Notes under the pieces: model-generated
The model's database searches: none
Told to the model about the DNA's origin: nothing
What the model saw: the letters and a program-made list of their open reading frames with translations, nothing else
Translations under genes and position numbers: made by a program
NCBI RefSeq assembly: GCF_000003815.2
Contig: NC_049988.1
Span: 2,475,662 to 2,539,661, forward strand
Direction of reading: 5' to 3'
Length of the DNA stretch: 64,000 bases
Source: Branchiostoma floridae
Taxonomy: Eukaryota; Chordata; Leptocardii; Amphioxiformes; Branchiostomatidae
In this document: piece after piece, positions 1 through 64,000 of the stretch
Position numbering within the stretch: position 1 is the first letter of the stretch
Layout of the letters: every line of letters starts with the position of its first letter

Positions 1-263
1 ATTTTATTGAAATTTCTTGATATTTACGTAATTAATGATTCATAATTGGCTGGGGTCATTATTGACCCCACCGAACCAGACACAAACTTTCAAGAATAGC
101 TTATACAATAAAGGACAAAACTCAGTGAAAAATTGGTAGATGCTGTAAGACATGTATATTAACAAATTCATGGAAGGATTTTTTTCTCCGATGAAAAATG
201 TTGCTTTGGCAGATAAAAATATACGCCTGGGGTCAAAAATGACCCCATACGGTCGGATGAGGG
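1..263. mobile_element. piggyBac-like element end (partial)
   Basis: Right end of a probable piggyBac-type or derived nonautonomous element, cut by the left window edge. It stops at an AGGG next to TTAA (264-267), as expected for CCCT...AGGG ends at TTAA targets. Inside are two perfect 8-bp inverted repeats with 4-nt loops, TGGGGTCA/TGACCCCA, at about 50-69 and 230-249. The flank from 264 on resembles DNA at 2027-2340, where the same TTAA is present without the element. No transposase is visible, and the 94-codon minus frame here looks like chance. Confidence 0.5.
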
Positions 264-515
264 TTAAAGCACCATTTGTAGCATGTGGCATTACAAACAT
301 CTTTATACCGTCATAACCGAACACATTTCACAATAGGTTTGTAAACAGTACTTGAAATGTGAATATTAGTGTTTACCAGAATGGCGTAGGGTACGTACTT
401 GACATCCAGGACGTGAGACTCGTTATAAAATAATTTGTGAAAAATCCTACTGAAGTCATCGGACTCCTGTCATACCCTAACATGTGCATCAAAGGGTTGG
501 TAAATATTATTCAAA
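264..515 (+). repeat. dispersed repeat, copy 1
   Basis: This stretch matches 2027-2340 in the same orientation. Shared landmarks in order are ACCATTTGTA, ACAAACATCTT, TTTCACAATAGGTTTGTAAACAG, AATATTAGTGTTTA and GTACTTGACAT. The copies have diverged by substitutions and small indels. No coding potential is recognised. From 516 to about 880 nothing further is recognised. Confidence 0.6.
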
Positions 516-879
516 GGGCAGATTTTATTAAATGTCAGAAAGAAGAGTGCCCAACACCTGCTAGACAAGGCCTACAAAACATTGTCTTATTTTGTAACTG
601 ATAACATTTGCTAACACTGTTGCTCAGCGATAAGGCAAAGTTACTGCAATAGTTTAAGTGCACTAAAATATTTTATGTACATTGTGTTAGCCAATATGCA
701 TCTATCTTTAAAAAAAGGCGAATGTAGCTAAAAGGGTGCAAATTAAATGCGTCATTTTAGAACTTATGAGCATTGATTCTCGATGATTTGTGTACATCTA
801 TTTCACGTGTATGTGCGTATTATATTTACTTCACATTAAACTTTGTAGCTTTCAGTAAAAATTAGTATGTACAGCACCT

Positions 880-1273
880 AACTTTGGGCAACTTAGTACA
901 TCTGCCACTCTACCCTCTGTCTAGTGTCCGAAGTTAAATGACGTCACGTAACTTTGGACAACTTTGTACGCCTCCCGCCCTACCCAGTCTACTGCCACGA
1001 GTTAGATGACGTCACGTATAAGTAACTTTGGACAACTTTGGGCAACTTTGTGCAAATGCCAACCTTACCCTAGCCACTCTCTGAAGTTAGCTGACATCAC
1101 GTAACTTTGCGAATCGGACAACTTTTCATTAACTTCGTAAACCTGACACCCACTGTCCGAAGTTAGATGGCGTCATTCTACACATAACTAGACGTCACTA
1201 TGACCCCCAATACAGCCTCCAAGCCATTAAGAACTGCACGTAACTTTGTGCACTTCACCCTGATACTGAACGT
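880..1273 (+). mobile_element. foldback element right arm with CRE-like motifs
   Basis: Array of short degenerate units built on AACTTTGGACAACTTTG and CGAAGTTAGATGACGTCACGTAAC. It ends in a terminal motif at 1242-1273 that matches the right terminal inverted repeat at 11667-11698. TGACGTCA, the full palindromic CRE octamer, occurs at least twice (near 939 and 1006). No matching left end is seen upstream, so this is probably an arm fragment. Confidence 0.6.
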
Positions 1274-2026
1274 AGCTTGCGCTAGATTTGGTGTGTAGCT
1301 CCATGTCTCTGCCTCTGTTACTTGTCTTGTGAAGCGACATTAGTGAATGGGCTATCGTTTCAGTGGCCTGTGTCTTGACAGATACAATGTGCAATATCTA
1401 TCAAAATCTTTTTTTTTTCACTCATAATGTTATTATTTGTCAAAAAAAATTGTTTCAATTGATAAAAAGACAGGAGAAAGGGTGACACAATCACTGCAGT
1501 TTTCATCATGCTCCGATCAATCTGTTATAGTTTTGTCATATGACATCGAGTATGGGCCCTAAAGATGACCTATATTTCCTTGAGACCTCGTGTTTTTCTA
1601 GCCTTAGTATTCAAAAGGTAATCAACAGCTTCTGTGTCATCTTCTTTTATATTGTTGTGTATCCAGATAGTTTGAGGAATGCGTGAGAACACCTAAATAT
1701 GTGACATTAGCAGAAATAATAAATATACTTGCTGTTTTATGTTATTTTATGTTGCTGTTATTTCTTTAAAAACTTTCCAAACATTACTTCTTTGAATTTA
1801 CATGGCCACAGTAAGATTCATTTGATGACAAGGTCTGTGCAAATAATAAACGGGACATAGGTGCATATTACGAAACCATTTATAATATTTTGTATTAGTA
1901 ACATATTGGTGCTGACATGTCATTACATATTCTACAATAGGTTTGTAAACACCACTCAATCTCTGTATGTTATCTTATACAAGTAGTGTAGTAGTCGCAC
2001 ACCTGACATACAGGACGTATAATACA

Positions 2027-2340
2027 TTAAAGAACCATTTGTAACCTGTGGTATTGCAAACATCTTCATACTGCCATAACATGACACGTTTCACAATAGG
2101 TTTGTAAACAGAACTTGAATTGCGAATATTAGTGTTTAGAATGGCAAAGGGCACGTACTTGACATTCAGGACGTCGTTTACGCTATAAAATCATTTGTAA
2201 AAAAATTGTATTGCAAACATCTGACTCCGTAACATGTCCCTCAATTAGTTTGTAAATATCACACATAACCCTTTGTATTGAAAACATCTGGGTTCTGCCG
2301 TAAACGTACACATTCTACGATAGTTTTGCAAACGAGATCT
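2027..2340 (+). repeat. dispersed repeat, copy 2 (empty TTAA site)
   Basis: Paralogue of 264-515. It starts with the same TTAA (2027-2030), but unrelated sequence lies to its left, so it serves as the unoccupied site for the piggyBac-like insertion. Between about 2340 and 4177 no gene is recognised. That stretch is AT-rich, with a C homopolymer near 3140 and a TA/TATG microsatellite near 3985-4040. Confidence 0.55.
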
Positions 2341-4177
2341 TTACACCATAATCGCAATGGCAACATCCGTAATATCCAAGTACATTATAATTTGATACTA
2401 AAAAGAACGTTTCCATTCGTTTGTTTCCTTAATGGTTAGAGTTTTGTCGATTGTATTTCAAACAGCAAAGCGTATGGTTGACAACGTAACAATGTTATTG
2501 AATCAACAAGTGTTTGTAAATTATCCTTCACGTTGGAAATTAAAACATTATCCAAAGTTTAGAAAATATCACACCGTTTTATACAGCGAAAGACAATAAT
2601 CAATTAAACCAGCATTATATGGAATGGATGCAACCAAATGGAATAACCTTTAGACTAATTTACTTTCATATGTCACGCACACGTTACCTCCTTTCCTCTT
2701 ACTGATGATATAGTGGCTTTCATAATTTTCACTTTTATTCAAATACTCGAGAGTGATTTGATATTGATTTCACTTTCTTTTGTAGGAAGATTAGAAATAG
2801 GTTACATACTAATATGTTGATGACAGTAGATATTTTCTGCAGGCAACACCCCATCTGCTTAACTTGAGACGGAAAATTTCACCAAAACGACGGAAAAATT
2901 AAGCTGTTACTTGTGTCAGTTTTCTTCAACTTTCCTGATGAACACTTAGTTCACGATCATTTAGTCAATAAAGAAAGATTGGTGCGTAATATTAGTAAAG
3001 TACGATAAAGCACATGCTCATTTACTCAAGATAGCAACATATATACTCAAGAAAGTACGAAATAAAGCACTCTTAAAAAGGACAAACTGTTACTGGTTCC
3101 TTTATTACCTTGTAGAGTGAATGTGATGTGGCTCTTTTGCCCCCCCCCCCCCCTTCGTAATTTCAAAACGGCTTATGTTACGCTCACCAAATTTTTAGGA
3201 CACGATGTACTAGTGAAGTTTTATATTTTTTGTAAATTTATATTTTTTGTAATTTTGATATTGAATTTTCGCTATACCCAAAGCTATTAAACAAAATGAT
3301 GACTATAAACGGTAACTTTCCTACAATTATGATATGTTTAGCATGATTTATATCTTGAAATATTCACAAAAAACAAGTGTCACAAATATGACATTTACTT
3401 GCTATTGATATAATATAGCTATTTTTATTTATCATGAAAAAAATGGAATATTATTCATAATTTACATCTGTTAATATTTGTTTCTTGTACAATTTCTCCT
3501 CAGTCACAAAATTTAGATATATTCTCCACGTTAGTAATGCAAATTAAAATATGTTTAGCATAATTTATACCTTGAAATATACACCCCAAAAACACACATA
3601 TATTTTTTTAGCTATTTTTATTCATCTTGAATAAATGAATATTATACATGGTTTACATCTGTTGATATTGTTCCCTATTTAAATGACATTAATATGAATG
3701 TAAAAAAATACTTTCATATGTCACTTATGAAAAATATAATTCCCTCGGCAATGGTGCTTATCAATTCAAATGTAAACTCATAGTCATGTAAGTGCATCAT
3801 CAAATACTGTAATCGCCATTTATATGTCCAAAGACGCTCAAAATGGGTTCGATAAATTATATAAAGGTAGTATCTCACTGCACCTTGCAGTGTTGCATCG
3901 GTGCCTCAAGTGCAATTCGATACCACTTTGTCACTCAGTCATAAAAATTTGTATCATGTATAATGATTGTTTCTAAAAATACCCCGTTATTTTTATATAT
4001 ATATATATATATGTATGAATATATGTATGAATATATAGTGTCAGGACTTTCAGATTATGTTAGTTTTCTAAGGCACAAATTTTATGATAGTTTTCTACAG
4101 ACAACAGTAAAACGCAAATAAAACACATTATTAAAAACAAATCCTCGCAATATCGTCACATATATTGCATTTTTAGC

Positions 4178-7100
4178 TTACTGGTTATCATTTCTTTGCA
4201 TGGCATTAAAATCTAGTTGTCTCATTAATGTCATGTGTTTTTGTTCCTTCCAACGAGCAAATGCCTCCCAGATCACAATAGAAAACGTTCCTATCAGTAC
4301 ACATGTTAGACCCAAACCATCTAAAACAGTCGGAGCGAACCCTAACATTGCCCACTGGACGCTGTAGGCCGAAAACGCGCTGAGCTGAAACAGTGCAGTT
4401 ACTGCGTTAACCTCTACTAACTTTAGAGCGATATAGAGAAAGAGCACGAAGAGTGCGTGACTGACACAGCTTAGCACTAAGACTGCGGCAGGCACTGGTT
4501 CAAGGTGCCACGTGGAACTAGTAATAAACGCCCCTATCCCGGCAATCACTGTGCTGATACCGTACGTGTATGTTACAACCTTTGCCCTCGGGGTGGATTC
4601 TAAAAGACCTTTGGCGCCGACGTTTTGCATGGAGTGAATAAATGCTCCGGTTATGGTTAGAACTATTCCAAAAGTAATGTCTGCAGTGTCTGCTGATGAC
4701 TTCATGTTGACGAAGCTACCGTAGCCCAGAAGCGCGACACCTGCTATACACCACATGCTGCCGAGAACGGTTACACGAGTTGGAATCTGGAATAAAAGAA
4801 AAACAAATTGAATTATGTGGTAGAGTTTCTTCTAGTTGCAATTCACATCGATCTCGACTTATTAAATGTATTTATCTGTTACTTATGAATATTTTAATAC
4901 AATATAGTGACACTTCGTTAGGAGTTAACACTACCTCAAAATTTTCGATGTTTCCGAAGTACATCTGGTTCTAGGATAGTTCTTGTCTTGTGAGAGGTCG
5001 AGACAAGGTTCTAGACCTCCATGGACATTCTGCATACCTTAAAGTTTAGGAACTTTACCCTGTTACCGAATATACGCCCCGTCTTAATGCGGAGCAGAGC
5101 TAAAAAAAAAACTTGAGCTGCCGATGCGTTTACCATATCCGGACTGGGCTTTCTGGCCCTTCCCTGGCCTGGGGGGGGGGGATGCTCAAACGGCTTCAAA
5201 ACGGCTTACTGTACGATCAACAAACCTGCAGGGGGGGGGGGGTGGTTGTTGTGCTCATTAAGTTTTATAATTCCTGAATTTTCATATCATTATGACGTAA
5301 TATGACGTAATAATGACATCATTAATTGAAATTTTTGGCTAAAACTGGGAATTCCCATAATGCCTATATCTCAATCGGAAAATTACCAATAAAGGTTTCT
5401 TATTAATATCTACTTGTTATAAGACTGCTGTTGTCAAAGGCGACGCAACGACGTCAAAATGACGTCATAGGATGACGTCATCTGTAGTTTAGCTATCCGC
5501 CATCTTGGATTATCAACCTTAAATTTTAGAAAGATACATTTTTTTCAACATATAACGCTAAAACCCTATGAAAATGGATTAAAAATGTTCACATGAATGT
5601 TTTCTGTAAGAAAATACCAAGTAGTGATGAAATCTGAGTGAAAATAAGCTTGTTATACTTTTCATCATGATATTGTCGGCCATTTTGGATCTTGACCCAC
5701 GTCATCTCATTAGCATAACTTATGAATTTTTAATTATAAATGTTCAACTAAGATGTGTTACATATTAAAGATATATGAAAAGAAGTTAAGTTTAGCAAGA
5801 AAATCTTAAAATCACATTGTTTAAACCAAAATTAGTGATTTTTGTAAAATTTGCCTTTCAGAAACCCGTGGCCATGGCAACACGAAAAATAATAAACTTA
5901 CTCATTTTTTTCAAATTGTTGCCAACTATATTTTAAGAAAACTCACCAAGTTTGATTGTTCTAGCACAAGCCGTTTGGGAGCTATAGGAGGTCAGAGTTG
6001 GCGCAGGCACTTTTAGCCCCCCCCCCCCCCCCGGTCTGGATAGGGTTTAGGCAAAGTACCCTGGGCTGAAAGTGGGACGCTTTCTTATTCTTTCTGTAGT
6101 ATCAATACTGCACTACATTGGCTTCGTAGGGTCAAAAGATCCAAGCAAGTCTCGGACCTAGTATCGTGCTCTTAAAGGAAGTGTTTAAGTTTCGCTGCTT
6201 CAAGAATAGTCTGTAAACAAACTTAACTCGTTGTTAGTCCTGAGATATGGAACCTGTCGAGTACCGAGAGGGGGAGCGATGTAAGTGGCGGCATATTTAG
6301 CACTGTAGCAGTGGCACTGTAAACCACTTATACGTCAGTGTAGACCATCCTGACTTCAATATGGTATCCTTGGCTGTGTCTGGAGAAAGTCAAGAGTCAA
6401 TGATAACATCATATTTACCTCTTCAAGGAAGACACAGGACAAGGCCACCACAAAAACCGGCATGCCGGCGTTCCAGACGACTTCTGCGTTCGCAGGAGGG
6501 ATAAGACGGTACGACGTGTAGAGGCAGAGTATACTGGTGAATTGAGTCAATCCTTGGAAAAGCAATTTTGCTCCTTGTTTCCAGTCGTTTGGTAACATGT
6601 TTGTCCTTTGGTACACAGTGATCCCCAGAGCTACAAGCGAAATCAGCAGATCAAACAAGAAAAGTATCTGGTATGGTGTGTATCCTCGATCTTCTACGTA
6701 TCGTGATAACACCGGCACTGGACCAATAAAGAAACCGTGGGCCAGGCAGGCTGCTACACCTGACATTTTCTGAAACAACACACACACAAATTTAAATTGT
6801 TATGATAACAAGGAAAGTTCTCAATTGAAACACACAGTTAACACCGAGCGTCAAACACAATGTTGCTTAATAATGAGAGCGGGTTGATAAAATCCTGCAA
6901 ACCACTTCCAGATATTGTTATCGATCACAGACATATATATGTTAATGTCAAATTCTATCAAGTTGTTGACACTATCGACACTACTTGTATCGATTTGCTC
7001 ACTCGGTGATTTCAATCGGTGGTTTCATTCGGTGGTTATATGACCAGATGTTATCACAACGCATACACCTCGGGGTGGGTCAGTAACCCTTAAATGTCCA

Positions 7101-7253
7101 ATTGCCAGGTTCTCATCCATTCGTTCATGTATCGTGTCTTACCTTGATCCATAGTCGCTTATCGCTGTCCTTTTCTTGATCCTCGGGATTCCTCTCGGGA
7201 CAGCTCTTGACCACCACCTCGCTAGTGTTGATGATGTCAGCACTTCCCTTCAT
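4178..7253 (-). CDS. SLC35G-like EamA/DMT-superfamily transporter (3 coding exons)
   Basis: Multi-pass membrane protein of the drug/metabolite transporter superfamily, closest in style to SLC35G; substrate unknown. Coding exons in transcript order are 7253-7143 (37 codons), 6769-6419 (117) and 4786-4178 (202 plus stop), all phase 0, giving 356 residues. Introns are GT-AG. The ATG at 7253 sits shortly after a likely 5'UTR acceptor near 7273. Exon 1 encodes a charged, probably cytosolic N-terminus. Exon 2 contains about four hydrophobic segments and exon 3 about six, giving the ten helices typical of two EamA repeats. The join ...VFLEE/IPTRV... falls in the loop between helices 4 and 5, where the family carries a conserved Glu. 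The C-terminus is a short charged tail. The 1.6-kb second intron contains a G/C-tract repeat element. No partner gene is adjacent. Confidence 0.85.
5130..6050. mobile_element. G-tract/C-tract bounded repeat element in transporter intron
   Basis: Left boundary TATCCGGACTGGGC...GGGG (5138-5180) and right boundary CCCC...GGTCTGGATAGGG (6017-6050) are imperfect inverted repeats, each with a long G or C run. A second G run lies near 5230. The interior has TGACGTCA-type motifs (about 5458-5480) and a 14-bp RFX-like X-box at 5868-5881. Related sequence, also with a C run and AAACGGCTTA, lies near 3140-3200. No coding frame is recognised. Confidence 0.45.
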
Positions 7254-7274
7254 TTTAATTGCTAAAGTTTCCTG

Positions 7275-8300
7275 CTAATAAAGAATATAAGTGTTGTATT
7301 ATGAAGCATGCCACGCCTAGACGTGAGTGGTTGCGTGCATCGTTCATTGCGCGAGTGAAAAGTGAGTTTTACGTACGGTGTCTGTGCGATTGCTACGTTA
7401 CCATATACATAGGTCTCCCTTTGACAAGATGTTGAATCAGAATTCTAATTTGCTATGTCCTGTAGAGTACATGGCTAAAATTTTCAAGAAGTGACCTACT
7501 TCCAATAACGACCACCTGACTAACTTACGTGAGTAACTTCGTTACTAAACATCACGATAGAATACTCTTCAAACATTTATTATATAGACAATACATAGAT
7601 CGCCCTTTGACAAGAAGTTGAGTTAGAATTCTCTTTTACTTTGTCACGTGTAGTACTTTGAACATGGCCAAAATTCACAATTTTCGTCACAAACGAAAAA
7701 ACTGGCCAACTTTTGAGAAAAACTCCGTGACAATCAAACAAGACGCCAAATTTTTGCAACAATGCATTTGATAGATATACAAATTATCTATACAGGGTAC
7801 AAATTTCAAGCCAAACAAGTGCTTTAAAAAAGCTGGCATTTTGCCAAGGTTTGCGTGTGTACACGGTTTTTTCTAGTTATTGGAATGTGCTGAAACTATT
7901 GTTTATATTAAATGGATGAAAAAAAGGAAACAAGAACAATTGAAAATCACCCTCCCCTGGACTCGATCCCGGGTCGCACGGACCGTAGCTCTGCAAATCA
8001 GGCTGACGTCAGAGGTATTTGTGTAGTGACCCCTGAACCCGGAAGTCACTTCCCTGCATCCTAGTGCACTTTTCAGAAAATGATATCTCAGCAATCGTTT
8101 ACCCCCTGCTTTAACATTTTTACATTGTCACGGTCTCCATAGTACATACTACAAAATTGGTAAGTTAGAAGGTCCAGTTCTTTTTCGATAATACAGGGCG
8201 ATCAATGACAAATCGTGGCAATTTCCATTTTCGCACTGGAAATCCTACTATTTAATATTAACTAAGTCGCAAAGGAATCTGGGATAGGCTATATGTAACT
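7275..8300. other. intergenic region, no gene recognised
   Basis: Upstream of the transporter. No exon with family similarity was found. On the minus strand near 7955-7966 there is a tRNA B-box-like GGGATCGAGTCC, possibly a decayed SINE. TGACGTCA-type sequence occurs near 8003. The promoter of the transporter should lie here, but no convincing TATA box was identified. Confidence 0.4.
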
Positions 8301-8301
8301 G

Positions 8302-8356
<55 letters not shown>

Positions 8357-8362
8357 CATATA
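8301..8362. repeat. (TA)n microsatellite
   Basis: Uninterrupted TA dinucleotide run grading into TACATACATATA. No other function is visible. Confidence 0.9.
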
Positions 8363-8579
8363 TACGATTTATTTGGAAAACATTTCATCTTTATGAATTG
8401 GTAATACAACATTAAAATGTAAGAGCAATAATTTGATTATATGCTGCATCAATCTTAGGAATATTATACTTCATTCATTTAATCTAATCAAATATCAGGC
8501 CCCATTACGGACCACAAACAATGACTCATGACAGAGCTTTTAAGAAGTATACAAATGCATTGCAGATTTTAAACAGGTC

Positions 8580-8640
8580 CGTTCATCTCAACATCTCAAC
8601 ATCACAACATCTCAACATCACAACATCTCAACATCACAAC
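8580..8640 (+). repeat. CATCTCAACATCACAA short tandem repeat
   Basis: Several copies of alternating ACATCTCAAC and ACATCACAAC units. The following 8641-9420 holds no recognisable gene, but has an X-box-like GTTACCATGACAAC at 8983-8996. Confidence 0.75.
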
Positions 8641-9424
8641 GGCGACTACTCTGGCCACAAGGAATTTTGCCACTGCAAGTGGCAAAATGCAAAAAATTAC
8701 CAGAGCGCCACTTATAGCATTACAAATTTTGCTAAAAATTGCGTTATTTTGAAGCTTTAAACATTGTGTTGTTTTGATGCTGCCCAAGTATTCAATTTTA
8801 TCTCGTTGTTAGAAATGTCACAACAATTTTTGAGAAGCAAAAATAATGGTCAATTCAGATCTTGTTTTGTTTTGACGATACAACAAAAAAAGGTGTTGGA
8901 GTGACAATGCCACAAAGTAAGCCGATTTCCGTGTTTTTGAGATGCGAAAATTTGGGAAATGGACCGAGAACTTTGTTGGCCCGTTACCATGACAACAATG
9001 AGTTTTGATCTAAAAGAAAGGTATATTGAGGGGTTGTAGACCAAGTACTACCACAGTGCAAAATATGTGCCAAACCGATTTTTTTTACCCTTGCCATCAA
9101 GGGTTTTATCTTTACAGACATTTACAGACAGTAACTTTGGCAAAGTTTCTACAAAATCTTTAGCTTTATGGCCATACGGCAACAGAGCACTGGTGATTAG
9201 TGTGTCCTGTCGTTGACTCTGTATTGAGGGCTGATCACTTTGCCAAATCGTAATAATCCGGCTGTGCTTTAGTTTGTGCAGCCTTCCACAAAATCGACAG
9301 CATCAGGCGCTATTTCTTTTGTGCAGCGGCCCACAAAATCGAGCTAACTGAAAGGCAAAGCTTTGATCTGCGTGGCAGTGGAAAATAATGGCTGTGTGTT
9401 TATGTTTGTATATTTGTGTGTAGA

Positions 9425-9560
9425 TAGTTTATGTGGATGTGTATGTGTGTGTGTGTGTGTGTGCGTGTGTGTGTATGTCTGTATTTATGTGTGTGTCTGT
9501 ATGTGATTGGTTTCTGTGTGTGTGTGTTTGATTTAAATCACACACAGACATACACATGCA
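9425..9560. repeat. GT/CA-rich microsatellite with inverted tail
   Basis: Imperfect TG repeats (9429-9530) followed by a short CACACA tract (9538-9570), so the region can fold back on itself. The low-complexity frame through it is not a gene. Confidence 0.8.
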
Positions 9561-9699
9561 CACACAGAATCAAATTTGATAAATTGATAAACTTTAAAAG
9601 TGGGAATAAACACAATACATATCACAACCGTAGCTGTTCACACTCATTCGAGGAATTTCTTACCTTATGTTTCTGTAGCTAATTCCCATTTCCCAACTA

Positions 9700-10550
9700 C
9701 TATACCAAAACAACTTTTTCTGGGGGTTGATGGGGGTGATCTGCTTTCTTACCACGTCTCTTAACTTGACCTCGGTTTTTTACTGTATTGTTTTTGTGAT
9801 CATAAGCTTGTAGGCAACAGTTTTGACAAAGAAATACGGACTTTTCTCTGCCTATTTCAACCAACATTCCACAAAGATTTGTAAAGAATGGAAAAGTTGC
9901 AAATAGACTCCATCTTAAGATTGAGATCCTTAACACCCCGTTCTGAAAAACAAGGGATGTAGGCTTCACGACGGATAAAGGTGGAACTGTATTAACAGGC
10001 ATTAGAAAAGGGCTTACTAGAGACTTTGCGATCAATGTCCTCAGTCTTATCACACAGTGTCCCAGATAATATTGGTCACAAACCACTGCACCTTTGCCCA
10101 CGTAACGGCTATGGGACTGCCTCTACCGTTTACATTAAACTGCCTCATCAAAGAAAAATGCATTTACCTGCAATAAAGCTTGAAAAGTTTAGGCTGAAGT
10201 TTCTCCACTTACTTCACCATCATGTGAGGCAAATTCTGCGAGTATCTTTTGGGCAGAAAACGACAAGGAAAGGTCATGACCCACAGTGGTGCCGTGCATG
10301 TAAATTTAAAGAACCAGTAAGACTACTTTTTGAATCTCAAAAGAGGGCTGTTGCAGAATGTGTACGTGTGGATGTTGCATAACGCTTGGCAAGCTGCATA
10401 GACTATAAGTTGCGGAAATTTTATGCAGTATTTTGAAGTGTGGTAATACCCGCCTCACATTATATACGATCTTCGGACGTACTTCGCGATCGCAGGAAGG
10501 TCGGCTGATTTTAAGATCTTAAGATGGTCTTGCGTATTTTTCACCCAAAA
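9700..10550. other. unassigned region
   Basis: Overlapping open frames exist on both strands (133 codons minus at 9700-10101; 118 codons plus at 10026-10382), but neither resembles a family I know. They could be a decayed transposon. No splice structure was supported. Confidence 0.25.
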
Positions 10551-10557
10551 CCCACCC

Positions 10558-11698
10558 ATGTCCAGTATCAGGGTGAAATGCACGAAGTTGTCCTAAGTTA
10601 AGTTAGATGTCAGAAGTTGTCCAAAGTTGTCCGAAGTTGTCCGAAGTTATGACGTCACGCTAACCATGACGTCATCCTAACTTTGGACAGTCAGCCCGGG
10701 GGTGTACGGAGTTGTCCGAAGTTGTCCGAAGTTATGACGTCATCTTTATTATGACGTCATCCAAACTTTGTATAAAAAGACGGGAGGTTACCGAAATTGT
10801 CGGAAGTTGAGACGTAAATATAAAAGTGATTAGATCGAGATCTAAAAAGTCTGTGTTTTTGGTGGGACATAACGTTAAGAGGAGAAATAAAAGACAAAAA
10901 GACTTGAAATAAATGAATTTTTTTACAATGCATGAACATTGATTTTGTGGTGATTAATGTGCATCTATATTTTATTTGTTTATAAGCGTGAGTGGTGTGT
11001 ATCTTATTTACACATATACAAGTTTTTACTATGTGTTAATTAACTTTGGACAAGTTCGTACACATGCCGCCCTACCCTGCCTGCTGTACGAAGTTAGATG
11101 ACGTCACGTAACTTTGCACAACTTAGGACAACTTTGCACACTTGTTGACCTACCCCGCCCACTGTCCGAAGTTAGATGACGTCACGTAACTTTGCACAAC
11201 TTAGGACAACTTTGCACACTTGTTGACCTACCCTGCCCACTGTCCGAAGTTAGATGACGTCACGTAACTTTGCACAACTTAGGACAACTTTGCACACTTG
11301 TTGACCTACCCCGCCCACTGTCCGAAGTTAGATGACGTCATGTAACTTTGCACAACTTAGGACAACTTTGCACACTTGTTGACCTACCCTACCCACAGTC
11401 CGAAGTTAGATGACGTCACGTAACTTTGCACAACTTAGGACAACTTTGCACACTTGTTGACCTACCCTGCCCACTGTCCGAAGTTAGATGACGTCACGTA
11501 ACTTTGCACAACTTCGGACAACTTCGTACACTTGACACCTTACCCTGCCTACTGTACGAAGTTAGATTACGTCATCCAATTAATGTTTTGACGTCATCTG
11601 TGACTCCCGATATAGCCTCAAAACCAGTAAGAAACGGTTGTAACTTCGTACAACTTCGTACACCCTAACTTCGTGCACTTCACCCTGATACTGGACAT
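10558..11698. mobile_element. foldback (TIR) element with CRE arrays
   Basis: Ends are 32-bp inverted repeats differing at about one base: left 10558-10589, right 11667-11698, each containing GTCCAGTATCAGGGTGAA in its orientation. Both arms consist of short units based on CGAAGTTGTCC or its complement. The right arm holds the 78-bp tandem array. Numerous perfect TGACGTCA palindromes are present. No transposase is visible, so the element is nonautonomous. It is related to 880-1273 and more distantly to the motif at 27376. Confidence 0.75.
11040..11575 (+). repeat. 78-bp tandem repeat, about six copies
   Basis: Near-identical 78-bp units. The motif CGAAGTTAGATGACGTCA recurs at about 11089, 11167, 11245, 11323, 11401 and 11479. 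Each copy carries one TGACGTCA octamer. The array forms most of the right arm of the foldback element. High identity suggests recent expansion. Confidence 0.9.
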
Positions 11699-11699
11699 A

Positions 11700-13330
11700 G
11701 CTCCCAAAACCTGTTCCCCTCACATGTAAGCGAGCCTCGTGCAATCGACGGTGAATAAACCTATGATAATGAACCTCCCATGACCTCTTGCACGCGGACA
11801 AGGGAATGCAAAACGTTCCTCAAAAAAGGCAAGAGATCAATAAATGTTGCTTATTTTGTTGTCGGAACCAATGAATGGAATGCGCGGGCATAATAGAAAT
11901 GACACAAGAAAGGAAAGTGTGTCACAAAGCCAGCCTACATACTGCCACTTGGGCCACAATGTAAGAATTACCCTCACATTCCCAGAAATTCTATATTTGT
12001 TAACAATCGGAAGTCGGGTGAACGTCGCCCGAACTTCGCCCGACTAACGGGCGTTCGCCATCCGATTTGCGTTCGATGAATAATAACTATGTCTGTGCTC
12101 GCTTATCGGTCATCAGTCGTTACATTGACGCAAGACTATTGATCGATACCCTTGCAAGGTACGCACGATTTGCACACACGGTCTGCGACTCGGTAACGAG
12201 CTCTGCGATCTCGGAGATCTCCTGCGACTTGTCGCTTATGTTAAGAACATGTTTCGCTGCACCGCGACCGTCGTAAGACTCCTGAAAATTTCCGACGATC
12301 CCTAAACATCGCAAGATGATCGTGAGAACACAGGACGTCTTACTCACGAAAATGTCATTTAGAGCTCGTAAAGTAGTCTTCCGATCGAATCGCGCCTAAT
12401 ATGAGGCGGGTATAAATGTGGACATATAACGAAAAAACTATCAATATATAAGTCGTAAACATTCACTTTATTTCGAGAAGGTAAGATGTTTTGGTTGGAG
12501 CTTTTAAACAGAGAATGCATGACTAATAGTTCTAAACATGTTTCTGTGTGTTTGTGCAGTGGTCAGAAAAATCAAAGGTTAACGTTACTGGTGAAACTTA
12601 TTCATCAGACAAAATACTATCATCAATCACTCCTCTCCAAGCAATGTCTAATAGTAGTGCAACTTTTGCGGTCATGTTTGCTACATGGCAGTAGTGTGAA
12701 TTTTCCGTATGTCCCAGGCTCGTGTCAGGTGATCTGTTTGTAGCGACACTTAAACTTTTGGTTCCTGTGTCCACTTTCTTTTTTATACCACTTTTGATAT
12801 ACGCGTTGATAACAAAGGTCCGTTAATGTGAGTCACAGAAACTAAGTAAACTGGAATGATTTTTTAACGTCAACTCTCGGTTGACTTAAGGCGATTCATG
12901 CTTGTAGTAAATTAGTATTATATACATATAAATGTAACTTTTAATTGGCCCGTTGCACTTCAATGAACCTTTAAACAGTTTTAGTGCTACTTGAAACATA
13001 TTGAACACTTCTGATTTTGTTTTTTACTTGCTATAAATTTGGGTTAGAAGTACACATTTTGGTGTAAAAAAGTGGTGTTTGTTTCACTGTTCTACGCAAA
13101 AATTCTTTATCCGAGGGTATTTTGTTTGAAATTAGGATTACTCGGGGGGGGGGGGGTCGAAAACATCATAAACGACTATTTTTATTAAATTTTTGGTTGA
13201 GAATGCACCACAGTGAAAAACATTGAATAATCACACGAATTAATTTTGTACACATTTGATAAGAAAGGGTTCATATCGAATTACGTAATCGTTCGGTTCG
13301 AATTACATCACCGAACATGGTTCGGATTCG
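11700..13330. other. intergenic, no gene recognised
   Basis: Short open frames on both strands show no family resemblance. Near 12010-12060 there is GC-rich sequence with several CGCCCGAAC/CGGGCG inverted motifs. A G homopolymer lies near 13145. Confidence 0.35.
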
Positions 13331-13333
13331 GCC

Positions 13334-13588
13334 GGACAAGGGGACACCGACCACATTTCCGCACTACGTTTGGCTTTTGAGAACAGACCACTGAACGACA
13401 CTCTTGCAGCCCGGCTCGACAGATTCGACTCTAGAGCTCTGAGGAGGATCACGGGCACCCTTTTGCACGAGCACGTGCGGAACAGTGAACTCAGGGAGCT
13501 AACCGGTCAACTTCCTGCCTCCTCCCTTGCAGCCATGAGAAGGGTTCGCTGGTACGGGCACGTCCTCCGACTCATAGTGCCCATCTAA
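13334..13588 (+). pseudogene. non-LTR reverse transcriptase C-terminal remnant
   Basis: About 72 codons resemble the region downstream of the RT domain in many LINEs. They show a leucine/arginine-rich segment (ALRRITG), then HVRNSELRELTG and RRVRWYGHVLR, the last being a common end-of-RT signature. The upstream RT catalytic region is absent and the frame ends at 13588, so this is a 5'-truncated fossil. The clade cannot be fixed from this piece. Confidence 0.65.
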
Positions 13589-14580
13589 GGCCAGTGTTTG
13601 TGCCTAGTAAGCATTTGCACAAACTTTATGAAACTCGTACAAATCTTACGTGATACGAACGAATCACTATGCGAAAATGCACGGATCTTATGAAAACCGC
13701 AGTAATCACTACAGAGTATCCGAAAATGAACAAACCTTATGTGTTACGCACAAATTACTACTAGTATGTGACATACTCGAATCTTACGTGATACGCACGA
13801 ACGTGACCTTACGTCTAACGTAACCATGTTGTTTTTTTCCTCAAATATTCAGGTTGACTAAAAAATCCTTGTTTCATTTACACGACAACTCTCTGCATGA
13901 ACTTGAGTTCCTGTTCAGTATTGTGGATAAAAACGAACATGTCTCGCTTATAATGCATTACTATGACTGGAATCAAAAGACTAGTGCTGGCGTACTACAC
14001 ACCCTGTGTGTCTTCGATTCGACGTACTTAGTAACTCAAAAACAACATAGAATCCGAACAATAATTTGGATGACACAGAGATAAGAGTTGTGAAGGTTGC
14101 AAAACTTTATACTGAAGCAAAATAAAATTAGAATTGACTCGATAAAAAGTTGTCAGTTCAAGATAGATTGTGCAAATACAGTGCGACGGATGCAGTGGGA
14201 GATAAAGCAAATTTTATATGTAACTGCCGCCATTATAAGGATAAAAGAAACAACCTTTTCGACACAATCAATACAATATTTACAACTTTTCACCAGTTGG
14301 TAGCCCTCATAACATGACCTTCCTATTTCCACCCCAAACATTAAAAAACGCCTTTTAGTGAAATCTTCTCAGGAATACTTTAAACACCTGAATCGCTGCA
14401 TTCTGATTGTTCTGATTCTACATTTAGTGGATTTTCCCTTTTTTTAACGTAGAGGTCTCGGGGTTGCTGTGGAATGATAAAATTTGACGTTATACATAAT
14501 AGAGTTCTCCACGAAGCGTACGTGATGGTATTTAGAATCAATCTCAAGTGAACCTCTCCGCGTCTCTTGGTGGTACTCAC

Positions 14581-14664
14581 AATCTCTGCATTGACGTCCC
14601 GTCCTTCCTCCAGCCCCTTCTGGACTTTATCTACATCCCCATCCTCATACCAGTCCATAGTCGT
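14581..14664 (-). CDS. orphan ankyrin-repeat-like exon
   Basis: An 84-bp exon candidate of exactly 28 codons. It is preceded by a pyrimidine-containing acceptor (TATAGACAG, then exon at 14664) and followed by a consensus donor GTGAGT (14575-14580). It contains MDWYEDGDVDKVQ and LEEGRDVNAEI, which fit the second half of an ankyrin repeat, where the G-x-DVN motif is typical. Phase is 0 at both ends. No neighbouring ankyrin exon was recognised in the flanks. It may be a gene fragment, or part of a gene with very long introns or one whose other exons I missed. The inner Met could be a start. Confidence 0.4.
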
Positions 14665-15263
14665 CTGTCTATAACCAGGAAATATAAACACGACTTAAGA
14701 GAATGTTCAGATAAAAAAAAAAAAACTCTGAATGAATCACCTTAACAATGTAAATTCACTGCCGTCTATGTATATATTACTACTTTGTATTCTTTTTAGC
14801 TGACACATGTTGTCAATATCGCGTAATGTATATGCGTTCTGCACACGATACCTTCGGTGATATAGTATATAGTAATACTCCTTTGTTGTTAGTGTGTTTT
14901 ACGATATAAAAATAATATGTTTTTTGAATATGTTGAACAATTGCTATTGGCAATTAGGCCACATCGATTACGTTTAATGAAGGGAATAGTTTAGGTTTTG
15001 TTGCCTTCTTACATGTCTAAACAGTTAGATATGTATCCTCCTGTCTTGGGAGAATTACAAAATAATTCCCTGTAGCTATAGTCTAGTCGTTGGGATCAAG
15101 GCTAAGTCACTGAAGTCACTTATAAGCCATGGGGACATAGTCACAACAGAACATCTACTGAGAACAGGCGTCACAACTTCGTCCTTCCTTGTACCCTACT
15201 AAATCAGGGGCTGCTGACGTCACATCCGGAATGTCCCGACTAAAATGGCAGCGGAATGGCCCT

Positions 15264-15363
15264 ACTATCTTTCCTGCGCTGTGATTGGCGATGCCTATAT
15301 TAGGCGAAGACCCAATCCCATATAAAGGCAGGATAGACTATTCACATGCAGTTTGACGGACTC
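15264..15363 (+). promoter_or_regulatory. promoter-like 100-bp module, copy 1
   Basis: Identical over 100 bp to 21656-21755. In order it contains an inverted CCAAT box (ATTGG, 15284-15288), a palindrome GCCTATATTAGGC (15293-15305), a direct CCAAT (15312-15316) and TATAAAG (15321-15327). A start site would be expected near 15350. A well-placed ATG follows at 15390 but opens only a 33-codon frame. Similarity continues weakly past 15363 (CACAGCC). Whether it drives transcription is inference. Confidence 0.55.
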
Positions 15364-15379
15364 CTCCCCACAGCCGGTT

Positions 15380-16880
15380 CGTCGACGCCATGGCTACGGA
15401 AACACAGAAGATCCACAGAAAGACCGCCAGCAGGTTTTCGGGGTGTAGAAGAGAGACCGAGTATTTACCTCGTTTGCGTTTACAGGGAGTATAGAATTCG
15501 AAGATTGCCCTTTCAGTGTCATGAAGATTTCGTATTTTATTTTGCTTTGTGAAACTGCGAGAAGTTGTTGCTGCGTAGGGACGAATGTGAGTTGTCTGCG
15601 TTTTGCACGTGTATCGCTCTTTGTCATGCTGAGGTCCGTTCTTCTCGCAGACACTGGCGTGCCGGGCATTGTGTATGGGTTATGGAAGAAAGAATGCCTC
15701 ACTGCGAGAATAGACGCTTATTTTGGGCGTTTGTTAGACATCACAGGTATATGCAGTACTGTCTGAAAGGACGTCGACGGAGAAGGCAAGTGACACCGCC
15801 GGCACGGCCGACCCCAGCATGACTGACGCAGCAGCCTTGTGAATGAGGCGGACGTTCCATAGCAGAGCACCAGTAACACTGTTTTTGACAGTGAGACTCA
15901 CCAGGACAAGTCTGCGATATCTACGACCTTCTGGGAACGGGTAGGGAAAATTGCCGACAACAGAGAAGATAGAGTAGTTTCCTACGGGCGTAGGATTTAC
16001 AAGCCAAGCAGGTACGCAAGGTTTTGAGCTCGCCGCCATTTTTGGCGTCTTGTGGAATTTTCCATTTTGATTTGTCTTCCTACGTTGGCTGTTTTTTCTA
16101 GTGGATCCCTCGGCTGTTTTCTTTCTTGTTCCTTCATGATTTTATTTTCCTGTTTTCCCCTTTTGTATGATTATGGTGTGTTTTGTTGGTCAGCAACTAT
16201 TCTGTCGTTCATTTCGTTTAGCGACTCGTAATTTGCATATGTTTGCGCATCGCACATGTTTCGCGTGCGCAGGTGTGAGTGATTCTATTTGGTAAAATAG
16301 GCTTGGTATAATTAATTTTGTGTTGTCTCATTTGAGTTAGGTATGTTGATACAACTGAGCCACCGCTAGGGCTGCCGTTTACCCCGTCTTTTCGCCATAG
16401 GAGCCTTTATGAAGCGGTACAACGTTGTTCCAGTTTCCGCACGCTCGGAGCAGAGCCCGACCTTTTTTTTATCAAGAAAGAGTCGGAGGCTTCAACTTAT
16501 CACTGGTAGCTCTATGGGTGAGTTACGTTGTTTGAAAGGCTTTAGACAGTATTTGGTATATTTCTTTGTCTGCCTATCACGTTTTTTGTTGTTGTTGTGG
16601 AAGGACTCGAACGTATTGCCTTATTTTACGTATTTTCCTTTGTTTTTTTCTGTATATTTGCTTTGTTTAATTTTGAAGTTAGGCTCGGCGATTCTGGGCA
16701 TTGCATTTTGTGGACCAGCCAGCATTCAGCAACCCGAAAAGCTGAGGGACCAGGCCTCAAGACGCTCGGACAGCTGTCAACCACTGCGGCAGTTCTGCTA
16801 AGGTGTGTCCTATATCTCAGCTAGAGGTTGTTATCTTGTTGCTCGTCAGGTCGGCAGACAACCTCGAGTTTGTAGCGAGA
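15380..16880. other. region downstream of promoter-like module, no gene assigned
   Basis: Several unrelated open frames occur: plus 15521-15766, plus 16409-16801, and minus 16039-15734 starting ATGGCGGCG. No domain is recognised in any of them. They could belong to a noncoding or fast-evolving transcript started at about 15350. Confidence 0.25.
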
Positions 16881-18960
16881 TTTCAGGTGATTTGATTTTT
16901 GTTTATGAGCCGATTTGCTTTTCGTTGGGTTTCTCGCTTGACAGGTTCTTGGACAACCCTAGGTAGAAAAAAAAAGTGTTTGCAGTTTTTTGTCTGGTTG
17001 GTGTCATGCAATAGTTTGTTGGACAATTGAACTGTTGGACAGTTTTTGTTTGCTGTTGTCGTACGACATGCTGTAAACAACCCCAGAGAGATAACAAGAC
17101 TGCTGGAAAGTTTTGTTGTTGTTGTCATGCGACAGGTTGTTGGACAACCCCAGGTAAGTAACAAGACTGTTGGACAGTTTTGTTTGTAGTTGTCATGCGA
17201 CAGGTTGTTGGACAACCCCAGGTAAGTGTACAAGACTTTTGGATAGTCCCGTATGTGGATGGACGACGGGTTGTTGGACAACCCCAGGTAAGTGTACAAG
17301 ACTATTGGATAGTTTTGTTTGTGGATGGACGACGGGTTGTGGGATAGCACCAGGCAGGTAACAGGACTGTTGGACAGTTTTGTTTGTTGATGTACGACAG
17401 GTTGTGGGACAACACCAGGCAAGTAACAAGACTGTTGGACAGTTTGATTTGTTGATGTACGACAGGCTGTGGGACGGCACCAGGCAAGTAACAGGACTGT
17501 TGGACAGTTTGGTTTGTTGATGTATACGATAGGCTGTGGGACAGCACCAAGCAAGTAACAAGACTGTTGGACAGTTTGATTTGTTGATGTACGACAGGCT
17601 GTGGGACGGCACCAGGCAAGTAACAGGACTGTTGGACAGTTTGGTTTGTTGATGTATACGATAGGCTGTGGGACAGCACCAGGCAAGTAACAAGACTGTT
17701 GGACAGTTTTGTTTGTTGATGTACGACAGGCTGTGGGACGGCACCAGGCAAGTAACAGGACTGTCGGACAGTTTGTTTGTTGATGTACGACAGGTTGTGG
17801 GACAACACCAGGCAAGTAACAAGACTGTTGGACAGTTTGGTTCGTTGATGTACGATAGGCTGTGGGACAGCACTAGGCAGGTAACAAGGTTATTGAACAG
17901 TTTGGTTTGTTGATGTACGGCGGGTTGTGGGACAACACCAACCAGGTAACAAGACTGTTGGACAGTTTGGTTGGTTGATGTACGACAGGCTGTGGGACAG
18001 CACCAGGCAAGTAACAAGACTGTTGGACAGTTTGGTTTGTTGTCGTGCGACAGGCTGTGGGACAGCACCAGGCAGGTAACAGGACTGTTGGACAGTTTGG
18101 TTTGTTGTCGTGCGACAGGCAGTGAGACAACGCCAGGTAGAGTAACAACAGTGTACGACAGTTTTTTGTTTGCTGTTGTCGTATGACAGGTTGTTGGACA
18201 ACCCCGGGTAGGTAACAAGACTGTTGGACAGTTTTGTTTGTTGTTGTCGTGCGACAGGTTGGTTAGATAACCCCAGAGAAGTAAAAAGGCTGCTCGACAG
18301 TTTTGTGACGCTGTGCTGTCGTACGACAGATTGTTGAGCAAATCCAGGAAGCCAACAAGACTGTTGGACATTTTTTGTTTTGTTGTTGTCGTGCGACAGG
18401 TTGTTAGACAACCCCAGAGAAGTAAAAAGGCTGTTAGACAGTTTTGTGGGTTGCCGTACGATAGATTGTTTAGCAACCCCAGGTAAGCAGCAAAACTGTT
18501 GGACATTTTTGTCTGTTGTTGTCGTGTGACAGGTTGTTAGACAACCTCAGAGAATTAAAAAGGCTGTTAGATAGTTTTGTGTGTTGTTGTACGACAGATT
18601 GTTGAGTAACCCCAGGTAAGCAGCAAGACTGTTGGAAAGTTTTTGGACTAGAGAAGTAAAGAGACTGTTAGACAGTTTTTCTGTTATCGCACGATACGTT
18701 GTTACAAATTTGTTACCCAGGTGTTAGTGGTTGGTCGCACGACAGGTTGTTTAGACAAGCCTAGGTAAGTAACATGGCTGGCGGACAGTTTTTTATTTTG
18801 TTTGTTATGCGACAAGTTGTGGGACAACCACAGGTGGAGTTTAAGACTGAAGGACAATTTTTGTGTGCTATGGAGCCGTACTATTAGTTATTGGACAGCT
18901 TCAGGCTGATAACAGGACTTGGTTTTCGTTCGGTTTGTTACTTGACAAGTCGAGGGACAA
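16880..18960. repeat. 65-bp minisatellite, about 30 copies
   Basis: Units are 65 bp, with some 67-bp variants that have an extra TA, most homogeneous between 17380 and 18130. Consensus landmarks are GACTGTTGGACAG, TTTGTTGATGTACGACAGG, TTGTGGGACAAC and CACCAGGCAAGTAACAAG. Many units carry a splice-donor-like sequence (CAGGTAAGT or the GC form CAGGCAAGT) and two short hairpins. All minus-strand frames stay open for long stretches (up to 437 codons, 18506-17193) because the unit lacks stops on that strand. Since 65 is not a multiple of three, the peptide cycles through frames, which argues against a real protein. Confidence 0.9.
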
Positions 18961-21590
18961 CTCTAGGCTGATATAGTTGGTCGTGCGACAGGGCAGCCAC
19001 ATGTAGGAAATGAGAATAGTACAGTTTGGCTGGCTGACTACGACAGGTTTTGGTTAACTTCGTGATGGTACATACCGAGACTGTCCGATACTTTGGTGAG
19101 ATTTGTGGCATTGCAGATTGTTGATGGACCCCGTGTAGATAACGAGAACGGCAAGCAGTTTTTAACGCGATTGAGAAAATATCTACAGAAGCACTGAAGT
19201 CGAGGCCGACAATTGTGAAGATTACGGTGTGCAATGTAGAGAATAGTTGTACTGTACGTCGTGGATAGTTTTAGGACGGACAGCACAAGATTAAAAGTTG
19301 GCACTTATATACGTATAACTGCAAGGAGTTTGAACTAATTACGAGTATCATTCGTTCGTTTTTCAACACGCTATTGTATCGCTATGATTCTTGGTACACG
19401 TACGTTTTCTTTGAAGTACAAGACACAGAGCAACATTGTCGTAGAACATTCGTAACCAACGACGTATTCGTTAGGTGGTACAGGTTTTCAAGAGAAAGGA
19501 TACCTTCATCCCGAAGGACATGCAATATGATAAATATGTTACAGGAAGCATTCAGTACAACGCGCGTGGGTGTGATGCGAGGACGTCTGAAAATACCACC
19601 TCAAGTTCAGCAACTTAGACCCACCAGCCAGCTGAGAAGTACACGCAGCAAACCATATGGGAGGACGGCGTGCAGGCAGGGATGGTGGCCAAGCAAAGGG
19701 ATCAAGAAGTTTAAAACCAGACTTAAAATTCAGAAACAGAGAGACAACAGCCCCAGAATTTTTTACTCTCTCGTACGTTCGAATTGTGACCTGAATTTCC
19801 ATTTTGCCTTAAAGTAACAGAGTATGTTAGAGGGCGTCTGTTAAACGCTTTCTTCGTAAAAAAAAAGAACATCTATACTGTCTTAGAGTTCACTGTAGGG
19901 ATGACCACTGTATCTGCTTGTTTTTAATTAGAACACATCAACGTCAGAAGTTGTCCAGGAAGTGACATGTTTTTCGTTGTAATGTTGAGAAACAACTAGT
20001 TATTAAATCGGTTTGCTGTTTTCGTCTGTCTCCATTTTCTTTACTTGGTAGTACGTTCCAGCGCTTATGGTTTATAAGTAATTTGAAAAGGAGCATGTTT
20101 AATATAAAGTGCCATGGATAAATACAGGTTCGTGTATCTTGGGTAGTAATTTGTTGATAACTTGACGAGGCACGAAAGTTAAAAGGCAGCAGTTATTTTT
20201 GTCGTTTTATCGAAACATTTAGGCCAAAGTCTAATTTTGTTTCGTAGGTAGATCTGACATGTTTAGCTGTAATGAGTCCAAAGATGACGCTATAAAAGTT
20301 TCAGGTTAATATAGCCAGTATTAAAAGATCACTGCTTACTTTCTAACTGTCAGCCTTTATTGGCACACACAGGGTTAAGGCTTATTTATAGAAGACATGA
20401 AGGCTTTGCTGCACATAAAATAGAATGTCTTCAATTTATCACATATGCTTTCCAAGCTAGACCTAGTAATATAGGGTTGGCTACCCAGCGCAAAACGGCA
20501 TTGGCCAAACTGGTTTCGTCAAGTATGTATCAATTCAAGGGTTAGTGGATTTTTCCAGAGAGGTTGTTATCAGTGAAAAGCTAGAACAGTAGTGAGGAGG
20601 ACTCTAACACTTCAATACAGATTTTTTTGTTTAGATACAATTATCCCAATGTATGTTACGTAGCTTGGTTTGCTAAACGGCAGTTGAAACAAATATTTGA
20701 AACCGAATGTCGACATTTTTTTTGTTTATACCCGAGTTCTGATAGGGAGAAATGGGATTATATTGGGTATTTATTCTTGCAATATGTCTGGGCCATTTGT
20801 GTACGTCGAATTTGGAGAGATCCGTTATACGAAAGTTACATCTGCTGCGATAATAGACCATTGTTACGTACCGTGTCTATTCTATTTATGGGGTTGGAAG
20901 TATATTTGGAGTTTGCAACATCTGACAGAGGACACTTCTAGTAGTTTTTAGAAGAGGACCGCCGGCGATGCAAGAAATAAAAAGTTTTAGACTGCACATT
21001 AGTTTATTGTAGTTGATTCACTTCCGATAAGCAGGACACGAATAAAAGAATAATGAATGGAGGTTGGGGTAGAAAGGAATAGAGAATGATGGTGTGAAGA
21101 ACTTGGCGGATGAGAGTGGGAGAAGTAAGGATGAGAGTGGGAGAGAACGATAGAGTCAAGGAAGGTTAAGATGAGATTGGGGATAGTAGGAGGTATGGAT
21201 ATTTATGAACGATGGAGTGAAGGAAAGTTAGGATGAGATTAGGAATAGTAGGAGGTATGCATATGTAAGAAGGAAGAATAGTAGCGCCAATTTTGTATAG
21301 TGATTGTTATGGTAGGTCTGGACCACCACCCATATAAGTGGTAGAGTCCGCTAGTGGTTACGTCACGCACTGTGTGGTGCTGGTAGTTTACCATCATGGA
21401 ACGGTTCCATAAGAAGTTGTCAATAGACTATGTTGAGTATGTTGACTATGCGTCCATTGTCGTCCTTGAGTATACACCGCGCGCGTTCCCTATTAGCGTG
21501 GAGTCAGCGGTTGGTCTCCTAGAACCCACACACGCACCAAGAAGCTTGCATGCCACGCAACTCAGGTAATGATAATAAAAAGAAGAGGCG
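18960..21590. other. region right of the minisatellite, no gene assigned
   Basis: Frames of 147 codons (plus 19374-19817) and 104 codons (plus 20627-20941) show no recognised domain. An AATAAA signal lies near 20975, so a transcript from the left could end there, but no exon chain is supported. From 21060 to 21270 the DNA is purine-rich, with repeated GGATGAGA and AGTAGGAGG motifs. Confidence 0.25.
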
Positions 21591-21597
21591 CGACGGA

Positions 21598-21982
21598 AGG
21601 CACCACCCCATAGCTTCATATGGATGAGTCAATCACTGCGCAGAAAGAATAGGTAACTATCTTTCCTGCGCTGTGATTGGCGATGCCTATATTAGGCGAA
21701 GACCCAATCCCATATAAAGGCAGGATAGACTATTCACATGCAGTTTGACGGACTCATCCGCACAGCCTGGAATCCGTCGAAGACGTGAACATGGGATAGA
21801 AGGAGTGGGGCAAGGGAAAAGAGGTAGGCACAATGGAGCGCAGTTTTTCTTTTTCGCCCGCCCACCCACCCACCCACTCAGTCTGGGGAATGTTATATGT
21901 ATCACATCTTCGCGCGACTCCAGGCACCACCCCATAGCTTCATATGGATGAGTCAATCACTGCGCAGAAAGAATAGGTAACT
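21598..21982 (+). repeat. 61-bp direct repeats (324-bp period) around the second promoter-like module
   Basis: Perfect 61-bp direct repeats at 21598-21658 and 21922-21982, both starting AGGCACCACCCC and ending AGGTAACT. The second copy of the 100-bp promoter-like module lies between them and overlaps the end of the first repeat by three bases. An ACCC-type tract lies near 21858-21880. Confidence 0.8.
21656..21755 (+). promoter_or_regulatory. promoter-like 100-bp module, copy 2
   Basis: Exact copy of 15264-15363, offset by 6392 bp without indels, with TATAAAG at 21713-21719. No good frame follows, since the nearest ATG is soon stopped. See copy 1 for motif order. Confidence 0.55.
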
Positions 21983-22354
21983 GATCGAACTGTGAAGCTT
22001 CCATGGGCAGGGGAGGACAAACTTTACATCTTCTATTAGTTTTATGTCCCACAACAAGTACGTAAAATGTACACTTACTGTCACCATCCTGGCAGAGGCA
22101 GGTACTGTAAAATAAGCAGGTTTAGGAGAGAGAAAACTGTGGTCGAAAATACCGTCGTCTCACCTGGTGAGGTCGTGTCAGCACCAGGTACAAAATGGCG
22201 TCGGACCTTATATAGAGTAGATATACGCAATGAGCTGGAACGAACCTTCTCATGTTACCGTCATGAACTTTCACCTGTGACAGTGCAGCTTCTTAGCTTC
22301 GTGTTACCCCAACGCTCTCAGACTTGTTTGTGTCATAAAATTGCAGATCCTAAA

Positions 22355-22455
22355 GAAGATGAATGGATGAATGAATGAATGAATGAATGGGTGAATGAAT
22401 GATGAATGAATGAATGAATGAATGAATGAATGAATGAATGAATGAATGAATGAAA
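22355..22455. repeat. (GAAT)n microsatellite
   Basis: GAATGAAT run with a few GGAT/GGGT interruptions. From 22456 to 23640 no gene is recognised. Confidence 0.9.
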
Positions 22456-23639
22456 AGGACCTGCGCCCTTAGTACATAGCTTCTATCCCCTGATAGTGCC
22501 GAATATACAGTGCCGTAGGTTTGTGCGGTTATATTGATCAATGTCACTTGGCAGCGTGCCGCAAACGTGTTTTTGTCCTGTTCTCGTGAAGATGACGTCA
22601 CACTAACGTACTGTACTCACCTGTAACGGAGCTATTGATTGATTGGTTGATTGATATTTTGATTCGACACCGTGTGGAATGATTTTGTCACAGCTTTGCC
22701 ATTTCCCCAATAGTTTGGGTAACAATCATCCCATGTGCAACATCCTGATATTTTCTGCTCTCTATTAGTTTAACAGTGACTGTCTTAACATCGCATTAAC
22801 ATATAAGAAGTCAGTAGTACTCATTGCTTTACATTAACGTAGGGATATAATGTAATAGTCAAGGAGTTTACAACAGAGTCCTTGACATGAACTCTGAGAC
22901 TGCTACCTGAGATTCCCCAAGGCGACTCGAGTCACCCCACTGCGTACAAACTACACTGCGTGCATGCAGGGGCAAAGAGCAAAAGCTTTGGAACAAAAGA
23001 CTTATTCAGGGTAAAACATATTCGTAATTCTCTGTTCCGCCAGTGCTTTAATATTGTGCAAGACTGAAACCAGTTCCACTGGTTTCTACTCTGGGGAGCC
23101 CCGTCCGACTTTAGACCGGGGGATTTCCAAACTTGTTGAGAGGGGAAGCCAAGTACTTTCTAAGAAGAACATAGTTAGCATCAAGAAAACCAAAATTACT
23201 GATACAAGTCTACGTAGCATAGCGTAGAGAAATATACTCTAAACAATCATGTTCATGAGAAAAATACTGTTCAGAAAGGGGTCGTCTCACATTGTGTTGA
23301 CATGTGCAGAAAATGGCGCTGGACTATTGACTTGAGTCATGATGTGCCTGATGCTATGCTTGAGTTACCTGAACATCTACCTGTTACCTGGATGTTAACC
23401 TTTCACCCATATGTTTACCTTTCACCTGGATGCTTACCTGTCAAAACCAAATGCCATGACCGCCTTCAGGCCTGTTTTGCATCTGATGAATAGCAAGGGA
23501 ACGTGCGGTATTTATCGAGGAAGGGTTGGTACACCGTGGGTTCTGTTAGAAACACCATAGCCATCCTCCGGTCTCAGAAAAAAATACAATTGTCATTTTA
23601 AGCAGGAACATTGATGAAATCAGTATAAGTTGGCTGTAG

Positions 23640-24615
23640 TAGAAATTCGACTCTGGTACTCGGTCCACGGAAAGATTCCCGAGAATCGCACACTTATGCA
23701 CACCAATGAGGTTATATAGGACCTTCTTGTACACACTTTGTACACTCGGTCCACGGAAATATTACGGAGAATCGCACATTTATACACACCAAGGAGGTTA
23801 TATAGGACCTCCTTGTACACACTGTGTACTCGGTCCATGGAAAGACTCCCGAGGATCGTACACTTATACAAACTGTGTACTCGGTTCACGGAAAGATTCT
23901 CGAGAATCGTACACTTATACACACTTTGTACTTGGTCCACGGAAAGATTCCCGAGAATTGGACACTTAGCGATTGCACAAACATAGTGTCGATTCCAAAG
24001 AATCACACATACGAACGATTGCCAAAATCACCCGAAGTTTGCCGAACACCGACTTCCGAACGCTTTGGTGTTAGGAACAATAATGATTAGGTAGGAAACG
24101 CCGTTTCAAAAGCCCTTGTTTTCGGCAACATGCCGCAATAAAATAGAACATGTTGATACTACTTATTATCTAGGTGTTACTTACTGGCCATGTAAGATTC
24201 CTTGGGACACAACGTCTAATAATAAAGAAGATACGCAGCATTTTGTAAAGTCCGATTTCTGGGGAACAGCGTTACCAGCAGTACCATATCTGGTCGGTAG
24301 GGTCACTGCTGCACAAGACGATGACGTCATTGCTAGCTAATCAGATGCGAGACTCAGATTTCCCGCCAGCATTTCAGTGAACTAAATACACACTCTGTCA
24401 CGGTTTTATAGTGTATGATTCTCGGGAATCTTTCAGTGGACTGAATACACAGTGTATGATAGTGTATGATTCTCGGAATTCTTTCAGTGTTGGACGAACA
24501 CACAATGTGTGTCAGTGTAATTGATTCTCGGGAATATTTCAGTGGACCGAGTAACATAGTGTATGATAGTCAGCGTATGATTCTCGGGAATCTCTGTTGA
24601 ACGAGTACACACTGT
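23640..24615. mobile_element. foldback element with inverted tandem arms
   Basis: The left arm (about 23648-23970) holds five units of the type CTCGGTCCACGGAAAGATTC followed by CCGAGAATCGCACACTTATA. The right arm (about 24400-24600) holds the same unit inverted (GATTCTCGGGAATC, then CAGTGGACTGA). Unit cores are near-palindromes, and one at about 23904 is the perfect 14-mer GATTCTCGAGAATC. The roughly 400-bp centre shows no recognised gene. Short frames in all directions are by-products of the repeat. Confidence 0.65.
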
Positions 24616-24619
24616 TTGA

Positions 24620-27370
24620 GTTCATTACTCAGGTACACGTACGACAAAGTGATACTGATTTAAACAAAAATTCGATAGCCTACCGCCTATGGTCAAACCA
24701 GCCACGTTGAAAACTAATCTCATGTGAAACCAGAACCACGATAGAACAGTGGTTCTAAATCACATTAGATAGAACACAGAACGGCGCTACCAAAGTTTCT
24801 TTCGGCGGGTTCAAGTGTGCTGTTTTGTCTCCGTACTGTGAATGATATAGTGATGTAGCCAAGGCTAGATATCAGGACAAAGTTGCAATAATAGGTCTTG
24901 ATCCATTTGCTTTAAGAGAAAAGGCATTCGACGATCTAACGCTCCTGCCGATGGTTGAAAACCCGAAATCTGTTACCGCTACCCTGGGCGACTATATAGC
25001 GTTATGTACACTCCTATCATATAGGCTGTGCACGGAGTACTAGACTTGCTACAGCCCTATACAGCGGAATTTGCGTTACACAGTCTACCCCAGTATCCAG
25101 CTGCCCTCACTATCCACTTGCCTCATAAGGGGCAAGATTTGGTGCTTCTCCAACTCTGACTCCATGTGAAATGTTTGTACTCCGGTCAAAACTGAGCTAC
25201 GGCGTGCTTCAGCCAACTACGACGTTGTTTGACAAGGCACGACGTAATTTGCAGAACTCACGCGTAGTTCACCCAACGAGCTTCAATACGACTTGTCTTT
25301 CGGCCTGAGGTACGGTCTGACTCAACTACTTCGTAAGTAACCATAGCCTGACTAAAAACGCTCTCCTAGACCGACAGTTTCCGCCCCCCTCATTAAACCC
25401 AGCCAGTGAGAGATTTTGTAACACATCTAGTACAAAATGTAACAACTCAAACTACGTATTTTCAGCCATACTGCGACAAAGTTGGACTACAACGTCTTAA
25501 CCCCACCAATTTGTACATCACCTCGACACCGTAACGTTATTGTATTCTCCCCCAATATGCTAAACTGAGAACAAGATAAACATTCGATCGTATCGCCATT
25601 ATGAAAACCAGAAGAATTCCCTGAGGCTAAGGTTTGGTCGTTACATATTTTCTACAATAATAGCTACGCATATTTGTGCGTGGTAACTTGCATGCTATGA
25701 AGCTTTTCAAACCCTGCTTACTGCGACAGAAGACAACCTTCATCTCTTCAAATAGAACCTACACAGTAAATATATTCCCACCTGTGAGACAAAGTTGGTG
25801 ACAAAGTTAGAGATCTTTAAGCTTGCAGTGCTGACCTGCCCGTGTCACACCCTGTCTGAAGATGTTGTCTAACCGGTTAACCTGTCACTACACTTGACTT
25901 GACTTGAGGTAGAAGTTCAACCTCTGACGTGGGAAACGTATATGCTCATTGTGCAAATAACTAGAATAACGAAATGTAGATGGACTGTATTCCATGAAAT
26001 AAATCTTAAACTTTTCTCCTCCAGAGGAGAGTACTATTTTCTAAAAGACCACGTCTTTACGTGCAAGAAAAAAAAAACGACTAAATTTGTAACAATGTAT
26101 AACAGATGAGCAAATTCCACATGGGGGCCCATGTTGGCTGGCCGCTAGAATAGTGATTCAATCGAGTTAAAAAGGGATAACTGTGTTGTTAGATAGAAAC
26201 CGCGAGTACACTGTATCCTGTGTTCATGGAACTCGCAGTTAGCACATCGAACAACCAGTCCGTTTGTAAATAATAACAAAAAAAAACTTATTTTCATGTA
26301 CGGGCCCACCACGGGCACACACAGCCGTGTGGAGATCGAGCAGCTTATCATCCAACATGGCCGTTCTAACGTTCGAACGCGACTGTGACGTCACATGAAA
26401 ACGATCTATTGGTAACGCTCTTCCTGGATTGCATTTCCTACTCAGTCATTTTTAAGTAGTTAGTGAAGTAAGCCCTGTGTCTTGGCGGTTCATCGTTTCG
26501 AGCAGGGCTTCGCGAACGCGTTCGAGCCAACTGCGAAACTGTTCTACTCCCGTCGGCCTTTGCGCGAACTATTCCCGTGATCTAGAACGACGCAGCAAAC
26601 GAAGCTCGGTGTACACAGTGCGTCTTTCAAGCTCAGCATCTGGTTATTATTTGATTCAATGGACTGAGTACACAGTACGGTAGTATTGTATACAGTGTGT
26701 GTTGAGTGAATACGTACAAATAAAGCAACAGCAATTTCGACAAAAACCCGATGGCCTATCGCCCATGGTTGAATGACACGATTTCTTGATGAATAGGGAG
26801 GTGCCATGAAATGTAGGTATGTTCACCGGACCCACAAGCATCTACAAACACACAGCCAGTGTATTTACATTCCTTTTCTATCAACGATGTAAATTAAACT
26901 CATTGTTTACACTAGATAAAAGGCAAAGTGGTAGATAAATATGAGGACTAGAGTAAATCTAATGTTAGCAAAACGTTAACGACTAACGTATAGCCATGCT
27001 CGATTTACTTTGCAGTTTTGCAAGTCTTGACGCCCTTTTTTACAGCGTACAGCTAATATAGATAAATTGAGCTGTGATTGTAAAATTAACGTGCTATAGT
27101 TCAGGGTGCGAATGCTTCTAGTTCTGACACGAAGCCGAATAACAAAATACGTGAGTTGCTTAAGTATCAAATGGTAAATATTTTCCGACAAAATGCTAAA
27201 ATTTCAATAATGATGATATCATGGGTATCTATAGCTTCATCTCTAAGAGCGATCTGGAGAGAAAATGGCCCAAACCTAGCTTATTCTTCTAGAACTATCT
27301 ACTTAGACTACTACTCCAATTTAGTAACCTTAACATATCTTAATTGAATGTATAAGCAGACGTTCCGAAG
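24620..27370. other. repeat-derived region, no gene recognised
   Basis: Stretches at about 24650-24710 and 26720-26780 are related; both contain ACAAAAA, then CGATGGCCTA/CGATAGCCTA, then CCATGGT/CTATGGT. CRE-like TGACGTCA occurs near 26388, upstream of a CpG-richer stretch (26460-26620) with an unassigned 68-codon plus frame. Confidence 0.3.
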
Positions 27371-27375
27371 GAGGT

Positions 27376-30200
27376 ATGTCCAGAAAAGGGGTGAAATATA
27401 CGAAGTAAGCGTGCACAAATATGTACGAAGTTGCACGGATTTGGGCCACAGCAAGTAAATTTTATGGATGACATTAATTTTTGCATTAATTTTCGCCTGA
27501 TTTCAGAAAAAAACAATAGTTTTTTTTCTTCTGCAGGGATGGTCAACATGACGATAAAGTACCAAAATTAGAAAATATGTTGTGTTGTAGCCTAATAATT
27601 GTACTTAATTGTAGAAGTGACACTTGCGAAGTACCCAGGACAGTAGTTGTAGAAATGAAACATATTGGATAGTTGTAAAAGTGACACCAATATGACAATA
27701 TGGTCCATGAGTGTGGTTACCAACTTTGTCGGTGATGCCAGTCTAGTGCCACACTAGTGCCACTTTTACCACACCAGTACATGTTTTGAATACAGGAATG
27801 AATGCCTTGTTGGCTCTGACACCATGTTTTGTCTCTTTAATTCTTGTTACAACACTCATCACAACTTTATGGTGCCTATTTTTACCTCCATGAAATGTCA
27901 TGGAGGTTATATTTTACCCTACGATTGTGTGTCTATGTGTGTGTTTGTGTGTAAACAAGATAACTCAAGAATGGCTGGATGGATTGGTTTCATACTTGGT
28001 TTGTTGGTAGTGTGTGATGAAAGCTGGGAATGATTGGATTTTGGGCCCCCTAGCGGCTCCCCTTGGTACTGCAGCGCAACTTCCGGTTTTGCTATCTCGG
28101 TGCTCTGAACATGCTATGGTCACGTGCTCAGGAAGAAATGACATAAGTTTGGGCCCCCTAGCGTCTAGTTTTGGGATAGCAGGGGCATTTTTGTCAAAAA
28201 GTTCTGAAGAGGATAACTCAAGAAGGGAACAACGGATTTTTCAAAGTATCTCTTGTTTCAGACATGTTATGGTCTTATTATTAGGGTGGTAGATAGCTTT
28301 TAGTGCTATAAAAAATTGGGGCAAGTTTCAGCCCCCTAACATTTAATTGTGGAACTGCAGGGGCATTTTTGTCAAGACACTTCAAAGAGGATAACTGCAG
28401 AAAGGAACGACGGATTGGCATCATTTTAGGCATGCAGGTAGCTTGGGCAAATATGTTCATAATGATATGCATGTTATGCAAATGATGACTTAATTTGCAT
28501 AATCAATGAAGAATTTGTATAAGTCAATTGTTATCCATACCTCCACTTCAATACATGCAATACATGTAATTTATGTCTGTTGGAACATGAACACGGGAAA
28601 GATTTAGATCACGACGTAGTTTGCATAATTAATGTGACATGTTACATTACCTTTCTGAATTTTTTCCCAGCATGTCATGTGGCAAGAAATAATGAATCCA
28701 AATAATTAAGTATATCATTCGCAATGTATGTGATGAGGCAAAATTACTTGACAAAGGTATGATCTCGAGGAAATAATGCGATATGAACAATCAGGAAAAT
28801 TCTTTTGCTCCGAAAATCTGGTGTACAGTATATGTAAGGAAGCTTTATGGCATTCCAGAGGTCACTGAGGTCAATTCTCAACTCGGCAAGCGTTGTCAGG
28901 TGGCATATCCCAACGGCAGGACATCAACTTCCGGTTCTAGTACAGGAGGTCACAGGAGGTCGTGTAGCATCCGCGAGGTGACCTTTTAGGCCAGATAACA
29001 TACACTGTTACAACTGCGCACTGCAGGAAAATTCTCTGGCTTTAAATACGATTTTGATGCCTTTTCTTGTTGGAGTTTTTTGCTCTCTTTGAATGTCAAG
29101 GGTGGTCCTTTTTCGCGCAGGAGTTTATTTGGACTGAAGATAAGACCAGCTGGTAAGTTCAAAGTGTTGAAAACTATCTACTTGTCAACCCTTTGAGTCG
29201 AGCCTGAACTGTCACTCTGGATATATGATGAGTATTCCAATAGATACATTTTAGGCATGCAGGTAGCTTGGGCAAAGATGTCCATAATGATCTGCATGTT
29301 ATGCAAATGAGGAATTAATTTGCATAATTAATGAGGAAATTGTATAATATCATTGTTTGCAATATAACTGGACTTCAATAAATGTAAAACTTGTTAATCA
29401 TGATGGGTGGAATATAAGCAGAAACCAAATATGGTAATGAGGAACTTATTTGCATAATTTATGTACAAATTGCAAAACCTCTTTATGATTAATGATTGGA
29501 ATTTTATCATTGTGACATGTGTACATTAGTCAATGATGAACAACACCATGCATGGGTTATGTTAATGTTAATTAATTGCATAAAATTTACAAAAGCTCTA
29601 AATTTTCATGGAGGTATGAGGTCGCCGAATTCTAGTTTAAAATGTACCCATCTTTTTTTTTCACCCATCTTGTTTTTTTTCGCCCTATCGCACTATTTAT
29701 GCAGTCTACAGAGGATGTCATTCATAAAATTTACTTGCTGTGGCCTTACGGGCAACTACAGAAAGCGATCGGGAAACTTCGGAAGTTGCGAGTGACGTCA
29801 TCTAACGTCGTACATATGGTTGGGTACTGTGTACGAGATACGCTGTTTATTTTAGCCTTATGTTACATAAATTAATGTCGTACAGATGGACAGGGTTGGT
29901 GTACGATATACGAAGTTGAAAAATTTAACTCCGTACATGGTAAGTACTTTGTTAAGGTTAGCAATATGTAGTCATGTACGAGTTAGCCATAATAGAAAAA
30001 TTACAACTTAGTACATCGTACTTCGTACATATGGTCTCTCCCAATGTACGAAGTAAGGTGACTGATAACTCGATCCCGTCCCATGTACAAAGTTAACCTT
30101 GCTACGTCACAAGTATTTGCCGACGTTCTCCCAATTTGCCGACAGCGGTTTACAGAAGTTGCCATAGGGCTTTTGCCCAGTACTATGCAGAAGTAGAAGT
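27376..30200. mobile_element. foldback-like element hosting a nested transposon
   Basis: The left end at 27376 (ATGTCCAGAAAAGGGGTGAA) resembles the terminal motif of the CRE-array foldback element. Inner arms are inverted copies: GGCCACAGCAAGTAAATTTTATG near 27446-27468 and its complement near 29720-29745. The right part (29790-30130) repeats GTACGAAGT/CGTACAT motifs. The outer right terminus was not found, so the end coordinate is approximate. The TA-flanked element at 27885-29614 lies inside it. Confidence 0.45.
27885..29614. mobile_element. TA-flanked DNA transposon, CCTCCATGAAA ends
   Basis: Both ends read CCTCCATGAAA inward and are flanked by TA (27883-27884 and 29615-29616), as after insertion at a TA target. 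The interior has two internal duplications: a TTTGTCAAAA...GAGGATAACTC unit (28190-28230 and 28365-28400) and a roughly 75-bp unit starting GGCATGCAGGTAGCTTGGGC (about 28428 and 29255). No transposase is recognised, so it is probably nonautonomous. It lies within the older inverted-repeat element. Confidence 0.6.
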
Positions 30201-31800
30201 CGTAACTTTGAAATTGTCGGAAATTATGTGAGAAGTAGGCTGTATGAGCAAACTTTCTTGATAAATACCAATCACTTCAAAAACGACTAAACACCATCTT
30301 ACTGGTATGAAGGAAGTTTAAATCATATCCTCAGTTTTTATCTTGAAATTTTAATTTATTAAAGGGGTGACTGATATCAAATATTTAATGGGCAGAAAGA
30401 ATAGAAAAAGATATAATTGTTATACATATTATTCTAATTATGGTTTAATTCGTAAGATTTGCAACGTTTGCAAGAAAAATCTGTAAGTCAGGTACTTACT
30501 AAAGAGATTATAAATCAGGTAGCAGGTAAACATCGGCAAATATAAAATTAGTGGTGATTAGGGGTGGTTGCACGTGTGAGTTAGTTTAAGATGTTACTAC
30601 TCTTCAAAACGTGTGATGCAATAAAGATATGGAATGTAGCACAAGATTTAGAGGTGTAGTCTAAAAGGAAACAAAACAGATAAAACGTCAAAGATCTTTT
30701 TCTTCCTTTTAATATGTGGTTTTCACCGAAACATATTTTGGTCAATAAGCGGTTTTAGCAGAGGGCACAGTCTTTAATGGAACATGAGTAGTGTACGAAG
30801 ACACGTAATATAGTTTTTTTTTTATATTCACATTAACAATTCCAATAATAAAATCGACTTCACTGCATGTATGCATGGTCACATAAAAACAATACAAGTC
30901 ATGATATATACTTTAACAAGTCCACGCAAAATGGAAATAATCACCATCGGCAGTCATTGAGATAAATTGTCAGTATAATACGTTTTAATCACATAAATGA
31001 TTGCATAATGACATTAACATTATGGATGTTTGTATCTTGATATACTATTCTTTAATGTCAATGAAAAACACCGTGTGACACACAAACTGATAATGCTATC
31101 ATATATACCTTGTTTGTGGTAAAATAACAGACATCAACACCTTTGTTTTTGGTAAATAAAGCAAACATAAAAAGGTAAATTAAATGACTAATCTGGTTTC
31201 ACCAACCTATTGCCATAACCAGATCCCCAATGCCTTGTTATTATTATAATAAGCACTTTGAATACTAATTTCTCTGCCAACACTGTGGACAGAAAACACA
31301 CCTCCTCTTAAAGGATCATTCAACTACAGAATGGAGCGTTATTTTCCGGTAAGCATTATTTTAGGCAATAAAAATGCATACGATTTCACATTATGTGATA
31401 AAGCACACATTTGCCCAAATGCATAAAATGGCCCAAACTTTCACTTAACTCCCCAAAATACGCTCTAATGAAATATTCATTCGGATAATTAAAATGTGCC
31501 TAACAGCGCCAGACGCACGTTTGGTTACATTACTAATTTTACGAGCTAACTACCAAGCTTGAAATGACCTTTTTGGTGTGCTAAGCGCTCCTCACATATC
31601 TCAAAAATACGCACTGTTAAGGAAGTGTCTTTATGTATGGAGAATGTATGGGTTTAGGGAGCGTCATATTTTGAAACAAAACATACTTCGCGTAATTCAC
31701 TACAAGTGTAATCCCGCATAACGTCGGATTATGCAATTTATGATACGTTATCTATTGGTAAACAGCAGTTGGATACACAAATCAGTATTGTCGGTTGCTA
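30200..31800. other. region downstream of CMAH, no gene recognised
   Basis: AT-rich sequence with no supported exon. The CMAH 3'UTR should lie here, since transcription runs leftward from 31808. A minus-strand AATAAA hexamer (TTTATT on the plus strand) was not assigned with confidence. Confidence 0.3.
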
Positions 31801-31807
31801 TGTTACT

Positions 31808-31911
31808 TTACTTGATTGACAAGGCGAAGAAGACGATGGTCGCCAGGGATGCAACGAGTCCGGGAATAAGCAGCACCTTGGTCCTGGCCAGCGTCCGGAG
31901 CAGACGGGACA
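31808..31911 (-). CDS. CMAH: CMAH last coding exon: C-terminal membrane anchor
   Basis: The final 33 codons plus TAA. After a basic stretch (RLLRTLARTK) comes about 21 uncharged residues (VLLIPGLVASLATIVFFALS), then a short IK end. This is a typical tail-anchor-like helix. Mouse and human enzymes lack it and are soluble, while a starfish CMAH has been described as membrane-bound with a C-terminal extension. The exon joins exon 14 in phase (G then TG). Confidence 0.88.
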
Positions 31912-34900
31912 CTGCGAAGGGAAAATATGAAATAAAAAATTGTCAAAGAGATAGGACAGGTCAGGTATAAGAAACGTCAGGATAACAGATATGATTATGG
32001 TCATAGAAAAACAACAAATCCGAGAGGTCGGAGAGAATCAAAACCTGTATGAGATAACATGAATTTATATCTCACCGATAGAGTTGTTCTTCTCTGGCGG
32101 TTTCCAGACTGCCCGTGCAGGTTTCCCGTCATGCATCTCTCGCTGCTTGCGGAGAAAACTTGCCCAGTCGGGCGGTCGTTGTGGGAGGAGGATCTGCATG
32201 TGGTTCCAGAACCTGTCAACACAGGGCCAAACTTTCAGAATACTGTTTCCAACTAGTCGACATGCTAACGAATGTAGACTAAACCAGGCGTTCTGTTGCA
32301 GTATAACAGAAAACTGCTAGGAGGACCATAGTTAACCATGTCCTTACTTGTAATGAAACGTGTCCGGGTTCCGTGATATCCTGTTCTGAAAGCCGATGTA
32401 CAGGTCATCCCAAAACAGACCCTTTAGAACAGTCTGGCGATGGACTCCGATCCGGTTCTTGATCTGCGGGAAGAACACAGAGACTTCAGCCAATAACGTT
32501 AAAAAGTTAATCAACACTGGGACATCCAACGCAAAGAAAACAAATCCTAACATTATGCAACTTTAACCGATATGTGTATTCAGGAAATCTGTCACAATTG
32601 TAACTAGTAGATATGACGTTACCTCTAAGTACGCATGCTCCCTGGCTGGTCGCTGCTGAGGAAAGCTCAGATCTGAGAAATCCACCAGAAAGTCGTACCC
32701 GCCCTGGATAGGCTGGAAATCATCATCTGTCTCTATCATCTAATGTGGGGTGGACAAAACAGACGACTCAGTATTATACACATAGGCTGGAAATCATCAT
32801 CTGTCTCTATCATCTAATGTGGGGTGGACAAAACAGACGATTCAGTATCATACACATAGGCTGGAAATCATCATCTGTCTCTATCATCTAATGTGGGGTG
32901 GACAAAACAGACGATTCAGTATCATACACATAGGCTGGAAATCATCATCTGTCTCTATCATCTAATGTGGGGTGGACAAAACAGACGACTCAGTATGATA
33001 CACATAGGCTGGAAATCATCATCTGTCTCTATCACCTAATGTGGGGTGGACAAAACAGACGATTCAGTATCATACACATAGGCTGGAAATCATCATCTGT
33101 CTCTATCATCTAATGTGGGGTGGACAAAACAGACGACTCAGTATTATACACATAGGCTGGAAATCATCATCTGTCTCTATCATCTAATGTGGGGTGGACA
33201 AAACAGACGATTCAGTATCATACACATGGGCTGGAAATCATCATCTGTCTCTATCATCTAATGTGGGGTGGACAAAACAGACGACTCAGTATGATACACA
33301 TAGGCTGGAAATCATCATCTGTCTCTATCATCTAATGTGGGGTGGACAACACAGACGATTCAGTATGATACACATAGGCTGGAAATCATCATCTGTCTCT
33401 ATCATCTAATGTGGGATGGACAAGACAGACGATTCAGTATGATACACATAGGCTGGAAATCATCATCTGTCTCTATCATCTAATGTGGAATGGACAACAC
33501 GGACGACTCAGTATGATACACATAGGCTGGAAATCATCATCTGTCTCTATCATCTAATGTGGGGTGGACAAAACAGACGATTCAGTATGATACACATAGG
33601 CTGGAAATCATCATCTGTCTCTATCATCTAATGTGGGGTGGACAACACGGACGACTCAGTATTATACACATAGGCTGGAAATCATCATCTGTCTCTATCA
33701 TCTAATGTGGAATGGACAACACGGACGACTCAATAAGATACACATAGGCTGGGAATCATCATCTGTCTCTAACATCTAATGTGGAATGGACAACACGGAC
33801 GACTCAGTATGATACACATAGGCTGGAAATCATCATCTGTCTCTATCATCTAATATGGAATGGAAAACACGGACGAATCAATGTGATACATGTATACACA
33901 TAGGCTGGAAATTATCATCTGTCTCTATCATGTTATATGGAATGGACAACACGGACGACGTCGCGACTCAGTATGATACACATAGGCTGGAAATTATCAT
34001 CTGTCTCTATCATCTTATATGGAATGGACAACACGGACGACTCAGTATGATACACATAGGCTGGAAATTATCATCTGTCTCTACCATCTTATATAGAATG
34101 GACAACACGGACGACTCAGTATGATACACATAGGCTGGAAATCATCATCTGTCTCTATCATCGACAACACGGACGACTCAATAAGATACAAATAGGCTGG
34201 AAATCATCATTCGTCCCTATGATCTAATGTAGAATGGACAACACGGACGACTCAATATCAAACACACAAATACACTAATGCATGCATGTAACACAAACAC
34301 ACACAAGGACACACACACATACATACGGACAGACGCATGGACCCACAGATACACACACACACACACGGCTGCATACATACACACACAAGAACTTAAATAC
34401 GTGCAAAATTTCGCACAGCTATCCTTTGACCGTCCGCAAATTGGCCAAAGAGTGGTTCATGACTGAGGTATTTGTTTTATCTACTTAATATCCCTTGCGC
34501 AAAATGATATGATTGACGTACTCACCCTCAGGACAAGATTATAGTCTTTGAACCCCGCCCACATGTAGTACACCTGAATCCAGTCTGGGTAGGCAAAAAT
34601 CTCACTCTTAATGCAGTCGTTGATCTTGTCGATGTACGAGTTGAAGTCCCAACTGTCTTTGTAGATCTTAGTCCCGGGAAGAGGATCCACTATTGCAAGC
34701 CTTGAAAAAAATATTCTAAATATTCTATCAACTTAAGAATTACGCTATTTAAAATACTCAATTTATATATAATTATCTATTGGATGAGATAGTACAATTA
34801 GTGATTCACAGGTAAGTTAGTCTAAATGTTGCAATAAGCAATTTAAAAATTGTTCCATATACTTTTTAATTTTTTTTTGTTTCTATTTTCTGCTAAAAAT

Positions 34901-37900
34901 ACACCAAAATAAATACCTGCGGTCCCCTGTGTCATCTAGAACCCGTGCCAGGTCCAGAGTGGCGCCAGGCAGCGGTGCCCACGTGATGATGTGGTCTGAG
35001 TACTTGTTGATGAGAGCGTTCAGCTGCTCAGCGCTGTTCTTCGTGTTAGTGTCACGGATGTACCTGGAGCCAGGGCATATCATAATGTGACCACCGGACG
35101 AGATAAAGGAAATCAAAAGTAATTTAACAAATGAAAAAAAAAAATGTTTGAAAATTCCAATTGCCGGAAAGTGTGTGCCTTTCATTCTCAGTTTAGACTA
35201 GTATATCAAATAACTACTCCTGAAATAAGTAGTGGGCCAGGTGTTCTCTGGAGAATGGGGCTACTTTTTAAGTTTCCCAATGTATGAAACGTAATTTGAT
35301 AGAATTTCAGAGCAAAAATATGCGCGACCCTTTGTCTATTTTGAAGTGTATGGCCTTCTTGGTCATCAACAAAACGGCCGAGGAACGACAGCTGTAAGAC
35401 AGGAATACAACTGTTGCCAGATGCTTAAACAGAAAAGTGATCAAAGGGGTGACAACAAGGAAGATAGGACGGATGACTGGCAAGTGACTGTTCTATGAAT
35501 TAGCACACTCACTTGTCCGCAGGATGAGCTTCCACGAAGTACCCAGCGAACGGACAGTAGACTTTAGGATTGACATCACGAACGACTTGTGTCTTGTAGT
35601 AGAGTAGCTTTTTACGTTCGGTGGCGATGAACTTGGCTTTCCATTCCTCTGAAAAAAAGGATAAAAACAAAACGTTTTACATGCAGGTCTTTCTACTTCT
35701 TGTAAATGAGTAATGTATGTTTTCGGTGTTTGTGTGCGTCCGTAGTTTTTCACGTATTGTGAGTGAGAGAAGGCGAGGAGAAAGATGGTGTAAGAGGAGA
35801 CTGGTAGTCCAATGCTGGTCCTGTAGACTGGAAGGAAAATGCATTCACAGAACAATATATAAATTACCTTAAACTCTAAATAACTCAATAGTCCACTGCT
35901 GCCTACCCTTTTGTCAGGATCGCATCGGCAGTATAATCAAATTCTGGATACTACTAAAAATATGACATTTTTGGAATCTCGTTAAAGATATTTTTGTTTC
36001 ACAAAAATGAATTTATGCCTACCTTCTCGGCCGTTATAGTTATTCAGAAAGAACCCATAATCACTCCACACTAAATGTTTCTTGGTGGGAATACCAGCAA
36101 CTTTTATTGACTGGCAACAAAAACATGCGATTAACTCCCCAATTCGGGCGTGGAGCTCGGGGAAGTTCAAACTGCCCTTCTTCTATCTCTGTCAAGAATG
36201 ATTCAGCGTTCGAATCTCTGAACACTGCTTGTTTGAAGGGCGCTGATTGGTTGTTCGAAAAGAACTTCGGTTTGATACTTGGCCCCTGTAACGTTGGGCC
36301 AAATCAAAATATATCGGCCGTCACGTCCGGCCTAAATTTCTATTTCTGGCCTCCATACTATAGTACTGTACAGAAACGTTACCGTTTACAACAGAAGCTT
36401 TTGGTTACTCAAACATGTCCAAGGTCCTTGATAGTGAACAGGTCACTTACTTGTGTATCGCCCTCCAAAGAACGCCATGGGGAACCCGGATGCACCCCCC
36501 GCGAAGTCACTCATCATGATATCCACGTTCCTCGGGAGCCGCATACCGTTAGGCTGAGTGCAGTCCACCGTGTTCAGGATCAGGTGGCCTGACAACACAG
36601 CAAAATGCATTCAATAAATTTTAAGCGTTTCTTTTTCGTATTGTTGCTTCTTTTTTGCACTTCTTCTTCTACCTTCTTGTGCGGAATGAGTCAGTTCGCC
36701 TGTTGGGTGTTCCAAACAAGAAAGGAAAAGAAACAAGAATATTACAAACAAGAAAGCTTCTGAAAAAAGCTGGCTGGTGCGTATTTTGGAAAAAGCCTGG
36801 ATGTTTAACAAAATGACATGAAAAAAGAGTTTTTAAACATCGAATTACTGAATTGGTCTGTCTTCCATTAAAAAAACATTACCTGAGATTTGTCTAACAA
36901 AGAAAACAAAATGTCATAAGTGGGGATCGAACCAACAATTTACGGCTGCAGAAGCAAATTGCTACCTTTACTCAGTGCCGTAGGTATAGATACCTAAGCC
37001 ACAGTGACACCATTACGTCATCAGGCGTTTAGAAGGGTGTATAGAAGGGTTTGATTAAATTGAGTCGTAGTGGATTCATGCATTCGTTGGTTGAACTAAC
37101 CGCTTCTCTCGCCAATAATTATCTTTAAAGAATGAAATGCAAATATTGACAGCTGAAATATCATTTATTGCGTTTTTTCGTGTGACTTTCCCTTTGAAAT
37201 AGGCGTTTTGCTGCGGTCCAACAAAGAATAAGATAAGAAGGGCTTACTTGATCCATGCATCCATGCATGGATCCATTGACCCGCTTCTCGAGTCTCAGAG
37301 CTGGTGCTACGCACCAGCAAAAAATTAACCAGCAAATTCATACGGAAAGTCCTGCTGTCTTACCTTTGTAGTCCACTAAGATGCAGGTGTCCATGTCAGG
37401 ATGCACACCGTCCATCAGGATCATAAAACGGAGATCTGCGTTGATCTGTAGATAATAAATCAGGCAACCAAGGAATCAATCAATTAAACCAAACACGAAT
37501 CATTTTTTATTCGTAAAAGTGAAGAGTTAGCATAGCCCCTGCCTTCCATGCATACATATTTATATCATTTTCTTTTCGGACCGGTGCAGTGATGAAGTAA
37601 GCAGGGTGTTTGCCTCGCATTCAATAGTTTGGGGGTTTGATTCTTAGTCCAGTTATACGTAAGACCCATGCTGCTTTCTCTATTTAGCACACGGCATTTG
37701 TAAAAAGGAAGAGACAGCTTAACACACCACCACCAGTGGACATTTACCTTGATGTAGTGACTCCCCTAAGCTGTGTGGCCCTGGGCTATTGAAGCTGAGA
37801 CAGGCGACACCCGACACTACGTACACGTTGCATTAATCTTTAGCATAAGTTAAAATGTCATCTGTGTTCTTGAGAGAAGTTATTCATGGACTTTTTTTGC

Positions 37901-40900
37901 TCAAAGGATTTAAAAAGCCATTTACATCAGAGCTTAACAACAATCCCTGAAAAGAGACGGCGGGCACTATAGACTTCCCGCAACTTATGATCCACTGCTC
38001 TGTGAGTCAGGTGTTCTTTCTTTAGGTGCCGTTCCTTGAAAAAGACTAGTGCTGTTTAGTAAAAATATTTTGTGAGTCAAATTTTTGTGTTGGATCTTAC
38101 AGTTTAACAAGTTAAAGAATCTTAAGCGTAGATAACACGCAATAATACAGATACACCTCACCTCTTGCCACACGCCGAAGCTGCAGACGTTAATACGGTT
38201 CAACCTGACCCCGCTCTGCTCCAGCTTACAGAAGACCGGCATGGCCGTGTCTCCCACGTAGATCGGGATGTCCGGGTTCTTTTCTGCAAGCAGCGCCAGA
38301 GTTGGGTAGCTGGGAAAAATACAGCATGTATATCGCATAATTCCGCCGTTTACACTGCCATTAAAAAAAGGATATAATGAAAGCCTTCTTCTCAACAATA
38401 TCCAGAACACATTGTCATCTGAAACGTTGGCGATTACGACAAATGGCGTTATATAACTCTATATCACGTTTTCCCCGATCTGAAAAGTACATACATGTAC
38501 AAGGAAAGCTCTGTCGGAAATATAAGGTAAAAATATTTAAGATGCAGAATAGTTTAAGAATGCAGAGAAGAGAAGAAAGTACCAAGCCACTTCAAACGCT
38601 TTATCGCCGATCTCCACCCAGGCAAACTGTCCCAGAGTTCACCCAAGTGCGGAGGAAGCCTCACAGAGCTGTGGAGGTTTGCTAAGTGGAAGTTGATGGC
38701 ATACAAAAGCAAGATAAGGTTTTCTACAAACACACAAAGGCAACAATGAACACTGATATGTTATTCTATGTAACTTCAGTACTAACGTTCCGGAAAATAC
38801 TATTACATTGCAAGTACCGTATGTTTCAATATCTTTGGAGGTTTTAAGTGCTGTTCAAATCACAATTCTCATGGCCTTCATGAAGTGCAATAAATACTAT
38901 AACAAAAACCTCCAATAAAAATGGAACAATCGTCGCAAACCTGAGATGATCGGAGTGCACATGGCTGATATAAATGAGGTCAGCACGTGACAGCCTATCC
39001 AGCCAATCAGCGGGCGGTTCGTGGATCAGCCACCATCCCCTAGCGAAGGCGGGTCCAGTCAGCCATGGGTCGAAGAACATGATCTTGTCTCCCAGCCTCA
39101 GTTCCATACACGCATGCGCGAAAAACGTCAGCTATCGAGCAATATACATATTTAAAAGTTTGATTCCAGATTGGCCACAGACTTCCGTTTTTACATGTGT
39201 TAGAGCATTGGCCGCTATACCACCCATAATAAAAAGCGAGGTTGGGTACTATCTTAAACTTAAGAAGATAATCTATAACAGAAAAGCGATTCAAAGCGCA
39301 ATGCCTTTTTTCGTGGCAATTATAAACGGATAACAAATATCATGAAACCCATTAACAGCTTCTTAGGTTACACCTTTTTCCCTATATATATACAGTGATA
39401 CCAACATCACTTAATCCCCAACATGTCATAACTAAAAGCATAACTTTCTTGGCGAAGGTAATCATTTAAAACATATGATTTTATTTATCATTGAGTAGGT
39501 CAAGTCGGAATGCAGGCCGGTTTACAGAAGTAGGCTGTGGCTTTATGTCAGAAATCACAATAGAAACAAGCTCGAGTCATTGAAATTGAGACAAAACTAA
39601 CCTATTAGAAAAGGATGACATTTGACTAATTTTTTCATGACAACCAAATGAAAGTAGTCTGTTTGAGACCTGTACTTCTCCGGGTTGAATGTCCTGCGGG
39701 GCTCTCGCGTCGACCTTCCACGGCTCAGGCGGGATCAGCTCCACCAGGGTCAGCGAGCCGTCCTCCTCTAGCTCAGGAACTGGAACATAATGTCAGAATG
39801 GGTTATTCAAGGAGACTAGCAAAGGAAAAGTACTGTCTGGTCAAAACAATGATCTCATACTCTCTTAACACTATCGAGCAATCACAAATTTCGGTCGGCC
39901 AGGCTTATATCATTGATGGCGAAGTATTTCTTTTGATTCATTTTTTGCGTTGTCTCGTCTTTTAAATCGTAACTTGGTACCATGTATCATATTAAAACTT
40001 AAGTCATAGGTCATACGATTCGATTGTTTGCTTACAGGTTGGACCTCCCATGTATGAGCTGTAAATACAAATGATCGCATTGTCTGGGAATGGTTTTCTG
40101 TAACAGTTTGAGAGTTACTTTATTTTAGGTATACTGTTCATTTCTTTTGTTCATTACACCCACTTGGTTATTTTATTTTTTATTGTTACAACGATTGATG
40201 TTTTGGTATTTATGTTACAGCTTTTCTACTGATGACCTCTGACCCTTGACCTCTCATAATTATTTTAAGTTCACTGCGTTTACTTCAATTTTACATTCAG
40301 TTGACTTTTAGTTCTTATCATGTTATACTTATGCACACTTATGGTGACTTTATGTTAGTTGATTGTTTTGTAATTTAAATTGACTCCAGGGAGAAAAAAT
40401 ATCCATTGCATAGTCTAATTGGAGATTGCAACAGACAAACAAACAAACAAATACTGAGTGTAGATTTGCCGTACCTAACCTCTCCTGGCTGAAGCTGTCC
40501 GGAGGGTTGACGTACTTCATGGTGGAACAGTCCAGTCTCCAGCCGTGCTTGGTGCATCGTAGAACGCTAGGAAATGTAAAATGTAACAGTCAGAACCGTG
40601 CGTTTTTTTAGTGATCTAACTGGTATACATACAGCCATTGTTGCCAAGCTAGCCGAAGGATATATGTAATGTAACGGGCTTAAACTTCATGAGAATTACA
40701 TATTGACAAATTTCGCAAGTGAGCACTAATTTCACAAAAAAAAAATGAAGCATGGGACTCGGGTAATTTACGGTCTGTGATTCAATGGAGCTCGCTTGGG
40801 GGAATAAAAAGGGCGCGGTCCCGCATAGTTACAAGAGTGATGGAACCGAACATAAAATTCGAACCACTCTTTGACCGCATGTGACCCCACGGGTAACCAT

Positions 40901-43900
40901 TTTATCATGTAACGTTACTTTGCGAAAACAGGAACTCACTACACACATATGAACATGGGGCACACTAGCTACTTGAGACGTATAAATGCTAACCATTTTG
41001 GATATTGATAAGGTATTTATCAAGTATTGCCATAATTCGACGTGATTGACAAAAGGAGGCCCCCGATAAAGCCATATAATGGTACCGTCCGAACCACGTT
41101 CGAACGGTCGAACTCTCGGGATGTAAAATGGCAGGAAAACAAACCCAAACCAAATTAGCAATGCTGTTGATAAAAATATAACAGCTATGGGGTAGGTAGG
41201 TACATGTAGGTTAAAGATGTACAACTTACATCAAGATACAAAAAAAGCCTGGAAAAATCAGAATTTAATAGAAAAAGTCTTAGATCAAGAAAAATTTAAA
41301 GGCTCTACGCGCTGTCACCACTTGGGCTTGTGTACTTGAAGTAATATACTGCTTATAAACAAAATCTGTGTTATTACCCACAAAACCTGATAACCTAAAA
41401 GTAGATGTCGTCATCATAATGTAGTCAGCGAAATTTGTTTTTGCTATGACAAGTATTTTGAAGTTTCGGGCGTATATATATAGAATACCCCTTAATACAG
41501 CTGTGTCACATGCCGTAATTTATCTATACACTATTTTACATTTTGGCTATAAATGTGTACTCAAACCTGCCAGTGGAGTCTTCAACATCCTGCACGAACT
41601 TGCCACCCTGATGTTTACAGATGTTGCGGCAGGCCTTGTACGGCTCCTCTGGGTTTATCGGGTCCTGTAGGGTGTGATCACATGCTATAATCAGTGGAAT
41701 AATAGATGGATTGATGTTTGAAACATGTTTATTTTTGTAGAAATTTTCTTCATTCTACCCTCTATTTTCCATTGTTACTCATGCCAGTCAGTCGGTTTGA
41801 ATCGTGTTTACGGTGGACGGCTATCTATCGTCAAGTAATCTTAAGAACTAAGAGGTCTTTTATATAATGGACACGACTGTACACTATTATGATTTAAAGG
41901 TTCTTCACCGGCCTCACTGGGAACCTTGTCAACTTTGGGGGGTGGGGGGGGGGTGTGGGCGTAGGTCGATTCGCGATTTTTAACCGGGAATATGCCGGGA
42001 AAGGAATATATGCCGGGAAAGGAATATACACCGGAAAGCTTGTACGGGCTAGACGAATCGGGTTCCCAGTAGGCCTGCTACTTGTCGATATCTACAAAGC
42101 CACATTAGAAAACACTTATCTCCATTTCGTATGGATATGCGAACTTCCCGTCATAAACGCGTCCAGCACTGGCAGCCCGGCACACGCACCGTCTTGCGAT
42201 GACCCGTAACTTTGTAACGGTCGTCGGGTCACGCAATTCAAAACACGGCTCATTTGAAAACGAGTACTTACCGTAGAAAGATCTAGAAAAACTATGCTGA
42301 AACTTCCCATCATGTACGAAAGAGCAAGGGCAGACCGGGCAGCCAGGGAAATCTGGGACTTCCCCGAGTTGAGGGAAGGACAATCCCTGGCCATTGCTGC
42401 GGTCTGCGAAGGCAATTAATGTTTTGTTGGCCTTGCTACAGGCCAAGGCAAGTCGCTCTGCTATCAGATTTTGCCGTCGACCGCCAGAGAACCCACCATA
42501 GCATGGTCATCGTCATCTCGCCACTTCATGCCCTTGTTGCTGATCAGCTAAGACTTGTTTGCACTAACGTTACATGTAGGAAATCGTTTTGTGTATTTTT
42601 TGAGATCGAGCGACCGTCTTTTTACGTAACTCTCGCCCCCCTCCCACATTCAGATTGCCGGTCGGATCATCGATGGTGTATGAAAATATGTTTTTAAACC
42701 CACTGGTCCCAGTGACACAATAAGATAGAAAAAATGTTTTACACTTATCTGAAATGTAAGTTTTGCATGTGTATTAATTATTCGTTTACACGGTTTCCGG
42801 TAACGTTACGTAGGTTTGTGGCACGCTTCGGGCCGTACACTATTAACGTTGACGTGTGAAGTGCTTGTCGCGATGCTGTGAATTACTTCTCGCGGCAGTG
42901 TGAATAACTTCTCGCGAATACATTCATTGGCCGTCTGAAATGCATTCTTAATCATTATTGCGTTTGTAGATAGCGACAAGTAGCAGGCCTACTGGGAACC
43001 CGATTTCGCCTAGCCTGTACAAGCTTTCCGGTGTATATTCCTTTCCCGGCAGATATTCCTTTCCCGGCATATTCCCGGTTAAAAATCGCGAATCGACCTA
43101 CGCCCCCCCCCCCCCCAAAAAAAAAATTGACAAGGTTCCCAGAGAGGCCGGTGAGGGAGGCTATGCCAGTCTGTCAATGTCCTCCTGCATGTTCGGTCAG
43201 TAATGACCTACGTTACCTGGAATACACGGGCGTGCCACTTTCTTTTATCTCCGAATAAAGAATGATATTACTACAGCCCCTGACACTTAAGTTACAGAGA
43301 CAAGAGTCCTTGTCGTTTACGTTAAGACAAGAAAGGAACGACAAGCAGATGACTAATAAAATCAAATGTTTCGTGACAAATTTGTGCACAGTTTACATCT
43401 CTAAAGCTAATGTTTGCTTGAACCCTATTCAGGGGAGTGGTCGTGGAGGGGGGGTCTTTTGATGCCCGTCCCCTTTAACTCCTGTAATTATACATCGACT
43501 ATTCGTAGGACCACCAAAATTCCTGAGTATGATATAAACATAATCTCAATGGTTTTGTGCAACATTAAAGTTGGCGCGGAGACCCCCACCCCCCTCCAGC
43601 TCCTTCTGAACAGGGTTAAGCCATGGGTGCACCTATATACCCATCGTCTATAGGCCAGCTGTTCCACAATACCGGGAAATAGAGGTGATTTCTCAACTTA
43701 TTACATTGATAATGAAAACAACTACCGCGAAAAAAAGATCCCAAGGATCAAACACGTTCTGACCATAAAATGCATATGACTATAAACCGAGCAAAATGTT
43801 AGCAGTATGCTATGTCAAACCAACCTCAATACTGGACACGCAAAACCGAACGAGATGGCATATTCCGACGAGGACAACATCTGCCTGACGACATTCAATT

Positions 43901-46900
43901 ACCAAAAGGCTTAATGCGCGATTATAACGAAGATCTAAACCACTATACCGGACGTCGTATCGGTGAAAACTGAAATTATTTCAAAAACAGGTACGACGAA
44001 GAAAAGAATGTGCATCATTTTGCAACGTAGTACAGACGATATGCCAAACCACATGCGATGGCGGCAAACGGAAAATAGAGATATAGGTGCGAACACTCAA
44101 CGCATAAACCGTTCACAAGACTATTGCTAGAGTTTACCCTCCAATCACAGAGTAATTGAAACTCAGGCGTGTTACTTGACGTGTGTACAAAAGAAAAATA
44201 ATGAAGCAAAATTATTTGTGATCCTAATAGTTTAATAGAATTCTGTTGATTAATAATCAGTGACAAGTCAACCACATAAAGGCTGGTCTTTTCTTATATT
44301 TGATAAATATAATATTGAAAGCCTGATAGTATGGTACGCAATCATATATTCATCACCAGAATCTGATGAAGGTAGGCACTCTTTCTTTTACTTATACACT
44401 ATGCTATAGAGCGAGCTTAACGGTAAAGTTTAATTGTATTGATCAATGACCTGGTCAAAGTACGTACCAAGCAGATGTAGTACAAGCTGTATAGCTCTAT
44501 TTCTATCTTCTTTTTTACACGCATGCAACACCATAGGATAAACCTACTGGTATGGTATTATGTGCAAGTAGCTTAAACGGTAGGGTAGTATCCCTTAATT
44601 GTCTTATAATTTGACCGCCTGGAACGCAGATTTTGAGAATACAAATACGTGACTGTTCCTACAATGTATTCTAAATAATAATTGTGAATTTACGCATTCA
44701 TTGCTTGGTCTGCTATTGCCTACGTTTTTGTGTATATTCACGTGTTTGGCCACGTTCTCGTAGCTCGGAACAGAATGAATTTCCGGTGACTTCATAATCC
44801 TGTTTTCCTACAAGTGTTAATATTAGTACGTGTTGTTTATTCGGAGACTTGAATAACATTTCTGTGTTTCTTGGCACATTTTTTTTGTTACCTTAGACTA
44901 GATGTAATATATTGATAAGTTTTATTAATAAGTTTAACTCGTGTCTTTTGGAACGCTTTTCTTTAATTAAGATTAATTAAGTTGCTTTATAAGGGATAAA
45001 ATTTGACACGGTTGCTATTTGCGGTGAACGTTACCCTTTGTATGACTGGTTTGCTGTCGCACTGTCATAATTCCCTACATACTGAGGTCTTGTGGTATTC
45101 ATCGTCTACAAACTGTACTTTTGTATGCAGGCTCTCAACATTGCTATACCAATAACTGCATCTCATTGATACAGTCAAGCATTTTTACCATGTTACAGAC
45201 CATAGTTCTATCATGGCGTGATGCCAAATTTTCTCAACAGTACTAGTTCTATGCAAGATACAGAACGCCATCCGCGTTTTGTTCAAAATATAACTTCACA
45301 TTGATCAGGAACAGATACTTTCGTAAGCTCCAAAGAGAACTATGCGTCCGTCTTATTCGAAGACAGGTACACAGAATTAGGGTAGTAATAAGCTTACCGT
45401 GACTAGTGCATTCGGCTCACAATACTCAATTACTTCTGTTTTACGCTATTGAACTTATATTTGCTAAGCAAGCCATGCTGTCAACTGGCAACACGATTTA
45501 CCAATAAATGGAGCTGGTCGGTTCAACCGAGGCTCTGACCAGCAGATGTTAAACGCATCCTAAGTTGTACCAAGAATCTTAAAGATCAAATTACAATAGG
45601 ATTATCGTCATAATCGAGGTTAAATGGTGTCAAAACACTCTCGAAAAGAAACTGTAACAGCATAAGCAATAAACAAGTAGTGTCGATACTGTCTTAGTGA
45701 CATCGGAATGGACACCCAAGGGTGGGATTATCTCACAAAAGCGCATGTAAATAGAAACACATAGGCGCTCAGCTCTAACGGCTAAATAGGCTCGAGTAAA
45801 GAATATACCTAAAATACCTGGCTAAATATAAACCTTCAAATTGCAATGGATTTCATAAAAGAGACGATCATGTGTCAAACGGGGCATTTAACTTCACATA
45901 AAACCGAAAAACAACAAACTGTTACTTTGTAAAGGCCGGTAGAAAGGTTTGTTAGAAAATCAAGATATGGTTCTGCTTATGGCGGTTAATTATATATAAG
46001 GACCTTTATACTTCCTCTGTGTGTAGAGACATATATTTTGATGTACTTAAAACTGCACACCCGTATATTTCCAAACTAAAATAAACACTACTGCATGTTG
46101 ATAGCAATTTTTTTTACTTTATCCCAAACCCAAAGATGGCAATTTTCGCGCGCTTCCTATTGTAGATCAAGAAACTTAGATAGACTTTTTTCTTTGGTAT
46201 AATCAATCCTTAAGCATGACGTTATCACAACAGAAGAGAGACCAGCTAAGTCGCATTTACAGGTCCGCACCAGTACGCTAAAACTACTAGAATTGAACCC
46301 GTAACTGCACCAGAATTAAGTTTTATAGGTTGGCATCCACCTGTCTCGGAAAACAATGATAGGCAAACATTTATTACTGGCCGTCTGCCTGGCCTGCACG
46401 TGACTTTTTTAAGGTGAAAAAGGGATGTGCACTTCCTTCTGTCCTTCTCCAAGCCCTCGTCTAGCGGCGCACAAACACCCTATTTTCACTAAGACGGCGC
46501 TCTCGACACACTCTCTCTTCAACGAAAAATTTCACAGATGGCTCAACGAGTTGTATAGAACAGAAATATTTTTTTTTGCATTTTGTGTGATTTGTTGTCT
46601 CCTAAGTCACACTGTTACGTTTAGTATGATATAGCCAGTGTGAAAGCGAAGGTTACACATATCCTATTTAGGTAACAGTGAGAGCGCAGCCCGATCAACG
46701 TCTAGTGGAAAATGGGGCCTTAGTCTCAAAGGAGTGGCATGCAATCTATGAAAAGTACACATTTTAGGTATTCACCTAGTCTTATAGATACACACCTTGT
46801 ATATGACAAAGTTGCCAGCTTCCTTACAGATCAGGTTCACTCCCGGTTTCAGAGCGGCCGTTTCACGAGGTGTTAACCGCAGGACCTCCACGCTTTTCTG

Positions 46901-46906
46901 CTCCAT
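31808..46906 (-). CDS. CMAH: CMP-N-acetylneuraminate hydroxylase, complete (15 coding exons)
   Basis: Converts CMP-Neu5Ac to CMP-Neu5Gc using O2 and electrons from cytochrome b5. Exons in transcript order: 46906-46796, 41664-41567, 40566-40475, 39779-39670, 39131-38941, 38309-38162, 37445-37364, 36588-36451, 35648-35513, 35063-34917, 34700-34526, 32739-32623, 32463-32348, 32212-32076, 31911-31808. Every junction is GT-AG, phases are consistent throughout, and the total is 1902 nt or 633 residues plus stop. Mammalian CMAH is near 580-600 residues; the excess is the C-terminal tail. The Rieske site is C53-x-H55 and C74-x2-H77. The metallo-beta-lactamase-like motif is H194-x-H196-x-D198-H199. 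The ATG at 46906 aligns with the family start and follows a likely UTR acceptor (TTGTATAG, exon at about 46914). No inactivating change was seen. Introns carry minisatellite, SINE-like and TIR elements. Confidence 0.95.
32711..34215. repeat. 74-bp minisatellite copying the CMAH exon 12 acceptor
   Basis: About 21 units of roughly 74 bp. The first, at 32711-32739, is genuine CMAH coding sequence: the start of coding exon 12, encoding MIETDDDFQP on the minus strand. Each further unit repeats the first 29 exonic bases, the AG acceptor and about 43 intronic bases. Later units (after about 33700) drift more and contain small indels. A CA-rich tract follows at 34260-34390. Plus-strand frames through the array are not genes. 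Confidence 0.93.
36918..37015 (-). repeat. tRNA-derived SINE-like element
   Basis: On the minus strand there is an A-box-like TGGCTTAGGTA near 37000, then a B-box GGTTCGATCCC (36923-36933), spaced as in a tRNA promoter. The arms do not form a full tRNA cloverleaf on inspection, so a SINE head or tRNA pseudogene is more likely than a working tRNA. It lies in a CMAH intron. Confidence 0.45.
37575..37800 (+). repeat. tRNA-derived SINE-like element
   Basis: A B-box-like GGTTTGATTC near 37634-37643 is preceded by an A-box-like TAAGCAGGGTG near 37599. A non-tRNA body follows, ending around GGCCCTGGGCTATTGAAGC. It sits in the intron between CMAH coding exons 6 and 7, opposite to the gene. Confidence 0.45.
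38162..39131 (-). CDS. CMAH: CMAH coding exons 5-6: metallo-beta-lactamase-like core
   Basis: Exon 5 (39131-38941) encodes DPWLTGPAFARGWWLIHEPP and the metal-site motif HVHSDH at its end. Exon 6 (38309-38162) encodes NPDIPIYVGDTAMPVFCKLE, followed by a QSGVRLN segment. Both match the conserved centre of CMAH. The junction splits a Ser/Arg codon (AG then C). Confidence 0.93.
40475..41664 (-). CDS. CMAH: CMAH coding exons 2-3: Rieske [2Fe-2S] site
   Basis: Exon 2 (41664-41567) carries CRNICKHQGG, giving the first Cys-x-His pair. Exon 3 (40566-40475) carries CTKHGW, the second Cys-x2-His pair, then STMKYVNPPDSF, a family hallmark. The exon 3 donor is GTACGG at 40474. An alternative GTTAGG five bases upstream would shift the frame and hit a stop in exon 4, so the downstream donor is preferred. 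Loss of the corresponding exon inactivates the human gene, so its integrity here is informative. Confidence 0.93.
41904..43154. mobile_element. DNA element with about 190-bp TIRs in CMAH intron 1
   Basis: Terminal inverted repeats at 41904-42098 and 42963-43154 read TCACCGGCCTC, CTGGGAACCTTGTCAA, a G/C homopolymer, TCGCGATTTTTAACCGGGAATATG and so on, with a duplicated CCGGGAAAGGAATAT submotif in each arm. The central roughly 860 bp contains a decayed helicase fragment. No transposase is recognised. The target duplication was not determined. Confidence 0.75.
42312..42564 (+). pseudogene. RecQ-family helicase N-terminal fragment (broken)
   Basis: Translated in two frames, this piece shows the order expected for a RecQ helicase start: FPELREGQSLAIAA (motif 0, the Q/RxxQ region), then ATGQGKSLCYQILPS (motif I, Walker A TGxGKS), then VIVISPLHALVADQL (motif Ia). 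It is interrupted by a TAA at 42417-42419 and a frameshift between about 42455 and 42503. The rest of the helicase (DExH box and beyond) is missing. It lies inside the TIR element, suggesting the element or its autonomous parent carried a helicase gene. Confidence 0.7.
43417..43620. mobile_element. MITE with AACCCTRTTCAG ends
   Basis: The left end CTTGAACCCTATTCAG (43417-43432) and the inverted right end (complement of CTTAACCCTGTTCAG, 43606-43620) bound about 200 bp. G-rich and C-rich subterminal blocks are complementary. No coding content. Confidence 0.55.
43621..46795. other. rest of CMAH intron 1, nothing recognised
   Basis: The region between the MITE and CMAH coding exon 1 contains short frames without family resemblance and no clear repeat structure by eye. 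Confidence 0.4.
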
Positions 46907-49900
46907 CTTCACTCTATACAACGGAACGGGAAGTCAGTGCCAATGCTCGGTACCGAGTTATAAATTAATCTGCCTGCTCCAGACAAAGGCATCCAGGTTC
47001 ACCTTTTGTACACTTCTCAACTTGCAATTGGCTATGGCTGATCCCAGACTCCAGTGCGCATGCGGTATCAAATCGTTTGTCAATGTTGCATTATGACAAT
47101 ATGACACTTGTTCTTGTTTTTGTTAATGTTTCGGGACCAATTTGTTTTCAATGTATTGTTGAAAAAAATCTGAGATGTTATTTTCCATGCTGTCAAACTC
47201 ATCCTGATTGTAAACTAATGAAACAAGAAATAGGCATTTTTATGTGAGAGGGTTTTTAAAAAAATATGATAATAAATGTGACGAAATTCTCCTACTTGTG
47301 CTTCACCCTAACGCTGCGTCATGGTGTTTTTGTACATGGTGCTGTATACGTCTTATGTAAGAACCACAAGTATGGCACACGTGACCTTGCATAGAATGTA
47401 TTGATGGTTTGTGCTGAAATTGCAAAAGAAATACCTGAGAACCCGTATTTATATATACCTGCCTGTGTTTAATGTAGAAGACAACTCTATATACACGATC
47501 TGAGGTTCAAAATTCTTTGTCAGCAATGTGTTTAAAAAAGAAACAATAATCGCTTCAGCATAATATGTCCGTTCCGTATACAATTGAAGTCAATCAACAG
47601 CAATCCTAACCCCGCGTTACCAACTATCCATACCTCAAATGTCAACCGGTGTTGGAATATTTGTACTTCTCTGTCGATTGTATGCGTTTGTTATCAAATC
47701 GTGATCACGAAAACACGCAACACGACCAGAACTTCTAAAAACCACGAAAGCGTTTTCAAGTGAGTATGCGTTTTGTGTTGACATTTTTTGTTAATAACTT
47801 CTTTCATACATTGTCACACGCACAGTGCATACCTCAGAACATCTAAATCGTTTTGTGCTAGTTTTAGTTCTTAGACATTCGCACAGTACACCTGATAGTT
47901 TTCTTATGCGCAAATCTATCGATATATGTTCGCAGTTTATCGGTCACACGTGGATCGGGTGCGGCGCAGTCACACTCTGTGTTCGCGGTTCCTAAGTGGT
48001 TATACGCTAATATTGCGGTACGGGCGCTGGGAGGCGTTAACTTATGTGCAACGCTCATACAACGTACGATGCTGACATGCTGCACGGATTAAAACTGTTC
48101 CTTCTGAAGTCGGGCAACGCACAGATAGCGTGCAGATAACGTACGCGACGAACACCCAGAATGCTATGGATATTTGGTATAAATATGAATTTTGATTCAT
48201 CTGTCGGTCAAGCAATGATGACAAAACTTTGTGGTTTGTCTGGTTTGGTTTGGTTTGGTTTGGCTTGAATAAAATTGATTTGGATCTTTGTTAGTGACGG
48301 ATCGGAGATTACGTCACTATTTTCTCCCGGAAATTCCGAGTGAATGATGTAAACACCCTTTGAACAATACGAGACGGTGGTTCTCAAGCCTCCATCCAGG
48401 TAGTTCATTAACTCCAGACGGAAAAAAAATTGTACTACCGCTCACAGGATCATCTCTTTACTTTTTTTCGAAAGGTGTGAGTAGTTCTTATAAGTGCTTA
48501 AGGTGTGTCTCTTCTCTAGCACGGGACCTCCACTTAACGCCCTGGAGTTGACATGGCAGGTTTAGAACCCGGGATCTCTTGGCTCTAAGCCCAGCACGCT
48601 GCCGATTGTGCTACACTCGACCTCCTTACTGCGAAGTTACGGAATTTAGGTTATGGAATCTGCACAATAAGGAAACAGTGGGAGCGGTGGGTTTTCTTAT
48701 TGCATAATCAAAAAGCAGTTCGGAATATTCTTTTGTTGGACGTCCGTTAGGCAAGTGATCGACATATCAGGGCATTCACAATGAAACCGAATCAATAAGA
48801 ATCAATCAGAACTAGCTGGAATGAAGAATTTCTGAACAAAACTCCTGCCACATTCGGGCGGGAGTTCAAGAGGCGGAATGAGCCGGAATGCTGCCTTTAT
48901 AAAAAAAATGTATATGACTGGGTATTCGTAGTTCATTCTTGAAATTAACATTGTATTGCAGATATCTTTAGAGTGCATTCTTGTGGACGGTCGGTTGAAA
49001 TCAGAATGCTGGAATGCACTGGAATGCGCTTGTACTGCAGTGAAAACAATTAGAGTACATCTAAATGCCGTTCAATATTTTTCCAGAGAAAATGCACATT
49101 TTAAGTCTTGATTATGGCAAAAAAAGTTTCGGGACGACCACAAGCATAGGCGCACGTAACTGCAGTAAAATGTTTAGAATACACTACGAATTATAAGGAA
49201 TATACAAACAATTTTATACAAACGGCATTCCGACTTATTCTGATTCTCGTATGAAGAAGCCTTAAGTTGTGTTGGAGAAAGTTGTGTAATGCAAATGCAT
49301 CCAATATGCTGAAGTCGTAATTTATGTGCCAGGGGGGAGGGGCGTGATGTGTAATCATTTCTTTTTCCCAAACGCTCCAAATGTGCGGCTGTGTATAAAC
49401 GGAATTTAATAGAGACCTCACAGGCAATTGAAACTTTACGCACTTGTGAACCCACCTTACACTACTGGCGTCTTTGATTTGAACTAGTTCAAACACAATA
49501 TTCAATTTTATCATTGCTAATGTAAAGTTTGTAAACCTAAATCGAAAACAAGAAAAAATATCCAAACAAAGACATGACCTTTCTCATGAGCATAATCATA
49601 GCAACGTAGCCTTAGACACCACGAGTATACATAAATTGTACCGCCAAATGGCATTCAAGATATTCATAGAAAAGCAATATCGAACCATACATGAACTGAG
49701 AGTCATGTTGGGCAATTGTAAAATGACAAAAATTGTATAATTTCAGCCCTACTTCTTTAATTATGTAAGAAGTAACATATTGTTGGCAGTAGGATATATG
49801 TAAAACGCACAAGACATAAAAATCTGTATTTGTATCTATAAAGCAGGTATGACCGCCTTCCGGCGAAACAAACCAGCTTTGCTGGTACGCGGTGCGGCAG

Positions 49901-50716
49901 CAGCTGGTTATATTACACTGAACGACCCGCCACACCTAACTTTTGCACATCTATCTGCAAGCGTTCTTTAAAACTATGCAGAAAAGAAAAGAGGCGTCTA
50001 CTGTTCTTGGTGAATACGTTATAACAGATTCAACTTAACGATATCTGAGAAAGAAATACTAGTTCTTTATCTCTAAAATCCGTTGAGTAAAATGTCAAAT
50101 CTTTAGAAGCACATAAAAGTTGACACGATTTGAATTTTTGGTGGCGCTGAGAGCTCGCTTGTGTCGCAAGAGAGATTACAGAGTAAGAGCTTTCTTCTGT
50201 AATTATCGCTCTCGGAATGCGCTCTTGCTGATTTGGGGTGGGATTGCTGTCTGGTGGAAATGAGCATTATAGACACAATTTGAAACAAGACAGGCAAAAT
50301 GTATTTGCGAGAAAGGATAACATCTCATACCTATGGAAAATCTCATCTTGGTAGAACTTAAATATGAAAGAAAAGATGTATACAAATTAATGTATCCAAA
50401 TAGAGCGTTCACAAATTGACCCCCCTATGCAAGAATGTAATATTTTACATACATACATGCAAAAAAGACAACTTAAAAACTCATCCCATAGGTCATCTCA
50501 ATGCAAACTTTAGTTAAACCACAAATGAATGGACTTATTTACTGCCACCTATCCACACAAAAAAATCGAAAAAAAATATAAAGATGAAAAAGTACCACAT
50601 AGTTTGGAGGACAAAGTGGGTTACCTGAAACTCCCAAAATATCAACCATGAGTATACAACTTTCCATTTTTAACGGAAATGTCAAATACAAAACCAGACG
50701 GCAGTCCGCTACTTAC
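46907..50716. other. proposed CMAH 5'UTR intron
   Basis: No coding exon is recognised. It contains a SINE-like element (48545-48625), a TTTGG short repeat near 48242-48268, and a region (48840-49030) with recurring GGAATGC motifs. The intron assignment depends on the proposed first exon at 50717. Confidence 0.35.
48490..48630 (-). repeat. tRNA-derived SINE
   Basis: On the minus strand, A-box TAGCACAATCG (48603-48613) matches the TRGYNNARNNG consensus, and B-box GGTTCTAAACC (48559-48569) has one mismatch to GGTTCGANNCC. A body follows with GGCGTTAAGTGGAGG and GTCCCGTGCTAGAGAAGA. The tRNA-like head plus unrelated body indicates a SINE; a functional tRNA is unlikely because the stems are imperfect. 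Confidence 0.6.
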
Positions 50717-50770
50717 CTCCTATCAGACTCAGACTTGACTTGTGAACTTGTCCGGAGTTACTGTCAAGCG
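50717..50770 (-). other. candidate CMAH 5' noncoding exon
   Basis: A minus-strand donor of nearly full consensus (GGAG, then GTAAGTAG at 50716) ends a short segment that begins about 30 bp downstream of a TATATAAG box (50794-50801). Splicing to the acceptor near 46914 would place the CMAH start codon 8 nt into the second exon. The start site is approximate, and no transcript supports it here. Confidence 0.4.
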
Positions 50771-50793
50771 TCTCGATGTTCGGGAAAGTCGCA

Positions 50794-50801
50794 CTTATAT
50801 A
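50794..50801 (-). promoter_or_regulatory. TATA box of the candidate CMAH promoter
   Basis: TATATAAG on the minus strand, about 25-30 bp before the proposed transcription start and about 80 bp before the strong donor at 50716. The link to CMAH is inferred from strand and order. Confidence 0.35.
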
Positions 50802-52021
50802 TACTTATCTCATTAGTACCCCATATAAAACGTCCCTACCGATAATTTATGGTGTGTTCTTTGGACTTAGAACTTGAACGAAATGCGCATATTTGTATTA
50901 CAACGGGCAACATTATTGCCATATGATTATATAAATCAATCATTTGTGTAATGTAAAGCAAATTTTTGCGAATCTTATGAAGAATTTTAGTTCCAAAATA
51001 AGTAAAAACACACAATATTTGTTAAAGAGACGATTTTATTTTACCTTAGAGCAAAAAGAAAACTTGTGATTGCCAGCAGGTACATATACACCTTTCCGAG
51101 CAACCACCAAATGTGCAGTTATTCTGTCACTCTTCCAAGCAACCAATTGCCTTAACCAACCAGCGACCATTTTTGCAGTCCCCGGGGGATATTTCCCTCC
51201 ATTTATAAAAAAAATGATTGACAGCGGCCTGCATTTGTTGTAAATTAGGATTCCTGTTTTCCGCGATTACGTATACCCTGAGCTGTCTTAATAACGTTAA
51301 GAGGTTCACAAAACTTAAGAAAAAAGTTTGTCTCAGTACCGCACTTATACTTTTATCAGCCAGGATTACCACGCATGCATCAACACATCAGACAACTAAC
51401 CAAACAGATTGCCGTGAGCAAATAACTTCACTCAGCAACCCTTTTTTGTTTTGCGGTTGCTTAGGACGGGTTTGATTTGGCTAAATTGGTATATATCCCG
51501 ATGACGACGCCATATATAAATAGGCTCACCTGTCATATTGACTTAAAACTATTTTTAGGCAATAATGTTGCTTCTTTTCAACAGTTTGAACTTGTTTGAA
51601 TGCGTTGAAGAAACTGTTCTTAGATTGGTATTTAATCTAAACATCTGTATGCTAACTAAATATTTACAGTGAAATAAGGACTTGCTTCTATAGGGGCAAA
51701 CTGCATCGTTTGACAAGTTTGACAAGTTTTATTACAGATGCACGGCATCGCAGCAGTAGCTGAATTGCGCCGTCATTTACAATTATGTACATTAAAACCA
51801 GCCATGATAAAATCTCTTCGTTATCTTACAATCTTAAAAGGAAGTACAATTACAAGCATTTGAGAATTGTACCCATACTATTGAAGGGAACTCGTCGTTC
51901 CGTGAGGATTATAAAAATAACGAAACGAAGGGTTGTCGTACAACACTATAGTTACATACAATCAAGTGTCTTATCAATGCAGTGAAACATACATTAGGAT
52001 TAGTGCTCAGTTCGGGGGTAG

Positions 52022-53149
52022 TCACTTGTTCAGTAAGTTCACAAGATATGGTATAGGCGAGTTCTTGTATCTGTCCGTACGGCATAGTGGCATGTCCAGT
52101 TTCTCTGAGCTGCGCGTGGAACGTCCAGTCACGTGCTGTCTGGATGGAGGGAGCCAGTCCCGGAACTCTGATCGTAGTAACGACTCCGCGAAAGTGGCGC
52201 AGATACTGATTCGTCGGTCAGCTAGTGTGCTGAGGTCTAGTGTTGAAAGTGCTGAAGCATAGTCAGTGTAGTGAATTCCGAGAATGATTTTACATGCTCT
52301 CTTTTGGATTCTCTCCAGTTTTGCTGCCTGGTCCTTGGTTATTGACGAGTGCCACACAGGTACCGCGTACTCAAGCGCAGGTCTCACATACGACATGTAT
52401 ACCGACTTAAGGTCAGCGAGAGACACACCAAAACGCTTGAGCCGACGAAGTATGTACAATCTCCTGTTGGCTGACGTGAGCATGTTACTGACTTGAATGT
52501 TCCATTTAAGGTCATTCTGCACAGTTAAACCTAGCACTTTGACGTGTGACACGCACTTCAGGGGTTGTTCACTGATCATCAGTGGTTGCGGAGGGGGAGG
52601 TGCCTTCATGAAGCACACACGGAGTACGAAACATTTCTTTGGGTTCAAAGTCATCTTGTGGTCGCTGACCCATGTGGTAAGGTTGTCGAGTGTGGGCTGT
52701 AGTGTACATGGCTGACGTACTAACCGGGTCTGTGCAATGTTCATGTCGTCAACGAACTTCCAACGGTCGGCGACTTCGCGAAGCGCTCCATCAATTAATG
52801 CCATGAAAATAACTGGACCAAGAAGTGTTCCTTGCGCTACTCCGCAGCTAAGGTAGAGCCAGTCCGAGAGTTCTCCCTGGTACATCACTCTCTGCCGTCT
52901 GTCGGTAATAAAGCTACAAATCCAGGGGATGACAGCCGGCCGAACACCAAGATCGAGTAGGGAACGAATGGCAATGGTATGGTCCACTTTGTCAAAAGCT
53001 TTAGACAGATCTGTTGTAACAAGGGTGCAGATTGACTTTGACACTGACGTGGATTTGTAGAGGAAGTCCACAAAACTGACCAGTGCGTGTGTTGTTGATC
53101 TGTGCTTCCTTCCCCCAAACTGGCGGTGATCGAGTCTTGGCGATATGTC
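52022..53149 (-). pseudogene. retrotransposon RT catalytic half, after the nonsense codon
   Basis: Continues in the same frame as the upstream part, directly after the TAG. It contains RT palm motifs with FVDD (about codon 106 from the first Met at 53071) and the C-terminal thumb-like region ending LVNLLNK. It has no start of its own, so it is interrupted in this copy unless the stop is read through. Confidence 0.85.
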
Positions 53150-55003
53150 CTATACTATCCAATTTGTCACGAAGCGTTCACAGAGTTTAGACAACATTGG
53201 AGTGAGAGAGATGGGCCGAAGTTCGTCGATGTTTGGAGGGCTGGACTTTGGCAGTGGAACCACATTGGCTTCCTTCCATTGACGGGGTACGGTGCCTTCT
53301 TTCAACGACGTGTTAAGTAAGTCACACAGAGGAGTGCTCAGTTCACACGCGAATTCCTTGAGGAGGAAGGCAGGAACATTATCAGGTCCGGGACTCTTGT
53401 AAGTGTTGGTGGCGCGTAGGTGTGAGTAAACCTCCCATTCCTGGATAACAGGTAACGGTTGGGCCGGAAGGAATGATGGGAGAGACGACAGATCCAGCGG
53501 TGGGAGTGACTGAGACACGCTTGCAAACTTGGCATTAATGGCGTTGGCTAAGGCTGCGTGGTCGTTCTGATCGATGCCGGGAGCGTAGATCCGACTGGCT
53601 TTCCTGTTCATGTTACAAATCGACTTGAGTCCATTGTGCCATGCCCTAGGATTGTCCTTCCTGCGGCCCTCAATGTCGATCGTGTAGAACTTGTTTTTAG
53701 CCTTCCGGATTTCTTTTTGAACTTTGTTTCTGTAGAACTTTGACATGGCGGTGCAACTTCCATTTGTGAATGTTCTCTGTCTCTGCTGTATAAGGTGCTT
53801 GATTCTTGGAGTTATCCAGGGTTTGTCACAGTGGTGTTGTTTAACAGTCTTAGTGGGGAAGTACTCCGCGATGGCAGACGTCAGTGTACTGTAGAATGTA
53901 TCTGCCTTTTCTTCAGTTGTGGTTGCAGCTAAAACCTCCTCCCAAGTATGGGTAGTAATCCATCTCCCAAAGTGACTCAGATTTGGTTCCCGAATGGGAC
54001 GAATGAGCTTCTTTGTGCAGGTGTTTTGCTTAAGTTTAACCTGGGCTTGCCAGAGAACACAACAGTGGTCACTAAGACCGATCGGTGGGAGGATTTTGGG
54101 GGGTTTGTAGCACGTCTTCATGTTTGTCACGATGAGATCAAGGGTGGCGTTGCCTCTTGTGCAGCTCTGGACGACTTGTGAGAGTTCACGGTCAAGGAGA
54201 ATGCTGTGGATGTTCAGGTGATTGAAGTCCCCCAGGAAGGCAAGACCGATGTTCTGAAAGCTTGTACGCAGTTGATCTGCCGCTGAAATGATGTGTTCTA
54301 CGAGTTCCTCCTCGTGTGGTGACTGAGGAGGTGAGTACAAAGCACACAAGGCAATGGACGAGAACTGACGAGTCAGGCGGTGTGGTCGCACGTAGACCCA
54401 AAGACATTCCAGCTGTTCTGGGACAGTGATTTCAGTCAGTACACGAGACGGTATGCTGTCATGTACATACACAGCTACCCCACCTCCACGACGATCTGTG
54501 CGACATTTAGAGTACAAGGTATATCCTTCGACTGACTGTTGTTCATGTGGTGTGGAGGGCATAAACCAGGACTCGGAGACCGCAGCAATATCCACGTTAT
54601 TGCTTGTGAGAACGGCCTGGAATTCGTCAATTTTGTTGACAAGAGATCGTGGATTAGTGAGTAGGAATGTCGGAACAGCAGTGGTACAGCTGGGCTGGTG
54701 AACAGCCGGGGTACAGCTGGGCTGGTGATTGCTTACTGTTTTGATGCTCGTCAAGTTTGCGCGGGAAACGGGTGAAGACAACAAGGGAGGGCGGTGGAAT
54801 GTAATCAAGTCATTTCTCCTTCCTACAACAGTTTCAATTTTACGCAAACAGTTCCTACCGGCTTTCTTGCCTCTCGGCCTGCTTGAGCCCCGAAGGATTC
54901 CGTTGTCTCTTAGGAGTTGCTTGAGCTGTGGACATGTTGTCGCATGGCTCGGCTTGAGACTCCTCATGAAGTCCATGGAGTACCTGAACACGCTGGAAGC
55001 CAT
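53150..55003 (-). CDS. retrotransposon endonuclease and N-terminal RT segment
   Basis: The 617-codon upstream part of the LINE polyprotein, including the AP endonuclease-like domain (about residues 110-330) and the fingers region of the RT. A short proline/serine-rich internal repeat (QPSCTPAVHQPSCTTAV) precedes the endonuclease. It ends at the in-frame TAG, just before the conserved RQFGGRK segment. Confidence 0.9.
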   Translation of the reverse strand: MASSVFRYSMDFMRSLKPSHATTCPQLKQLLRDNGILRGSSRPRGKKAGRNCLRKIETVVGRRNDLITFHRPPLLSSPVSRANLTSIKTVSNHQPSCTPAVHQPSCTTAVPTFLLTNPRSLVNKIDEFQAVLTSNNVDIAAVSESWFMPSTPHEQQSVEGYTLYSKCRTDRRGGGVAVYVHDSIPSRVLTEITVPEQLECLWVYVRPHRLTRQFSSIALCALYSPPQSPHEEELVEHIISAADQLRTSFQNIGLAFLGDFNHLNIHSILLDRELSQVVQSCTRGNATLDLIVTNMKTCYKPPKILPPIGLSDHCCVLWQAQVKLKQNTCTKKLIRPIREPNLSHFGRWITTHTWEEVLAATTTEEKADTFYSTLTSAIAEYFPTKTVKQHHCDKPWITPRIKHLIQQRQRTFTNGSCTAMSKFYRNKVQKEIRKAKNKFYTIDIEGRRKDNPRAWHNGLKSICNMNRKASRIYAPGIDQNDHAALANAINAKFASVSQSLPPLDLSSLPSFLPAQPLPVIQEWEVYSHLRATNTYKSPGPDNVPAFLLKEFACELSTPLCDLLNTSLKEGTVPRQWKEANVVPLPKSSPPNIDELRPISLTPMLSKLCERFVTNWIV

Positions 55004-55390
55004 TGTTGTGGTGTCTGGGTGAGGGACGCCGGTGAGGAAGTCCGATTTCCGCAGTTAAGTTCACGTCAGTAAGATAAAATGGCACCCAACCTTGTCTAGA
55101 CGTCTTCACGGACACTTATAATGACACTTGTGAACATCCACAACAGTTTAAAATCTAAAATAAGCATAAAACCATGACGGCTGCCTAGGAGATAATTCAT
55201 GACGTGGCTGCCCCTAGAAGCGCCACCTACCGATAGATATTCTATGCTAAAGTAAATCTTTAGCATAGAATAGGTCAAGTCTTACTAATTAACTGACCAG
55301 CTTTTAAGTAAAGTAGATAAATTGGAAAACGTGCTGTAAAGTACGGTATTATTACTTGATGTTGGCCATGTAGAAGTTGCGTAGTTAAAA

Positions 55391-55741
55391 GCTAAGGGCC
55401 TGAACGTTTTCAGAAATACGTGGCGGACGTTGCCTCCCAAAAAAACGTACGGACAAATAGCACGTACGGCGGGTTGTGCCCTTAGCTTAAGGCATGTAAC
55501 AATGAGGTCACTGTGATATCGCATTCATATATGTGGAGGCGTTGTTTTGTAAGAGAATTGTTAAGTTGTTGTTTTTTTTTGGGGGGGGGGTGACTGCCAG
55601 TCAAATATGCAATAGAGTTTCAAGCCCGTCCTTTATTTCTTATCTTAAGCTAAGGCCACAACTCGCCGTACGTGCAATTAGTCCGTATGTTTTTTTTTTT
55701 TTTTTTTTTTGAGGCCGCGTATTTCTGAAAACGTTAAGGCT
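55391..55741. mobile_element. foldback MITE with about 95-bp arms
   Basis: The left arm (about 55399-55493) and right arm (about 55647-55740) are inverted copies, each containing AACGTTTTCAGAAATACG, ACGTACGG and GCCCTTAGC-type motifs in matching order. Homopolymer runs (G near 55580, T near 55690) have expanded in the centre and the right arm. Similar arm sequence reappears near 58600-58695. Confidence 0.6.
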
Positions 55742-56335
55742 GTACAAGGCAGGCGCGTCGCCCGAACTGACACGTACGGGGGCCAAATCTGCAGTCCGAT
55801 AGCACACAAAGTTTTGCCTGAACGTAAAGTTCTACGGCGTGTCTGCGTGCTCCGTTGGATTCCCTACGAGTAGGGGGGGGGACACTATTTTGCAAAAAAG
55901 CAGTTTTTGATGAAATACGCACCTAGAAATATGGAGACGGTCCATCTGAATATGAAAATGTAAAAGTTTTGTAAATCTTTAATTGCTAACCCCCCTGTAC
56001 ATACCCCCTGAAGTTTTTATGTACTGAGCTAGTATAACGCTATACTACCAAATACGCATAATGCCTAAGAAATTGTACTTTGGCATCTTTGGCACAATAT
56101 TTGACTTCAGGAGAGATCATTGTGGATATCTGAACCTCCAAATGTATTTCCCATGTAACTATGGACTATTCCAAAGTCACCCCCATGGCAAAATGGACTG
56201 GTCCAAACTAAAAATTGGACGAAACGGGCTACACTATCATAGAGTTGGCAAAACGTGTGGTCACATAGAATTCTATGACTTAGATTCTCTTCTTTGTGAT
56301 TGCTCTACAAATTTTGAAATCATGTACTGTAACTA

Positions 56336-56797
56336 AGGGTAGGTACCGGGACGGTGTGCCGGTATAATACAGGTTTTTCGTAGTGCACCGGTCCGGAAAA
56401 CCGGACCTGAAAAAAATTTGGTGGACAGGATGTTGGAGCTATTGGAAAATGAACAGATTATATGATCAGGCATTCACACGTTTTGAGGCTTACCTGTACG
56501 TCGAATAAAAAAACAAGAGTGAAGTATAGTTTAAAGTATAGTATAGTATAGTATAGTCTGTAGTCATTTCTACCAATTTTTACAGTCAATCGCACAGAGG
56601 CAGTTAGCCTTATAGGATTTTAAAACGCCATTGGTAGTCAAATACCCTGCAAAGCAGATTTCCTTGTAGCGAAATGGACCATTGTTTTGAGTATCACAAG
56701 TTTTCACATACTGAATCAGGTCCAGGTTCAGGTCCGGACCTGATCCTCTGGACCTGAACCGGACCTGGATTTTCTGTACCGTTACCCACCCCTATTA
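56336..56797. mobile_element. MITE with AGGGGTGGGTAACGGTA-like ends
   Basis: The left end AGGGTAGGTACCGGGAC and the inverted right end (complement of AGGGGTGGGTAACGGTA) are imperfect TIRs. Subterminal CCGGACCTGAA motifs recur in both orientations. The ends recall hAT-type elements, though no transposase is present. A (TATAG)n run lies near 56535-56560. Confidence 0.5.
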
Positions 56798-57379
56798 GGC
56801 ACCCCTGTAGTTACATGTAACGTATGTTTTATCCTATCAAGAAATAAATACTGTAGGTGGGTGGGTGGAAAGTGGTGTTCCAACTGAAAAAATTCAGGTT
56901 GCGCACTGCGTTACTTGGATTTAGAATTACGTTGCGCCAACCAAAAGGCATTTTCAAATGTGCAAGTGGATATTTAGAGCACTCAGTTGCTGCAGGTAAA
57001 GGATACAGCCTTCGGGTTTATCTCTAAGGAGAGGTTTTAACAGACAAGGAAAGACGAAGAAGTCTGTAGTGTCTTTGTCCAAGTGGCAACCACAATTACC
57101 AATCTGAAGTTACAAGGGTACTGAAAAAGAAAAGAGAACCTGTATCGTTTAGACAGTACAGTAGAGAAGGCAGGAAAGGACATTATCTCCTACACTGCAC
57201 ACTCTATACCAGCCAAAAAAGTTCTTTGTCAGCGGCTGTCTCCAATATAATAGTAGATCTAAAGCACCTCAACGACACTACTTTATGTTCTTTACTGTTA
57301 TCAGGATCAACATCCCTTTCACATCTACAAAACTGTAATATTTTTTATTTTGTCAATACTTATATCCATTGCACAAGCA

Positions 57380-57590
57380 GGTTCTCCTAATTGATGCAGC
57401 ACCAACTTTGTCTTGTCTAAATTTACTTTTCTGTTATCCATTCTGTACTTATGTATGTATGTGGTTTACTATTCTTGTTTTATGCGTATTTTTCTTGAGT
57501 AGAAGGCTTGATATAAGCAATTTGTGCTTTCTGCCTCATACTCTCAAAATATATGTGAATAAATAAATAAATGAATAAAGGACGCAGGAT
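57380..57590 (+). repeat. possible LINE 3' tail with (AATA)n
   Basis: AT-rich segment ending in AATAAATAAATAAATGAATAAA at about 57560-57580, consistent with the 3' end of a truncated non-LTR element. No coding remnant is recognised, and it could equally be a microsatellite. Confidence 0.25.
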
Positions 57591-58805
57591 ACCAGAGAGT
57601 CTAATAGCTCGGTAGAGAAATGAAGAGGAGCTTAAGAAGCAAGGACTCAATGAGAAAGAGATTGCAAACATTGCTGTTGATTGGAAGAGAGACAAAGACT
57701 TACAAACCCTGAAACCCAAGATGGATCTTTAACATCAGTAGCAGAAGTTGATATGTAAGTGTAAAGCTGGCCCAACTTAAGAACACAGCACTGTCACTAC
57801 CGATAACCACAAAAAAATCCATCTGCAACACCTATCTGCGATCAACCTAAAATTGTACTTGAACATGCCATTGACACCATCTACAATGAGTGTAAATTTG
57901 ACTATGGTTCTTTTGATTCTGTTATAAATACATGTATCAATAAAATATTGTTGACATTCAGTATCGCAGGCATCTTGCTTACAATGAGAGATATAATATG
58001 TATATGTACAGGGGGAGAGCTTAGGAATAAGTCAACTGTTGCTTTTCTGTCCATACTTCACGACACATGAAACCTTGAAACAATGATTCCTTTTGAAGTT
58101 GCCCAATTCCTTGGCATCTAGTTTCTGAAAATTTTGCCACTATTCTTGTGACGCTTAATACACTTGTAGTTTATTTGGGTACTCTTTATTATTCTCAGCA
58201 ATTGTCGAATTGCTGCCCTACCGTGACTTCTGTTTTGTGCCAAATAATGGAAATTCGCCCCAAGACTTGCTGCCCTGTTGCCATGGCAACCAAGAATATT
58301 AAGCCAAAACCTGATAGAAAGGTATCTTGGAGTGTAATGTATCATTTAATCACACAAAATGTGCAAAAAGAACTGAAGTAATGTAGCCAGTGCTTGCAGA
58401 TCTTAGCAACGTCACACAAGTACATGGCGAGGGGCTATGCAAACTTCAGGGGGTATGTACAGGGGGGTTAGAGTTTTACAATTGCCTAAATTTTGTGATT
58501 TCTGTGTTTATATAGATCATCTCCATATTTTAAAATGCGTATTTCAAAAAGTTTGTATTAATGTCCCCCCCTACTACGAGTTTGTACGGAGGAGGTACTT
58601 ACCACTTACGAATAAAAAAAACTGCTCACGTTATGGCACGTAGACATGTACAGCACGTATCCGCACGTACTGTGGGCTGTGCCCTTAGCTTTAGCGCCAT
58701 ATGGTAAGTGACTTTTTTCATTTACGGAAAAAAATCTGACAAAATGTGATGTCTTGTAATGTTGTGGCTCCTGAGAGCGTTTCCACGACGGAGTGATCTT
58801 TTCTT

Positions 58806-59420
58806 GGTGGTGACGTGAACCACGTTTTGTATTCAAATTGCGTGGAGTTGAAAGAATGTGTCACGCTTTTTTACAAAGTTTCTTTTGTTCACCAGGTCGG
58901 AGGGCTGCAAACATCGTCTCGAGAGAGACTTGACCCGTATGTATGGATTTCTAATGCGCGGAGCTGGTAGGAGCTGCGATATGAACATTCATGATCACCG
59001 ATGCTTGTCTGAAGAGATCTACAAATTCTAGAGGTTGAAGTGAAACATATGTTTGGATTCAAAGTGCGCTGAGCGATCTTAACAGAGTCTTTTAGCGTTA
59101 TTATTAGAACGTATCCATTACTATCTATACTGATTTTTATGGTGGTGACGTGAACCACGTTTTGTATTCAAGTGCTTGGAGTTGAAACAATATGTCGCCA
59201 AGGTACTTTCCACCGTGCAGTTGTCTTTTGTTTGCCAAGTCGGAGGGATGCAAACATTGTTTCCAGTGGGACTTGTCTCATATGTATTTATAGTGCGTGG
59301 AGCTGGCCTGAATTAAGATTAATAAAGAGCTATAATATGAGGATGTTGTCTAATGTTTCACCATCGCTTGTCCAAAGTAGTATGAAAATTCCCAGATCAT
59401 CGACGTAAACCCTGTGTAGT
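58806..59420. repeat. tandem direct duplication, 335-bp period
   Basis: GGTGGTGACGTGAACCACGT followed by TTTGTATTCAA starts both copies, at 58806 and 59141. Later landmarks (GTCGGAGGG, GCAAACAT, GACTTG, GTGGAGCTGG or GCGGAGCTGG) recur in order with divergence. GTGACGTGAACCAC is close to a palindrome. No coding content is recognised. Confidence 0.65.
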
Positions 59421-61103
59421 TTCATGGAGCTGGTAGGTTAGGCGCAGGATTGTACTACTCATAGGTCCATGTAGCTTGTTCAATGTCGCTGGCTCCTTGG
59501 AGATGTTAACACAGCATCTTTGAGACTTCAAACGCCACCTATAGGATTGACAAATAAGCCCGGTCTGAATAGGATCAAAGGTGACCTGTCATGTGAAAAC
59601 AAAGAGATCTAATTGTTTTTCAAACAAATCAGTCAACATCAAGAACTAGATGTCATGTTGTAATAAAGTTGCGTTACTCGTGCTAACCCTTTTTTTTACT
59701 TATTACAAAGGGGTGACTTAGAATTTAGATGAGATTTATGGAATTTAGACCATTCACGACTAAGAAACATGCGAATTATACGTTTTTGCAATGGTACTTA
59801 TTGGAAATAACTGTGTATACGTTGAAAGAAGTAAGAACTCCGTAATGTTATTTTCTTTATTTACTTACAGTAGTTGACTCAAGAGTTATGTAAAACACCC
59901 ATTATTTCGTTAAGACCTTCTAAATTCCATACAATCCTCTTGAATTCATAGCAAGTCATATATTATGGTATCAGAGTCCCCCGTATGGATCAAAATTGCC
60001 TCCTAGGATAATTAATATCGCTATGCGGCAGAAATGACACGTGCTAACTATCCCCGTGGCTGATTGACAATTTTAAAGCTTATAATTTGAGTTTTAAGAC
60101 TTGTCTACAAATAATGAAACAAAACAAGGCAAAAACAACATAAAGATATTATATAAACGATCTTTGAAGTGAGAGGAAGGCGACGTTATCATTTTTCAAA
60201 TAAATCAGTGAACATCGAGGACTAAATGCAGTAATAATTTTCCTATCATGTGCTAACACCTTGTTCACTATCATAGCGGTGCCCAATACAAGTCTTTATG
60301 CGAATCTTACGGAATTGATATGATTCACAACTAATAAAACTCTGAATTACACAGACATGTACCGCAATATTACCCTATAGTATGAAGTGTATGTATTCGT
60401 TAAAACTTGTCAGTGAAACGACATACCGGGCACACAGAACTAACGCGAATATTTATTTACATTAGATGACATGCAAGTTTATGAATGCCCAAAGCCTAGC
60501 TTCGTGTCAAACTAGTTTTACTACGCCCGACTGATGTCACTAAATAAGAGTAAGTTTTGGCTATTTTTGAACAGCCATACACCCGTTGATCTGCAGCAGT
60601 GTGCAAGAGTGCCACCTAGCGATGTTGTTTCAAAGCGATGTTGTTTTATGCTTCTAGGTAAGCATCCCAACCGGAAAATGTCCATACTTTAAAATGCTCC
60701 AATACACGCTCACTCCTGTCTTTATCGGACAAATTCTAATTTCATTAGCAGTTTGGGGGCTTAGATACCCACACTTTCAATAGAAGCATTGGCTGGAAAC
60801 ATAAAAAAGGTGTTCCCAGAAAAAATACGTATGCTGCAAAAATGTAACAGCGTGCGCAGATAACAAAATGATAATGTTTGTTACGACTTGTTTTGACAAA
60901 ATCAACATCATTGACGTGAAATACTCCTGGCGATACCCGTTGCTATGGCAACACGAAACGGTCTTCGAGTGCCGCAGCCATGTTGATATTATGTTAATGA
61001 TGAATCTCAGATCACATGTTACGTAAAACTACACTCGTTTAGTTATTTCGCATATTGTGAATATCATACTTCCGAAAACAATTTTATCAGGTTGGTATAA
61101 TAT
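59421..61103. other. no gene recognised
   Basis: AT-rich repeats without supported exons. The motif GAGGACTAAATG/CAAGAACTAGATG preceded by AATCAGT appears near 59628 and 60208, suggesting another diverged duplication. An RFX X-box-like GTTGCTATGGCAAC lies at 60939-60952. Confidence 0.3.
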
Positions 61104-61332
61104 AGGATATATGAGAATTCTTGTACAAAACCAATTCAAACTTTCTTGCTTACGTAGGTGTCTGATAGACACCGAAACGTAAGCAAGTAAGTTTAATTTA
61201 GTTTTTTTAGGTATTTAGACCTCTGACCTCCTCCACCCTTGAAATCTTGAAAAACGGCTCAGGCCGAATGATATATCAAGGTTAAATAAAGGTCGAAAAA
61301 AAAAGTTGTGTACAATAATTCTCATATATCCT
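61104..61332. mobile_element. MITE with AGGATATATGAGAATT ends and central hairpin
   Basis: The TIR AGGATATATGAGAATT, then C or A, then TTGTACA, is present at 61104-61127 and inverted at 61309-61332. Inside, CTTGCTTACG (61145-61154) pairs with CGTAAGCAAG (61178-61187), enclosing a second hairpin GGTGTCT-GAT-AGACACC (61157-61173). No coding content. Confidence 0.75.
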
Positions 61333-62460
61333 GTGAATATCTTATTTCCACGGTAAACTTAGCTGGCTGATTGCATGCATTCATGACCTGCTGTGATTTT
61401 AACGTTATACCCACCTTAGTTAACGGGTCTTCAGATAAGAGATACAAAACATAAGAATTATTTATGTGACAGGTAAACTTCTCCGAAGTATGGGCCTTCC
61501 GACAGCATATCAGTTTACGGAAAAGACAATTCTTTGTTTCCATCAGTATTAATTTTTTTTTTTTTTTAAATGACTCAACATAATACACACAATACACTTT
61601 GGTACAGTAACATATCAACCAACATAATCTACTTGCATTTACATAACAACATTTCGCTTGTTTTATCTACGTAACATGACATAGCATACAGATCGTGTGA
61701 CACCTACTTTCAGTGTTCTAAGATGAAGAATATGTGCCACAAACTGCCACTTTCCATGGCTCTATAGAGTCTAAAATTGTCTGATCAGTAGATAGCTGCT
61801 AGAAATGCAACAATGCTCAGAGTAACATATAAAGTGATCAACAAATGCGAAAGTATTCAAACTGCAGGAAATCTACACTGAATGTAAATCAAATTGCAGG
61901 CATATAGTTTCGCAGTTGGCGTTTTTTAGCAAAAAAAAAAATCATACCTGCAGAGTAATAAACACATGTACAAGAGTATATATCTTAGCTTGTGTGTCAT
62001 ATTAGGTACTTATCCATGTCTTCTTTACTCCATACTTAATAAAAACTAGATCGTGAGCTGATTGAGGGCAGTATGGGAGACCGGAAAAAACTAGAATGAT
62101 ATCTGGCCCGTTTAATGATTGTAAGATTTAACATCAATATAGTAGTGCAGGTTATAATAAAATATGCCAATATGCATACAAATAAGAAAGCATTAATATA
62201 AGATTTTAAATCCTATTGCAATACCAGGATGGCAAAAATTTCCGAAAAGACAGAATACCAGTAAAACGCGTGAGTAAAAAAAATCCTGTCTGCTTCGTTT
62301 GGGAACCTGATAAATAACATAATCATACTGTATTGATATCCTCCCCCTATGATAAAAAAAAGCTGTGCTATTGGTCACCTGTAAACAATAGTCGCATCAC
62401 CATACAGCAGTTGATATCAAAAGTCTGCTTAATGCCGAAAAGCGCAAGGAGTGCTGCGCT
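61333..62460. other. region downstream of the kelch-like gene, no further exon recognised
   Basis: Probable 3'UTR or intergenic DNA of the leftward kelch-like gene. A minus frame at 61618-61322 has no family resemblance. Confidence 0.35.
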
Positions 62461-62461
62461 T

Positions 62462-64000
62462 TTATTCCCCTTTAAGATATGGCAGAGAAATGCGTGCCAC
62501 AGAGCAATGAGAAGCTTGTACTATGTAAGTCTTACCAGGTAAGGTGCTCTTTAAATCTTGCCAGGCACCAGCAGCCCTGTCATACACATATACAAGATAA
62601 TGGTCTTCCTCTTTCTCGAAGTCGCTATTGTAAGACAACAGTATGTGCAGCTGGTTATCCAGTGCGAAAAGACTGAGATAAAGATCCATCACGTTGTGAC
62701 TTGGGAACAGCGACCTTGGCCAGCCTTGTAGTTTCTGCCAACAGTCGGACTTTGTGTCATACAACATTGTCTTAGTGAAGTCATGATCTGTGCAGAAAAC
62801 CTCGGTTCCTATGGCAACGGCTGTGCAGACTTCATCCATGATGATCGGTGGGGTGCGCTTCATCCACTGGTCCTGGCCTGGGTTGTAGCGATGCACTTCC
62901 GTGCTTGTGAGGAAATATAAGTGTGGCCCGCAAGACACTACCGAAAAGAAGTATGCAGTATCGTCTAGTTGCAACTGTGAGCACTCCTGCCACCGGTCTG
63001 TGTGCTGGTTGTACTTTCGCATCCACGCCAATCCAGTGCCATGTCGATCAGCAATAATGTAATACAAAATCCGATCCATTTCAAGCAGGAGCTGGTAGCA
63101 GGACTTCAAACTATCTCCCGGTCCCCTAGACATTGTGAACCTACTTACATGTTCCCACACATTCTCTGCATGGTAGTACCTAAACAGGGACAGTACGTTC
63201 TTGTTCTTTAATTCCTTAGTATCCAGGATGTAAATATCATTATCACTGGTGACTGTCATGGCCCTGGTAAGGGGCGAGGTATCAGGTAGTTCGTCATACC
63301 CACAGCTGATGTACTTTCCTTCCTGTGGATTCATGAACAGGATCTCATTGGAACTAGAGAAAGATAAAATACATCGGAAACTGTCAATACATCTGGACTA
63401 CCAAACATTATCTTTAGGGTCTTGGCTAAAACCAAAGGAAGAAAATATATATGCTTTTATTTGTAACATTTAACACCATTGAGAGTTGCTTTAGGTCAGT
63501 CAAATTAGGTGCAGATTATATTTGCCAGTCTGATACGTAGGAAATGTGTACTGCAGGACCATAAAATATGGCATTGGCGAGGCAAGGCAAGTTAAACGAA
63601 GTATAAGACATATGGACCCACCCCACATCCACATTGGACAGCAGAACCATTTCCATGGTTATACCAAGTCTCGGCACCGGGTTAAATTTCCTCTTCCGTA
63701 TCAAATTCCTGATGACATCACAACTCTCTGGATCCTCCCTGACTAGTGGATGTTCCGAGATGGCTTTTGTGAGGTCTGAGGTCAGCCGGTTGAAGCGGAT
63801 GTAAGGGAGGATGTTAGGTAGGTGGTGCAGTCTGTAGGATACAGGGAAGAGAAGGATATGACGTAATTTTAGGACATGTAGACAATTTGGGGATATTGAA
63901 ACAGGCAAAAAACGTCTGCGGACACATGCAATTAAGTAGGCACAAGATTGACAGACACCCAAACCAGGACAACACTAACCTGCCCTCCCTGCTGTGCTGC
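62462..64000 (-). CDS. kelch-like (KLHL) protein, BACK plus Kelch part, partial
   Basis: The 3' end of a BTB-BACK-Kelch gene, a likely substrate adaptor for a CUL3 ubiquitin ligase. The remainder lies beyond the right edge. Exons are: partial 64000-63980, 63831-63622 (210 bp) and 63353-62462 (297 codons including stop). Phases fit: AG/A makes an Arg codon and GG/T a Gly codon. The middle exon shows the C-terminal BACK signature (LPNILPYIRF, then SEHPLV, then CDVIRNLI). The last exon carries Kelch blades in which W and YDP-like motifs recur (VWEHVS, DRWQECS, RYNPGQDQWMK, DCWQKLQG, VYDRAAGAWQDL). The donor at the BACK/Kelch junction is GTGGGT at 63621, chosen by phase. A strong donor-like CTG/GTAAGA near 62535 leaves open an alternative 3' end with a further exon. 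BTB domain not seen. Confidence 0.85.

Follow-up and report, generated by a model that had tools for sequence, protein, structure and literature searches.

A 21-unit minisatellite across the 3' splice site of intron 11 in a CMAH-like gene of Branchiostoma floridae

In a CMAH-like gene of Branchiostoma floridae, most of intron 11 is taken up by a tandem array that ends on the real 3' splice site, so placed that the splice site forms the last of 21 units. From the sequence, the reading that we favour, with a probability of about 0.8, is that this is a mirage minisatellite with a history of tandem duplication and exchange, and that the last of its many acceptors would win by cross-exon pairing. 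Throughout, the window is the whole stretch of DNA that was analysed (64,000 nucleotides of contig NC_049988.1), and positions are counted from its first nucleotide.

The gene, the intron and the array

The host gene resembles CMP-Neu5Ac hydroxylase (CMAH) and lies on the minus strand, where 12 coding exons were modelled from 41684 to 32348, with GT/AG at every border and a joined frame without a stop codon. An approximate vertebrate CMAH query gave 11 collinear tblastn matches running from 41.6 to 32.15 kb (each E <1e-5), of which the last covers exons 12–14. With the ends set aside, the modelled protein is 65% identical to the same approximate sequence over 501 alignment columns, and the exon 11/12 junction (..NLVLR/MIETDDDF..) is ungapped in that alignment. 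The two Pfam families found on the model, both of the beta-lactamase superfamily, fell short of their cut-offs (E 5.8e-5 and 1.1e-4); a PDB search with the model gave no match at E 0.001, and two scans of prokaryote genome contigs, meant to check the exon 11/12 junction independently, returned no CMAH relative. The CMAH identity, as proposed here, rests on this approximate vertebrate sequence, across nearly the full length of the protein. The open frame, the GT/AG borders and the collinear alignment bear out the sequence-only reading in its naming of the gene and of coding exon 12, and the gene looks maintained, given that the joined frame stays open over 12 exons. The exon numbers used here (11, 12, 13) presume one further N-terminal coding exon upstream of the modelled set. 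Passages of PMC10225777 and PMC5000683 hold no statement that amphioxus has CMAH, and passages of these two papers and of PMC2809761 hold nothing bearing on the intron 11 array. The part of the gene that concerns us is laid out as follows.

34526..34700, minus strand: CMAH coding exon 11, 175 nt, ending ..CTG AGG and followed by GTGAGT (gene model)
32740..34525, minus strand: CMAH intron 11, phase 0, 1786 nt, of which the array takes 1526 nt, or 85% (gene model and unit split)
32623..32739, minus strand: CMAH coding exon 12, 117 nt long, beginning and ending in phase 0 (gene model)
32348..32463, minus strand: CMAH coding exon 13, 116 nt (gene model)
32708..34265, minus strand: minisatellite of 21 units, namely 20 copies and the real site (TRF and unit split)

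Elsewhere in the window, two adjoining frames on the minus strand at 52022-55054, one endonuclease-like (E 1e-4, below cut-off) and one matching RVT_1 (Pfam, E 9.9e-22), look, on these matches, like a non-LTR retrotransposon. An EamA-transporter-like frame (Pfam, E 4.4e-9) lies at 4178-4831 and a Kelch-like frame (Pfam, E 4.1e-8, below cut-off) at 62462-63397, both on the minus strand.

The array was detected by TRF at 32708-34266 with a period of 74, 21.0 copies, 91% matches and a score of 2302. Among 20 dinucleotide-preserving shuffles of the window, six gave one array each, and the best of these scored only 58. Units were cut at the repeat's own end motif, and the outer edge of U01 was set by counting back 74 nt; this cutting supersedes an earlier fuzzy unit search that had returned just 14 exact matches to the exon part. 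A full unit consists of the 42 nt at the end of intron 11, up to the acceptor, followed by the opening 32 nt of exon 12. In the direction of the transcript the units run from U01 (34265) to U21 (32708), and U21 is the real splice site: its 32-nt exonic part (32739..32708) opens exon 12, after which comes unique exon 12 sequence (CCAGGGCGGG..) with no further unit. Unit length is 74 bp in 18 of the 21, 62 bp in U02, and 82 bp in both U05 and U06. Four units are referred to repeatedly below.

34130..34191, minus strand: unit U02, 62 bp, in which a 12-bp deletion takes out the acceptor AG (position 34161)
33900..33981, minus strand: unit U05, 82 bp, in which the acceptor AG has become AC (position 33931)
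33078..33151, minus strand: unit U16, identical to the real unit U21 at 74 of 74 positions
33004..33077, minus strand: unit U17, in which the first exonic base has changed from A to G, giving TTAG/GTGATA, with a donor score of 5.48

A minisatellite at this 3' splice site had been described from the sequence alone, and with it the placing of the real exon in the last unit; both hold, since exon 12 starts in U21. The dimensions need correction by the unit split. The array extends over 32708-34265 instead of 32711-34215; the count of about 21 units stands, with 74 bp true of 18 of them and 62 or 82 bp of the others; and the repeated exonic stretch is 32 bases long, not 29.

Unit history and the crossing of a splice border

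Identity to U21 is 76–91% in U01–U08 and 93–100% in U09–U20, so that the units far from the splice site are the most diverged. U15, U19 and U20 are the same in sequence, as are U16 and U21, and the two-unit block U15–U16 recurs at the functional end as U20–U21. This recurrence points to a recent unequal exchange that probably took in the functional splice site. In the reading that we favour, a segment combining the final 42 nt of intron 11 with the opening 32 nt of exon 12 would have been duplicated in tandem, and amplification and partial homogenisation by unequal exchange would have followed, with the real splice site included as the last unit.

The exonic part is the same as the start of the real exon 12 in 13 of the 20 copies, which raises the alternative that these 32 nt have been held alike among the copies, with the real exon as either the source of conversion or the target of selection. 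Letters in the minority at their column occupy 12 of 672 exonic cells vs 74 of 870 intronic cells, and random sets of 32 columns were as low in 0.6% of draws (P 0.006), a figure that overstates the exonic likeness because the cells share ancestry. Counted as distinct changes, the exonic and intronic parts differ only weakly (P 0.175 over the 21 units together, 0.052 for U03–U21), and counted as variable columns it gives P 0.26 and 0.046 for the same two sets. When the 32-column block was moved around the unit as a circle, 5 of 74 placements, its own counted, were as low or lower. On this evidence the alternative is unlikely, and we claim no selection on the copies.

Copy number itself might be an assembly artefact, a short array having been inflated or a longer one collapsed, and near-identical units do make assembly difficult. 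Most of the units are distinct, however, by substitutions, a deletion, insertions and the gradient along the array, and the indistinguishable ones are limited to U15/U19/U20 and U16/U21, which makes such an artefact very unlikely.

The crossing of a splice border by an array was considered as a remarkable feature per se and rejected as such, the random placements making crossing alone unsurprising. When the array is placed at random in the window, 4.6% of draws put it across one side of a modelled CMAH exon; for at least one of 21 hand-listed arrays to do so, the figure is 45%. Within the gene span the crossing rate is 26%, rising to 70% when the count is restricted to the 1315 draws (of 20000) in which no exon is swallowed whole. 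These placements counted CMAH exons only, and the 21 arrays are a manual selection out of 36 TRF rows, with overlaps merged and with repeats of 2–5 bases and a 12-base AT-rich repeat (3995-4037) left out. Duplications that cross a boundary are the kind that touch an exon and leave the coding sequence whole, and purifying selection would be expected to spare them. At the remaining 23 borders of the 12 exons, a search for other mirages in the gene with 121-nt stretches gave no further BLAST hit within the window (E up to 1e-2).

The window holds further minisatellites. A second large one, with a period of about 65 (and 130) bp by TRF, occupies 17031-18643, and many of its units carry a donor-like CCAGGTAAG or CCAGGCAAG on the plus strand. 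Those at 10608-10809, 11042-11574 and 875-1018 have units of 85, 78 and 70 bp and motifs in common, among them CGAAGTT and ATGACGT; perhaps they are one dispersed family.

Choice among the acceptors

The acceptor AG is kept in 18 of the 20 upstream copies and is missing in U02 and U05, so that the earlier statement that every unit repeats the AG needs these two exceptions; with the real last site there are 19 look-alike acceptors in all. Seven copies (U10, U14, U15, U16, U18, U19 and U20) match the real acceptor sequence over its full 20 + 3 nt. In U16, whose decoy lies 370 nt upstream of the real acceptor in the same transcript, the identity extends from 118 nt before the acceptor to 32 nt after it. 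Because these 150 nt are identical, local sequence cannot separate U16 from U21, and the deciding information must therefore lie in position or outside the stretch, for example downstream of exon position 32.

Entering any copy in the frame left by exon 11 leads to a stop codon after 51–78 nt (20/20). It always lies in the next unit, as had been proposed, although the TGA named in that proposal accounts for 17 cases, with TAG in two and TAA in one. Correct splicing would thus need the last acceptor, as the sequence-only reading held. If the last acceptor is used, the mRNA is unchanged, because each duplication leaves the whole exon downstream of the copies. Copies spliced to exon 12's donor (32622) would give exons of 191, 265, 339 ... 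nt, against 117 nt from the real site.

Could RNA structure set the real site apart? Accessibility was predicted over the pyrimidine tract, the AG and the branch region. Under three settings the real AG region scored 0.57, 0.66 and 0.70, vs copy means of 0.45, 0.44 and 0.43, that is, 1.3–1.5 SD more accessible than the mean of the 20 copies. U14 was at least as accessible as the real AG region in all three settings, and U18–U20 came close. Predicted accessibility therefore fails to distinguish the real site from the near copies, and we rejected RNA structure as the discriminator; against the far copies it might, on these predictions, make a small contribution.

Donor-like sites are scarce in the array. 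Only one of its 130 GTs, the one in U17, scores at least 4.08, the value of the modelled CMAH donor second from the bottom, vs 33 of 348 in the ten other modelled CMAH introns, where 5–12 GTs at this level fall in each array-length stretch. The matrix consists of approximate human values. The weakest modelled CMAH donor (exon 4, CAG/GTCTCA) reaches just 0.45, a level at which 27 of the 130 array GTs also qualify. The scarcity is one observation, a single 74-bp sequence being counted repeatedly, and so does not speak for selection. In its exonic part the real unit contains no GT, and among the copies only U03, U07 and U17 have one there. Given so few donors, a copy would hardly qualify as an exon by itself and would have to rely on the donor of exon 12; we accordingly rejected the copies as micro-exons or new introns. 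At 33035, U17 presents an acceptor fused to a donor-like site, the layout of a recursive splice point.

The mechanism that we favour would work as follows. In an array rich in acceptors and nearly without donors, almost every acceptor would have to pair with exon 12's donor, and the acceptor nearest to that donor would win by exon definition. Sequence past exon position 32, which adjoins the real site only, would further favour the last acceptor. We infer both the use of the last acceptor and exon definition as its cause. Exon definition alone would not exclude U18–U20, since exons of 191–339 nt are not too long.

Alternatively, the decoys might be used measurably and the premature-stop transcripts degraded, so that allele length would tune CMAH output like a poison-exon rheostat. 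The array offers material for this, with an AG in 18 of the 20 copies, an acceptor equal to the real one over 23 nt in seven and an early stop in all 20. We consider it quite unlikely: passages of PMC3087553 present data on Adh3, and RT-PCR by the authors, which suggest that the mirages of Adh3 and of a globin gene do not disturb regular splicing, and the CMAH copies are without sign of upkeep, two having lost the AG and several (U01, U03–U05, U07 and U17) carrying amino-acid-changing substitutions in their exonic parts. A stronger version, in which the array acts as a brake on CMAH that varies with array length, decoy-derived early-stop transcripts rise with copy number and the functional acceptor is repeatedly replaced from the array, is highly improbable; if true, alleles of different length would set the Neu5Gc level.

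Relation to known mirages

Lancelet arrays of this sort have been called "mirage", and passages of PMC3087553 and PMC3902484 report them in Adh3, TnC, globin and PGBD5 genes, in agreement with the earlier statement that amphioxus minisatellites touch exon–intron borders. Contact with the 3' border is not new, copies of an intron's 3' end joined to an exon's 5' part being described in passages of the same two papers. According to passages of PMC3087553, the BflGb6 mirage has 6 and 3 repeat units of 150–160 bp in two haplotypes, and two of its boundary units escaped homogenisation; BflGb9 has a mirage as well, and the earlier Adh3 case has units of 10–72 bp and somatic instability. In PGBD5, tandem repeats over splice sites form an imperfect 108 bp triplication for which the authors suggest no interference with splicing, and regular splicing is likewise suggested for the Adh and TnC mirages, TnC by citation (passages of PMC3902484).

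Like the mirages in the passages of PMC3087553, the CMAH array has a tandem unit that spans the intron–exon boundary (42 + 32 nt, 21 units), keeps splice signals in many, not all, of its copies (AG in 18 of 20) and is partly homogenised. It differs from the BflGb6 and Adh3 mirages described there in its 21 units of 74 bp and in having a real-site unit identical to an inner unit, and from the 108 bp triplication of PGBD5 (PMC3902484) in lying in another gene. No CMAH mirage was named in the titles and abstract starts among the literature matches listed. Judged by sequence, the CMAH array has the features of a mirage and would be a long new example of a published phenomenon.

A related outcome is described in PMC4974935 for potato RdRp, where a duplication across an intron–exon border gave a new intron, with the donor GTAAG recruited from the exonic segment. 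There, as in CMAH, the duplication joins the end of an intron to the beginning of an exon and so brings a branch site, a pyrimidine tract and an AG. In potato, by that account, the donor was exonic and the copy became an exon, whereas the real CMAH unit is without an exonic GT and donor-like sites are few; by sequence, the copies of the CMAH array do not offer the usable donor that intron gain calls for (one of 130 GTs at 4.08 or above).

What sets the CMAH array apart is the number of its copies and the presence of a decoy that matches the real site exactly, and the identical 150 nt around decoy and real acceptor amount to a natural experiment on the choice of a 3' splice site. The array is also a long and countable starting point for testing whether mirages vary, whether they interfere with splicing and whether they seed new introns.
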